Below, piece after piece: positions 1 through 64,000 of a stretch of 64,000 nucleotides of DNA (its first letter is position 1; every line of letters begins with the position of its first letter). Source of the stretch: Citrus sinensis (taxonomy: Eukaryota; Streptophyta; Magnoliopsida; Sapindales; Rutaceae); NCBI RefSeq assembly GCF_022201045.2, contig NC_068556.1, positions 24,657,501 to 24,721,500 on the forward strand, given 5' to 3'. Below the pieces are notes generated by a model. It saw only the letters and a list, made by a program, of their open reading frames with translations. It searched no databases and had not been told where the DNA came from. Made by a program: the position numbers and the translations under genes.

Positions 1-1384
1 AGGAATCATATTTTATTCATTGTTGGTATTGAGAGGCAAATACTAGAATCAACCAGATACAAATAATTCAGAGTCAGAAAAAGTGCTTTGTCATCCTTGG
101 ACATTTAACTAACTACTCTGCATTTTATCATTTACTGGCTTAGTCTTTTGGTGGTGGTCCTGGATTGCTTATAATTAGGACAAAATATTATCTTGTCTAC
201 GAAAGTCCTCAATATCATTGTGTGAGACGCCAAGGAAAGTGTATATTACATGCAAGGAAGAAAAAGAAAAATCGAAAAAAGAAAAAAAAAAAAAAAAAAA
301 CACAGAGGCTGTCTAGTATTTGTCTTAATGAATATTTAGACTTTTATTGTTTTTAAAATGAACATTTAAAGCCCACTATCCTTTTGTCAGTGAATTTTAG
401 CTATTCAAAGGAAGAAGAAAGGGGAATTAATATCATCATTTTCAATTTTCATATAAATAAACAGAATTCACTAACAAAAGAGGATTTGATATCCAATTCT
501 GAAACAGTTGAAATTCACCATCCATTCTAAAATGCTTGTGATACTACTACTAGAACGTAGCTTGAGGGACTGGTTATACAATGATGTATATTTAGAGCAA
601 TCTTGTTCTACCTTTTTTTTTTATAATTTTTTTTTTCAAAACTTAGCAGCTGATATGGGTCCATTGCAGCCTCAACTTCCTGCAAACCAGAGCCTACATG
701 TCAGATTGCTTCACATTTCAAACTGCGGATCAATAGTCAGAAGACTCCATTATAGATGAAGCCCACCAGCACCATCATCATCATCATCAATATTATTATT
801 GTCAATAATAAGACATTTCTCCGTTACAAGCCATGTGTGTGTGTGTATAATCTACGCACCACATAAAAGATGGCACATGTCATTATGTCTACAAGTTTAA
901 GAAATATGATCACCGAGAGATCACGAAACTAGCCAAAGTTCTCTTTCTGTTATTACAATTGTATTTTGATGATTCGGTCAAAGAATGTGTGTTATTTAGT
1001 TTTTTTTTTTTTTTTTTTGGGGGGGGGTCTTGATAATGACCTAACTTTTTAATTAAATGGTGCTTTATAGTTGTCTTAAATAACTCTGGCAATTGCTTTA
1101 CAGTCACTTCAATACTTATCTGGAACATCTATACAACAGGCCCCCACCAGAAAGAAAAAACTGAACAAAATAGGCTGTCTAAATGCTACTTTTAAGCTTA
1201 AAAGTGAGTTCAAAGTGGAGATTATAATTAATGTAAGTATGGTATAATTACATCGAATCCAAGGAGGGTTTTGTTCGAAAAACTTCAGATTTACGACACA
1301 TGCATGTTAGCGCAGCAGAAGCAGCATCAGCATTGCACCTCTTCAAGTACTCGTCAATACATATATATATATATCAATTGTTCA

Positions 1385-1406
1385 GCGGTGCAGACACCGA
1401 CAGATG

Positions 1407-1448
<42 letters not shown>

Positions 1449-1475
1449 GCAAGCAAGCAAGCAAGCAAGCGCGCG
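1385..1475. repeat. Compound microsatellite (AT)n(AC)n(GCAA)n
   Basis: A long AT dinucleotide run passes directly into a short AC run, then a GCAA tetranucleotide run and a GCGC tail. It is a compound simple repeat with no coding content. Confidence 0.9.
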
Positions 1476-2921
1476 ATTGTATATATTTATAGATGCACAA
1501 AATGATCTTCTGCTAATATATCGATATATGTTGCTGTTTTTACAAAGCAGTTGCTATATATATGCTGCCAAAACACAAAATCAAATTGTAGGATGCTGCC
1601 CATTTGATCATTAAGAATTGACACTTTAATAAAGAATTTTACTTTAACGTAGTTTCGGGCACGCAACAAATTTGACAACTTCGATTTATGAGTAAGCGTG
1701 CTCCATACATTATTCCCCATTTTAAAATTACAACTCAAATTACTGAAAAAAACCATGGTCTGGTATTCAAATTGTTTCGCAAATATGTGGACACATGTAT
1801 TCTTCTTATAGAATCATTTACCAAGCACATCTATTTAAGAATAGGATAAAATGATTTTGGTGCTGTATATATTAATTAAAGGAACATGAGTCAACTTCAG
1901 CCTTGAATTTGGTTCAGAAGTATAATATGCCAATTAAAACAAGACGGTACTCACGGTAGTCTCATTTAGGTTCCTCACCTGCCTTTCATATGTCGTTCGC
2001 TGTTCGTATCCTGAATGTTGTCCCAATATCTTTAGGGCAAATGTTAAAAAATGGGGCCCAAGTTTACGAATTATATGAGGATTAGGGGTTTGTTAAATTA
2101 AACCCTAGCCAGCTGCCTTGTTTCTTGTTCTCATTGATTTCAAAGACACAAACAATATGATTGGAGTTCTTGCCATCAGGATCGATTTGATCATGTATAA
2201 TATAAACACAAAACGATAGAATAACATTAAAAAAAAAAAAAAAGAGTTAATATCGGAATCTTCCATGCATGTTAGGGGTTAGGCAAGTTGAGGCTCCCAC
2301 AAAGCAGCCACTGGTCTCCTAACTCACAGCTCATCTTCAACTTCTTCCTCGTCTTGGCTGGATTTATGAATAATATTTACCCGGCGCCGATAAGAACGGC
2401 TATTAGCTAGTGTACGTTCATGGTTGAAACTTCAATATGCATGCATTAATTGTACATGTCTAAGAATATATTTGAAGTATATGAGGAATTTAATAGTACT
2501 TTAATTTCAATCATTTATAAGGTCAATTATTATTTTCTACAACTCAACCAATATCAAATTATACAATGCAAAGGAAAAAAAATCTGAAGATTGCTGAAAG
2601 AATTAATGGGCCAAAAGAAAAAAAAAATGAAGAAGGAAAAAATTGTCTCTCTTGAATAATTAATGAACAATATGTCTTCGCCCTATCTAATCCTCTTAAA
2701 CGAATTCAAACCATCTCTTTTACTTTACATCCTAATCAGTTTTAGAGCTTGATTTGTGTTGAAAAAATCTTGAACATGAGTTGGCAAAGAATTGCGTTAT
2801 AAGACAATACATAAATGCAATATTATGACCATTTAAGATATAATGATTAGGTGAGCCAGCTAGCTCTCATTTTGATCCTACATGTAAAAGGAAGCTATTG
2901 GATTTGGCGGTCCAAACCCTA

Positions 2922-2923
2922 AA

Positions 2924-2958
<35 letters not shown>

Positions 2959-2960
2959 TC
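2922..2960. repeat. Compound microsatellite (CT)n(AT)n
   Basis: A CT run followed at once by an AT run. It interrupts the left copy of the diverged duplication described in the findings, so the repeat expanded within that copy only. Confidence 0.85.
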
Positions 2961-5317
2961 AAACTCATCGGTATTGTTTCCTCATTTTTCATGTATCGAA
3001 CTGTATGCCTTTTTGGTTGTGATTTCCTGGAAATATCCTACATGTACACTAGCTTAGTTCTCTGTGATGACAATTCACACAAAACAAATATATAAATAAT
3101 TTATACTTCTTTTCTCCTGCAACAAGGGCCAGCCAAACATGGAAGTCCATATCACATCTCAAAATCATTCGACGTGTTATTGTCAAATAACGATCGATCA
3201 CATATTAACTTCAGTATAAAAAGTCAATAATAATTGATGCTACAGAAAACAAAAACAAAAATCAAATTAAGAGTGGTATAAAAAGTCAATAACTATATAA
3301 AAGTAGTATGATAATTGATATGAAAGACAAGTCTTTGAAAATTAATAAGAACTAAAGAAATGAGATAAACAATAGAACTGGACGCGAACAATTTAAAAAA
3401 ACACGTTTAATATTAACGGGGGAAATGATTTCTCATCTTCATCCTTCTTTTAAAAGAAAAGAGATCCATTTTTCTTACTCTTTACATTATAAGTTTTGGG
3501 TTAATTTGTAATGAATGTGTGTGCAGTTAATTTATACATTTTGTCCTGTAAGATGAAAACCAAAGCTGGCTAGCTATACGAGAATTGTGTGTTAGCTTTG
3601 TTGATGTTTTATATACGATCACATATGATCAAATTAATAATTATGTAAAAGGTCAGCAGCTATTGATGATAAGAAGTCAGTAGCTACTGACATTACATAC
3701 AATCACATAAATGATGTTATAAATTTAAAAGTATTAATACAATTATATGACAACTGGTGTGCCCTCGATGTACATAACAATCACATTACTGATGGTTTAA
3801 AAAAAAGTCAGTGGCTACCTCCCTCATAGTGATGCGACCATACGTATGAACAAAGAACTTGTGATTCAAAAATATTCATGATAATAATAATAATAATTAA
3901 AAACAAACAAAGAAATGAAGATATATATGGATGAGACTAAAGGTCGATCAACATCAAATGTCATGAAGAGGAAAAGCTTTTGAAGATTGTCAACAAAAGA
4001 GATAAATAAAGGATATGAATCGAATTAGCTAGAAATAAATAAACCAAAAACTTGTCTACAAATAAAGATTTGTAACCTTCATTTTATCTTCTTAAACTAG
4101 AAAAGGTCCACGATTGCATTGCATGACTGTGTAAAATGTAAATATAATGCAACCAACGCGACAATGAGTTGTGGTCCAAACCCTAAATTGTTAATCCTAT
4201 TTTCAAACTCGTTATTGTTTCTTCATTTTCATGCGTGTTCCACATATTTAGCTGCGATTTTAGATACATTCTATATATGTCTACTGACAAAATCCACCCT
4301 TTGACATTTTCGTTATTAATTTATTTGATTACATCATTCGTTTTATTTTATTTCATTTGAGGACATCTTTGAAACTGTTCTAATTCAAGCCATTGTGGTG
4401 TGTAATACTTTAAAACAAAATCGTTGTAGCTTAGCTTGTCAGACAAAATGGGCCAAAGATGAAAGCCCAGAACATCTTTCCTGGGCATGAGGTATTGCCT
4501 CCAGAATCTCAAATTGGGCCAAGTAGCCATGAAGGCACGAAGAGCATTAGTTACAGATTATCATTTCTCATTGCACCCGCAATTTATCAACTGGTGCAGT
4601 TGAAAATACTTTCAATGCTCAGTATTTTTTTTTTTAAAAAAAAAAGTGAGAAAGAAAAAGAAAGTTGTACGTACACTTGGTAGATCAATACAAGGAGCTT
4701 GAGGTTGGATCATTATTTATTCTCATGGGATTGGAGGGAAGATGATTATTTCGTTTATATTCATGCAATGTGTACGTTTAAAAAATTAAGATGATATTAC
4801 GGATTTATAAATTAGGATACAACAACTCTTTGTATTTTTAAAATAATTTAACAGTCGTCAGTCGTCTCTAAGTTATTTACGTTATTCTATTCGGTAGTTA
4901 TAATGATGCTGACGACATTAAAAGTCAACAGCTACCTAAAAAGGTAAAATGACAGACGATTGATATTTATAAAAAAATATTAACAACTGCTATTGATTTT
5001 ATAAATAAAATGGTCATAATAGTTTAAAAAAAAAAAAGAAAAAAAAAGGGGGGTAGTTGATGGATGCGTTATTAAAGAGGTACCGCGTATCACGTCGTTA
5101 ATTTTTACTTTTCGACATATTGAAGAAAGTAATTTCGTTATTTTGTACGAAAATGCAAATATAGTAACATAAAAATATGGCCAATACAAATTATTAAAGG
5201 AAAAATAAATTATTTCTCTTTTAATATTTGACAAAATCAAATCACAACCGTTGATGCAAATGAAGGGCCCATTTTTCACTTCCTCCACACCAATTGAAGA
5301 TGATATATCATGCACGT

Positions 5318-5323
5318 GTCATG

Positions 5324-5355
<32 letters not shown>

Positions 5356-5358
5356 TAT
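5318..5358. repeat. Microsatellite (GTAT)n
   Basis: About eight tetranucleotide units, shortly upstream of the probable transcribed leader of the sugar-phosphate translocator gene. Confidence 0.9.
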
Positions 5359-5399
5359 AAGCTAATAAGAAAATTGAAAATATTGTAATAAAAAAATTG

Positions 5400-6242
5400 G
5401 AAACATGGGTGAGTTGTTGTTGGCGGTGTTGGATTTTATTTTGTTTGGGTGTGTGAATGTGTACCGTAGCTCACATGGTACGGCCTTGTGTTCATTTAAT
5501 TCGTTGCTTCAGTGCTTCTTCTTCTTCTTCTTCTTCTTCTTCAGACACACTGAACGTCAGAGCCTCAGCCTTTGGTTTTCATTTTCTCACTCGTCTTCAT
5601 AGATACTAACAAGGCATTTATTACTGCTCACTACTCTGTTTTTGAGTCTCGACTCTGTGAAAATTCATTTATTTGGTTATTATTGATCGTTGAGTTCCGA
5701 CTTTGGATCTATGCACTTGGGTTTTCAAAAGGGTAACCAGATTTGCTTTTAAGTTATTTCATTTTTTTTTGTTTTTAACTCAGATCGGATCCCGCTCCGC
5801 ATTGCTTTAGATCAAAATTTGATTTTTTTTTTCTTTTTGCCCTTCTTTTGACTTGGTACTATGTTGGGAAATATTAATTGTTCAGAAAATGTTTGACCTA
5901 GATGCAAATTTGTCTATTTTGAGCCAAAAAAATCACATGGGTCGTGTCCTTTTTTACGTTTTGTCGATGGGATTTGCTGGCATTGCTGTCTTTTTAACTT
6001 ACTTATAGTGATGTTGTTCTTTCCTTTTGTGTATTGAGTTGTTTCAGGTCTAAATCGATTAGAGACTCCCAACAACGTTTTAGCCTTATGATAAATTGGT
6101 AATGGTTGAGGAGATGAATTTGTTTGCTGGATATTGATGGTTTAGTCTGAGAACCAAGATGCTGTAGCTGCCAGTGGATTAAGAGGTTTTAAAGTGAGGG
6201 TTTCATTTTCTCGTTTTCTTTTGGTGCAAGAGAAAAAGAGCG
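5400..6242 (+). promoter_or_regulatory. Promoter and 5' leader region of the translocator gene
   Basis: The stretch contains a CTT microsatellite (about 5518-5542) of the kind common in plant 5' leaders, followed by pyrimidine-rich sequence and several upstream ATGs that do not join the main frame. Family members often have a leader intron and one is possible here, but I could not place its ends. The transcription start is not identified. Confidence 0.4.
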
Positions 6243-9200
6243 ATGAAAATGATGATAAACAAGCCTCTTGTTTTGACTTATTTGTACTTGTTGATCTACA
6301 TCCTACTTTCATCTGGAGTTATACTGTACAACAAGGTAATGCCTACTCCTTGCTTATCTTTAACTTGATGATACTAAATGAGTGTGGTTTCTTAATTTTT
6401 TTTATTTAAAAAAGGACATTATGAGTATTTACTGCTTTAGACTTTTGTGGTCTGATTTACTGAAAATGTTCTGACATTCATCCATAGGTTCCCATATGAA
6501 TTATGAGAACACAATGTTGTGTGTCTTGCCATGCTTAAGCATACTCAATCTCTTCTTCTTGTTGTTTTTGTTGATCTACATGCATTAATCCTCCATAGGA
6601 ATTAGAGGGAGTCCTGTAACTACTATGAACCTACTTGTCAATTATTTCTTTGCCACAGTCAATGCTGAAGATCTTCATGTCATCATGTGTGCTGCTAGAT
6701 TGTAGATATTCATAGGTTATGTCTGCTGTGCTTGCTGATTGCCTAATTTCTATTAGACCTTGCATTTTTGTCTGCATTAGCTGTGAACTAGTATGCACAA
6801 GCCACTTTTGTCTCTCTCTTAAAAGTGTGATGCCATTTTTTTGTTTCTTGCTATGAACAGTATCATTTATAAGGACTTTTTTCTTTTTCCCTTCTGTAGT
6901 ATGACAGTCCATGCAGTTAAGTGTGAAACCTGAGTTATTTTGTCTCACTTCAAATTTTAAGTGATCTAATTATTGAATATGACTCTGAACTTCTGCAGTG
7001 GGTTCTTTCTCCAAAATACTTCAATTTTCCATTTCCCATAACGCTTACGATGATTCATATGGGATTTTCTGGAGTTGTAGCATTTTTCCTTGTTCGTGTA
7101 TTCAAGGTGAGACTTTCCAAAAACTTTTGGCTCTATTACTCCAGGATATTCTTCGATGGCCATCATTCAATTCTGCAGGCGTGCATAAATTTCAACTTTT
7201 TCTGTTTGTTTCATTCCTCTTGTTTCCTTTTCTGACTACTGATGATTTCCTTATTCTAGAATAAAAAAATCAGTGATCATTCCCTATAATCCTCTATTAC
7301 TCAATTTCTATACTTTTTTTCATTAAAATTCTTGTTTTAATTTCTGTTTTTCTCATCTGAATGTGCAGGTTGTATCTCCTGTTAAGATGACATTTGAAAT
7401 GTAAGTGAACTAATCTGTTTCCAAGAGTTAATATGACTTGTCTGATTCTTCATTTTCCTACTTCAATCTCCTGAAATATTGTGCTTGACACGGCAGATAT
7501 GCAACCTGTGTAGTACCAATAAGTGCCTTCTTTGCATCAAGTCTTTGGTGAGTGCTTTCAATTGGGTGAAACTGGCATTCTTTTCTAATGTTTGGAGTTT
7601 TTATCCATTGGGAGGCATGGCATTATGGGTATCTTGTGTGTTTCTAACCTTGTTCGTTATTGTAGATGAACAAACTTAAATTTTTTCTTAGTAGTTTAAT
7701 TCTTATGAGGAATGACCGAGTTTACTTCATATATGCATATAATTTTTATCAGTTTAAGGACACCGAACAATATATATGCAGCAAGTATTAATGATTTACG
7801 AGCTGCATAAATTCCTTTGTCAATCTACTCGAAAATTCATTAATAAGTTTTTTGTCATTATTTTTCAGTACAATGTCTGTTTAATAGTTGTCAATTGTAT
7901 ATGGTGTAAATAAATACTAAGAACAATTTCTTCTGACTATTTGTACTTTCATAGGTTTGGTAACACTGCTTACTTGCACATATCGGTAGCCTTCATCCAG
8001 ATGCTCAAAGCTCTAAGTACGTGAATAGAAGTGCTTATATATTGTTCATTTTTACTATATCTTCTTTACTGCTGATAAATGGGTGCTTATAGTAGTGCTT
8101 TGATGTTGCAGTGCCAGTGGCAACATTTTTCATGGCAGTTTTATGTGGCACTGATAAAGCAAGATTGGATGTGTTCTTGAACATGGTGCTGGTCAGTGTT
8201 GGAGTCGTCATTTCCTCATATGGGGAAATTCATTTTAATATAGTCGGCACGCTCTACCAGGTTACTGGCATCGTTGCAGAAGCTCTTAGGCTGGTCTTAA
8301 CGCAAGTCCTTCTGCAAAAGAAAGGCTTGACTCTAAATCCTATTACCAGCTTGTATTACATAGCTCCATGCAGGTATTGTCCTGTTGATGCCTTTAGAAT
8401 ACTCCTTTTTTCCTCTTACATATTAAAATATAGTTTTGTCTATTTTGCAAGATATGTATAAAGTTTTTCCCAAAAAAAAAAAAAAAAAGATATGTGTAAA
8501 TTTGGTGAAGAAAGTGAGTGTTAATGTGGTTTCAAAGAATCTCAAGAAACTATTTTTTTTTTTTCATACTTTGAAATTGGGAAGGAGTTTTGGATCGATT
8601 TTGTCTTTTGGGAAGGTTTTTGCTTTTATTTAAGATGTAGATACCTCAAGATAGAAACTTTCTTTTTTGAGATGCTCTCCTATTTGCAAATTCTTGGGGA
8701 GCTTTTGGGGCTAATGGACAACATGTTAACCGTTTGTAAATCTCTATTTGTAAATACATTCTACTCAACATTTTTCCTCAAAAAAAGTGAAATGCATCAA
8801 TGTGATTAGATGTTCCGTTGATTTATTTACAGGATCTTTTCGAGTTTGCAATCTTTTCTTCCTGTTACTTAATGATATTATGCTTGACTGCTCTATTACC
8901 CCAATAGTTTTTCTTTTTATAAGGATGTAGTTGCGTAAAATACCCTGTTGCAACAGTTGTGTTTCCTTTGATTGGTTAGGAATAAGGATTGACATTTATG
9001 TGATTCTTGTTTGTGCAGTTTTGTGTTTCTATTTGTGCCTTGGTACTTGTTGGAGAAGCCTATGATGGAAGTTTCACAGATTCAGTTCAATTTCTGGATC
9101 TTCTTCTCCAATGCTCTCTGTGCTTTGGCCTTGAACTTCTCCATATTCTTAGTGATTGGAAGAACTGGAGCCGTCACTATAAGAGTTGCTGGTGTTCTAA

Positions 9201-9857
9201 AAGACTGGATACTCATAGCCCTTTCAACTGTTATATTTCCAGAGTCTACAATAACTGGGCTGAACATAATTGGCTATGCAATTGGTACTCATTGTTTTAG
9301 ATAACATGTGCTAGTTTCACGATGCTATCATATGTTATTCTTTTAAAAAATTATGCTATCATATGTCATTCTTTTCAAAAATGCTTTTGACTAAGTAATC
9401 AGTTTTGTTGTGCAGCATTATGTGGTGTTGTCATGTACAACTACATAAAGGTTAAGGATGTCCGTGCATCATCTCAACTACCTGTTGAAAGTATCCCTGA
9501 TAGAATTGCGAAGGTCAGTATTATTGGTAATCCTTCATATTGTCATACACGAGATCTTCTTTTCCCTATCTGAAAATAGTTGAGTAGTTGTTGGGGTTTT
9601 ATTTATTCATTTGTTTTATAAAGTGTATGCTGTTAATTGATCATTTTGTTTGTTCTTCTAATGCATTTCCTATTCCATTTTTTCAGGACTGGAAGTTGGA
9701 GAAGAAATCATCAGATATATTCAATCCTAATAACAGCAGCGACAACAATGGAGGGAATATCAACTCCGAACCACAGATCGATGAAGAAGCACCTCTGATT
9801 GCATCATCAAGGTTATCTCACATTGGCCGTACTCAGGTCAGCAACCATGGTGTATAA
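6243..9857 (+). CDS. Sugar-phosphate/phosphate translocator, KVAG type (At3g17430-like)
   Basis: Nine exons: 6243-6335, 6999-7106, 7369-7400, 7497-7547, 7955-8016, 8112-8373, 9019-9284, 9416-9513, 9687-9857, giving about 380 residues, normal for the family. It is a drug/metabolite-transporter superfamily membrane protein with a TPT/EamA fold and about ten hydrophobic segments. Arabidopsis relatives sit in Golgi or plastid membranes and move phosphorylated or nucleotide sugars; the substrate cannot be read from the sequence. Supporting motifs are SSGVILYNKWVLSPKYFNFP near the N-terminus, WFGNTAYLHISVAF, and RVAGVLKDW late in the transporter domain, followed by a hydrophilic tail ending in EEAPLI and SRLSHIGRTQ. 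Three in-frame ATGs lie at 6243, 6249 and 6252. I chose the first, although Arabidopsis proteins start at the equivalent of the third. The gene is tail-to-tail with NPSN13. Confidence 0.93.
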
Positions 9858-10906
9858 TCTGTGAGCCAAGTATATAAAATTCATGTTAAAGATTTATCGG
9901 AGAAGACAAGTAACAGACAGATGAAGCCGAAGCTCTAGTGCACACATCAGCCTCCTATTGCAAGGGAGAATATTCTTTATTAGTGAATGGATCTTCAGGT
10001 TTAAGGCCAATGGCAGCTCATCAGTTATTTCTTTTGGTTATACAACATTAACATGGGCATGCATGGTTTTCCTGCTTAGGGTAAGTAATAGCTTAGAACC
10101 CATAATTGGGTGGTGAGGGCTCATTTATATAATCAAGGCTGTTGATTTTGGGGCATTTTCTTTTATTTTATTTTTTCCCTCTTTCTGGGAAAGAATTACA
10201 ATTTAAGTAGAGTTTGACTTTGTTAATTAGTATAGTTGTTTGCAGCAGACCTTTTGTACTCACACACAATATTCAGTTCAGCTATTGTATTAATTGAATT
10301 GATATTCAGATAAACCAGTACTTGCGTTTTGCATGTCGATTCATCGTATCATAAATAATGGTTACATGAATGGAGAGAGCCAGTCATAAAAGAACAAATT
10401 TAGACCTATTATGCGTACACATGATGCCATATCTTTAAAAACGTGAAAGAGCTCGGATTCTCAGATGAAGAGAGGGTAGAATCTTTAAAGTCACTTGAGA
10501 ATGCGCAGCATTCCTGATCACATAGAATGAGCACACATTGTTCGATAGGTTGCATAATGATGGATCTAAAATTACACAGCCGAGCGTCTATTATTGTCCT
10601 CCTAACCGGAACGAGTCTTCGAAAGTCTACATAAAGCCACAACATAGAATTTGAAACAACGCTAAATTAAAAAAAAAAAAATTGCTTGTATATGATTTAC
10701 AGAGAGAAATCACAAACCGATATGCACATCTCTGGCAAGAATATATCAAAATGAAAAGAAACCAAAAAAAAAAAAAAAAAGACAAGTCAACACCCACAAT
10801 CAGAACTCAGAAGTAGTCTTCCCACCCTTTCCAGCCATCCACAAGAATCCGAATCATCAAATCTGGATGGCGATGACTTCTTCCCAGCAAGAAATGATGA
10901 ATCTAC
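9858..10906. other. Convergent 3' regions of the translocator and NPSN13
   Basis: About 1.05 kb separates the two stop codons of these tail-to-tail genes. The sequence is T-rich and A-rich, as expected of 3' UTRs, with two long A-runs near 10669 and 10765. No further gene was seen. Confidence 0.6.
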
Positions 10907-13900
10907 TCAGAAATGTTCTGGTGCTTGCAGAGATAACAGCCTCCTTGCCGGAGCTGGAGGTGCCAATCCTGGGATGTCCCTGATGTCTTTGTTGTTGGGG
11001 TTGACAACCTGAAAATTCATAGACAGTAAGCAAAAAATGTTAAATTGCCATTGTCGGAAATTATGTTGTGATTTAATGTGAGTCAATACCTTCACTACTA
11101 TGATGGCTATTACACCACAGACGATAAGAAATAGGAATAGCATTATGCATTTATCTGTAGCCACCTGAGGAGAAAGGGAAAGACTTTAGTTTACGGTAAC
11201 GGATGAAAAGGAAGTTGGCTTCAGGCAGAAAACAGCCAACTAACCTGTCTTCCAATCTCCTTCACGAGCTGGGAGGCCTTCTTAATTGAGAACTGAATTG
11301 TATCTAGCTCATTAACAATACGGCCCATTTGATCAGTCTGCACAATTCTCAATCAGTATATAGAAGGCTACAATGATGAGAGGACAGATTACTCAGATGA
11401 TTAGTGAATCATACTTACTTGACCCTTTAATGTGGTGGCAGTTTGGGTTCCCACTTCAATTGTTTGTTCAACAACCTATAACATCACTCTCAAATTTCAG
11501 ACAACAAAAAAGGAAAAAAAATTGATCAAAAGCATGTCCATTAGCCGTTTACCATTTGAGAACGTTTAATAGCCTGATCAGTCTCATCCATTGTCTTCTT
11601 CCCAGCATCAATTAGTTCTTGATTTGACATGGCTACATGGCAAGACACATCAATAAGGGAACATGCCAGTAAAGAAGGCAAATAACAATATATTCCTACA
11701 TATCCATTTTTTGTACCTCAGCAATTTTATATCACAAGCAAGCAATTTTAGAAATCAAACTCACATGATGCCACTTGAACATTTTCATCAGCTGTAGGTT
11801 CACTGACTCCCGCTCCCATATCAAAGAGTTCAACCTTCTTATTACCAAGGCTATTCATATACCTGCAAGCAAACCAGATAGGGTGAGAAAACCTATTGTC
11901 CTCCTACAGATCACTGTTATGGAACCACATAACATACCAACACACTGCTCTCTTCCCTCTATGTCTAAATCCTATTGATCAAATTGGAGTCTTTGTACTT
12001 TGCCAAGGTTATTCATATACCCAAACATTATTTCTCAAACTCTTACACTTAAATGAACTCTCCAATTTGGATTGGTTCTGTTTTATTTTACTGGCAGTTC
12101 AAATTTGGTTTCTATAATGCGAATCCGATCAATTGTTTGGATTAGTATTCATGAAGGCCAAGAGCACCCATAAGATATACGAACAGAATTTTTCCCAATA
12201 ACTCATTTATACTTGTAGTTTTTATGAACCAACTTCCGTTGATGATTGGACAACAGTTTTAATACAGACTGCACAAACTCTAAACTCATGATCCTGAAGA
12301 AAGCAAACGGTTGTACTTACGTTTTCCTCAATGCAACATAAGAGTTCAACTCTTTTATCTGCAATGATGACAAAAACCATTAAAAGCAGATGTCACAAAT
12401 ATATATACTGGAAAAAAATGATAAATATCCTGACAAGAGAATTACAAAGAGAGATAAAAATCCTCTGTGCCACAGTACGAAGGTGTTATACTTCTTCCCT
12501 TCTTAAACATGAGTGGGCACAAAACAGTAATCTTTAAGTCAGTGGACACTCAATATCATTCCAAACCTAGTAGATGATCTTTGACAGGAATAGATGCTAC
12601 CTTAATTTTTTGTAGTTTCCCCATTTCTATCTCAATTGGTTTTGTGGGGCAATCTGTCTTACAGCAGCTATACCTATATTATTTTTTGGGACAATCAGTC
12701 CTACATCTGCTAACCCATCCTACAGTAGCTACATTTTGACAACCAAGATTGAGAACCAAGTTCAATGGTAATTGCTCTTTGGCTGCAGTGATCACCATTA
12801 AGCTTCGGGAGGTTAAAAAAAAAAAAAACCAGGATACAGTTTAAGATATTCGAAAAGCTCTTTTAGGATGATCGAAATCTGCTCCAATAGTTGGATTGTC
12901 CAGATTAATGATAAAGTGAGACCTCTACAGGTCAGTATGAGGAACAAACAAATTTTATATTTTGTTTCAGCATCAATTTCCATTGAGATAACTATTAAAA
13001 ATATGGTTCTATTTGCTGTTACAAACAAAAAGGAAATACAACTAGACCTAACATAGAATTTCTACATTCGTGCTCTGAGGAGAGAAAACCAAAGTTTCAA
13101 GGAACTGACCATAGATTGCTTCTCGTCATTGAGTTGCTTATTGACTTCCGGAGGATTTCGGGCTTCTTCATCTTTAATTTCACGATCCATCTCTTTAATT
13201 AATCTGAAACATTTAACTTTACATAAGTATAGCAGACAAATCCCACAAATGCAAGAAAATGATAAATTTCAATAAGAAAACTCATGTTACTTTATTTCAA
13301 TTTTCTATTATTTCCTTTCAGGCAGGTAACAATTAGTCCACAAGTGATTATTGCAAGACACAGCATCAAACTTCTACTCTTTAACTCTGCAAAGATCCAC
13401 CTTTTCTTGGTGAAATACTAAAATTTCAATCAAGACTACATAAACTCTAAATTTTGAATCAAGACTATATAGTGATTGAACTAAATCAGTAAATCTGAAG
13501 AAAATTTCTATATTTTTTTTTTCCAAAAAGCTGAATCTCAAATGCACTAGCCAACATATCTTCCTTGATCAGCAGTTGAGTTTCTAGAACCCAAGATCCA
13601 TCTAATGCGCCTAGATAATGACTTTTGGGAGCAAAATTCATAATGTATTTGTGCACACCAAAGTGTTTAATGAGGCAACATTGTATACTCATATCTTTTT
13701 CCTCTTTTGAGTTACATTAGTCCAGCAGCTAAAAGAGGCGGACAGTAGGATAAAGAAAACAGTCACGGTTGACATGTAAACAAATGTGAGAACATATAAT
13801 AGAAACAGCAAACCTTTTACACTCCCTCATCCTCCCAGTGAGTTCTTCCAGCTGCTTAGTTTGTCGGTTGGAATCTTTGATCTTATCCAGCTTCTGGAAG

Positions 13901-14476
13901 CCATTTCTGATACAAAGAGATACAAACAAATGGAAACCATAATACTAATATACATTTTATTAATGAACCAAAATAGCAATTGAAGAAACGGAATTTACAT
14001 ATTGAGAGCTATCTTTAGATCTCTCAACTTGAAGAATACCCAAAATCTAATTATAATAATGAAACTCTCTAAGCTTAACTTTGCTTCTTGCTTGATACGT
14101 CTCACCAATATTATAATCACAGATTGCCAGTAATTTTTGTAATCTAGCTCATTTTCAGGGAAAAACACTTTTTTTTTTCTTTTAATTCAGAACAGAAGAT
14201 GGCCATAACTCACATCAATTAAATGCACTTAATTTGCAATTGAAAGCCAAAAGCTAATGGTGTCTGTAAACCCTAATTATTCAATTCAATGTCCTTTGTT
14301 AACTAATTTAAACCCATGATTGCTCAATAGAGGTGAAAAAAAAGGGAAACCGAGAAAGGGGAACAAATGAGAAATGATTAAAAAAAAAAAAACACATACG
14401 AGAGAGCTCGAAAATTATCGCGAATTTCGCCGTGGATCTGCTCCAACTGAGGGCTCATCTGCAAATCGGTCGCCAT
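10907..14476 (-). CDS. NPSN13: Novel plant SNARE 13 (Qb-SNARE)
   Basis: Ten exons in reading order: 14400-14476, 13814-13906, 13110-13203, 12321-12358, 11765-11862, 11553-11632, 11419-11475, 11245-11337, 11090-11164, 10907-11008; 268 residues, against 269 in Arabidopsis. The protein starts MATDLQMSPQLEQIHGEIRD. A coiled N-terminal region contains GFQKLDKIKDSN and QLEELTGRMRECK. The Qb SNARE motif includes GQTDQMGRIVNELDTIQFSI. A tail anchor (MLFLFLIVCGVIAIIVVKV) is followed by NPNNKDIRDIPGLAPPAP. NPSN proteins are plant-specific SNAREs that act in membrane fusion, with NPSN11 acting at the cell plate; NPSN13 probably works at the plasma membrane. All splice sites found are GT-AG and the frame is continuous. 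The gene follows the At3g17430-like translocator, as NPSN13 (At3g17440) does in Arabidopsis. Confidence 0.96.
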
Positions 14477-14579
14477 AATTACGCCGGAAAATCAATCAAA
14501 ATCTCCGGCAACTAAATTATCACCACGGCATTCAAATTGCTTCGATCCTCTCAGTTGCTGGGAGTTTTTAGGAAATTTA

Positions 14580-15718
14580 AAAAATTAATTAATTAATTAA
14601 AACCCTCACCGAACAGTACTCCTCTTTCCTTTTAATAAAAAACAAATAATAATAATAATGTAGATATCAATACCATTGAAATATAGCAAAAAGGGGGAAA
14701 TTTTGGGCTGATGCCGAGAGAACTTCAGGAATTTTGGAAAATAAAAGTTAAAAAATTAAAAATAGCGGACGCGTGTTTTGAAGAGAAAGAGAGAGAATCG
14801 ATGTCAGGTAATAAATTATTTCTTGTTGATAAAGCGATTTTTTAATTAAGTAATTTTTAATTGGGATGGGAGGCAATTTAAAAAAAAAAAAAAAGGAAAA
14901 AAATGAAATTACAGGGAAATAGAAAAGCTCAAAAATGAAAATCAACCCGTTTTTGGTTGGTTTATACCGCGATATTGATGCGGTCGTTTTAACAAGCGCG
15001 CGAGATATCGTATATTGAGTAGGCACTAGGCAAAGCAGATTAAAGACAAAGACCGCGCATGCGCCCGTTAGGCTTTAGTCTTTATCGATTAAAGGCACTC
15101 ATTTTTTTTTTTCTTTTTTTCTACTCATGCTTATCTATATCATTACGAACATTAAGACAATTATGTAATTGGATTATTGATTGAATTGAATTCGTTTTAT
15201 CACCTATTTATATTGATTCTATTGGGTAAATTTTTTTAATAATATAATTCACGACACATCACTCCATTTATGCACAATTAACCATTTCATATATTATTAA
15301 TATATTGTGTTGAGTTATTTTTAACGCGACACGTCAATCTAATTTACGACCATCTTATAAAATTACATTTTGATCGCAGGCGCGAGTTGACGATGACATA
15401 TATTCACCGAAATCTCGCGAATTAAACATCTGGACAGGGTTAATTATAAATAATTGAAGGGTTAATATTGTGAAATTTAAAAAAAAATTAAAAAAAAAGA
15501 AAAAGGGGTGGAATGTGCTGTCAAAAGCGAGGGAATTTGTGGAGTGGCTAACAAACTTTAGCTTACAGGTGGACTAGCTGGCCTTTGATTGACCTCACCT
15601 CACCTAAGCCATTTTCCTTCCTTTAGTCTTTAGATTAGCCAAATACAAATAGTTTCTTTGACATTGTGACAGTGGGAGTGAGGGCCAGTGTGCTCGAGTT
15701 ACAATTAACTGCAATTAG
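14580..15718. other. Intergenic DNA upstream of NPSN13
   Basis: AT-rich sequence with A-runs and an AATTAATTAA-type block at about 14583-14600. It presumably includes the NPSN13 promoter. No gene is supported. Confidence 0.5.
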
Positions 15719-16564
15719 GTAGTGTTTATTTATTGGAGTAGGAGTGTGAAGTGTGTATTCTTTCCATTCTAGTGTTTACTTACCTTAAAAAAAAGAGGAG
15801 TGAGAGTAGAAATTTATGAATCCCACTTAATTTTGGAGTGGGGAGTGGGATTCCCACTCCCATGGGGGAGGTGGGAGTGGGAATCCACTCCCCTCTCTTC
15901 TCATTTTATCCTTATAATTAAAATAAAAATAAATAATATCATATTTATTAAAATAAATAAATAATATTTAATAAAATAAATAATATCATATTTATTAAAA
16001 ATAATAATTATATCATATTTATTTTATTAAATTTAATAAAATAAAAATAAATACATATTATATTTAAATTAATAATATTAAACATTAATTTTAATAATTA
16101 TTAATTATTTATTTAATTAATAATAATAAATATTTTATTATAAAAAAATATTAATTTTGAACTGTATTATCAATAATAATATTTTATTTGTGTTGCTATT
16201 ATTAATAATTTTTATTCACATAATTTAAATTAAAATTAATAAAAAATTATGATTTACATAATTAAGAATATTAGTAATTATTATTAATTTATAAATATAA
16301 TAAAATATTTATTTTATTTTCCAAATATATTTTTTATTAATTTTTTAATTACAAATTATAATTCTGTACATAAGGATAAAATTATAATTTAAAATAATTT
16401 ACTCCCAATCCAAGACAAAGTAAACAAATAATTGGGATTCTAATTGACAATTCATACTTTCATTTAGTTTAAGTAAACACCCTACTCCCACTCTCACTTC
16501 ACACTCCTAATTCAAGGATTTTCACTCCTCAGAATTTCCACTCCAATCTAAAAAGTAAACGCAG
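15719..16564. mobile_element. MITE-like non-autonomous element A (about 846 bp)
   Basis: The left end reads AGTGTTTATTTATTGGAGTA. The right end, reverse-complemented, reads GCGTTTACTTTTTAGATTGG, so the two ends form imperfect inverted repeats. Just inside are GC-richer blocks of GGAGTGGGA type (about 15830-15895), and the core is extremely AT-rich. There is no coding capacity. Element B at 54613-55456 has the same ends in the opposite orientation and almost the same length, which makes this a dispersed family. The superfamily is undecided because I could not fix a clear target-site duplication. Confidence 0.7.
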
Positions 16565-18184
16565 TTTCCAAAACTTCGGAGCGTCTGGCTAATGCCCAAA
16601 GACGGCTTCAAGCAGCCAACGCGGAATAACTGATTGCATTTGTATATTGTGTAACATATTATGGGACTATTGCTTGATTCATTGCAGGGCCTTATGGGAA
16701 CTGGGGATATCATTTTCAGGCCATCAAACACATCGATTTGTAAAGACTGTTTCCCTTTTTTTCTTTGGATGAGAAAAAGAACAAGTGTATCTTTTCATTT
16801 CTCAAAGAAAAAACACTCGCACAATGTGAACCTCTAATAAATTGTACCTTGTACTGGGGGGGTACCGGCACATGATGTTGGTGAATAGTGACACTTTCTA
16901 ATTCCAATCTTGTGGTTAGAAAATGCCGTAAATCTATGGCTATAATTCAACACAGCTTTTAGTTTGGGTCCTTTTTCGAAAGAATCCAAGACAACTCCGC
17001 ATCATCAAATCGACTTTTAGAATTACAATTTTCTAACAAAGACATAGGCGATAGATATGGAAATTATCCAAATCAAAATATAGTTATTCCATTAGTCACC
17101 AATAATTCTATCTGAAACTCTATCAAAGTGAAAGCCTCAGTTTTCTACTACTCCCCACGTTTCGAACAAGTTTGTCAAGATTCATTTTCATTACCTTTTT
17201 CTTTTTAAAATCATCTGATCTAACAATTTAAATATTTTCATTAAGTGAATTTTATATTTTCGATTAGTGATATACTTATAAGTTTAGGATACAAAATTTA
17301 TGTCCAAATTTATATTTTACTAATCAATAATCATAACATGGTAGGTTCTAATTGAATTTTTATTATAACACTAAGATAATATTACAACACAAATGAATTA
17401 ATAACACGTCGCGTGGCATATCATGTGAAATGTAAAATTTGTATACCAACTTTGTAAACATATCATTACTCATTTCCAACGGGAGTCGGTGATGTTGCCG
17501 GTGGAACTTTGTAATGAAATCAGAATTAATATTGTGAATTTTGTTTTTCTCACCATCAATGATTGGTGCATTCGGAAATAATTGCGTGTGTTTCAAATTT
17601 TACAAAAGGGGTGCATGGATGACGTGCTGTCCAAAGGTCATCTATCTAGTAGTACGCATTTTTTAATTTCTCTACCACCTTTATTTAACATTTTAAACTT
17701 TCTGAATCAAGTAAGTTTTTTTTTTTTTTCTAGTGGAATGAAGAAGTTTCAGACGACAAGCCACCTTTATTTAGCATAATGGGACACACACACACAAGCC
17801 ACGCAAAAGACAATTGCGTCCCGTGCCGCAGAAGAATAAGTGTCAGACGACAAGTCGGTCAAATATCTATCTGGGAGGGTTCTGGCACTAACGGTAAAAC
17901 CGGATCAAGCAAAGCAAGCCAATACGTTACCCAAAAAGCAGAAATCCCGTGGGCGGACGGCGGTGCAACCAGAGCCCCAAAACCACCACGTGTCCAACTC
18001 AAATCCAATGAATCCAAGTTGGCACGTGTGAGAAACCTCAGGTTTACAAAGTCTAACCGTAGTTAAAGAAATTATACACACGCGCACACACACACACACA
18101 CAGAGATATATAGTTACGGTTTGTATTTGCTTGTCCAAATAGGAATTGGATTTTTTTGTGAGAAAGCAGAAGCCAGAAGCAGCA
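16565..18184. other. Intergenic DNA between MITE A and the PDK gene
   Basis: No gene is supported. Short frames at about 17779-18066 are not backed by any domain or codon pattern. The last 250 bp form the PDK promoter, with two G-boxes, a CA repeat and a TATA-like AGATATATAG, annotated separately. Confidence 0.55.
17987..18028 (+). promoter_or_regulatory. Paired G-box / ABRE-like elements upstream of PDK
   Basis: Two CACGTG cores lie at 17987-17992 (context CCACGTGTCC) and 18023-18028 (context GCACGTGTG). The first contains ACGTGTC, a match to the ABA-response element core. They sit about 80-120 bp upstream of a TATA-like sequence near 18105-18112 and about 160-200 bp before the start codon. 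Control by bZIP or bHLH factors (light, ABA or sugar) is inferred. Confidence 0.55.
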
Positions 18185-20351
18185 ATGGCTGCTAAGAAAT
18201 TGTCGGAGACGTTTTCGAAGACCTTGATCGAGGAGGTTGGGCGATGGGGATGCATGAAACAGACAGGTGTGAGCTTGAGGTACATGATGGAGTTTGGCTC
18301 AAAACCTACAGACAAGAATTTGCTAATTTCTGCTCAGTTTCTTCACAAAGAGCTTCCAATTAGAATCGCCAGACGAGCAATTGAGCTCGAGACACTTCCT
18401 TACGGTTTATCCGAGAAGCCTGCCGTTTTGAAGGTGAATTTCTTTTGTTTATTTTAATATTCGTGTGATTGGAATTAAAGAACAATTAGAGAAAAGTTGA
18501 CTCTCTTTTCTTTATTTAATTATTTCTCAATCCTTTTCTTTTTTTTTGCATGCTGGTTTTTTTTAATTAAAGAAAAGCTTTTTTATTGGCATGAGGCCCC
18601 CCCCCCCCCCCCTTTTCCTCCAAAAAAAAAAAAAAAGAGTCAAAATTAGCTTCATTCTGTGTGGATTTTCTGATGCTTAGGTTCGAGACTGGTATTTGGA
18701 CTCATTTCGTGATTTGAGGTCGTTTCCTGACATCAGAAGTACGAGTGATGAGAGGGATTTTACGCAAATGATTAAGGCGATTAAGGTGAGGCATAATAAT
18801 GTGGTGCCCATGATGGCGTTGGGGCTGCAACAATTGAAGAAAGAGATGGATCCCAAGATTGTTTACGAGGATCTTGATGAGATTCATCAGTTTCTGGATC
18901 GGTTTTACATGTCTAGGATCGGAATTCGTATGCTTATTGGTCAGCCTTTTCTTTTCTGTTTCTTATTCTGCTGGTCTTTATTGCAATCAGACTTTTTTTC
19001 CTTCTTGTTGAAGCTGGGCCTGAATATCTTGTGTGCACTTCAAATTTGGATGAAACTCAGGGCAGCATGTAGAATTGCACAATCCCAACCCTCCACCTCA
19101 TTGTATTGGCTACATAGACACAAAAATGTCTCCAGTGCAGGTTGCTAGGAATGCTAGTGAGCATGCACGTTGTGTTTGTCTGCGGGAGTATGGCAGTGCA
19201 CCCGATTTTAATATCTACGGTGATCCCAGTTTTACATTCCCGTGAGTTCATTTAATTCTCACTGGATAACTGTTTTTACCTTTTTAGTTTCGTTAAGGTT
19301 TTTGTTAATACCTTCTTTCTCTCCCTCCCCCCCCCCCTCATTTAATGTCCTGTTAGTGATGATTTGTCTGGGTTATAAATGATCATTCGCATTCTGTGTT
19401 GTTTTTTTTAATTTATTATGTAATTTTCTTTACAGTTACGTCCCTTCACACTTGCATCTCATGGTATTTGAGTTGGTTAAGAACTCATTACGTGCTGTTG
19501 AAGAGCGTTATATGGACTCAGATAAAGTTGCACCTCCTATTCGAATAATAGTTGCCGATGGATTAGAGGATGTTACTATTAAGGTTCTTCTTTTGTTTAT
19601 GATCTGTTTATGTATTTCCTTTGGCATTTTCCTTTTTCTGTCTGCATTTTGTTGCTGAATTTGACATGCAAATGTCTGGATTTTGTCTTTGGATGAAAGT
19701 GATAATTAACCAGATGGTGTGACTGACATTGTAGGTTTCGGATGAGGGAGGTGGCATACCAAGAAGTGGTCTTCCCAAAATTTTCACATATCTTTACAGC
19801 ACTGCCAGAAACCCTCTGGATGAAAACACTGATCTAGCAGCTGACATGGGAACAATGGCTGGGTATGGATATGGGCTTCCAATAAGCCGTTTGTATGCTC
19901 GGTATTTTGGAGGAGATTTGCAAATTATCTCCATGGAAGGATATGGTGAGTTGAATATGTTTTCAGTTCTATTGTATTCGTACTGTCTTTACATAAATAA
20001 ATGAATTTTTAAGATGGTGTCTTGGATTTTGGTATGCTTAATCAGCATTCGAGTTTGACACGTTTATTATGTCTATATAATCATTTCACCTGTAAGATAG
20101 TTGTGGATAGTTTTGTGGTGTTGAGCCTGGTGCTCTGCTATTGAAAACTTTCAGCAATGTTTGTTAGTTTTTTATGATGTTGATTATCATAATAGCATAC
20201 ATGTGATACAGCAACTGATGCATATCTTCAAGTTCTTGATTCTTTGATGTCCTTTATATTCTAATCCACTTAAATATTTTACGCGTGCACAGGAACTGAT
20301 GCATATCTCCATTTGTCGCGCTTGGGGGATTCTCAAGAACCCTTACCCTGA
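18185..20351 (+). CDS. PDK: Pyruvate dehydrogenase kinase, mitochondrial
   Basis: Six exons: 18185-18433, 18681-18939, 19061-19241, 19436-19583, 19735-19945, 20293-20351; 368 residues, against 366 in Arabidopsis. The enzyme phosphorylates and switches off the E1-alpha subunit of the mitochondrial pyruvate dehydrogenase complex, limiting carbon entry to the TCA cycle. Its fold is that of a histidine-kinase-like GHKL ATPase. Visible marks are the conserved His about residue 121 in [12 protein letters not shown], the N-box ELVKNS around 242-247, the G1 box SDEGGGI around 281-287, and the lid [22 protein letters not shown] around 318-339. The C-terminus is [18 protein letters not shown] used the ATG at 18185 ([10 protein letters not shown]), which matches the family start. 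Intron 1 contains a run of 16 C. A decayed copy of the last exon lies in the final intron. Confidence 0.97.
20201..20265 (+). pseudogene. Decayed duplicate of the last PDK exon, within the last intron
   Basis: ATACAG followed by CAACTGATGCATATCTTCA (from 20212) matches the true exon 6 start (ACAG then GAACTGATGCATATCTCCA from 20293) at nearly every position, including the acceptor. In the PDK phase it would encode [17 protein letters not shown] and a stop, against [14 protein letters not shown] in the real exon. It looks like an old local duplication. Use as an alternative last exon is possible but unproven. Confidence 0.55.
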
Positions 20352-20848
20352 ATTTCAACTGCTTCTAAGGAGATTTACGGGAGCCCTGTCATGAACTTCA
20401 ATGCAACATCAAAGTTTAGCAGTTATCAAAATTCTCGTAACTCAATTGATGGAATTATTAAACAAAGCTATACAATTTGTACAAGATATGAATTGCTGTC
20501 AATTTTGGTCCTAATAAATTGGCAGCTTTCTTGTATATTCCTCCTCTTTCTTCATATCAGCTGGTAATTATTAAACATTTTAGTTCTTTGCACATTACTT
20601 TGCGCTTTGAAATGCATGATTATTTAATATTTTTATCAAATGTACTTTTTTTCCCAAAAAATAAAAGAAAAAAGAAAAAGATACTATAAGAAAGCCTAAA
20701 GTTATCATTTATTCTGTAACAATTAAACAAAAATATATCAATACATCTCAAGCAATTTCATACAGCAAGATCCTCAGTTTTGGTACAAATTTTTTAATGC
20801 TCTTCATGTATGTCAAAAGAACCAGGGTTTCAAAATAGTGTTGGGATC
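20352..20848. other. Convergent 3' UTR space between PDK and the Fcf2 gene
   Basis: The two stop codons are 497 bp apart on opposite strands. The sequence includes a likely PDK poly(A)-signal region (AATAAA-like, near 20512) and an A-rich stretch near 20650-20690. The two 3' UTRs may overlap. Confidence 0.5.
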
Positions 20849-22289
20849 TCAGTGCCTTCTTTGCTTCGCACGTTTTTGCGACTGACGGCCCCTCATCTTC
20901 CATTTATCATTTCCAGCAGGACGATTTTGACTTTCAATCTCCCGAACCTTGCGCTTTCTGGCAAAGATTCATAAATGCGAATCAATCAAATGAACACTTA
21001 AAATAAAACATCCGGGCTTTGGAAAGAAATATAATAATATCTTTGCTAGCACACCTGTATTGCCCAAGGGTAGGATCAGAAAGCAGCTCATCGGCAAGGG
21101 TTGCCTTTCTTTCCTTCTTAGTCAATCTGCTAGAAAAGAAATCTGTCGAGGACTCAACTACTGTACCCACCTGATCACAGTAAAAAACGCCAGCTATTTT
21201 GCTTTAGAATAAAAGAGATAAAAGCAACAAACACAGTAAAAGAAAATTAAGCAGAAAAAGTTCAATGTGACGCGATAAACATGCCTGGAAATACTTGGGC
21301 AGCGTTTTTGACTTTGCTTCACTCTTCTTGTAGTGTCTCTTTGGATCCATGGCACTCCTCAACTGCATTATCAACAAAGCAAAAATAAAATCAGATAAAC
21401 AGTCAGTCAGTTGAGAAGAGACTCCATCGATGTCACTTGCAAATTTGTAACAACATCAAATTGGATTATACTTGGGGCCTCTTTTTTTGGTAGAATTAAA
21501 GCACTGGGCAAAAACTAATATATCCAACCCTAATCAATCCTATTCTAACGTATCCAATCCATTCAATCTGGCAATACCAAAACGCACCCATAGTAGAATT
21601 AAAAACGTCAGCTGCTTGTTTGGTATTGATGAATCCAGAATGACAATGAAATTCTTGAAAAACTATAATGTTTCAAATTAAGTTACTAGACCAACAGAGA
21701 GCTAAACAGCTAAGTGCCTAGAGACAGTGGGATATGATTGCAGAAATTTTGAAAACTAAAACGAGCCTCACCCAAGAATCATAAGATATCCTAAAACTGC
21801 AATCTGGAAACAAGCATAATACAAACAAGTAAATAGATAATGCTATTAAAAAAATTACCAAAAATAAAAAATAAAAAGCACAGTTCGTACCTTCAATAAC
21901 TGAAGATCTTTCTTCAACTCAGGAGTTATAGTTGCAGCGGGCATGTCAAACCTAATTTCCAATTTCACCGGAAAACAAAAATTATCAAACAACAGATAAA
22001 TTTTATTTTATTTTCATTAAAGGAAAAAAATGGTAAAAACATACCAGCTTGTCCCGGCGGTATCTTTAATTTGTTTCTTGAGTAATTTGTTTAGCTTTTT
22101 GGGATCGTTAGGTGGCACGAAGAGCCCATCAACAAGCTCCGTATTGGGTCTCCAAAGCAGGCTGCTTTCACGCTGACTTTGGGATTCATTGACGCCCCCA
22201 TTTTTATTTGTACTTGCCGATGATAAAGTTGCCGGCAACTTTGGCTGCCACGACAGACCAATCACTGCCTTCTTCTCTGCTATTGCCAT
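20849..22289 (-). CDS. Fcf2-domain pre-rRNA processing protein
   Basis: Five exons in reading order: 22045-22289, 21891-21951, 21285-21362, 21055-21170, 20849-20957; 202 residues. The Fcf2 family (yeast Fcf2, animal TdIF2/DNTTIP2 C-terminus) is a nucleolar small-subunit processome factor for early cleavages of pre-18S rRNA. Family marks are WFDMPAATITPELKKDLQLL, LRSAMDPKRHYKK, LPKYFQVGTV and FFSSRLTKKERKATLADELL, followed by a very basic tail ending RKRAKQRRH. The third intron begins GC rather than GT (CAG|GCATGT on the minus strand); joining Q to V there gives the family sequence YFQVGTVVE, so the site is well supported. A telo-box lies about 40 bp upstream of the start codon, as is common in plant ribosome-biogenesis genes. 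Confidence 0.92.
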
Positions 22290-22331
22290 TTTATGACTAC
22301 TCTGTTTCTGTTGAACTAAAGACTGAAACTA

Positions 22332-22340
22332 AAACCCTAA
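22332..22340 (-). promoter_or_regulatory. Telo-box upstream of the Fcf2 gene
   Basis: AAACCCTAA reads on the plus strand (TTAGGGTTT in the gene's orientation), 43 bp before the ATG. Telo-boxes are established elements in plant promoters of ribosomal-protein and ribosome-assembly genes, which fits the predicted role. Confidence 0.6.
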
Positions 22341-22979
22341 ATATGTGTCGAGGGAGAATATAAGAGAGGAGGAAGATTAACTGTATTTTATCGTCTAAGT
22401 CCCTGACCTTTTAAATATCATAAAATAAGGGCAAAAGTGATCAAATTTTATCATGCAAGCCACACTCTTTAATTGTTTGACTCCCGACTGACCGTACGGA
22501 CACATAAATTCTTTTTTCTTAATTTTGATGAATGCACAAGCTTAATACATAGTTCATTGATTAATTCTTCATTAGTTACTTTGTAGTAAGTGGGGGCTGT
22601 ACGGCCTTCAGTCACTAACTAAACGCTATTGGTGCCCTTTCTGGAGGATTTGATTATTTTGAATGAGATTAAAAATAAAAAATAAAAAACTCTCCTTGAC
22701 GTTATTACTTTTTGGGAGCTGAAATGTTCATCATTCAAGATCTCGTGATCAAAACCCACACATTTTATTTTTGACACAAGAAATTTTACTACCTTAGCGA
22801 GATGGCACCCACAAAAGTAAATGGCAAGAAAGAAAGACGGTTGCTGTGACATTTTGTTAATTCGATTAACAGCTGCTACATATAGCACAGATTGATTTAA
22901 CAAAATACCTTCTCAAAACAGCTGCCTACACAATGTTCAGCAGAATATTGCTTCTATTCCATGCCGTTAGTTAAAATAA

Positions 22980-25901
22980 TTACTCGGATTCTTCATCTTC
23001 AGAAAAATTCATATCAGCACCATCATCAGTGGCTAAGCCAGCTTTAACAGGATGAACGTCCAATGGTAACAATTCAGATGAGGTCAAGATCTCCGTGGAT
23101 CCATTCCTAGCCTCTGCATTCCCATCTTCGTTCTCAATCAGATCGTTCTTGTACTCGTCATCATCATATGCAGCTCCCCGTTCATCACAAAAGATTTCCT
23201 GCAAGAGCACGATCACGATCACAGTTCATCTTTAGCAAAGTAACTTATAACATATTTCTTTGAGATACAAGTTTAAAAAGATACCTCATCTTCTGGCAAG
23301 GCTTGTTTCTCTGCTTCTATGATCCAGTCATCCAGCAAATGTTCTCGAAGAGCACCCTCGAGGGAGATTGAATCATCGGACCTTCTCTTTATATGGCATT
23401 CTCTAAGTCGCAAGTTGTAGTGAACATAGGTTAGATCGTTAATTCTTTTCTGGGCTGCACGACTGTGCCTTTGGCCATGAACCTGATCATATATGCTCCA
23501 TTTATGCTCGCATCCAATAGATGAGCATGTTTGACTTAATATGCGTACGGCTATTTGTTGCAGTTGTAAGCTACTTATCCCATGTTGTTGCCACCATGCA
23601 GCTAGTACATAAAATACCACTCATCAAAACTACAATATCATTCATACAAGTAAGGTATAGTCATGGTCTTAGCATGAATACAACTCGATGAGATTCTCTC
23701 AAAAGAGTAACACAGCAGTCTAGTGCTATCACCTGGCTCAAGCTCTGTTCTTGTACTAATCGCCAATTCAGTTCCAAAATCAGCTTTTGCAGTAGTATAG
23801 TCAGAAATTTGAGACATAGCATAAATCCTTCTTAACTTGTCCGGCTCAAGCCGAACTATGCATTCATTTAGTCCGCGGACTACCTCTGGATACTACAGGT
23901 ATATAACAGTGAAAATTACTATCAGCATATAAACTAATATGAATTTGCAATCAACAAATCATCATTGTTTCTCCTACCGCTACAAAATGAGGACGATATC
24001 TGTACGATGGGTTCAAGAAATAAGCAGCAACATATAGAGGGTGGTGGCCCAACAAGTCCCAGTGATTATCTATCACGTTCCAGAATGGTCCATATTTACG
24101 AACGTCGTCACCATGAAATGATTGAATTGCAAGTTTTGCCCTGTACATGTCATTATAAACATATGGCATGGAAAGGCTTTGACCAGTATCAACCTTTTGA
24201 AGTACTTTCATTATTGGGTTCACTGATCTCACAACATACAGCACCTTCTTCCAAAATTTAGCATTCAATACAATATTTTCAACCTCTTTTCCCTTATCTG
24301 ACTTTGAGAACCAAGATGAAGTCCATATCTCTGATTGAAACATTCTTCTAAGATCAATCCTGTGATCCAGCAAGTTTTGCAAAGTTGTAAAGCTTGAGGC
24401 AAATCGGGTGACAGATGGCATTAGAAGTTCCTGTCCCTGGGTAAATTCTTTCTTCATTAGATTCAACAAACGAATGTGATTGTAAATGAACTTCGTAATC
24501 TTCTGGGCCATTTCCATGCACTTCCATACACTTTTTAAGTTCAAAAAACCGTCAAGCATCTTATCGATACAATAGGTAGCACACGGTGTCCAGAATAAAT
24601 TCTTTCTCTTCTCTTCAAGCATCTTGCCAGCAGATTTATAGCTCGGTGTATTTTGAGTGATTACCTACAAGAACGGAGGGCAAGAACAATAAGAAAGAAG
24701 CAACATACACACTGGCAGATGACAAATTAAGGACAAGGGATGAAAACCAGAATGGTCAAAACAAGTTAACTACCTGCACTACATTTTCCTCACCCATCTC
24801 TTCAACCACTTTATCCAGCAATTTGAACAAATTTGAAGCATCCTCTACTATGTCAGTGGCATCAACAGAAGACAAAAAGTATAAACCATGTGGGGAAGAA
24901 ACAAAGAGATTGATTAACGTTCTACTTTCAGAGTCTGTCCAACTGTCAGCCATGACAGAACAGCCCGTAACTGCCCAGGAAGCCCTGTGCTCAGCCAGAT
25001 TGTTCCTAATAGTTTCAATTTCCTCCTGTAGCAAGTCACCAAATATCAGTTGGCTTGGAGGCCCAACCAAACCCTGTCCATACTGAGCAACCAACTCAAG
25101 CATATTGTGGAAGTACTGGGAGTTTGCTGCTTCTAAAGGAACTCCTGCATAGTAAAAAAATTTGCAAATTGCAGAAATAATTTCCTTCTGGGATTTTTTA
25201 CCCGACCCTCTCATAATTTTCACTTGTTTGCTAGATGGTGTTGTCTGACTGCATGGAGTTTTTAGAGAGGCTGAGTCAAATCTTGTACTATTGAGTAATG
25301 ACTCTATATCACGACACGGAGACATCTCATTAAAAGCTACTCTTAGCTCTTTTCTCTGTCTTTTATCACCGATCATCTTTCTATCACTGTTCATTCGATG
25401 TAGAGCATCTTTCTCTTGCTCATTCACTTCATCTTCAATATTTGATTGCATATGGGAATCTGATATTTCCTTAGTCCCACACCATTTATGTCTCCTCCCA
25501 CTACGGTGCCATTTCATATTCTCTTTCATTTTAAGATACACATCTTCAGGAGCGTCTTTACAAGGTGCTACTTCTCCTTGAATTCTAGCTAGATGTTGTT
25601 TAAACCGATTGATACCTCCACTAACTACTTTTCCACAATAATTACATTTGACCTTTTTTTTCCTTTGATCTTGAGCAACACCATGTTCCCACCCGGGGTC
25701 AATACATCCTAATGACCGAAGAGGGGTCAAGTTCGAGACCACACCCCTATCAACCATCAACTGTTTTCCCCTATTACTACTGTGCCCAGCACGCTCTTCT
25801 TCCTCTTCTTCCTCAGAGCCAAAGGTCAAATAAGCCTCTTTGCCACCTTCATCTTGCCTGGGTTTCTTACTGGAACTACATCCTTCCAAGTTTTCCCTCA
25901 T
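22980..25901 (-). CDS. BED zinc-finger, hAT transposase-derived host protein (DUF659/hAT C-terminal)
   Basis: Five coding exons in reading order: 24774-25901, 23978-24664, 23733-23892, 23285-23601, 22980-23198; 836 residues, frame intact. Order of parts: an acidic N-terminus (E-run about 30-36); a BED finger (C86, C89, H103, C114) in GWEHGVAQDQRKKKVKCNYC; a DUF659/RNase H-like core with DSWTD at 319-323; and the hAT dimerisation region starting WWQQHGISSLQLQQIAVRIL. The site that carries the second catalytic Asp in active hAT enzymes (TDNASN type) reads TQNTPS, with Gln at 380, and the usual CAAHC motif is CATYC. No terminal inverted repeats flank the gene. An intact, intron-rich frame without the catalytic residue points to a domesticated, DNA-binding host protein. 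At3g17450 is the likely Arabidopsis counterpart. Confidence 0.88.
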
Positions 25902-26400
25902 TCTGAGGTACACTACCTATAAACCCCTATCACAAGAAGCTACTTTAATATCTAAATCCCGCAATGATAGCAGCATATCAACTGCTTTATCCCCTCATCC
26001 TGAGCTGAGCAACACCACATCAAGACAAACTTATAGCCACATCTGATTGAACATGCACAAGCAAATTCAACATGTTACAAATGCATTTTGTTTTTCCACT
26101 TTATCCAACAAAACAAAAGCTCGTGCCTTTGGTGGATTTTTCATTGATCATTAGAACCCATTAAGAGTTAGTAATCAATTTGAAGTATGACAAAAAAGTT
26201 TTGATTTTTCAGGCAAAATCAACAAAAATCAAAACTTTAAAGCTTAGCTTTATCAAATTATTAAAATTTATGTCAAAGCTGAATAATCTACGGGAATTGC
26301 TTGCCGTACCTGAGATGCAATAAAGAGGATCGGTTTTGAGAATCAGTGAGTCGCGGCTGGGTGAGAGCTTCAACTCGACTCAGCGTTTCTAGGGTTTTTT
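25902..26400 (-). promoter_or_regulatory. Leader with intron and telo-box of the hAT-derived gene
   Basis: A leader exon ends CATCTCAG|GTACGG at 26310, and the next exon begins after TTTATAG at 25916, leaving a leader intron at 25917-26309. The 15 nt before the ATG read in frame as VVYLR, the end of a BED finger. A telo-box-like TAGGGTTT lies at 26390-26397. Confidence 0.6.
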
Positions 26401-27119
26401 CGTTCTAAAATTGAACCTTTTTTTAAGAAAAAAATAATAACAGAAGGGTGAAAATGTTTTCACTTAAAACGAGACACAATAATCATATTTAATAATAAAA
26501 TATAAAAGTAATTAATTTGTTAAGTACCTTTTTTAAAGAATTAAGCTAAAAATTGAATTTTATTTAAATAAAAAGAATTGACCGAAAATGCTAGCATGAT
26601 ATCTTATTTTTATATTTATTTTTAATTTTCTTAACATTTTTTAAATAATGGTCGTATGTTTTGAGTTGACTCAGTGAGTCAAAAACCAAACTTTTGTCCT
26701 CACATTGCCTTAAAAGTTCAAGCAGATTGTGATGGGTTTCACTTTTCAGTTGTCACATTATCATAGCCAAATATGCTGGACAACTTTCTTAGTTATACTG
26801 AATTTTACATGTGTTTGGAGCTCAATTTAGCATGTGCCAAAAGATTAGCTAGATTTGCATTTGAATCTTCTAGCTTTTAGTTCCCACACTCACAACTATT
26901 TTGCTTTTGCTTTTACTAAATTTATCAGCAACACAAATATAGAATGCAAAGCATTTGATGAGCAAGAAACTAAGGAGAATTAGATCGGAGGGAGTACTGT
27001 AATAACTGTCTCTTAACAACCATCACTTGCTAAGGCAAGTATTGTCCCTAAACCACAAGAGCAACTTCCTTAGAGTTGAACATTCATACTTTTGGATTTC
27101 CATCTCTGATAAATTTCAA
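26401..27119. other. Intergenic DNA between the hAT-derived gene and the PME pseudogene
   Basis: Divergent spacer, AT-rich near 26440-26650. No gene, RNA or repeat was recognised. It would contain both promoters. Confidence 0.45.
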
Positions 27120-28971
27120 ATGCTTTCTTCAATCTCTCTCTCTCTCTCTCTCTCTTTTCCTTCAATTGATGTCATCGAATTCATTCTTGTTGCTGTTGGA
27201 GCTTCCATTTTGCTTCTTGTGGGTGTGTGCATTGGCATCATAGTTGGTGCAAGCAGCAAACGTAGCAACAAGAATGAAAGTAATGCCGTCTCTGCAAATT
27301 CAAAGGCAGTTGCTGCAGTTTGTGCCTCAACTGATTACCGGCAACAGTGTATTGAGAGGGTAAAACCAGCTGCCAAAAGTAAAACCGCTACTCTAAAAAA
27401 ATTCATCCAAGCCGCTATTAAAGCCATAATCAATATGGTGGAAGGAGCAAAGAATAACTCGGGCTTTATACTTGACACCAAAGATCCTGCTCAAAAGATG
27501 GCAAAGGAAGATTGCGATGAGCTGATGAATTTTGCTGTTGAAGACCTTCAAGCCTCGTTCTCAGTGGTGGCTAAAACTGAATTGCATGGGTTGAAGGATA
27601 AAGAGGCTGAGCTTCAAAACTTAACTGGTTAAGTGCTGTAGTATCATATCAACAGGCATGTACTGATGGGGTCACACAGCCTGAACTGAAGAATCAAACG
27701 ATAGGTGGACTCCAAAATGCTACTCAACTAACCAGCAATGCATCGGCCATTGTTTCAGCCATTTCAGGGATCTTAAATACCTTCCACATTCCACAAAACA
27801 TGGCTGCAACTTCTCGAAGACTACTGCATGCACATAAAACTGGTAATGGTGAATACCCAGAATGGCTTTCAGAATCAGACAGGGAATTATTAGCAAGCCA
27901 AAACAACAATCAAAATGCCTCCTCCAAATGTAGTTGTGGCTCAAGATGGAAGTTGGCAATATAAAACTATTGGTTCAGCCCTTGCAGCATATCCAAAAAA
28001 TCCGAATGGAAGATATATTACATATGTAAAAGCTGGGAGTTATGATGAATATATAACAGTAACCAGAAAACAAGTGAATGTCTTCATGTATGGAGATGGA
28101 CCACGAAAGACTATCTTCACTGGCAGGAAAAACAACCGTGAACGGATCTCCACTTATAAAACAGCCTCCTTCTGTGAGTTCAAATTCACCATACTAGGAC
28201 TGGTTCAGTTCCAATACTTTTAACTATTTCATTTTACTCCTGTATTGATTGTTCATGAACACTGATCTTGCAGTGGTGGTTGGAAATGGATTCATCACAA
28301 AGGCAATAGGATTTCAGAACACAGCTGGTCCTGAGGGGCACCATGCTGTTGCTCTCCGTGTCCAGTCTGACATGTCAGCATTCTACAACTGCAGAATGGA
28401 TGGGTACTAAGACATATTGTATGTTCAAACACATTGCCAATTATATTGAAACTGTGTTATATCTGGCACAGTTGATTTCATCTTCGGTGACTCATCAACA
28501 GTCATCCAGAACTCTTTAATCATCGCGAGGAAGCCTATGGACAACCCAAAAAACACAGTGACTGCTCATGGTCTAGAAGACCGGCGGGAAACTACAGGCT
28601 TGATAATCCAGAACTGCCGCATTGTTCCAGAAGAGCTACTGTATCCTGTGAGATTCAAGATCCCAACTTACCTGGGGAGGCCATGGAATTTATACTCAAG
28701 AACGATTATCATGGAAACAACAATGGGAGATTTTATTCAACCAGCAGGGTGGCTGGAATGGCAGGGGAACTTTCCACCAGACACATTGTATCATGCTGAA
28801 CATGCAAACATGGGCCCCGGAGCTGCAACTGATAAGAGGGTCAACTGGAAGGGATTTGACCTGATGACAAATAGAAACGAGGCTCCTCTATACGCTGCTG
28901 GTACATTTATCCAGGGGAATGCATGGCTGAAAGACACAGGTGGAACTTACTTCCTAGGTTTGAAAAACTAA
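27120..28971 (+). pseudogene. Pectin methylesterase with PMEI pro-domain, disrupted
   Basis: Two exons (27120-28173 and 28274-28971) encode a type-I pectinesterase: a membrane anchor or signal (FILVAVGASILLLVGVCIG), a PMEI-like pro-region (VCASTDYRQQCIERVKPA to VVSYQQACTDG), the RRLL processing-type motif and the catalytic domain. An extra TTAAC at 27621-27625 shifts the frame between LQN and WLSAVV. A TAA at 28408 replaces the conserved Gln in the GYQDTLY motif, and a TGA at 28447 replaces Arg in the QFYRNC stretch. Downstream motifs TVDFIFGDSSTV, YLGRPWNLYSR and WLEWQGNFPPDTLYHAEHAN are intact. The few lesions in an otherwise well-kept sequence suggest recent loss. Functional relatives demethylate cell-wall homogalacturonan. 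Confidence 0.9.
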
Positions 28972-30251
28972 GGAACTCTACAAGAATAGGAACAAATGTT
29001 AGTCAACTTCATAGAAAATCCAGTCTAGTAAATAGTTACAAGGATGAGAGGATGGCCACCATTGGCCTCACCATCCCAGTTATCAGTTTTTTTTTTAAAC
29101 TTTACCAGAGCGCCATGCTATTTTTTTAATTCTTCTGTGCAATAGATTAAACAGTAAAGGTCTTTAGTCATTTAAGATTGTGCATGCTAAATTCAGATAT
29201 GTTATACTCCTTTTAAGTTTTAATTGGATAATCAAATCTCAAAATGCCTATCAATTCGGCATGCAGATTCTAGAAAGGGCCCTCTTCAGTTCACAGCATG
29301 GATCCAAATCAACACAACTACACAAGCAAGTGATTAGGCAAAAAGACAAAAGGAGAATTTTGGGATGATGGCTATTTGAATATTGCAATGATTACATTCT
29401 TTCAATTATTGCGGATTGTCTCAATCATCAAAGAGATAAAATTGATCCAGATAACTGTGTGGAAAGGCTACATAAAAATTTATCTTTTCCAACCAAGAAA
29501 CCAGAAAGAAAGAGATAAACAAGAATGATGACACTATCAACCATGTATGAGTAAGACCTGGAAGTTATCATCAACAACAAAGCTCTGCACCATTTAAGTT
29601 GTTTACAAGATGATTAAACTTTAAACTCAGGCAAAAAGTCACGCCAATAATAGGGAAGACAAAAGTGATTCCTTACTATTCACGTCTAACAACTACCAAG
29701 CCAATATAACATCCCCACCTGATTTGCCTTTCACAAATGCCCTCATTATAACCGAACTCAACAACACACCTAAAATCCAACCAAATTGGATCAATCCTAG
29801 TACACATAGTACAATCACATTCATGCAGCATGTAATGACAATATATGCACCACATCCTTCATGAAAAAGCATCATAGCTTTTGACACATTCAGATCAGCC
29901 TAACTCACAACTTGAGATTAACAACAATAACATTCACAATCAACCCAGAAGACCAAAATTACAGCAAAGAATCATTTATGAGCCAGCAACAAAAGAAAAG
30001 AAAATTCAGATAACAAAGAACAAGTACAAAGTAGGGAGAGAAAGAAGATACAGACAGGCCAAGCCAATCATATTGAAGAAGGTTCGGTACACAACCTAAT
30101 TAACAGTTCAAGAACAAGATTACACAACAATGGACAATCTACTCTAATATCCAAATCATTAATCTCTACAAAGAGTTCCAATATGAGGAAACCCCATTAT
30201 AGAACAAAACTACCCTTATATCGAAAAGCACAAAATCTTTAATCTAACATT
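28972..30251. other. Intergenic DNA between the PME pseudogene and the Cys-rich gene
   Basis: Only short frames without domains are present. The part nearest 30251 is presumably the 3' UTR of the minus-strand gene. No repeat or RNA gene was recognised. Confidence 0.5.
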
Positions 30252-30938
30252 CTAATTCCCCAACGTAAAGCCGTTACTGTTCTTGGGCCCTCCATTATTC
30301 CCGTCAACTCTAGCCAATTTGCCTTTCTTCTCTTCAGCAGCCAAATTCAAGAGCCTCTCTAGAGCCTCTCTCGCACGTTTCTTGGCCAAAGCAGCCTCCT
30401 TAACTCTCCTCTCAGCCTCAACCCTCGCCACCGCTGCTGCTTTACTCATCGACAAAGCCGCTATTTTAGCGGCCGCCACCAACGCCTTCGCCGAACCCAC
30501 ATCCACCAATCTCTCATTAACATCATTATTACTCACGCGGGCGGGGGCAGTTGTGTCTCCGTTGACTTTGGGTTTCTTGTTGTTTACGTTAAAGAAAGTG
30601 AAATTAGGGTTTGAACAGGGCGGGCAAATAAAGGAAGACGATGACGTGGCCGCGGCAGCAGCAGCAGCAGCAGCAGCAATTGCGGAGGAGGATGACGACG
30701 AAGAGCAAGAGGAGTGGATAATGGAAGGACATTTGGCGCAAATGCGACGCGCGTTAGGTGGAGGTGGTGACGGGTCATAGACTTGGAGACAAATTGGGCA
30801 AAAGAGTCCTTGGTGTGTTTTCAAGACACAGTTGCTGCATAAACGGCGGTAGGTCCCACGGTGCCGGACGTTGTGGAGGAGCAACCTTTCGCTGCTGTTG
30901 CCGCAAACGCCGCATTCCGATTGCTGGTCACGCTTCAT
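30252..30938 (-). CDS. Small Cys-rich PHD/RING-like zinc-finger protein
   Basis: Single exon, 228 residues. The N-terminal 100 residues carry paired cysteines of a treble-clef type finger (CGVCGN, CSNC, FCPICLQVY, CAKCPSIIHSSC, FICPPC), broken by a low-complexity Ser and Ala tract (S7 and A11-type runs, about residues 79-102). The C-terminal part is a charged, Ala-rich helix (AKALVAAAKIAALSMSKAAA, then VEAERRVKEAALAKKRAREA) likely to form a coiled coil. Such PHD-like plant proteins are uncharacterised; At3g17460, annotated as a PHD finger protein, is the likely Arabidopsis relative by position. A chromatin or ubiquitin role would be speculation. The Ala tract comes from a GCn repeat. Confidence 0.85.
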   Translation of the reverse strand: MKRDQQSECGVCGNSSERLLLHNVRHRGTYRRLCSNCVLKTHQGLFCPICLQVYDPSPPPPNARRICAKCPSIIHSSCSSSSSSSAIAAAAAAAAAATSSSSFICPPCSNPNFTFFNVNNKKPKVNGDTTAPARVSNNDVNERLVDVGSAKALVAAAKIAALSMSKAAAVARVEAERRVKEAALAKKRAREALERLLNLAAEEKKGKLARVDGNNGGPKNSNGFTLGN

Positions 30939-31000
30939 TTTTTATACTTCATTTGATCGTTGTTACTTCATTCTTTTTTTTTTCCCTTCTCCTTAACGGT

Positions 31001-31023
31001 AACCCTAGAAGAATTAGGGTTTT
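31001..31023. promoter_or_regulatory. Paired telo-box-like elements upstream of the Cys-rich gene
   Basis: AACCCTA at 31001-31007 and TTAGGGTTTT at 31014-31023 lie in opposite orientation, separated by six bases, 60-85 bp upstream of the start codon. Confidence 0.5.
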
Positions 31024-31702
31024 GTATTGTAAAAACTTGAAAAAGAAACAAAAATAAAAAGATTTGAGTTTTCTCGTTCAAAATTGTAATTTTCGCAAGG
31101 GTTTTTGGGTTTTGAGTTTCAATATTCCAAATTCCAAACGAGTGATTGGCAGAATCAACCAAGAAGACCTGAGAGGCTCTTCAGTGGTGGGGCCTGAAGC
31201 TGCTGTTTGTCTAGAAGCTCGAGCCCGGGGCCCTGCTTGCGTGTCTTTGTCTCGGTTGAAATGTTAGAAATAATATCATCTCCAGCAACCACCCCATGTA
31301 AAACGATTAACTCAAAAAACTATGGAACAATTTTGAGTCAAATATCAAAATTCTATATATTTAGAAGATGTAATAATTATAATATTGCAAATTGTTTTAA
31401 CTACAAAAGCTTGAACAACTAACGAGACAATTTGCAGGTTTGGTTTCCCCCATTGTCTTATTTCAAGTTTCAAACAGGAAGATTTCAATCCAAAAGCCAA
31501 TGGAAAGAGATAATGTCAATCACTATCAAAATCAGATGTTAACACCATGGATAAAATTACATGTTCTCCAGCTGCAATCCTATTGTAAGTAATAAAGAGG
31601 AAAATCTAACTGACAGCCCCCGCTTTCTCCGTATTCACCCCCAAAAAAGAAGAGCACTTCCGGTGGGTACCTAACCCTATGGAAGGGAGACACAGAATCT
31701 TA

Positions 31703-34536
31703 TTACTTCTTAGGAATTGCGTACAAAGCCCAATCTGCCGTCATAAATGGATCCGTTTCACCAAGATCAGCAACCAGAGGTTCCAATTCCTCCATCTTCT
31801 CGTCTTCTGCTGCAAAGTATGTGGGGAATGGGAGCAGTTTAACATCAGGTTTCTTGTAAACAGCATCCTTTATAAATACAAAGTTTCCTGAAGCACCTGG
31901 CACCTGTAAAGAATAGAAACTTCCATGAATATGCAAAAATCAGCTACAGAAAACTTAATGAGAAGGATATTCACATTTACAACAGTGAGGGAATATCTCC
32001 GTCCTCAGCCATTCAGATAGTTTCTTTCTATGCATTTGTATCAGAAAATTTAGTAAAGACAATCATACCTGGCCTCTCACCCACATCAAATTCCTTGCTG
32101 GATCTATTTTGTATACCCATACATTTTTTACGGTTCTCTGCTTTCCACCCATTCGCCCAGGCATTTTTTTGCCCTTAAATACCTATTCACAGACAATATC
32201 ATTGTCAAAACTAAAAGCAAAGGGCACTCTCTATGCCACAGAGAGTTCCTGTCCACTTAAGGTGGGGGAAAGATACATAGCCACCACATATAATTAAACA
32301 TAATTAGAAACAAAACAATTTTGAACCCAAGGACAGGTCTAAGTTGAAAAAAAAACAAACAGGTTGTACATCTAATTGAGTAAGTCATCATACTTGTCAA
32401 ACATATCTAAACTCACAAAAATTAAACAAATTGGGTAGCTTATGAGGAAAATATTCCAAATTGACATATTGTCTTTGCAAAAAGAGAAATTATATCAAAA
32501 TCAAAATAGACATCATAAGGTTGTCAAATCTCCAGCACCATAACATATTATGAAAGACACTCAGAGCTTCACCAAACTAAAGAAGCCATACAAACCTTGC
32601 CAGGAGCATCCCTCTGACCGGTAGAACCAAGACTTCGATGCGATAATGATGCACCATGAGATGCTGGCATTCCTTTAAATCCCCATCTTTTCATTCCACC
32701 CTGAAACAGAGATAATGGAAATAAGATAAGTAATGGTTTAAGTTACAATGAAGAGTGAGTCATAGTTTCCGATTAACAGAGATTTGATAACAAAAGCATG
32801 GAACTCATTGATTTTCCCTCCTCCTAATATCCTTAATGCATCCTATGAAAGAATAAATAAGAAAAGTAACAGATGATGATTCAAATGAATCCTACAAATT
32901 TCTCAAATCAAAAGAGTTCTGAATCAGCCAGAATTGTCAACTTTGTAGGATTCACCAAAAATTGCAAAGCCGGAAGTGAAGAAACAGTAATCAGAGGACA
33001 GGTCCTAAATTGAAGAATCATTCATGTTCATTCTACTTGACAGTACCTAAGTACAACAAGCCAGCAAACACAAAGGAAAAAGTAAAAGAAATTCAAACGT
33101 TTGAATCAGGGCTGAACCTTTTGTTGGCATTTTCGTACTGGTGAAATTAGAAACTAATACCAGCTCGATGCCATCTCACAGCTTCACAAGAACCTAATAT
33201 TGAACCAATCATATTTTAAATTGTTAATTTTGCAGCTGTTAGTTAATTACTCATTCAGTTTAAAGAATGACATGAACTAGTTAGATTATTTTATCATTGT
33301 CTATTATCTTATCATCAATTGTCTATTGCCATTTGAACATTAGAACAATACACAGGGCAATAGGTAACACTATAAGTCAAGATAGATAAGTTTTATGAAA
33401 ACAATTAGTTCACCTGAAAACCTTTCCCTTTCGTGGTACCCGTGATATCAACGTATTGGCCAGGAATAAAATGACGAACTCCAAGTGATGTGCCAATGGG
33501 GAGAAGTGCATCTTCTGTGACAGGAAACTCCCGCAATTTCCTCTTCAGTGGAACACCTTGAGCTCTAAAATGACCCACTTCAGGTTTTGTCATATGTTTA
33601 TCCTTCTTCTGCCCGCATCCAACCTAACTAACACACCATATCAACAATTAAACCCACACCCAGAAAAGCACCAATCCTTTGCTATATATCTTTCAAAAAG
33701 TGAACTAAATCAGCAGAACAAATACTCATAGTTTGTCATACTCAACAAACAAAAACAAGACTTTCATGCTGCAAAAGCATAAAAAATGTATACTTTTGTA
33801 CATATTCTAAACAGCCAAACCAAAGACAAGAGATTCAAGAACAATAGCTACAGGTATGTTTGCAAGTTTGTAACTGTAATGCTTCTGCTTAATTTTGAAA
33901 TCAAAACAGCTAAAATGTTCAGTAAAAAACGCAGGCAACCAATATACTCAACAACTAGAGATTCAATTCAACAATATAGCATAAATTGAAAGGCTGGAAA
34001 ATTACAAAATGCACACGAAACAGAGAACAAAAAAATTATAGAGGAAGGATTTCAGGTTTGTGAATTTGAAAGCACTTGTACATAACTCAATATACCCAAA
34101 AGTGAAAAAGCTTTAAAAAAAAAAAGAAAAGAAAAGGAGAGATAAAAGGAAAGATCTTGAAGGAGGCAACCTGCAAGGAAAAGAAACCTTCTTTCTCAAA
34201 GGTTTTAACTTGAGAGACGATATTATCATCGACAAAAAGCACAGAGACGGGAATCCTGGCGCCCCATTTATCCCAGGTGGCGGTTATTCCACACTTGACG
34301 GCAATAAGCCCGGTGCGTTTGGAGGCATCAGTCATGACGCCCGGCTTAGCTTCAATGATTCTGGAGGCGTGCTCCTCATCGATCTCGGAGGCAGCAGCGA
34401 AGGCGGAGTCTGTGCTGAATCTGCTGATGAAGAAGATGTAAGGGGATGAATGTGAATATGATGGGGTCTTGAGAGGGGATAAATGTAGGAGTTGGTGGAG
34501 CCGCTGAATGAGCAGGCCTCGTGATAACGGCGACAT
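31703..34536 (-). CDS. Organellar (probably mitochondrial) ribosomal protein uL3
   Basis: Five exons in reading order: 34171-34536, 33414-33623, 32596-32700, 32069-32182, 31703-31903; 331 residues. A Ser/Leu-rich N-terminus ([20 protein letters not shown]) resembles a targeting peptide. Then follows bacterial-type L3: [20 protein letters not shown], the [21 protein letters not shown] strand region, and the L3 signature [20 protein letters not shown] followed by [13 protein letters not shown]3 binds 23S-type rRNA and its loop reaches toward the peptidyl-transferase centre. The C-terminal extension ([19 protein letters not shown]) is typical of the plant L3-2 form, annotated as mitochondrial in Arabidopsis (At3g17465). 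It is divergent from CRSH with 287 bp between start codons. A TTG-initiated extension is possible but the ATG at 34536 fits better. Confidence 0.94.
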
Positions 34537-34823
34537 ACTACCGACTAACTTTTCCAAATGTCCACTGCAGAGCCCTGAGGCTGAGGTTTTGGAGACTGCG
34601 AGCGAGGGTTTTGAGTTTGCTATATCGAGAGGGAATATGCACAGTAGTAGGGTGTTATTCTACTACATCGCCTTCTTTTCCTGACACGTGTCGTTCATGG
34701 AGGGTACTTTGGTCTTTGCGGTGCACCTCATTTAACGTTAGATTTCAAAGACAACCAGTCGTCTGTGTTGTGTTATTTCTCACCGTGGGGAGATTATATG
34801 GAGTAATTAAAGAAGCAATAGCA
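34537..34823. promoter_or_regulatory. Bidirectional promoter (uL3 / CRSH) with central palindromic G-box
   Basis: Only 287 bp separate the two start codons. A perfect 10-bp palindrome GACACGTGTC at 34683-34692 contains a G-box and lies about 150 bp from one ATG and 137 bp from the other. Being symmetrical, it could serve both genes. Both products act in organelles, so joint control is plausible but inferred. Confidence 0.7.
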
Positions 34824-37085
34824 ATGGAGGTCCTACAGCCAATCCCCAATGTCAAAATTCCAAAGCTTAACACTTTCACCAACATGCGGACTCGTCGGAT
34901 TCCGGCCCCGAGACTGAATTCGCATTCCATAAGAGCCGAATCATCATCATCATCATTTGCATCATCACCGGCACCATTGCCTTCGACGGCGGGAGAGAAG
35001 ATGGTGGTGAAGCTAGTCGGAGCTTTTAATGAACTAACGGAGAGAATGAACGTGCTGTCGAGTAGCTCGTCGAGATTACTCTTCAAAGCTCTTAAGCTTT
35101 CAATTCCCATGCTCCAAAGCTTGCCTCTTTCCCCAGATTCCCGCTCCCCGCTCACCAAAGCCCTCTCCGTTGCCCTTCTTCTCGCCGACTTGCAGGTACC
35201 CTTTTGTCAAAAGATTCGAATTTTATGAAAAGCATGAAACTTTCTTTTATTAATTCCAGTAAACTTTTTAAAATTAAAAAAAAAAAAATCATTGCAGATG
35301 GATGCTGAAGTGATATCAGCTGGGTTATTGAGGCAAGTCGTTGAGTCTGGTGGGGTTTCAATACAGCAAGTGAGGGATAGGATTGGAATTGGGACTGCCC
35401 ATTTGTTGCATGAAAGCTTGCGTGTTAAGAATAATGTTAATTTGAAATTACAAGTTTTGGACGATGAAACTGCTGCTGCTTTAAGAAAGTTTTGCTTGAC
35501 TTATTATGATATTAGGGCTTTGATTCTCGATTTGGCTATCAGGCTTGATATGATGAGGCATTTAGATTACTTGCCAAGGTATCAGCAGTTGATGATTTCT
35601 CTTGAGGTTTTGAAAATTCATGCCCCGTTGGCTCATGCCGTGGCCACTAATTACTTGTCATTTGAATTGGAGGATCTTTCGTTTCGATATTTGTTTCCTT
35701 TTTCATATCTTTTTGTGGATACGTGGTTAAGAAGTCATGAAACGGGGAGTAAGCCTTTGATTGATATATACAAGGAACAGCTGCTTCAGTGCTTGAAGAC
35801 TGATGCTACATTAGCTGACTTGGTGGAAGATGTCTCTGTTCAAGGTCGTTATAAAAGCCGTTATAGCACAATGAAGAAGCTGTTGAAAGATGGCAGGATT
35901 CCAGAGGAAGTGAATGACGTTCTTGGTTTGCGAGTCATAATAAAACCCAGTTCAAATTTAGTAAATACATCGGAAGTAGGGGAGAGAGCTTGCTACACGA
36001 CACGTGAGATTATTCAATCTTTGTGGAAGGAAATGCCTCACAGAACAAAGGACTATATTGCTAGACCTAAAGCAAATGGGTATAGGAGCTTACATATGGC
36101 AGTTGATGTGAGTGATAATGGTAAGACTAGACCTCTTATGGAAATACAAATACGCACTGAGGAGATGGACATGCTGGCAGTTAATGGAACGGCATCTCAT
36201 GCATTTTATAAGGGTGGCCTTACAAATCCAGAAGAGGTCAGTTGGTGATGTGTAATCTGAGTGTCTTCCAAAGATTTCTATAAATAAGTCTTACACTTAT
36301 CCAAGCCCTAATTTGTTGCCTTAATTTTTTCAATTTCCATTGCTTGAGTTTCTGATAGAATTACATTACATGAGAATAGCTGATAGAATTACATTACATG
36401 AGAATAGATATATTCATATTTTGAGTTAAATGAGCATAGCAGTACCAAGAAATTCAGATCATGACAATTTTTTATTTGATCCTTAGGCAAAGCGGCTCAA
36501 GGCAATAATGTTGGCTGCAGCAGAACTTGCTGCACTACGCCTTAAAGATATTCCATCCACGAATCATAAAGGCTTTGAGTTTGACCGGAGAGATCGAGTA
36601 TTCCGTCTTCTTGACAAGAATGGTGATGGTAGAATCAGCATTGAGGAACTCATGGAAGTTATGGAAGAACTTGGCGCCCCAGGAGAAGATGCTCGAGAGA
36701 TGATGCAGCTCCTTGATTCCAACAGTGATGGTTCCCTAAGCTCCGATGAATTTGATTTGTTTCAGAAACAGGTAATTTTTGGAAGTTTTATGGAATGTTT
36801 TAAGTCTGGCCATCTGAAATTATGGTTCTATTAAATCTGCTCATACTAAAGTTTTATGGTCCTCCTCTTCATTTCTGGTAAGTTTTATTTCCAAGTATTG
36901 ATGACAAGTCCTTTTATGAATTTGTTTGGTTTTCATTTTTCTTTATTTAGGTTGAATTTATGCGAAATTTGGAGGACAGGGATGATGAATACAGAACCAT
37001 GTTGGATGAGAAGCTTCAAATGGCAGGTGACAGTGGCTTGATTCAGGTATACAGCACAGAACTTGGCAACAGGCTTGCAAGTTAG
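34824..37085 (+). CDS. CRSH: CRSH, calcium-activated RelA/SpoT homolog ((p)ppGpp synthetase)
   Basis: Four exons: 34824-35195, 35298-36236, 36487-36771, 36951-37085; 576 residues, close to 583 in Arabidopsis. The plastid enzyme makes (p)ppGpp from ATP and GTP/GDP and is switched on by calcium. An N-terminal transit-like region rich in Ser and Arg is followed by a degenerate HD region: LLADLQ stands where active hydrolases have LLHD. The RelA synthetase domain has GRYKSRYS (307-314), LGLRVII (333-339), RPKANGYRSLH (380-390) and EIQIRTEEMD (406-415). Two EF-hands follow: DKNGDGRISIEE (480-491) and DSNSDGSLSSDE (514-525). EF-hands fused to a RelA domain define CRSH. It shares a divergent promoter with uL3 and is tail-to-tail with CIPK1, another calcium-linked gene. 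Confidence 0.97.
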
Positions 37086-37672
37086 ACTGCATCAACTGAT
37101 CAAAGGTTATTAAATGATACCAATTTTCAGTTATACGCCATTTACATAATTAAGTCAAACTGTCTACAATGAAATGCATATGTATGATTATGTATCACAA
37201 CATTTTTCAGAGATTAGTCAGATTGTTGTTTGTGTATATACCTGTTGTATCATAGACCAAAAATAAAAAATAAAAAACCTTTGATTTAATCAGATTGTCG
37301 ATTCACGTTTATGGTTGGAAGTTAGTGTAAGATCCCGAGACTTGGATGTTTCTGGCGAAAATCAGAAGTTAAAACGCACAACTCTAGAAATCCTTTTATT
37401 TGTTGCTGAGCGCTGACAACAATAACAAGATGAAAATTGAAAAGATGAACTGCCTGCAACATAATTAAAACTACTGTTTATTTACAATCTTTGGTATGTC
37501 TTATCTATCTGGGCTTTTGAATTTATGAATACATTTACTTGACTTTGAGACACCTCCAGAAAGAATAACTAATGAATAATTTCATATAAATCTTTATCAT
37601 ATGAGGTCGAACTACATTCCCACCCAAGGTTGATATCCTAGATATTGTTTCAGCTAGTAACGCCAGGGATGC
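37086..37672. other. Convergent 3' space between CRSH and CIPK1
   Basis: 587 bp between stop codons on opposite strands. No coding or RNA feature was recognised. Confidence 0.5.
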
Positions 37673-40600
37673 TCACACTTCTGTGGCTAGCAACTCTTGG
37701 CTTGGAGGAAGTCCTAAATCACTCGACAGCTTGTTACACAGCTGCACAAACACAATTGAAGTTTTGATCTAGATGTCAGTAAAATGTGTTCTGAGGGAGA
37801 TTTAAAGAGGAGGAAGCTTTAGAGAGGAGATTCAAGTACATACCTGTCTATATACTGTTGGGTCTCCATATGATTTTCTCAATTCAACTACATATAAGGA
37901 TGGGCTAATCTCAAATACCTGATATAATGAGGTAAGGATTAATTTAACAATCAGTTATGTAAGCACAAACACCGTTGACTACTATAAAAAAATTACTAAA
38001 ACTGCATGATTTGCTCAGAAAATTTAGATGTATTACCTCAGCGGCAACTGAAAGACTACCTAGGCTCTTCTGTGGCTTGTGCTCTTGAGTTGCTTTCAAC
38101 TAGATACATAAGAATACACATTGTTAAGTTAATAGACTTATGATATATAACATAGTTTATGTTAGATATCACAGAAATTTTTATGTTAAAATGTGTAAGT
38201 TGAGAACTTATATTAACCTTTCCATTTTTCTTCTGGACTCGAAACCCCATCTCCGTGACGATATCTTCAATCCTCTCAAGCAAATCTTTTGCAGAATGAT
38301 TGGATGTAAATCTGATCTTCCTCTCTGAGACATCCTAAATTAACCCAAGCATAAAGCCAGTACTTTAGAGGTCAGGTACCATAAAAAATACTGAAAAAGA
38401 TGTTTAAAAATTGCAATTCCTAACTTTTACATTTACCTCTTTCTCGAAGAAACCTGAGAGGTCCAGGCACGAGGACATCCCGATTAACTGGAAAGCATTG
38501 ATGAGGGGGGGTGAACCAGGAGTCCTGTCCCCATCAGATGGCTGTTGCAAAAGTACAATCCTTTATTTGTGTGGAAAAAAAAGGCTTTAAATTTATAAAA
38601 TATACCCGATAAGGGGTAATGAAAAGAGAATTTACAAGTTCTTACCACTTCATGCATTGAGAAGGCTTCATTATCAACAAATATATCTTCTTCGTCATCA
38701 TCGGGATTTGCAGGAGTGTAGTCCTGCTCAAACCATTCGTCAGCTTTAATACCAGCTATTGTTATCCGTTTAACAGGATTTGGTTCAAGAATCTTCCTTA
38801 ATAAGTTTTGAGCTCCAGGCGACAGCCATTTTGGTAGCTTAAAATCTCCCCTGAAGATCTGAAATTCCAAATTTAATGAGATTCACTTATAACAATGTCT
38901 TCAATTTCATGGTAATACATTAGAAGAAACAAAAGATCAGAAGCAACTTTTTGTTACCTTCTGATAAAGAACAGCAAGATTTCTATCATCAAAAGGTAGG
39001 TATCCAGTGAGGATTACGTATAAGATAACGCCGCATGACCATATATCTGAGGTGGCACCGTCGTACCCTCTATTGGCAAGAACCTCGGGGGCAACATAGT
39101 TTGGACTTCCGCAGGTTGTATGAAGTAACCCATCATCCTGATTGAATTGAAGAAACGAATCAACAAATTGAAAATAATCAGTGCCGGAAGCTTTCGGTAA
39201 CAGAAAACATTACCCTAAAATGCTGGGGAAGAGCACTAAGGCCGAAATCAGATATCTTTATATTTCCTTTGGAATCAAGAAGAATGTTTTCTAACTGCAA
39301 CACATTGAATTTCCATGGTCGTATTACAATCACGAGCAAGAAAGTTAATAGAAAAACTTGCAAAGTGGCAATTCTCATGTCACAAGTCTTCAAAATAACC
39401 TTGAGATCCCGATGGAAAACACCTTTGTTGTGACAGTAACTCACACCGTCAATCAACTGCTGGAAAAGCTTTCTCCCTTCGGCTTCTTGAAGTCTTCCCT
39501 TTGATGCCTGCACCACAAGACCAGAGCTTAGCTACATCACAGACATATTTAACATTGAATCACATAAGAAAATTTAGAGTTTTAGTGGTTGCTTCACTTT
39601 GGGCGTGAGAAATCCTAAACCAAATTAGATGGAAGAGGGATCCTTACAATTTTGTCAAACAACTCTCCACCAGTCACATATTCCAGGACCATGTAAATCT
39701 TGCTTTTGCTAGCCAAGACCTGCAATTTTTTTGGCAGCAAATCGAAAAAATATCAATTTCATTGCATACCACTAATTGTTTGTCATACACACATAAAGGT
39801 CATTTTAATTATTGGCTAAAATTAGTCAAACAAAGTGCCATACACGCAATGCAAACTGACGGCTCAGGTGATCAAAACCTACTCAGAAATTCATTACAGA
39901 TCACCATCCATTTCCATTCCCCACCCACACAAAGCAAGCGTTCACAAGAATTGATAAAAATAAAAATAAAATTGTGAGTCAGAATTGATGCAACATAAAT
40001 TTCTTGTCTGACTCGATGCATAAACCAAAGAATGCACAGTGGATCCCACAACGAAAGATAATTGGAGGTGGGGTTCATATTCAATTCAGTAATCACCGGC
40101 GTTATTCCAACCAACGCCAACCAGAACCAATTTCTTTGGTTTTTAATATTGGGTGGGTGTCAGAGAATCATTGGCCGTTGGGTATTTGGATTTAATTTCT
40201 GCATAGAATCCATTCAAGAGAAATCACTGGTCCATGTCACGTGAACCAACAATGTGAATTATTTATTGTTCACTCAGCAGACTTTTGTGAACAAGTCCAA
40301 TGATCCAATGGTTGGAAAGAATCCCATCAGGGCGATTCCATTGATCCAATGAAAAATTGTAGATAGAATCAAATTGAAAGAAGAAATTAAGAATAGATCC
40401 AAAAAAAAAAAAAAGAGAGAGAAAGGTTGAGAGACAGCACAGCAGTGCTAGAGTTTGCTTTGAATCTGGAATCTGTTCTTGGGGTTGGGGGGTAGGCCAT
40501 GATTAAGGGAAAGGAATCCAAAACAGCTTTGCAAGCTCATCAGAAGGGGAAAGAAAAAGGGGATAAGGTCATATCAACTCCCACAATTTTGCAAATCATC

Positions 40601-41488
40601 TTATTAGTAATAATAATAATAAACTAATGCTCACACTTTAGAGGAAAATTAACAGAAACATAAATTTTTAAAAAATGGAAATTACCTCATGTAATCTGAC
40701 AACATTAGGATGTTTGAGAAGCTTCAAGGTGGCGATCTCTCTCTTAATCTGGCAAAATTAACAAATAATTAAGCAGAGAAAAGTGTAAGAGATGAGAAGA
40801 TAATGGACGAATAAGAATGGAGTCAGAACGTTGGCCTCCTTGAAAGTTGATTTAAGAAGAGACAAAGCAAAATCATTAGCCATTTTGACACTCAATCCAC
40901 TGCACGTCCACCTCCCGTTGTTGAAAAAAAATCAAATACTTAACTTTGCAGGCAAAACAGAACCGAAAACATTACAGAATCATGAATGAATCAAGATTCA
41001 GTAACAACCAAGTTAGGTTGCAGCCAAAGTTGACTTGGAAAAAAAAAAAAAAACCCATGTGAATAGCGAATAAAACGATACCCAGATGAAGAAGAAAGCA
41101 GAATCTATTGATATTATTATCATTATTTGCAGGCAGCAGGCAGGCATAAGCCATATGATATGAATAAACAACCCAGAGAAAGAACCCATGAGAATGAGAA
41201 GAGAATTAAAAGAATTGTTGTCGTTGTTGTTGTTTTTTTTTTTTTTGAAAAAAAAGAAGAAGAAAAAAAAGGAAAACAATAAAACAAAAGGATAAAGGAA
41301 GGAAAAACCTGATCAGTGATCTTGAGGTGGATGATCCTGTTCTTCTCGAGGATCTTGACAGCAAAAGGGAGGCCAGAATCTAAGTCCTGAGCAAACTTAA
41401 CTTTGCCAAAATTGCCTTCACCTAATGTCCTTCCTAGCTCATACCTTCCCAGTCGCATTCCCTCCTGCTTCTTCTCTGCTATCACCAT
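37673..41488 (-). CDS. CIPK1: CBL-interacting protein kinase, CIPK1 type (SnRK3)
   Basis: Twelve exons in reading order: 41309-41488, 40686-40748, 39648-39719, 39400-39507, 39214-39294, 38958-39137, 38646-38858, 38437-38541, 38218-38334, 38037-38099, 37844-37918, 37673-37741. All are phase 0; 441 residues. Ser/Thr kinase activated by calcium-loaded CBL sensors. It has a glycine loop GEGNFGKV (23-30), catalytic Lys45, HRD (137-139), DFG (157-159) and APE (184-186). The NAF/FISL CBL-binding motif is [10 protein letters not shown] (314-323). A PPI/KA1-like C-terminus contains [20 protein letters not shown] and [19 protein letters not shown]. Closest recalled relative is Arabidopsis CIPK1, which works with CBL1/CBL9 in osmotic stress and ABA signalling. 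It belongs to the intron-rich CIPK clade. The intron after exon 2 is long (about 970 bp). Confidence 0.97.
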
Positions 41489-41892
41489 TCACTGTATCAC
41501 TTCCCGACCAAGCAACAAATTAAGCAAGATTGGATTTTGTATTCGTGTATATCTGAAACTCTGACTCTTGTTGTTGTATGTTATGTTTCAGTTTTTTTCA
41601 GTTTCTGTTTGAGGAGATATGAGATATGAGGTGTGGGATTCAAGGCTCTTCAATGGGGGGCCTCCTTTATATGGACTTCACGGGGCAATGAAATGAATGC
41701 CGCCGCGTATTGTGTTTCGATTGACAATTGAGATTTTGAAACGCCGAAAACACACCACAACGTCAACAAGTCAACAACTGCTCTTTTTTATTTATTTTTT
41801 TTAATTATTATCACATAAATAGTAAAATAAGAGTGATTTTGTGCTGTGTTACAACTTAGCGCAGAACCTTCTTTTGCTTCTTCTTCTTTTAT
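41489..41892 (-). promoter_or_regulatory. 5' leader and promoter region of CIPK1
   Basis: The sequence directly upstream of the CIPK1 start is TTG- and TTTC-rich in leader fashion. No TATA box is certain. MITE-like element C begins about 400 bp upstream of the ATG, so an element insertion lies close to this promoter. Confidence 0.4.
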
Positions 41893-42251
41893 GGTCTCTT
41901 TACGCAAAGGTTTAGGAAATAAGAATAAATAAATAAAAATATAATTTATATTTATTTGATAAAATATAATTTAAGAATAAAAATAAAATATATGAGTCCC
42001 ACATAATTTAAAAACAAGGAATAGGAATCTCATTCCTATGGAAGGTTGGCAATTAAGATTCTCATTTCTTGAACTGACTTTTATATCCCTCTAATTTTTT
42101 CGTATTTATCAAATTATTCTCGTTCAAATCATAATTAATTTTATTATTTTAAATATCATTATTATTATTATTATTAAATTTTTTAACTTTATTATTTTAG
42201 TTATTATTAATTATTGTTGTTATTATTTTTATTAATATTATCATTATTAAC

Positions 42252-42290
<39 letters not shown>

Positions 42291-42572
42291 CATTTTTATC
42301 ATTTTTATAATAATATTTATACATGTATCTAGTTAATGAAAATTACATTATTTAATACTATAGGTATTTTGATAAATTAATTCTCATTTTCATTTCTCAT
42401 TTCCAATTATTTTACCAAGTAAACACATTAATGACATTCATGCATATTCTCATTCCTATTTATTTTTGCCAAGTAAATATTGAAATCTCATTCTCATTCC
42501 AGCTTATTCACATTCTCAGTCCATTCTCATTTCACTCAATTCTCATTTCATGAAGCAAACACACCATTAGAG
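41893..42572. mobile_element. MITE-like non-autonomous element C (about 680 bp)
   Basis: The left end reads ATGGTCTCTTTACG with AAATAAGAAT shortly after. The right end, reverse-complemented, reads ATGGTGTGTTTGCTTC with AAATGAGAAT. Both sides carry repeated GGAATGAGAATGAG-type motifs, and the core is ATT-rich (microsatellite near 42255-42290). There is no coding content. It resembles elements A and B in plan but is not the same family. No target-site duplication was fixed, so the boundaries are approximate. Confidence 0.5.
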
Positions 42573-42714
42573 TTTTACTTTGCCTATTGGATGTTGCCTT
42601 GCCCCAAAACCCCCCACGTTGGTTCTCTTTCTCGTGTCCCAGAACAAGACAAAACAAGACAGGACAGTCTTTTCACTCTTGTTATTTCACACGCACCGCA
42701 CGTTTTTGTAATTT

Positions 42715-42760
42715 TATATATATACACACACACACACACATATATATATACATATATAAT
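42715..42760. repeat. Compound microsatellite (AT)n(AC)n(AT)n
   Basis: AT, AC and AT runs in succession, just outside element C. Confidence 0.85.
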
Positions 42761-43042
42761 AGTTTTCTGATTCGGGATCATAAAGGACGGGAAACATGCG
42801 GAAAAACTTTAAAACTGCAGGATTTTAAAGATTTAAAACTTAAAGCGCTTAAACCGCACGGTTTATGCGTTTTTTCGAATGTTTCTTTAATCGTCTTATT
42901 TATTTTACATCATATTTTAGACCTTTTTTTCTACTTTTGATCGTACAACTTTGACTCGTGAGGTTATTGTTGATTCATCTCATTAATTATGGTTTATCCT
43001 ATTTATGTTAAAACTGTTCTATGGAGTGTTTCAACAATGTAC

Positions 43043-43386
43043 GCCATTTAGGTTTTGGTCCAGTGGTGAACCACTACTCTCAAAGTTAAACAGGACTATA
43101 AAGCTAGTGGTTGGAGTCTCCATATGCTCAACCTCCCTCAATTAAGTAAAAAATTATGTGAAGTTAATTTGTAAGTCTTTCTCCTTTACGAAATGCGAGT
43201 GGAGTAGATATATTCCTTATATGTGAGTGTCATATGTTTGAGCATGTATTTCACAAAATTAATATAATAATATAAGTCGTAGTTATATATCTGATTGTAA
43301 ATATCAGTGTAATGTATGCTCTAATAGCAGTTGTAAATATTTATGTAATATAGTAATCTAATGCGTAAACAGTATTAAAAAAAAAA
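43043..43386 (+). mobile_element. tRNA-derived SINE, copy 1
   Basis: An A-box-like TGGTCCAGTGGTGAAC lies near 43056 and a B-box-like GGTTGGAGTCTCC near 43111. The body shares ACGAAATGYGAGTRGAGT and the 3' tail AAACAGTATTAAAA with copy 2, ending in a poly-A run. Flanking repeats AACAATGTAC (43033-43042) and AACAACGTAC (43387-43396) differ at one base and look like a target-site duplication. The degraded B-box suggests it is older than copy 2 and no longer transcribed. Confidence 0.75.
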
Positions 43387-43396
43387 AACAACGTAC

Positions 43397-45936
43397 TCTC
43401 GTATCGTTTTATCGAAACCATAAAATTTTATCTCATATACCAAAAAAATAAATATTCAAAATAAAAACATTTTACATATTTGATGGTTCATTAGAATTTT
43501 ATTTGGCTTGATCTTGACTCTTTTTTATCTTTTAAGGATTTTGTGTCACATTTGTGTCTATAATTTTAATTTTAATTTTACATTCCCCATATATACTAGT
43601 CAATGGATGGTGTTATCTAATAACTGATGAGACAATTTGTTGAATTAGTAAACCAATCCAAAAAAGGGAAAAGAAAGGATGAGTATGGAAGATGCAAGAT
43701 ATATATTCATTACGTTAAAAATAAAATTGGTTTTACCAAACCCAAAAGCGAAAAGAGGAATAAATACTTGGGGATAATAAATAAAATTGAGAGATTGAAG
43801 AGAACAACCCAACATCTCAAAGAATACATGTAATCCCTTTTTTTTATTCATTGATATTCGCACTTTGATTTTATTTATTTATCTGGTGATTTTATTCCTT
43901 CCAGGAATTATTTAAAATAATAATTGGAAGAAGAGTTTATGTGAGACAGTTCTGATCGTAATTTTATTTATTTTTATATATAAAAAAAACCGTTTAATAA
44001 AATCTTCATTTTAAAATCAAACCACCAAATCAAGATAGTATGATGATGAAATAAAAAAAGAATACACACCACGACGGTCTTATGAAAAAAAAATATATAT
44101 ATATATATATTTTATCCCTACTTCATGGAAAGCAAAGTTAGGGATTTCCCTCCCTCTCTTAATATTAAATTTTCAAGAAAGAATCTTGTGTGCACAAGCA
44201 CAGCATAACTTAAGTAAGTACAAGGAGTTGGTAAATAGTTAATGATTCAAAGATAATGCGCTGCGTGGCGATATCCTATCCTGCTATCATCGCATCATGT
44301 GCATCTCAGTTTTTCAATTATTTAATTAATAATAATTATTGCACAACGTTTGCTGCGGCCGCTTTTTTAATTTTTAATTTAATTAAGGTTAATTTACAAG
44401 ATTCATGTGTGTGTGTGTGTGGGGCCAAAGAGTAAAATACTGACTTTCGGCTTAAGACACGGGCCTCAGATTTTGTGGGATGACATAATTTTCATCTATC
44501 TCCCCCCTTTGGGTGTGCGCTGTTCATATAAGACAAACATAAAGATGATATCATATCATATCATATATTGACCCCTCACTTTTTATGTGCTCAAATTATT
44601 GGGCCACGTTCATGGTGATGGTGCCACCCCCAAACCGGCCTTATCACGTCAGAAGTTTAGCTTCTCATAAACGTTTGCATTTGCGTCAAGATTTAATATA
44701 TTAAAAAATATATATATAAACGTTTGCATTTGCATAAACTCATAAAATATATTAGTTTCTACAAACCGACCCTAAATTAATTTAAGCTACCGTATAATTC
44801 ACTCGCTCAAAAACACTACACTAGTTTATTTGGCCCGTTTACATGCGTATTCTACACGAGGACCCAACAGGATGCGACCGAAATTAATTTAATAGAAAGT
44901 ATGTTTGTTTAGTATGACTTATTATATGGCCATGCGTACTTATTTCATTTCATAAGATTTTATTAAAAATTTTATTATTATTATTTTATTTTTTTTGTTT
45001 AAAAATAACTTTTCAAAATTAAACAAGTTATTTTGTCTCTACTAGTAGTTATTATTTTGATTTTTGATATAACCACAAACTTATTTTGTACAAACTTATT
45101 TTGTACAAACTAATGTGGCATGACAAGATTAAATTTTACCTCTTAAATTTTAAGTTTTTGAGATTAGAGATTAAATTTTTTTATATATTAAATATAAAAA
45201 TATCATTTACTTATTTGATAATTTTATTTCATTCCTTCCATAACATAACTATAAAAAAAAAAAAACTTGCCTATTAATGTAATTTTATAATTTTTAATAA
45301 AAACTCTCATTGACAATCAAATAATTAATATTTTTTGGGTAAAAAATCTCCCTCTTAAAAGTTGTATTAACAAAAACTTTACTTAAATAAGTTTTATTTA
45401 AAAAGTCAGAACAAACTAAATCTAAGATTCTATTGTCAAACTTGTTTTTAATTCTTTTTATCACTATCAAACATGCTCTTAAACATTTCAAGAATTTGTG
45501 GATGTGTACTCTCTATAAAATACAAATTTGAGCAATATGTTCGGTCATGGAGCAACACAAAACTATTTTTGTAAAAATGCACTATTATTTGTTCTTTCTT
45601 TTTTTTCATTGTATTGCTTAAAATTCACAATTTAAAAGTTTGAATTACGTCCACCCTGTTGATCTATTCTTTAAATATTTTAACAGTTCTACAAATTTGG
45701 CGTTAATAATATTAGAATATTTTTTGAAAGTAGATTTCATTAATATTATATTTATTATAATTTATTAATATTTACATTAAAAAATCTATAACAAAAAAAA
45801 AAAATAATAATCTGTTGAAACCTTGCTTAGATAGGGTTTGGCACGGTCAAGATATTTAGATCCAAATTAAATCAAATTTATCTCCAAATAATTAAACATA
45901 ATTTTTCCCATAACGTACAGAGGAATCTTGAATATT
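43397..45936. other. AT-rich intergenic DNA
   Basis: Long A/T-rich stretch with small simple repeats (for example AT near 44094-44111, TG near 44407-44420). No gene, RNA gene or recognisable element was seen. Confidence 0.5.
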
Positions 45937-46126
45937 GAATTACTCAAGTACAAGAGGACGAAAAAGTGATTTACCAATTTATTATTATTATTTTTGATGA
46001 AAAAGTGATTTACCAATTTATTAAGTAAAGTGAATTACTCAAGCACAAGAGGACGAAAAAGTGATTTACCAATTTATTATTATTTTTTTTGATGAAAAAG
46101 TGATTTACCAATTTATTAAGTAAAGT
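45937..46126. repeat. 95-bp tandem duplication with nested repeat
   Basis: Two nearly identical units start at 45937 and 46032 (GAATTACTCAAG in each). Inside each unit the phrase GAAAAAGTGATTTACCAATT occurs twice, so that phrase appears four times in 190 bp. The few differences between units imply a recent duplication. Confidence 0.9.
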
Positions 46127-47660
46127 GGTTTTTGAGTCAATTAAGCATTACTTAGCTTGTTTGAGGTTAAAACGCACATTGATCTAAAGTGATTTACATT
46201 ACTATCTTTGTAACTCAACATGCATTATCAAAATTACCCTTCATTTTTTCTTTCTTTCTTATGCAGATCAAATGTATATATTCTCTATTTATTTACCGCA
46301 ATATCCCGTAAACTAAATTCTCACTTACACGACATCAATTCTTATCCTTTCTTATTAAATCACAATTGCATTGTCAATAAATCATTACCCAATTTCTTTA
46401 ATTATTGGAGGAAAACTCTCGTGGACCTTAACCATGGTGCTTATTGGCGCTGGGATCAATGACTTCTAAGCAAAGCTTACAATTTCATGTCATCATAATC
46501 CACTTTCTTCAATAAGGTCAAAGAAGGTGGATGTCATTTGGATCGTGACTTTCGTTTTATGTAAAAGGAAAATTTACTGGCTTTGTAAATGGGTCCGGCT
46601 AAGTTAGATCAACATCAAGGTGGAGCACTACTGATGGATAATAGAAATATAAATATTAAATTTATATTTATTATTATAATTTAACGGTCATTATCAATGT
46701 TCCGTCATGAAATTGATCTAATTTAACCACTGCTATTAAAATTTAATTTTGAATAGTGTGTGTGTTTTTTTTTTTTTTAAGTGATGATGGCCCATACAAA
46801 ATCTAAATTTATCAGTTTTGGACAGAAAACCTTTCACATTCACTTGCAATGAACATTGAAAGAAGAAAATGCGTGGGGTAGATGGGTGGTAGTACGAGGA
46901 GTAGAAAGAAAAAACAGGGTTCATTAGGTAATTTTATAAAAAAATATTATACTAATAGAAAATCTAAATAAAGAGCGAGTGTTTAGATGAAATTAGTGAG
47001 ATTAAATAACACCGCTCTGTAATTTGATTGTACATGGCAATTTGTTTTCAGTAAGACAAAAGCTAAATGGCCATTTTGCTCAAGTAATGTTATTGATCAT
47101 TAATTCTATATATATATATATATATTTCCAATGAAATTAAATTTTACTTGCGAGTCCCCTCATATTAATGAAACTTATATTAGTGTAGATCATTGCACTA
47201 TTGTGTTAATCGAGCAGCGCCCTCTCGACAAGCAATATAGCCAGAAAAAAATGGAGTCGGCTGATTCTTAATTTAATCAATAAGCTACGGTTAATGATAA
47301 TTTTGTTAATAATTAATTATGTCGTGTTCTCTCCTAATTCAACCCTTGCTTTTATTAATCGAGCAATTATACACGTAATGAGAAAAAGGAAAATCACGAC
47401 GGATTAAAACGTTGGTATATAAATAAATCCAATGATGATAAACTCAATTACGTATCAATAATTAAACTTTCTTGATGGCTGCTAACATGAAACTTATGAA
47501 GAATATTCATGCACTTGCATGTATAATATCATTAATGAAGATGAAGAAGGAGGAGAAGAAGAAGAATATTCAACTATCAACAAAGTTATCCTTATCCGAT
47601 GTGCAAGTTTTCTTTTGCGTGTGTGTTATGCAATGAGTAATGTACAAGTAAGTAGATAAT
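46127..47660. other. AT-rich intergenic DNA
   Basis: No supported gene. It contains an AT microsatellite near 47109-47125 and scattered T-runs. Confidence 0.5.
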
Positions 47661-47973
47661 GTACCAACGGGCCTTTGGTCCAGTGGGAGAGCTCTTACAC
47701 TTAGAATAATGAGTGCAAGGGTTCGAGCCTCCATAAAAGTATTTATGGGGTTTATTTACAATCCTTCCTCAATTATCACATAATTGAGTGGAGCCAGTCT
47801 ATTCCTCACGAAATGTGAGTAGAGTGGACAGCCCTCGAATATTTGAGAGGGTTTGAAGAATTTTGGCAGCTCTTCAGAGGAGTACATGCCACGATGAAGG
47901 TCCCAATTGTAGAATCTGTGTGTAAATATTAATTGTAATACCTACAGTCCTGTATAAACAGTATTAAAAAAAA
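47661..47973 (+). mobile_element. tRNA-derived SINE, copy 2
   Basis: A-box TGGTCCAGTGGGAGAGC near 47677 and B-box GGGTTCGAGCCTCC near 47719 form a well-kept RNA polymerase III promoter about 40 bp apart. The tail AAACAGTATTAAAA runs into A9. The element is flanked by perfect copies of AGTAGATAAT at 47651-47660 and 47974-47983, the target-site duplication. At about 313 bp it is full length for a plant SINE. It is not a tRNA gene, since the sequence beyond the two boxes does not fold as one. Confidence 0.88.
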
Positions 47974-47983
47974 AGTAGATAAT

Positions 47984-49990
47984 AGATACCCATCAACGTA
48001 TTATTGTATTCAATTTACTAATGATTAAAGTTTTCTTTTTAACTTGTACACAACAAACACAAATAATTGAGCCACAAGAAAGGAAGTGCTATTTTGTTTT
48101 TCGGCAACACGTTATAAATAAAATACAAAGCCAAAGGAATATATGCACACATGATGGTAACAACTGAATGATTGACTGACTACTCATCGTATATATTTGA
48201 ATCGGGCATAATTAAAATAAGAAAGACCCTTTTGTTCCTAGCTTCTAGGATCAAATAATAATAATAATAATAATAATACAAGAAGTTTTAATCGTTTAAA
48301 ATTGGTTCTGAAATTGATCAGTTTATATAGATTAAGATCATATAATGATCATATGCCTGTAATGTATTGTATGTGTCATTCATTATAGGCCCTGATACGA
48401 AAGAGTAATGAATGTGGGTGAAAATGAAATTGACTTAATGTCCGTCTATCTCCTATAACTATAGAGGACTTTAAATAATCACCGCAAATTTGATCACGGA
48501 AGCAGTGGGCACATCATGAATCACGAGAATTAGCTATATAGCTGGAATGCAAAGTCAAGGACAATGTTCAACTACCACTAATATTTATGCTATTAATATA
48601 TGTATGTGAATATCTTAGCCTTGGAAATTTATTAATTACTTTCTTTTCTTTTCTTTTTTTTTTTTTTGACCGTCACACCTCTTTTTTGCATTTTGTATTT
48701 TTTTGACCGTCTGTCCAAGCAATAATAATCTGTAAAATGTGATCAGATCATGAGTCGCATCAGCCGTCACAATCACATTCACACAATTCACATGTAAAAA
48801 TTAGACACCACAGGTCCACCGTCCACACAAACTCTGCTATTCAAGCTCGCCGTCATGCTGCATGTGTATTGATTATTATTTTTGTGGTGGACGGTCCCCG
48901 GGCGTTTCTTTTAATTAAATGGTCCCAATCCCAAAACAAGCTTATAATTAGGAAGCAATTTAACTGAATTGAAAATTAAAACAAGCTTATATTCCCATAT
49001 TGTAATATTTACCCAGCTCGATTACATGTGGTTGGTGCCCCTTAATTTCTTTCCTTTTTGATTTTTTTCGTGCTTTTCTTTCATAAAATTTAATTCACGC
49101 AGCTTTCGTTTAATAATTTCCTCCTAAATTATTAATATTCCATTTAATTTGCAGCCAGCTTCTGGTGACCGCATCCAGATGTAAATAATTAATAGTAGCA
49201 ACTAATTCATTTATATTTATATCCACCGTGTACGTAGTGTATGGTGGTCGATATATCCCATGCACTTGCAATATTAATTCCCTATGTGATATATGCATGC
49301 CCACAATTGAAGGCGACATTAATTCGTGCACATACATATATATGTGTGTGTGTGTGTGTGTGTTGGGTGCGGGTGGGGTTAGACGACATGTGTGGTCAAG
49401 GACAAAGCTAGCTAGACCGGCATCGAAATGAATGCCTGTAGTTGCATGCATGTGATCGGGTCAAACGAGAAACTAGTACATAACATAGCATGGGGTTTCT
49501 TCTTCTTCTTCCTCTTCGGACGTATCATTTAATTTTCTTGTCGTTATATGGTTGCATGAGAACTCGTCCCCGGCCAGATATTAATTGCCCCGGCCCACAC
49601 CACAATTGCTCTGCTCTGCTCCTGCCCTACAGCCACACACACACACACACACATATATGTATATATATATACAAACAAAAAAAGACACACTACCGCATGC
49701 ATGCAGTTTGTGTTGTGTGGCTCTAATTTGCAACAACTGAATTGGAGCTTGCTATGTTACGGATTATGTAACATACACACCCAATTGAATTATATAATTA
49801 ATACACATATGTACACAATAAAAAATTTTCAAAGATTTTTTCTATCACAAACTGAAAGTGAAAGTGAGAGTGCTGTAGTAATGACCGTAATCATTCTCAC
49901 ACTTTTTTTTTTTTTACTTTTTTGAAATTCATGCGCATTTAGAAAAATAAAATTTTCCTAGTGAAAGAAGTTTTAGTCACTCAGTCTGAA
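47984..49990. other. AT-rich intergenic DNA with microsatellites
   Basis: No gene supported. Simple repeats: AAT near 48255-48280, TG near 49342-49362, and a compound CA/TA run near 49632-49672. Confidence 0.5.
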
Positions 49991-49999
49991 AAATCTGTC

Positions 50000-51785
50000 C
50001 GATAAGCATTGATGGAGTGAGACGCAGCGGAAACGGAAATTGATAGGGTAGGTAAATTAGGTATCGTTCTAGTATTAGATTAAGTCAATGCGATTAGATT
50101 ACGATTTAATTAAAGTGTGATTAGATCTCATTCTAATCCAAAATAACTAAATGAGATTTTTAATAATGTGCAAAGCGAGATTAGATAACGCTTTAATTCA
50201 AACGACTCTACAAGAGAGAATTTAATAGATAATCCCAGAGGAAATTATAAAAGAGGGATTTTATTGAATAACTGAATATGAAGTTATGAAAATAATAATA
50301 AGATCTCTCTATTTATAATAAAGTAAATCTATTTCCATAAGTTAATTTAAAAAAGAAAATTAAATTATAATTATAATAGAAATAAAAGATGAAGACACAT
50401 ACATGATTGACTCTAATTAAAATAGAAAGTTCTTGAATAATAAAACTCTAGAATCTTTAATTAACCTAAATTAACGTCCTACATCATTCTCCCATTGTTA
50501 AAAGAAACTTGTTCTCGAGTTTGAATGCAATCTGGAGGACGAAACTTGCAGTGTAAGATCAAATCATCTTGTAATTCGAACTTGTAGTCGAGAAATTTGC
50601 AACTCATCCCACTATTTTGAAACACTTATGTTTAATCTACTAGTAGCAAACGATACGTGCTCTTCTTTAGGAGTGCGCCAAGCTATAAACCAATGCTCAA
50701 TTTTGTCCAACCAATCAAGAAATTTGTTTGGACGAGTGTATGCATATAGTTCCTGTACATGATAAATAGGAGGGCAAGAATGGTAGTTTGTCGTTTATGG
50801 CCCAATTTTCACACAGTGACAAAATTGTAAATAAAGAAAATATTGGGAAAAACTTTAAATAAACCAAAATATGGGTTACCAGCGACGGTGATCAAAAATT
50901 TAGATAAGGATAGGTGGATCTGGAAAATTTGAGGTCAGTGAGTGTGATGGTGGTGGCGGTTTGACTCAATCGTTGTGGATTCACCAAAAAAATAAATTAA
51001 AATGAGAATGTTAAGAATAAAATTGAGAAATGTAAGAGCTTCATCAAAATCTTCACATTCAGTAGGTCCAAAACGTGCCCACAATTCTTCTTCAAAATCC
51101 GTCAATGTTATCATTCTTCGCTTCTCTTTATAAGCTTTGTACAGCCATTGCCACCATTGGATGGCTTTACCTTCAAGGTGGAATGATGCCAATGCAACCT
51201 TTTGTGCCTCTACAATTCCATTGTAGTCAAAAGAATTGTGAAACTTTGCTAAGCCACTCCGTAGGATCATCACCAGTGTACCTTGGAAATTGTAGCTTAG
51301 CCATTTTTTATGAGAAAATCATTCAGCTTCCATCTGCTTCCTCTTTGGTGTTCTCCTTGTAAGAATGGCTAGTGTGACTATTGATGTTGTGACCGAACCC
51401 TTCTTTATTTGAAAATAAAGCCTCACTCATGCGATTGATGGCCTTTTCGAGCTGATGTAGTTTATCATTAACGCCAATCTCCATTTGCTGCATTCCATTT
51501 TGAAGTCCTCTAAGCCTGGCTTCTAAACTCTCAATCCTTTCTTTGTTAATTGCCATGAGAATAATAAAGTGTTTAAACAAGATAACGTCGCTTTGATACT
51601 AATGATAAGTTCCAGTCAGAACTACACTTATAAAATGCTTAAAATTCTCTTTGGTTGAGAATAAACCGTAAAGTTAGATAAAAATATTTTCTGCCTAATT
51701 CTATTAATGCATCCAATAAATATAAATAATAATAGAATAATTATTTCTCTTAAACTTACGAAATGAACTCCTACATTATCGACTC
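50000..51785 (-). mobile_element. Ty3/gypsy LTR retrotransposon fossil, heavily reduced
   Basis: The minus strand between about 51560 and 50950 holds recognisable gag (Retrotrans_gag) similarity, including the GKAIQWWQWLYKAY type region typical of plant chromovirus-like elements, preceded by a coiled N-terminal part. Near 50490-50560 the sequence resembles the end of a pol gene. Flanking stretches near 51605-51785 and 50000-50487 may be LTR remnants, as their outer ends look alike, but they do not match along their length. Most of pol is absent and the element is broken in many places. It is an old, inactive fossil; age cannot be set without aligned LTRs. Confidence 0.65.
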
Positions 51786-51879
51786 AAGCAATAGACTCCA
51801 AATAGACTTAATTAACAGACCACAATACAGTAATTAATAATGTGAACTTTGAATAGAAAACTAGACCAAGTCTTCATGC

Positions 51880-52150
51880 AGAACTAAGCCCCACAACTTG
51901 GCCACATATCCCACGCATGCATGCATTTCGTTCGAGCCTTGACCTTGTATTGTTCCCAGGCTCTGTGGTCATACCAGTTGCACGAGGAGTGCCATGATCC
52001 TGTTGATCTTCCTTCACCCCACGTATTTGTGTCTCCTAGACTTATCGAACACAACCTGGGAAGGAATTTGGGACCGTTGAATTGAAGTCCAACGGCCCCC
52101 AAATTGTTTCTTTTTTATTTTCGTTGGCTGCACATGGTCGGAGTCCACCA
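51880..52150. other. GC-richer island of unknown nature
   Basis: Base composition rises clearly above the surrounding AT-rich DNA. Minus-strand frames are short and show no domain I recognise. It could be an exon remnant, part of an unknown transposon, or a non-coding RNA. Confidence 0.4.
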
Positions 52151-53000
52151 TGTCCAGCCAATGGTGGCCTTTGGTGTTTCACCAGTCTTCCTCCTGATCG
52201 AACAGCACTCTATATTATGGGCGAGGTGAGGCAATATTGTTAGCCAAAACGCTTACATGTTTTATTATTTATGCGCACATTCAGTGCAATTAAATTAATG
52301 CCCATTACTAGTTGAACAAACAAAAAGTTTTTGAGTTACAACATCATCCACATAAAGAGAGACACAAAATTTTATGATTCCTGTCTCGGGTTATCGATTC
52401 CGTGGTACATAATAATAAACAGAGGGTGGCAATTAGACATTAGTGGCCAATTGCAGCTGCCGTCGTGAGACCAGCAAATTAGATTTACAAGACATAAAAG
52501 ATTAGTCTTTGTATGTGACGTGAACTGAATGGCCCAAACAAATCTCTCGATCCAATCCAGTTGGCTCTTTTTGGGACGGACTCGACCACACGACTCGCCG
52601 AATAACTTGGGTGCGTGGCGGGTGAAAATCACATAATAAGTTAAAAGACTTAATTGCGCGAATATGTGCATGTACGTATGTATCACATTGACATACGTAC
52701 ACATACATGTACATGTGGAGTCTGACACTGACGTTGATTCTACCATACAAGTGCTACTCCTGATTTAAGAGTTAAGATGAAAAAGCCAGAGCTAGCCTTA
52801 CAAAACCTTCCGGTGAAAGAAGATACAAAATGCAGTACATTGACAAAAGGAGGATACAAACACACGTGCATTATTACAAGTACTAAAAAAGGAAACTGAA
52901 CCCACATCAGAATATGTAGGCGAAATTAAGCAACAGAAACTAATTAGACATCTAGCCAGCTCTCAGAATTAAGCGCATCTAGGTAGCTCGATCTCAGCGC
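52151..53000. other. Intergenic DNA and 3' region of the LEA-like gene
   Basis: No gene supported. The part next to 53000 is presumably the LEA-like 3' UTR. Confidence 0.45.
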
Positions 53001-53809
53001 TCAAAGCTCGTCATCACGGGTACCAGTAGGGGCGGCACCAGCTAAATTGTCTTTGATCTCTTGTGATGTACGCTTAGCAGCCTCAAGGGTTTCCTCGGCT
53101 TTGGTTTTGGCAGCTTCAAACCCTTGTTTCGCTTTCTCCTTGGCCCAGCTTGCATGCTCCTCTTTCTTCTGACCCGCCCTTTCTTCAGTCTCCTTTGCCT
53201 TGTCTTTAATCTCACCAGCCTTCTCCTTAGCAGCATCGGTTGCTTCACTAGCTTTCTCGGTTGCCGCATCTTTAACGTCACCAGCCTTGTCTGCAGCTTT
53301 TTTCGTGATATCACTCGCCTTCTCCGATGACTTGTACATGGCGTCCTTCGTTTCTTTGGCTTTCTCCGCACCAACTTCTGCGCAAGCATGTCGTGTATAT
53401 ATATATATATATATATATGTTTAATTATGACCTCGCTAATTAATTTCAAATTTAATTAATTATCATATAAAATGAAGGAATGGAACTAGGAAGTGTTATA
53501 TATTGAACCTGAAGCAACGTCTTGAACTTTGTCTTTGGCGGCTTTAGCAGATTCGGAAGCTTTGTCAGGCGCAGCAGCGGAATTAAGTGAGTCTTCAGAG
53601 CCCTTGAGACGGAGTCCTTCAGAAATCTTATCCTTGGCCCAATCGGTCCACGACTCTGTTGCCTGATCCTTCTGGTTTACACCACCTTCCTCTGCGCAAC
53701 CGCAACGGCTAACGCCAACACTCATCATCAGTAGCAATGCCAATCCCAAACCACCACAGAATAACCGACGCCTACTTTGCTCCTTCAAATCCATGCTTGC
53801 TTTATACAT
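53001..53809 (-). CDS. Late embryogenesis abundant (LEA)-like protein with signal or anchor
   Basis: Two exons in reading order: 53509-53809 and 53001-53377; 225 residues. The N-terminus has a basic start (KEQSRRRLF) then a hydrophobic stretch (CGGLGLALLLMMSVGVS), a signal peptide or anchor. SWTDWAKDKISEGL follows. The second exon is nearly all Ala/Lys/Glu in 11-residue LEA-type repeats (AADKAGDVKDA, ATEKASEATDA, AKEKAGEIKDK), predicted to be disordered in water and helical on drying or near membranes. Similar plant proteins are annotated as LEA-domain proteins (At1g72100/At2g03850 type). ABRE-like sites upstream fit ABA or desiccation control. ATG choices at 53809 and 53794 are both possible; I used the longer. 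Confidence 0.85.
53396..53420. repeat. AT microsatellite in the LEA-like intron
   Basis: A pure AT run in the 131-bp intron between the two LEA-like exons. Confidence 0.85.
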
Positions 53810-54170
53810 CCAGCTCTCAGCCCTCAACAGCAGCAACAACAACAACAACTAAACAACTAATATTTAATTAATTAATTACCCTAATTATTTGTGTGTATAC
53901 TAAACTATGTAATCATATATAGTAAATAGGTAGTGAAATGTGAATGAAATTAAATCCTCTTTGATTATCGAAATCAATTTGTCCGAAACTTTAATGAATG
54001 GAATTCTTGGGGGGGGTATGGAGGCGGGGGGAGGGGTTTTAAGCAGAAACTGAACAAGTTGATCACTGCTGCTACTGCTACTAGTATACCGTCCCATCAT
54101 CTAGAAATAAAAAGTGACAGAGGCGGTTGCTGCGTGCGTGGCGATAAGAGGTGTTGCAACTGATTCTGAG

Positions 54171-54318
54171 ACTGACGTGTGTCTTATATGTGGATATTAT
54201 TTGCATGCGTCGACTCCTTGGCATGTCGGTTCCCCAAACACTTTGTGCGTTACGTGTCTTCGTGCCTGGACATCGTGCGCCCCAATTGGTTGCTTGCTGT
54301 AACTCATCCGTGCACGTG
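54171..54318 (-). promoter_or_regulatory. ABRE-like cluster upstream of the LEA-like gene
   Basis: Three ACGTGT elements lie within 150 bp: about 54175, 54252-54258 (ACGTGTC) and 54313-54320 (CACGTGTC). They are 360-510 bp upstream of the start codon, and a TATATATG-type sequence lies near 53913-53921. ACGTGTC is an established ABA-response core; its activity here is inferred. Confidence 0.5.
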
Positions 54319-54407
54319 TCCTTCCTTCCTCCCTTTATACAGACAAAACACTTTGATTTTGTGTTGATCTAATCCCCCTTATTTCAATTCAAAATCAAAA
54401 TTGTGGA

Positions 54408-54440
54408 GTCTTCTTCTTCTTCTTCTTCTTATTCTTCTTC
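54408..54440. repeat. CTT microsatellite
   Basis: A run of TTC/CTT units, a type common in plant 5' leaders, but no open frame of note follows before element B. Confidence 0.8.
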
Positions 54441-54612
54441 TAATCAATAATCTATGTCAATGGTTCATAGATGCCATGTCTATGCAGCGTTCTTCTTGGA
54501 GCCGTAATGAAATCTGAACTCGACTTCAATAGAGAATCAATCTCCTCTCCCTCTCCTCTACACGAGCGGCATTGTGATTTTGCAGTGTTAATTCTTATGT
54601 CTGGACAAATAA

Positions 54613-55456
54613 GATAGCGTTTACTTTTAAATTTGGAATAATGAGAATTTGAAGAGTTGGAATCCTGATATTTGGAGTGTAAAATGGAATTGAAAATAAA
54701 TTGTTAGAAAGACCCTATGTAATAGATATTAGAATTTTATTTATGTGCTTACTTTACCTTTAAATTGAGAGTGAATTATTTTAAATTACAATATTATCTT
54801 TATTTAAAGAATTTTAGCTTTTAGTTATAAAGTAAAGAAATATGTTTACAAAATAAACTATCTACTTTATTGTTAATTTTAATTATATAAATTAATAAAT
54901 ATCATTAATATTCTTAATTATGTAAATCATAATTTTTTATTATTTGAAACTTTAATTACGTAAATTAAAAATTATTGATAAGAACAACACGAATGAGACT
55001 TTAATATTCTTATAATAAAACTATTTATTATTATTAATTATTAACATTAAAGAAATATAATACTACTAAAAAATAATAATATTATTATATTTTTCCATAA
55101 AGATATAATAACATTATTAATTCTTTATGAATATAATAATATTATTTTTAAGTAATTTAAACTAAAAATAATTGTTTTCAGCCAAATATAATAATACTAT
55201 CATTTTTAATATTATTAAATAATATAATAATATTATTTAAATAAATAATATGATTTAAAAAAAATTAATTACATTATTTAATAAAAAAAGTTAAAAAAGA
55301 AAAAGGAGGTAGTCGATACTCACTCCTACTTCTCTCATAGGAGTTGGAATTCCACCCGTCACACCTGGGACTCCCATTCCCCATCTTAAATATAAATAAA
55401 CATTAGAGTAGAAGAAATTCACACTTTACACTCCTACTCCAACAAGTAATCGCATC
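54613..55456. mobile_element. MITE-like non-autonomous element B (about 844 bp)
   Basis: The left end GATAGCGTTTACTTTTAAAT matches the right end of element A in reverse complement. The right end, reverse-complemented, is GATGCGATTACTTGTTGGAG followed by TAGGAGTGTAAAGTGTG, matching A's left end (TTGGAGTAGGAGTGTGAAG). A and B are thus inverted relative to each other and differ by only about 2 bp in length. The core is AT-rich, with a subterminal GC-richer block near 55307-55380. It has no coding capacity. Confidence 0.75.
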
Positions 55457-56881
55457 ATGTAATAGTGCTGCCCCTCTGGACAAAATCAAACATATTATTA
55501 TTATTATTATACTATTACTAAAACTAACCGTGCTCATACATACATATATGGTCGATGATTTAGCTAGAAAAAAATATCCAACTCCAAGACTTCCCCGATT
55601 CTCTAAACAAATCCAAAAAGCACATACAACAGCTCACTTGTTGCCTGTACCATTTACACCATCTGTCATGATTCATTACTACAATAAATCAGTCGTCTCA
55701 TTATTAATTATTACCCATGATCCTCAAATGTTTCAATTCATCCCCAATTAAGCATCAGAAACTACTCCACTCTACCCATCCAAATGAGCAGCCGCTCAAA
55801 AAAACTGCCACCAAAGCAAAGCCATGGGAAAAATAACTATTAACAAAATTGCTGAAAAATTTGTTCACTACCTCCTAACATGTCATTGTCACCTCATCAA
55901 GAAGCATATTCTAAGCAAAATAAAGAATTCGACAGTTGTATGCCTTTAAGTTAACACTGGTTTCCCCCAAGATCAGCATATGGGGATGGGATGGGATGGG
56001 ATGAGAGTGAAAACACAAGGGACAAACAAAAGAAACCAAGAAGACATTTCACTGTAAATACATGAAAAGAGGAGGTACTACCCACTACCCAGCGCCTATA
56101 TCTTCACCATATTTCTTCAGAGTCAGACCTGTTAATGATTCAGATTAAAATTCATCGTCCCTTGACACCATTTCTGTTCACAACATCATGGAGATAGTAA
56201 GTTTAGTCAAAGTGAACCAAAAAAATCAGATGTAACCTGTCCAGCTGGATCTACGCTACACCAAATATCTCAGGAAAAATATATATTCATGGATATCACC
56301 GACTCTATTTCCCACCATTTGTGAAGTTTCTATAATTCAATTCGCCACAATCCTCCTCATAGGTAATCGATAAATTACATTGCAAGAGGCAAGATACCGC
56401 TAATAAAATGACTTATAATGTAAAATGGAATGTCAAGGATGTTCATCAATAAATCTTCTATCCATGGTGTTCAGATATTTTCTAGTTCAGGGGGAAAAAA
56501 ATAGAGAGAGAGAGAGAAAAGAAAAGGGAAAAAAAAAACAACTTTATTAGATTCAAGTATAAATGCACATATCCTTCTTGAGAATGAATTCAGATGGTAG
56601 TTTCCAAGTGCAGAATCGTAGCATAGAAAAGACAATAGCTGAACAACTAATATCCTCACATTATGATTACTTGGGTCCACTCCATTGTAAAAGGATATCA
56701 GTTCTTTTAACATGAGTGGTTTACATTCATTTTGAACCAGACGGACATACATGCAAAACCTAGTACTTCAATTCCATGATAACGATGATGATAAAAATGA
56801 AACAAACATAATCATGTGCTTCAAATAGCTGGAAAAGAGTTAAGATTAAATTACTTACTGGAATTTGACCTAAACACTGTA
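55457..56881. other. Intergenic DNA and probable 3' UTR of the MUSTANG-type gene
   Basis: No supported gene. A good splice donor (CCA|GTAAGTAA on the minus strand, near 56859) lies just past the upstream gene's stop codon, so part of this stretch may be a 3' UTR intron. GGGAT repeats occur near 55981-56005. Confidence 0.45.
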
Positions 56882-59438
56882 CTAGGAATCTTTGCATGTC
56901 TTCTTATTGTGGCCAAGGCCCTTGCACTTGCTACATTGGAGTGACCGTTTAATTATCTCTGCTGATTCGGGCTGTTTCATCTTTGGCCGGCCTGGTGGGC
57001 GTCTAGTGGGTGGTGGGGTTACGGTAACTAACTCCTGAGTTGATTCATCTAGAATAGGTCTGTCAACATTCGGCACAGGTTGAATCGACTCGGAATATGT
57101 CATGCGGTAGCTTTCAGTTGTGAAGTACTTGGAGCAATAATCATAAGGGCTCCTACCAATCCATTCAAGGACAGCAATGGCATGGCAGCATGGTAAGCCA
57201 GTTAAATGCCATGTCTTGCAGGTACAGTCCCAACGATCAACATCAACAATATCGGCAGATTCTCCTCGAACCTCAAAAGTACTACTCTGTAAGTGTAACA
57301 CTTGAAATGATCGGGCAATTGCAGTTTCCTTTTGCAATTTATCCTCCTTAGATGGTGTTAACTTCGTTAGCCACTGATTGGACTCTACACGGCGTGTATA
57401 AATGGTTTCCATCATCTTACCTCGCAATACATCCACCATATGTGTTATTGGCAATTCATGTGCCTCTGACACCCAACTGTAAAACTGTTGTCCAAAGTTT
57501 GATGTCATGTGGTCATACCTTGCTCCTGGAAAATATGTATTGGCCCAGTGCTCTGGTTCACTTTGTGTCACCCAATCATAAGCATCAGGAGAAATGCCTT
57601 TTATGCTCTCGATAGAACACTGGAAACCCTCAAATTTTGGTGCGTATGCAGCAGCATACAAGTCGTTGATCATGAATCTTCTAGCTTCATGAGAAAACTG
57701 CCCCTTTATATCTCTATTAAGTTTCTCAGCAAGGTGGCGCAAACAATAGCTATGGTAGCAATTATCAAAAACCTCAGCCAATGACTTATTCAAACCATTC
57801 TGAAAATCTGCAATAAATGTAATCTGTTGAGACGTTGACACTGCAGATTTTAGTTCCTGTAGGAACCAATGCCAGTTGTCCTCAGTCTCAGCATCTACCA
57901 CAGCAAAGGCTACAGGAAAAATACCATCGTCACCATCTGCAGATGTTGCAGTCAACAATGTCCCTTGGTATTTTGAGTTCAAAGGAGTGGTATCAAGGAA
58001 AAGGAGAGGGCGGCAACCCTGTTGAAAACCAGATATGGATGCATGAAATGAGACAAAAAGACGGTGGAAGCTTGAGTCTTCTTTTGTGGTGAAAGTAACA
58101 ACACTGCCAGGATTGGTCTCCTTTATCTTCTCACAGAAAAATGGCAACAGAGTATACGAGTCCTTATAGGAGCCCTGGAGCTGCTCTCTTGCTATCTCCT
58201 TAGCACGCCATGCCTGAGAATAATTTAATTGAATCCCATACTCTCTTTTGATATCGTCTGCAATGTCCTTTGGCTTGTAATTTGGGGATGCTTTCAGCTT
58301 CTCCTTTATAATATTTCCCACCCAACCTCTAGTTGCCCGATAGCCAGCTTTCACAGAAGCCCCTTCGCATGTGTGTTTTGAGTTCATTTTCTTGATACAA
58401 ACTAGCTGGGTGGTTGATAATCTCGATGCATATATCCGCCAAGGACAACCTTGGCACTTGCATTTCACAGTAACGCGATGACTGTCATTTTTCTTGTATC
58501 TGTAAGCGAACCCATGCGCAATTGAGTATTTATGCAATGCTTCTCGGAATTCACTAAAGCTGCTAAACCTTTGGTCCACGCCAGTGATGGTGTTTTCCCA
58601 CTGTTGTGCAGCTTTACGATGCTGGTCATCACCAGCAGGAAGAGCAGATGCAGGGTCAAAAGATATGTCCAGGCCAATTCGATCAACAATATGATCAATA
58701 TTGCTCATATCAACTACAGCATCAGCAGGGGCAACAACAGGGACCACAGCTTCCGACACAGTTGTCCTGCTCGACCTACAGTATCAAGTGACCATAAGAT
58801 TCTGTCCAAGGCACATTGATAATACATATCGATTCCAGTAAATTCTTTGGCCAATAATTTTGATTCATAATCACAGCATATCACAGTTCATGCTGGTGTA
58901 CAAACAGGCATATTGATAATTCTGACCAAGAAAAAAAATCAATTATGGTTATATGAAACTGATTTCACTTGCATTTGACCTATGCACTGTAATTGCTGTA
59001 ATTATGAATCAATAACTATAAATTGCATACCCAAAAAAGGAAAAAGAGAGAAAGGAAAATACTGTATATGCTACACCTATAAAATAACCACTACCTACTA
59101 GCAGGCATGTTAGAGATGTTTCGGGCAGCTTCCTCAGACTGGATGAACACATCAACTGTTGCAGTGTCCCCAAGAAAATTAAGCATGCGCTTAAAATCCT
59201 TGTCTTTGGAGATACTGATAAGGGTCTTTTTGTTCCCTGGAAGAAAGTACTTAATAGACATGGTATCGGCACTACAGTTAAACATTTCAGCTACTTCTGA
59301 CTTGAATCCACTGAACTCTGTTTCCTCATCAATGTCTATTGCATAGGCCTCGCCTCCATTATAAGACAATGATCCGTCTTTATTAGTTACAAACTCACCA
59401 CCCGATTGACATATAGCAATAAATTTCTTTGTGGCCAT
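56882..59438 (-). CDS. MUSTANG-type protein: PB1 plus MuDR-derived transposase
   Basis: Two coding exons in reading order: 59095-59438 and 56882-58775; 745 residues. Exon 1 encodes a PB1 interaction domain (KFIAICQSGGEF, YAIDIDEETEF, then KYFLPGNKKTLISISKDKDF). Exon 2 carries the MuDR N-terminal DNA-binding region (VKCKCQGCPWRIYASRL, KHTC), the MULE transposase core (D376 in LFLDTTPLNSKYQG, D438 in IADFQNGLNKSL, CLRH near 459-462), a SWIM finger (CTCKTWHLTGLPCCHAIAV) and a CCHC knuckle (CSKCKGLGHNKKTC). Where active MULE enzymes carry Glu in the SN-x-x-E motif, this protein has Gln at about 544 (TSNFGQQF). A PB1 domain on a MULE transposase marks the MUGB branch of the domesticated MUSTANG family, which affects plant growth and fitness in Arabidopsis. 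Confidence 0.93.
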
Positions 59439-59556
59439 GGCCCTGACAATTAGTGCTGAAAAAGGAAAAACAACAAACGCAAACTATAATACCAATTGAA
59501 AAATCATTAACTTACAAGTTTTGCAGCCACAAGCCAGATGTAGCCGGGCAGAGAGA

Positions 59557-59589
<33 letters not shown>

Positions 59590-60100
59590 AACAGATACAT
59601 ACATATATTGATAATATATTTACAAAACTCACGACTTAAGAAATTAGGAAGCGTAACGAAAAGTAAACAAAAATTGACAACCAACCAGTTAGTCAGATAC
59701 AGAAATTCAAAATTGCGATGTAATAGGTGCAATAACTCATAATATACCAAAACTAGGGCACCGAATATGCCAAACAAAAAAGAAAAAGTAATTTGAAACA
59801 CCCAGTTGAAGTACATGAAAGTTAATATACGAGCAAGAAAAAAATAGTCTTTTCCAAAAACCCTAATGTTAACCCTAATTTACAAGGAAAAAAACACTAA
59901 ATCTGTTATAAAAGTCGTACCTTTCTAAGCCAGCACGAAAGGGGTTTAAAAATCTGAACTTTGTTGTAACTCCGAGACTCTTAACTGAAATTTGCGAATC
60001 CTCGTTGCCTTCTGTCGCCGCACGAACGATTAGGAGACGAGCTCAGAAACCAGAAAGAGATAGAGCAAAACGATTCGTACTCGTTCGTTTTCAGTTATGT
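59439..60100 (-). promoter_or_regulatory. Leader exons, leader intron and telo-boxes of the MUSTANG-type gene
   Basis: A leader exon ends AGAAAG|GTACGAC at 59921 and the coding exon begins after TTTTTCAG at 59455, leaving a leader intron of about 465 bp with an AC microsatellite (59561-59584). Telo-box-like AAACCCTAA and AACCCTAA occur at 59858-59866 and 59871-59878. Confidence 0.6.
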
Positions 60101-61144
60101 TATGGTGTACTTAACGGGTAAGTTTCCAAAATTACGATTGAGTAGCATCGACCGTCGATTTGTAGGTTTTGAATTGGGGCATTGAGATCATGCGACGTCG
60201 TATTAGCTCAGACAAACCTCGCGGCTATCTCGAATAGGATCCTCTCTTTATCTTAGATTTATTCCATTTATTTAACTTCTAAAAATCTTTTACTGCGTCT
60301 TTATCCTTTATTAGTGATAATATATGAATATGATTTAATTTTTTAATTTTTAATTTATTAACTACTAATTAACAGTCCATAATTTCACCCTCTTTCCAAT
60401 TGGTTAAATTACTAATTTTGGATGACATAATATCTATACGACTATACCCCCCACTGGTTTGATATCATAATATCGAATACCACATAATAAAAGAGTAATA
60501 TTATACATAACTGCAAATTTTTATATAAATTATTTGTATATAAGTTAATACATCATTACATTAATGGAATGAACATGTAAAATGAACAAAAATATATATA
60601 GTGGATAAATGCATCTTTTTTTTAGTGAGATTATTAATTACCCGTTAGATATACTTGAGAAATTGCTCGTTAAGTGATTTATTGGATATGAATTATTAAT
60701 CATTTTTTCACGTTGATTCGAAGACTATGATTTTGGACTTTTTAACCAAAATATATCAATATAGAATATATAATATTAGTACTTACTCTCCAAGTCTTAT
60801 GATTAATGACGCACATAAGTATAATGGTATTGGGCTACGCAGCTCGTTTATGTAGATGATTATGATTCACGGCTCTTCTAACTATTACATTCGAAAATGT
60901 GATAAGGATTTTTTAAAATATAAACATAAATGGGTCATTTTGTTTGCGTTTATAAATTCAACAGCATTTAATGAATAAAATTTTAATGAATAAAGGTGGG
61001 ATAACTAACAATACTTTTCATTTTGGTAAGAATCGGGGCCCTAAGAATATATTAATCCTTCACAAAAAGGTCGGAAATCTTTATGGTGCGCATCAACAGG
61101 AAACAGTGAACGGGTTCATTTTCATTTGAAGTAGAAAGAGAGAT

Positions 61145-61181
<37 letters not shown>

Positions 61182-61255
61182 AACAAAGGGAAGCAAAAAG
61201 CTAGGTGTTTTTTTTTTGGGGGGGGGGGGGGGGTGTTATATAGCATACTTGGAGG
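60101..61255. promoter_or_regulatory. Divergent spacer between the MUSTANG-type gene and POT1
   Basis: The head-to-head genes are about 1.8 kb apart from ATG to ATG. The middle is AT-rich. The POT1-proximal end holds a GA run (about 61146-61178) and a run of 16 G (61218-61233), both likely in the POT1 leader. An inverted repeat ATCGAC-C-GTCGAT lies at 60147-60159. Confidence 0.5.
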
Positions 61256-64000
61256 ATGAGCAGTCAACGGAATCAAGGTGGCATTGTTCGCATAAAAGAG
61301 TTGGCTATGCATGTGAAACACAAGGTGAATCTCCTGGGTGTAGTTTTGGAGTTCAGTATCCCTCGAAAGAGCCAAGGAACTGGTAATTTTTTCGTCTTTT
61401 TAGTTTTTTTGCAAATTTTCTTCCTTTTTTGGTTTGTAAGTTTCTGGGTTTTATTTTTTTTCTTTTTCAAAGTGTTAGTGTTGGTTTTTGTAGACTATGT
61501 TTGCGTTTTGAAGATTGTTGATGACTCCCAGCAAAGTCCTGAGTTATCAGTTAACATCTTCACTAGTTCAATTGATCAACTTCCCCGCGTTCTGTCACCA
61601 AGAGACTTGATTCTTCTCAAAAATGTTATGGTACTTCTTTAATCACTCTCCTCGTCCAAGCTTCCTTTGCTATTATTTGTTAGTTTTGGCTTGACTTTGC
61701 TCACTAACAGCCTTCTTTGACGAGTATTAAGTGTTTAGAATTATTATTGGCTTACATTTTAAGCAAGGTTCACTTATCTGGATTTGTGGATTTTGCAGAT
61801 TAAAAAACACCAGGCGGAACTATCAGCTGTCTTCTATAAGGACTCCTCATCATTTGCTCTATTTGATGGAAACTCTGGTAGCAACTTATTGCCATATCAA
61901 TCTTCTCCACAAAGGTTTGAAATAACAGAGGCTGAAGAGCATCGCATTAATGTTTTGAGGCAATGGTGTGTTGGTTTTGAGTTCAGTTCAGGTATTTGTG
62001 ATCTTTTTGACATTGTGTTATGATACTGTCATCGTTTTGCCTTTTCTTGATTTTCTATTTGCTTAATTTTGGTGGTGTTTGGTTGACGGACTAAAGATGG
62101 CTTTTTTCCAATTCTTTGGTCATAAATTTGTGGAATGATGCCTTTTCTGTTGTAGGATCAAACGATTACCTTTTGTCATTAAAAGATATCTCGGAACACA
62201 GATATTTTGATTTAGTGTGCAAGGTAATTTATTCTGCAGTGATTAATATTTTGAAGATATTTGCATTGACTCGGCTTGAGCTAAGGTTATTTTTTGCCCT
62301 TTTTTTTTTCTTTTTTGAGCTCTAAAGCTAGGATACTATTACCTTTTTTGGGTGAAAGGTTTTCCATGTCTCCTATGATGATAGTAAAGGCTTATGGATG
62401 CTCTTTGTGTGGGATGGAACGGATGTCCCTCCATTAAGCATACCTGGGAAGTAAGTATTTGTTAATATTTCACTTTTCAGTTATAGTTCTTGTGAAAGAG
62501 GCCAAGATTTTTATTTTTAATTTTTAATTTATTTATTTACTTTCCTCCAGGATAGCATATTCTAATAAATAGCAATGGAGGTAAAGTAGTTGATTTCCTT
62601 TCCCCGGAAATTTTGCGTATATCTTCAAGATCGCAATGACAAAACTTGTTCCTTTGGGGGAAAAGTCTTTATTTCTCTTTTCTATACTTTGGGAAATTAG
62701 CTACATCATTTTAAATTCGTTTTTACTTGATGTGTTGCAACTTCAAAAATTTGGCTGTGCTAATTTTTAATGTTTGTTGACTTCATTCAAAATTAAGAGC
62801 TGAGCAGAAGCAACCATGTTTTATTTGTATTTCTCAGACTTGAGGATGAAGAACATAATCCACTTCCATTGCATATTGAATCGTCTCCTTTAGATCTGGA
62901 AACCCTTCGGAATTTTTTTCCCGTCGGGACAGTTTTAAGAGTGTCAACCGATCGAAGCTATGAAAACTTTGGCAGATACTTTACTGCTACTGGCAAGTGG
63001 GTGAGAATTCGTAACATGTCTTGTCAAGTATCTTCAGGGATGTGGCACGGTTTATTGCAGTCTTCATCTAAGATTCGACTTTTTTCTGACAATGACAATG
63101 TTGTTTGGGACTATATGAGGTAGACCCTTAAATTGGATTTTGTAAAGAGAGTTCATATTTGTCCAGCGTCTTTGTGTCTTTGTAATGCCTGTGTTTGATT
63201 TAGGAGATTCAGGGAGCGAATTTCAGGGAGACATGGTCATATGCCAATATGGACCGATCCATCCTCTCAATTTTTGACTGGTATTTCATTGCTTGAACAT
63301 TGTGAATGACAGTACATAAACGTCATTTATACGTATTAATTTCCTTTTGGCTTTACAGAGGTTGATTGGGTGAACGTTGCATCTGTGACTTTGATGAAAA
63401 TTGCTACACAACTTCAGGTATTTTGGGAATCTTTTAAGAATTAATATTCTTCCATGTCATTGTTTTGGATAACTTGTAATTTGCTTTGCTTAGAATTTTA
63501 AGAAATGAGAGACCGTTGAACTCTGTAAATAATCCACTCATTTGATTTGGTCATGTAAATCATCTTTACAGAATTGAGAATTTATCCTTTTCTATTATTA
63601 TTATTATTATTAATTTTTTTTTGTTTTCCTTGTAGGGCAATGTTAGGTGCTGTTGCATTGTTCGTGTGGTATCAATTCATCCATTTCAAGCCGAGCACTA
63701 TAGTTCTCCTAATGGATCAAGTGAGTATACGATGAAATTAACATTAGAGGATCCAACAGCCAGAATCCATGCCTTATTATGTGGTAAAGAATGGGTACGG
63801 TTTCAACTTGGCTGATGAATTTGTGTAAATATCACATTTTTGGCATTTGTCTCTAAAGAAAACTGTTCTTGCTGACTTGATTGTTGAACAAAATCAGGTG
63901 AAGTTTTTTGGGGGTTCACCACCCCCCGATGTTTTGACCAAGAAGATTAAAATGTTACTTGGCATGCCAGAACATGAGGATGGTAATGATGATATGGTGA
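61256..64000 (+). CDS. POT1: Protection of telomeres 1 (POT1), 3' end beyond the window
   Basis: Ten exons seen: 61256-61382, 61494-61630, 61799-61991, 62156-62223, 62359-62450, 62838-63119, 63204-63280, 63359-63417, 63636-63794, 63898-beyond 64000; about 432 residues so far. POT1 binds the telomeric G-strand through OB folds; in plants some copies act mainly in telomerase regulation. The first OB fold spans VNLLGVVLEFSIPRKSQGTD, YVCVLKIVDDSQQSPELSVN, LPRVLSPRDLILLKNVMIKK and SSSFALFDG. A second begins near DYLLSLKDISEHRYFDLVCK and includes DDSKGLWMLFVWDGTDVPPL. The frame stays open across all junctions. The start MSSQRNQGGIVRIKELAMHV fits the family. The remaining C-terminal OB region lies outside the window. 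Confidence 0.94.

Follow-up and report, generated by a model that had tools for sequence, protein, structure and literature searches.

A domesticated hAT transposase gene of the plant BED-DUF659 family in Citrus sinensis with replaced catalytic residues

The window considered here, that is, the entire stretch of 64,000 nucleotides of Citrus sinensis DNA that was analysed (C1:24657501-24721500; the genome searched comprises 300 Mb in 11 contigs), harbors on its minus strand, from 25901 to 22980, a gene of five exons which in a sequence-based model encodes 836 residues without any internal stop, all introns being of the GT-AG type. An earlier note made from the letters of this DNA had described an intact frame over five exons, and its coordinates, strand and exon count are all right. 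A BED zinc finger, DUF659 and a hAT C-terminal dimerisation domain (Dimer_Tnp_hAT) occur together in the protein, and all three pass the curated Pfam cut-offs. The features are:

24774..25901, minus strand: exon 1, residues 1-376, with acidic N-terminus, BED finger, start of DUF659 and Asp319 (GT donor, open frame, Pfam)
23978..24664, minus strand: exon 2, residues 377-605, with Gln380, CATYC and the RF pair (AG/GT, alignment)
23733..23892, minus strand: exon 3 (AG/GT); the corresponding stretch of the sister gene (C3:46.5 Mb) contains one more intron
23285..23601, minus strand: exon 4, with most of the hAT dimerisation domain and Glu690
22980..23198, minus strand: exon 5, with the acidic tail and the stop codon TAA
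25584..25691, minus strand: BED zinc finger, residues 71-106 (PF02892, E 6.7e-07), corresponding by homology to the sister's second finger
24497..25061, minus strand: DUF659 (hAT core), residues 281-432, containing intron 1 (PF04937, E 1.4e-57)
23411..23754, minus strand: hAT C-terminal dimerisation domain, residues 652-722, containing intron 3 (PF05699, E 3.3e-08)

The downstream neighbour (20849-22289, minus strand) encodes an Fcf2 pre-rRNA processing protein (PF08698, E 1.2e-39; hand-spliced model) and offers a useful synteny marker. Upstream, at about 27100-28970 on the plus strand, lies a gene which, judged from its open frames, may encode a pectinesterase with inhibitor domain, and which has a frame break near 27630. 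A second domesticated-looking transposase candidate is found at 56885-59483 on the minus strand of the window: a PB1 frame (59094-59483) is followed by a 633-residue frame with MuDR DNA-binding, MULE and SWIM domains, putatively as one gene, and this order presumably corresponds to that of the MUSTANG genes.

An active hAT element carries terminal inverted repeats and 8-bp duplications. Comparison of 19500-22979 with 25902-29500 yielded 11 exact inverted pairs of 11-mers, all with at least three mismatches in the flanking 8-mers, and a looser scan added one weak, possibly fortuitous pair (22901/29167) with two mismatches in 11 and one in the flanking 8. Within 19500-29500 no convincing pair is thus present across the window gene, in agreement with the earlier observation that such repeats are absent. 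The gene is single-copy: for its flanks on the 5' side (25902-26700) and on the 3' side (22360-22979) the genome contains no match other than their own position, unlike the hAT dimerisation domain, which as a genome query gives at least 150 matches (150 of 979 candidates scored). A DUF659 search of the genome showed no multicopy DUF659 element. Moreover, in a neutral simulation starting from the coding sequence (300 runs at each rate of 0.25, 0.5 and 1 change per site), stops accumulated to means of 21, 30 and 37 with a minimum of 7, and since none is observed, chance would hardly account for an open frame of this kind.

A joint MAFFT alignment of nine DUF659 family proteins, five hAT open reading frames of the same genome (five of the 10 loci fetched) and a stretch of Hermes served to assign the catalytic columns of the window protein, in which DSWTD starts at residue 319, TQNTPS at 379 and CATYC at 404. 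The Hermes stretch was obtained with another hAT frame of the genome as query because the window protein itself gave no hAT match in a search of solved-structure sequences. Since the phmmer alignment with Hermes is gapped across the region of the second Asp, the columns were taken from the joint alignment and from hhalign, which, applied to the nine family proteins versus the hAT set, yields an identical pairing (probability 99.6, E 1.4e-23). The alignment places the residues as follows:

24945..24947, minus strand: Asp319, first catalytic Asp column, retained
24653..24655, minus strand: Gln380 (CAA), second catalytic Asp column, Asp gone
24572..24583, minus strand: CATY (residues 404-407), CxxH column, Cys retained and His replaced by Tyr
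23507..23509, minus strand: Glu690, third catalytic column, retained

The column of Gln380 is Asp in all five hAT frames and in Hermes, so that the proposal that the second catalytic position reads TQNTPS, with Gln380 in place of Asp, stands with two methods in agreement. The retention of DSWTD is likewise borne out: Asp319 sits in the first catalytic column, which is Asp in Hermes and in two of the three hAT frames covering it, and Asn in the third. The column of Glu690 is Glu in 5/5 hAT frames; the Hermes stretch of the joint alignment ends short of it, and in a separate Hermes alignment the Glu of a hAT frame pairs with that of Hermes. Cys404 is the Cys of CxxH, and Tyr407 occupies the position of its His. 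CATYC is thus present as reported, but CAAHC as its direct ancestor, which the earlier note had assumed, is not supported, His being found in none of the nine family genes. Finally, in the RW pair Arg463 is retained and Trp is replaced by Phe464.

According to a survey of plant hAT elements (PMC6027215), D180, D248, R318, W319 and E572 (Hermes numbering) are essential. An active hAT transposase would exhibit this full set; the window protein has Asp, Gln, Arg, Phe and Glu at these positions and hence retains three of five. The D248A variant of Hermes still formed hairpins on pre-nicked DNA (PMC2533014), and the loss of one Asp alone is therefore no proof of a dead enzyme. A dead enzyme becomes more likely because the His of CxxH and the Trp of RW are also gone. 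By analogy with the partly active Hermes variant, some residual chemistry may be possible for the window protein, given that Asp319, Arg463 and Glu690 are retained. That the protein has remained an active nuclease for host DNA processing, its metal site being altered (Asp319, Gln380, Glu690), appears nonetheless very unlikely: the positions of Asp319 and Glu690 are retained in both the window gene and its sister, and the results for D248A (PMC2533014) are compatible with it, but the CxxH His and the RW Trp are missing, Lys occupies the Asp column of the sister, and all three acidic positions occur together in just one of the nine family genes. We also considered, and rejected, that Gln380 itself builds a new metal site, considering the Lys of the sister and the missing Asp in five of the nine genes.

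First-look searches revealed at least nine DUF659 genes in the genome, to which a query with exon 2 adds at least two fragments. Except for the window gene and its sister, each paralog model was assembled from a pair of open frames with the splice points placed approximately (in one case from a single frame); such models are adequate for protein columns and inadequate for codon analysis. The second-Asp column reads:

window gene: Gln
C3:46.5 Mb: Lys
C3:6.15 Mb: Asp
C4:0.61 Mb: Ser
C5:17.9 Mb: Asp
C8:30.5 Mb: Cys
C9:1.40 Mb: Asp
C8:25.8 Mb: His
C6:12.5 Mb: Asp

The second Asp is thus present in 4/9 and absent in 5/9 of these genes; the first Asp is retained in 7/9, the Glu in 3/9, and the Trp, like the His, in none. 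The gene at C9:1.40 Mb is the sole one retaining Asp, Asp and Glu, and likewise lacks His and Trp. Hence, catalytic erosion is common to several DUF659 genes of this genome and not singular to the window gene. It departs from the norm of the family, since a survey of the RNase-H-like superfamily describes DUF659 as having conserved active-site residues (PMC3985635). The window gene and the sister at C3:46.5 Mb pair in the tree with a support of 100/100, and the loss of the second Asp probably predates their split, because both members of the pair (Gln, Lys) lack it. A pattern search for relatives outside the genome gave five matches in genome contigs, none of them a relative, and none in viral contigs.

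The two proteins of the pair share 60% identity. Over 827 aligned codons dN is 0.26-0.28, while dS is 2.4 (NG86), 2.0 (ML) or 1.0 (LWL85), which corresponds to omega values of 0.115, 0.134 and 0.25, respectively; these are rough, because dS is near saturation and the value averages two branches. Bootstrapping (NG86) placed omega at 0.07-0.18 in 89 of 100 resamples, the other 11 being saturated, and differences at the three codon positions amount to 0.27/0.21/0.52. By region, NG86 omega is 0.11 for the BED region, 0.09 for the dimerisation domain and 0.32 for the tail, with two stretches saturated. The rates of this one pair of paralogs clearly speak against neutrality, and the comparison shows purifying selection since the split; the dN/dS estimate called for at the outset lies, at 0.12-0.25 by method, well below 1. 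Lineage-specific changes, counted with five outgroups and with the rows of C6:12.5 and C8:25.8 excluded, are balanced overall, at 32 for the window gene and 30 for the sister. In the dimerisation domain there are 8 versus 0, an uncorrected figure from one of five domains counted.

With these findings it is extremely improbable that the window gene is a hAT element which was immobilised recently or is decaying and has yet to become a host gene. The hAT-like domains would fit such an origin, as would the missing first BED finger, whose remnant has an in-frame stop (see below), but the intact 836-codon frame, the low omega, the unique flanks without convincing repeats or duplications, and the fact that no multicopy DUF659 element was seen all argue against it. 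Consistently, the earlier description of the gene as domesticated is sustained by single-copy flanks, by the lack of a convincing repeat or duplication pair and by the low omega versus the paralog, and it is well supported that the window gene is a domesticated, catalytically impaired hAT transposase.

The most conspicuous difference between the two copies resides at the N-terminus, where the sister carries two tandem units, each with a BED finger. In the window protein, residues 1-55 can be aligned to the linker following the sister's first finger (score 93; none of 2000 shuffles reaches it, the maximum being 49), that is, the protein starts inside the old inter-finger linker, and homology to the same segment continues beyond the ATG:

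25902..25946, minus strand: upstream remnant, homologous to the sister's post-BED1 segment, with in-frame TAG

When the sister's first finger was compared with the whole window, it matched significantly only the known finger, and no BED1 exon was found upstream of the gene. The linker homology, the upstream remnant and the missing BED1 match together indicate that two fingers were most likely present in the pair's ancestor and that the window copy has lost the first. In addition, the second Asp is replaced by Gln in the window gene and by Lys in the sister, and the window gene has one intron fewer. Apart from short scattered matches, no shared neighbour genes were seen at the sister locus (17.9 kb, with about 3 kb on the 3' side and about 12 kb on the 5' side; best 60 tblastx rows and blastn).

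This asymmetry permits a further reading, namely that the one-finger paralog modulates its two-finger sister, with heterodimers binding fewer or different sites and acting as a partial antagonist. That the sister has two fingers and that the window copy lost the first yet remains constrained would agree with this, as would the rice ZBED protein, which is described as nuclear, with BED fingers that bind DNA and with binding abolished when any one finger is mutated (PMC7461821). However, that the two products meet, are co-expressed and share targets is purely hypothetical, and the dimerisation domain is more diverged in the window copy, so that we regard this reading as unlikely. It would imply, again as a rather doubtful proposition, that after an old duplication one copy dropped a finger and became a partner tuning or antagonising its sister, so that a dead transposase would have supplied both members of a regulatory pair.

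We consider it quite probable, instead, that the window gene belongs as a host gene to the plant BED-DUF659-hAT family, that it arose by long-ago co-option of a hAT transposase and that, when expressed, it would by its domain content yield a DNA-binding, dimerising nuclear regulator with a non-cutting core. Rice ZBED, with its nuclear location and DNA-binding BED fingers (PMC7461821), speaks for this explanation. The product would (i) bind DNA through its one BED finger, (ii) pair through the hAT C-terminal domain and (iii) employ the RNase-H-like core as a scaffold rather than as a working nuclease. What counts against this explanation are the 8 versus 0 changes in the dimerisation domain on the window copy, and the retained Asp319, Arg463 and Glu690 in conjunction with the hairpins of Hermes D248A (PMC2533014). 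The earlier interpretation, selection for DNA binding or dimerisation rather than transposition, is right in kind as to a host gene whose catalytic set is broken, but it treats as peculiar a loss common among the DUF659 genes (5/9). Selection for dimerisation may have acted: the omega of the domain is low (0.09-0.22 by method), but the 8 versus 0 changes go against it.

The window gene belongs to a known gene family and is largely ordinary. Among BED-DUF-Dimer_Tnp_hAT genes, class I has one finger and class III two; of 750 genes in 32 species, 390 fall into class I, and Citrus clementina has eight Zf-BED genes (PMC9296551). The window protein has the three domains in the identical order of class I but begins with what was once the tail of the first finger, now lost, and the sister at C3:46.5 Mb represents class III. 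Hermes and Ac-type hAT transposases share the core columns of Asp319, Arg463 and Glu690 with the window protein, in which, in contrast, other residues stand at the second Asp, at the His of CxxH and at the Trp of RW, and convincing terminal inverted repeats are lacking. DAYSLEEPER and SLEEPER have BED and dimerisation domains as well; to our knowledge they lack DUF659 and arose by a separate co-option, which sets them apart from the window gene. Both are domesticated plant hAT transposases (PMC3499209).

Plant hAT-derived genes are numerous and mostly uncharacterised. We take AT3G17450, presumably of the class III type, to be the Arabidopsis relative of the window gene/sister pair. Among the hAT-derived genes of PMC5715367 it appears with salt and phosphate phenotypes, each given as values for two T-DNA lines, and PMC9296551 indicates broad expression. 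A published report of the window gene or its Gln was not found, which carries little weight as most subscription literature lay outside the search. For the window gene alone the outcome is mainly careful annotation. The DUF659 genes of this genome have, with open frames, eroded differently at their catalytic positions (Asp kept, or Gln, Lys, Ser, Cys, His), and the set can be used to test the roles of a dead transposase core and of BED finger gain and loss.

Finally, two elements of ~1.65 kb, 94% alike, were encountered in the genome (L039 4593-6239 at C7:28.5 Mb; L040 4575-6255 at C6:6.8 Mb). They have inverted ends of roughly 100 bp and perfect 10-bp duplications, and contain a 306-bp piece which is 98% identical to the DUF659 gene at C8:30.5 Mb. 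By their appearance they are Mutator-type elements which have taken up part of an ex-transposase, and one of their ends as query yields at least 41 matches (40 of 238 candidates scored).
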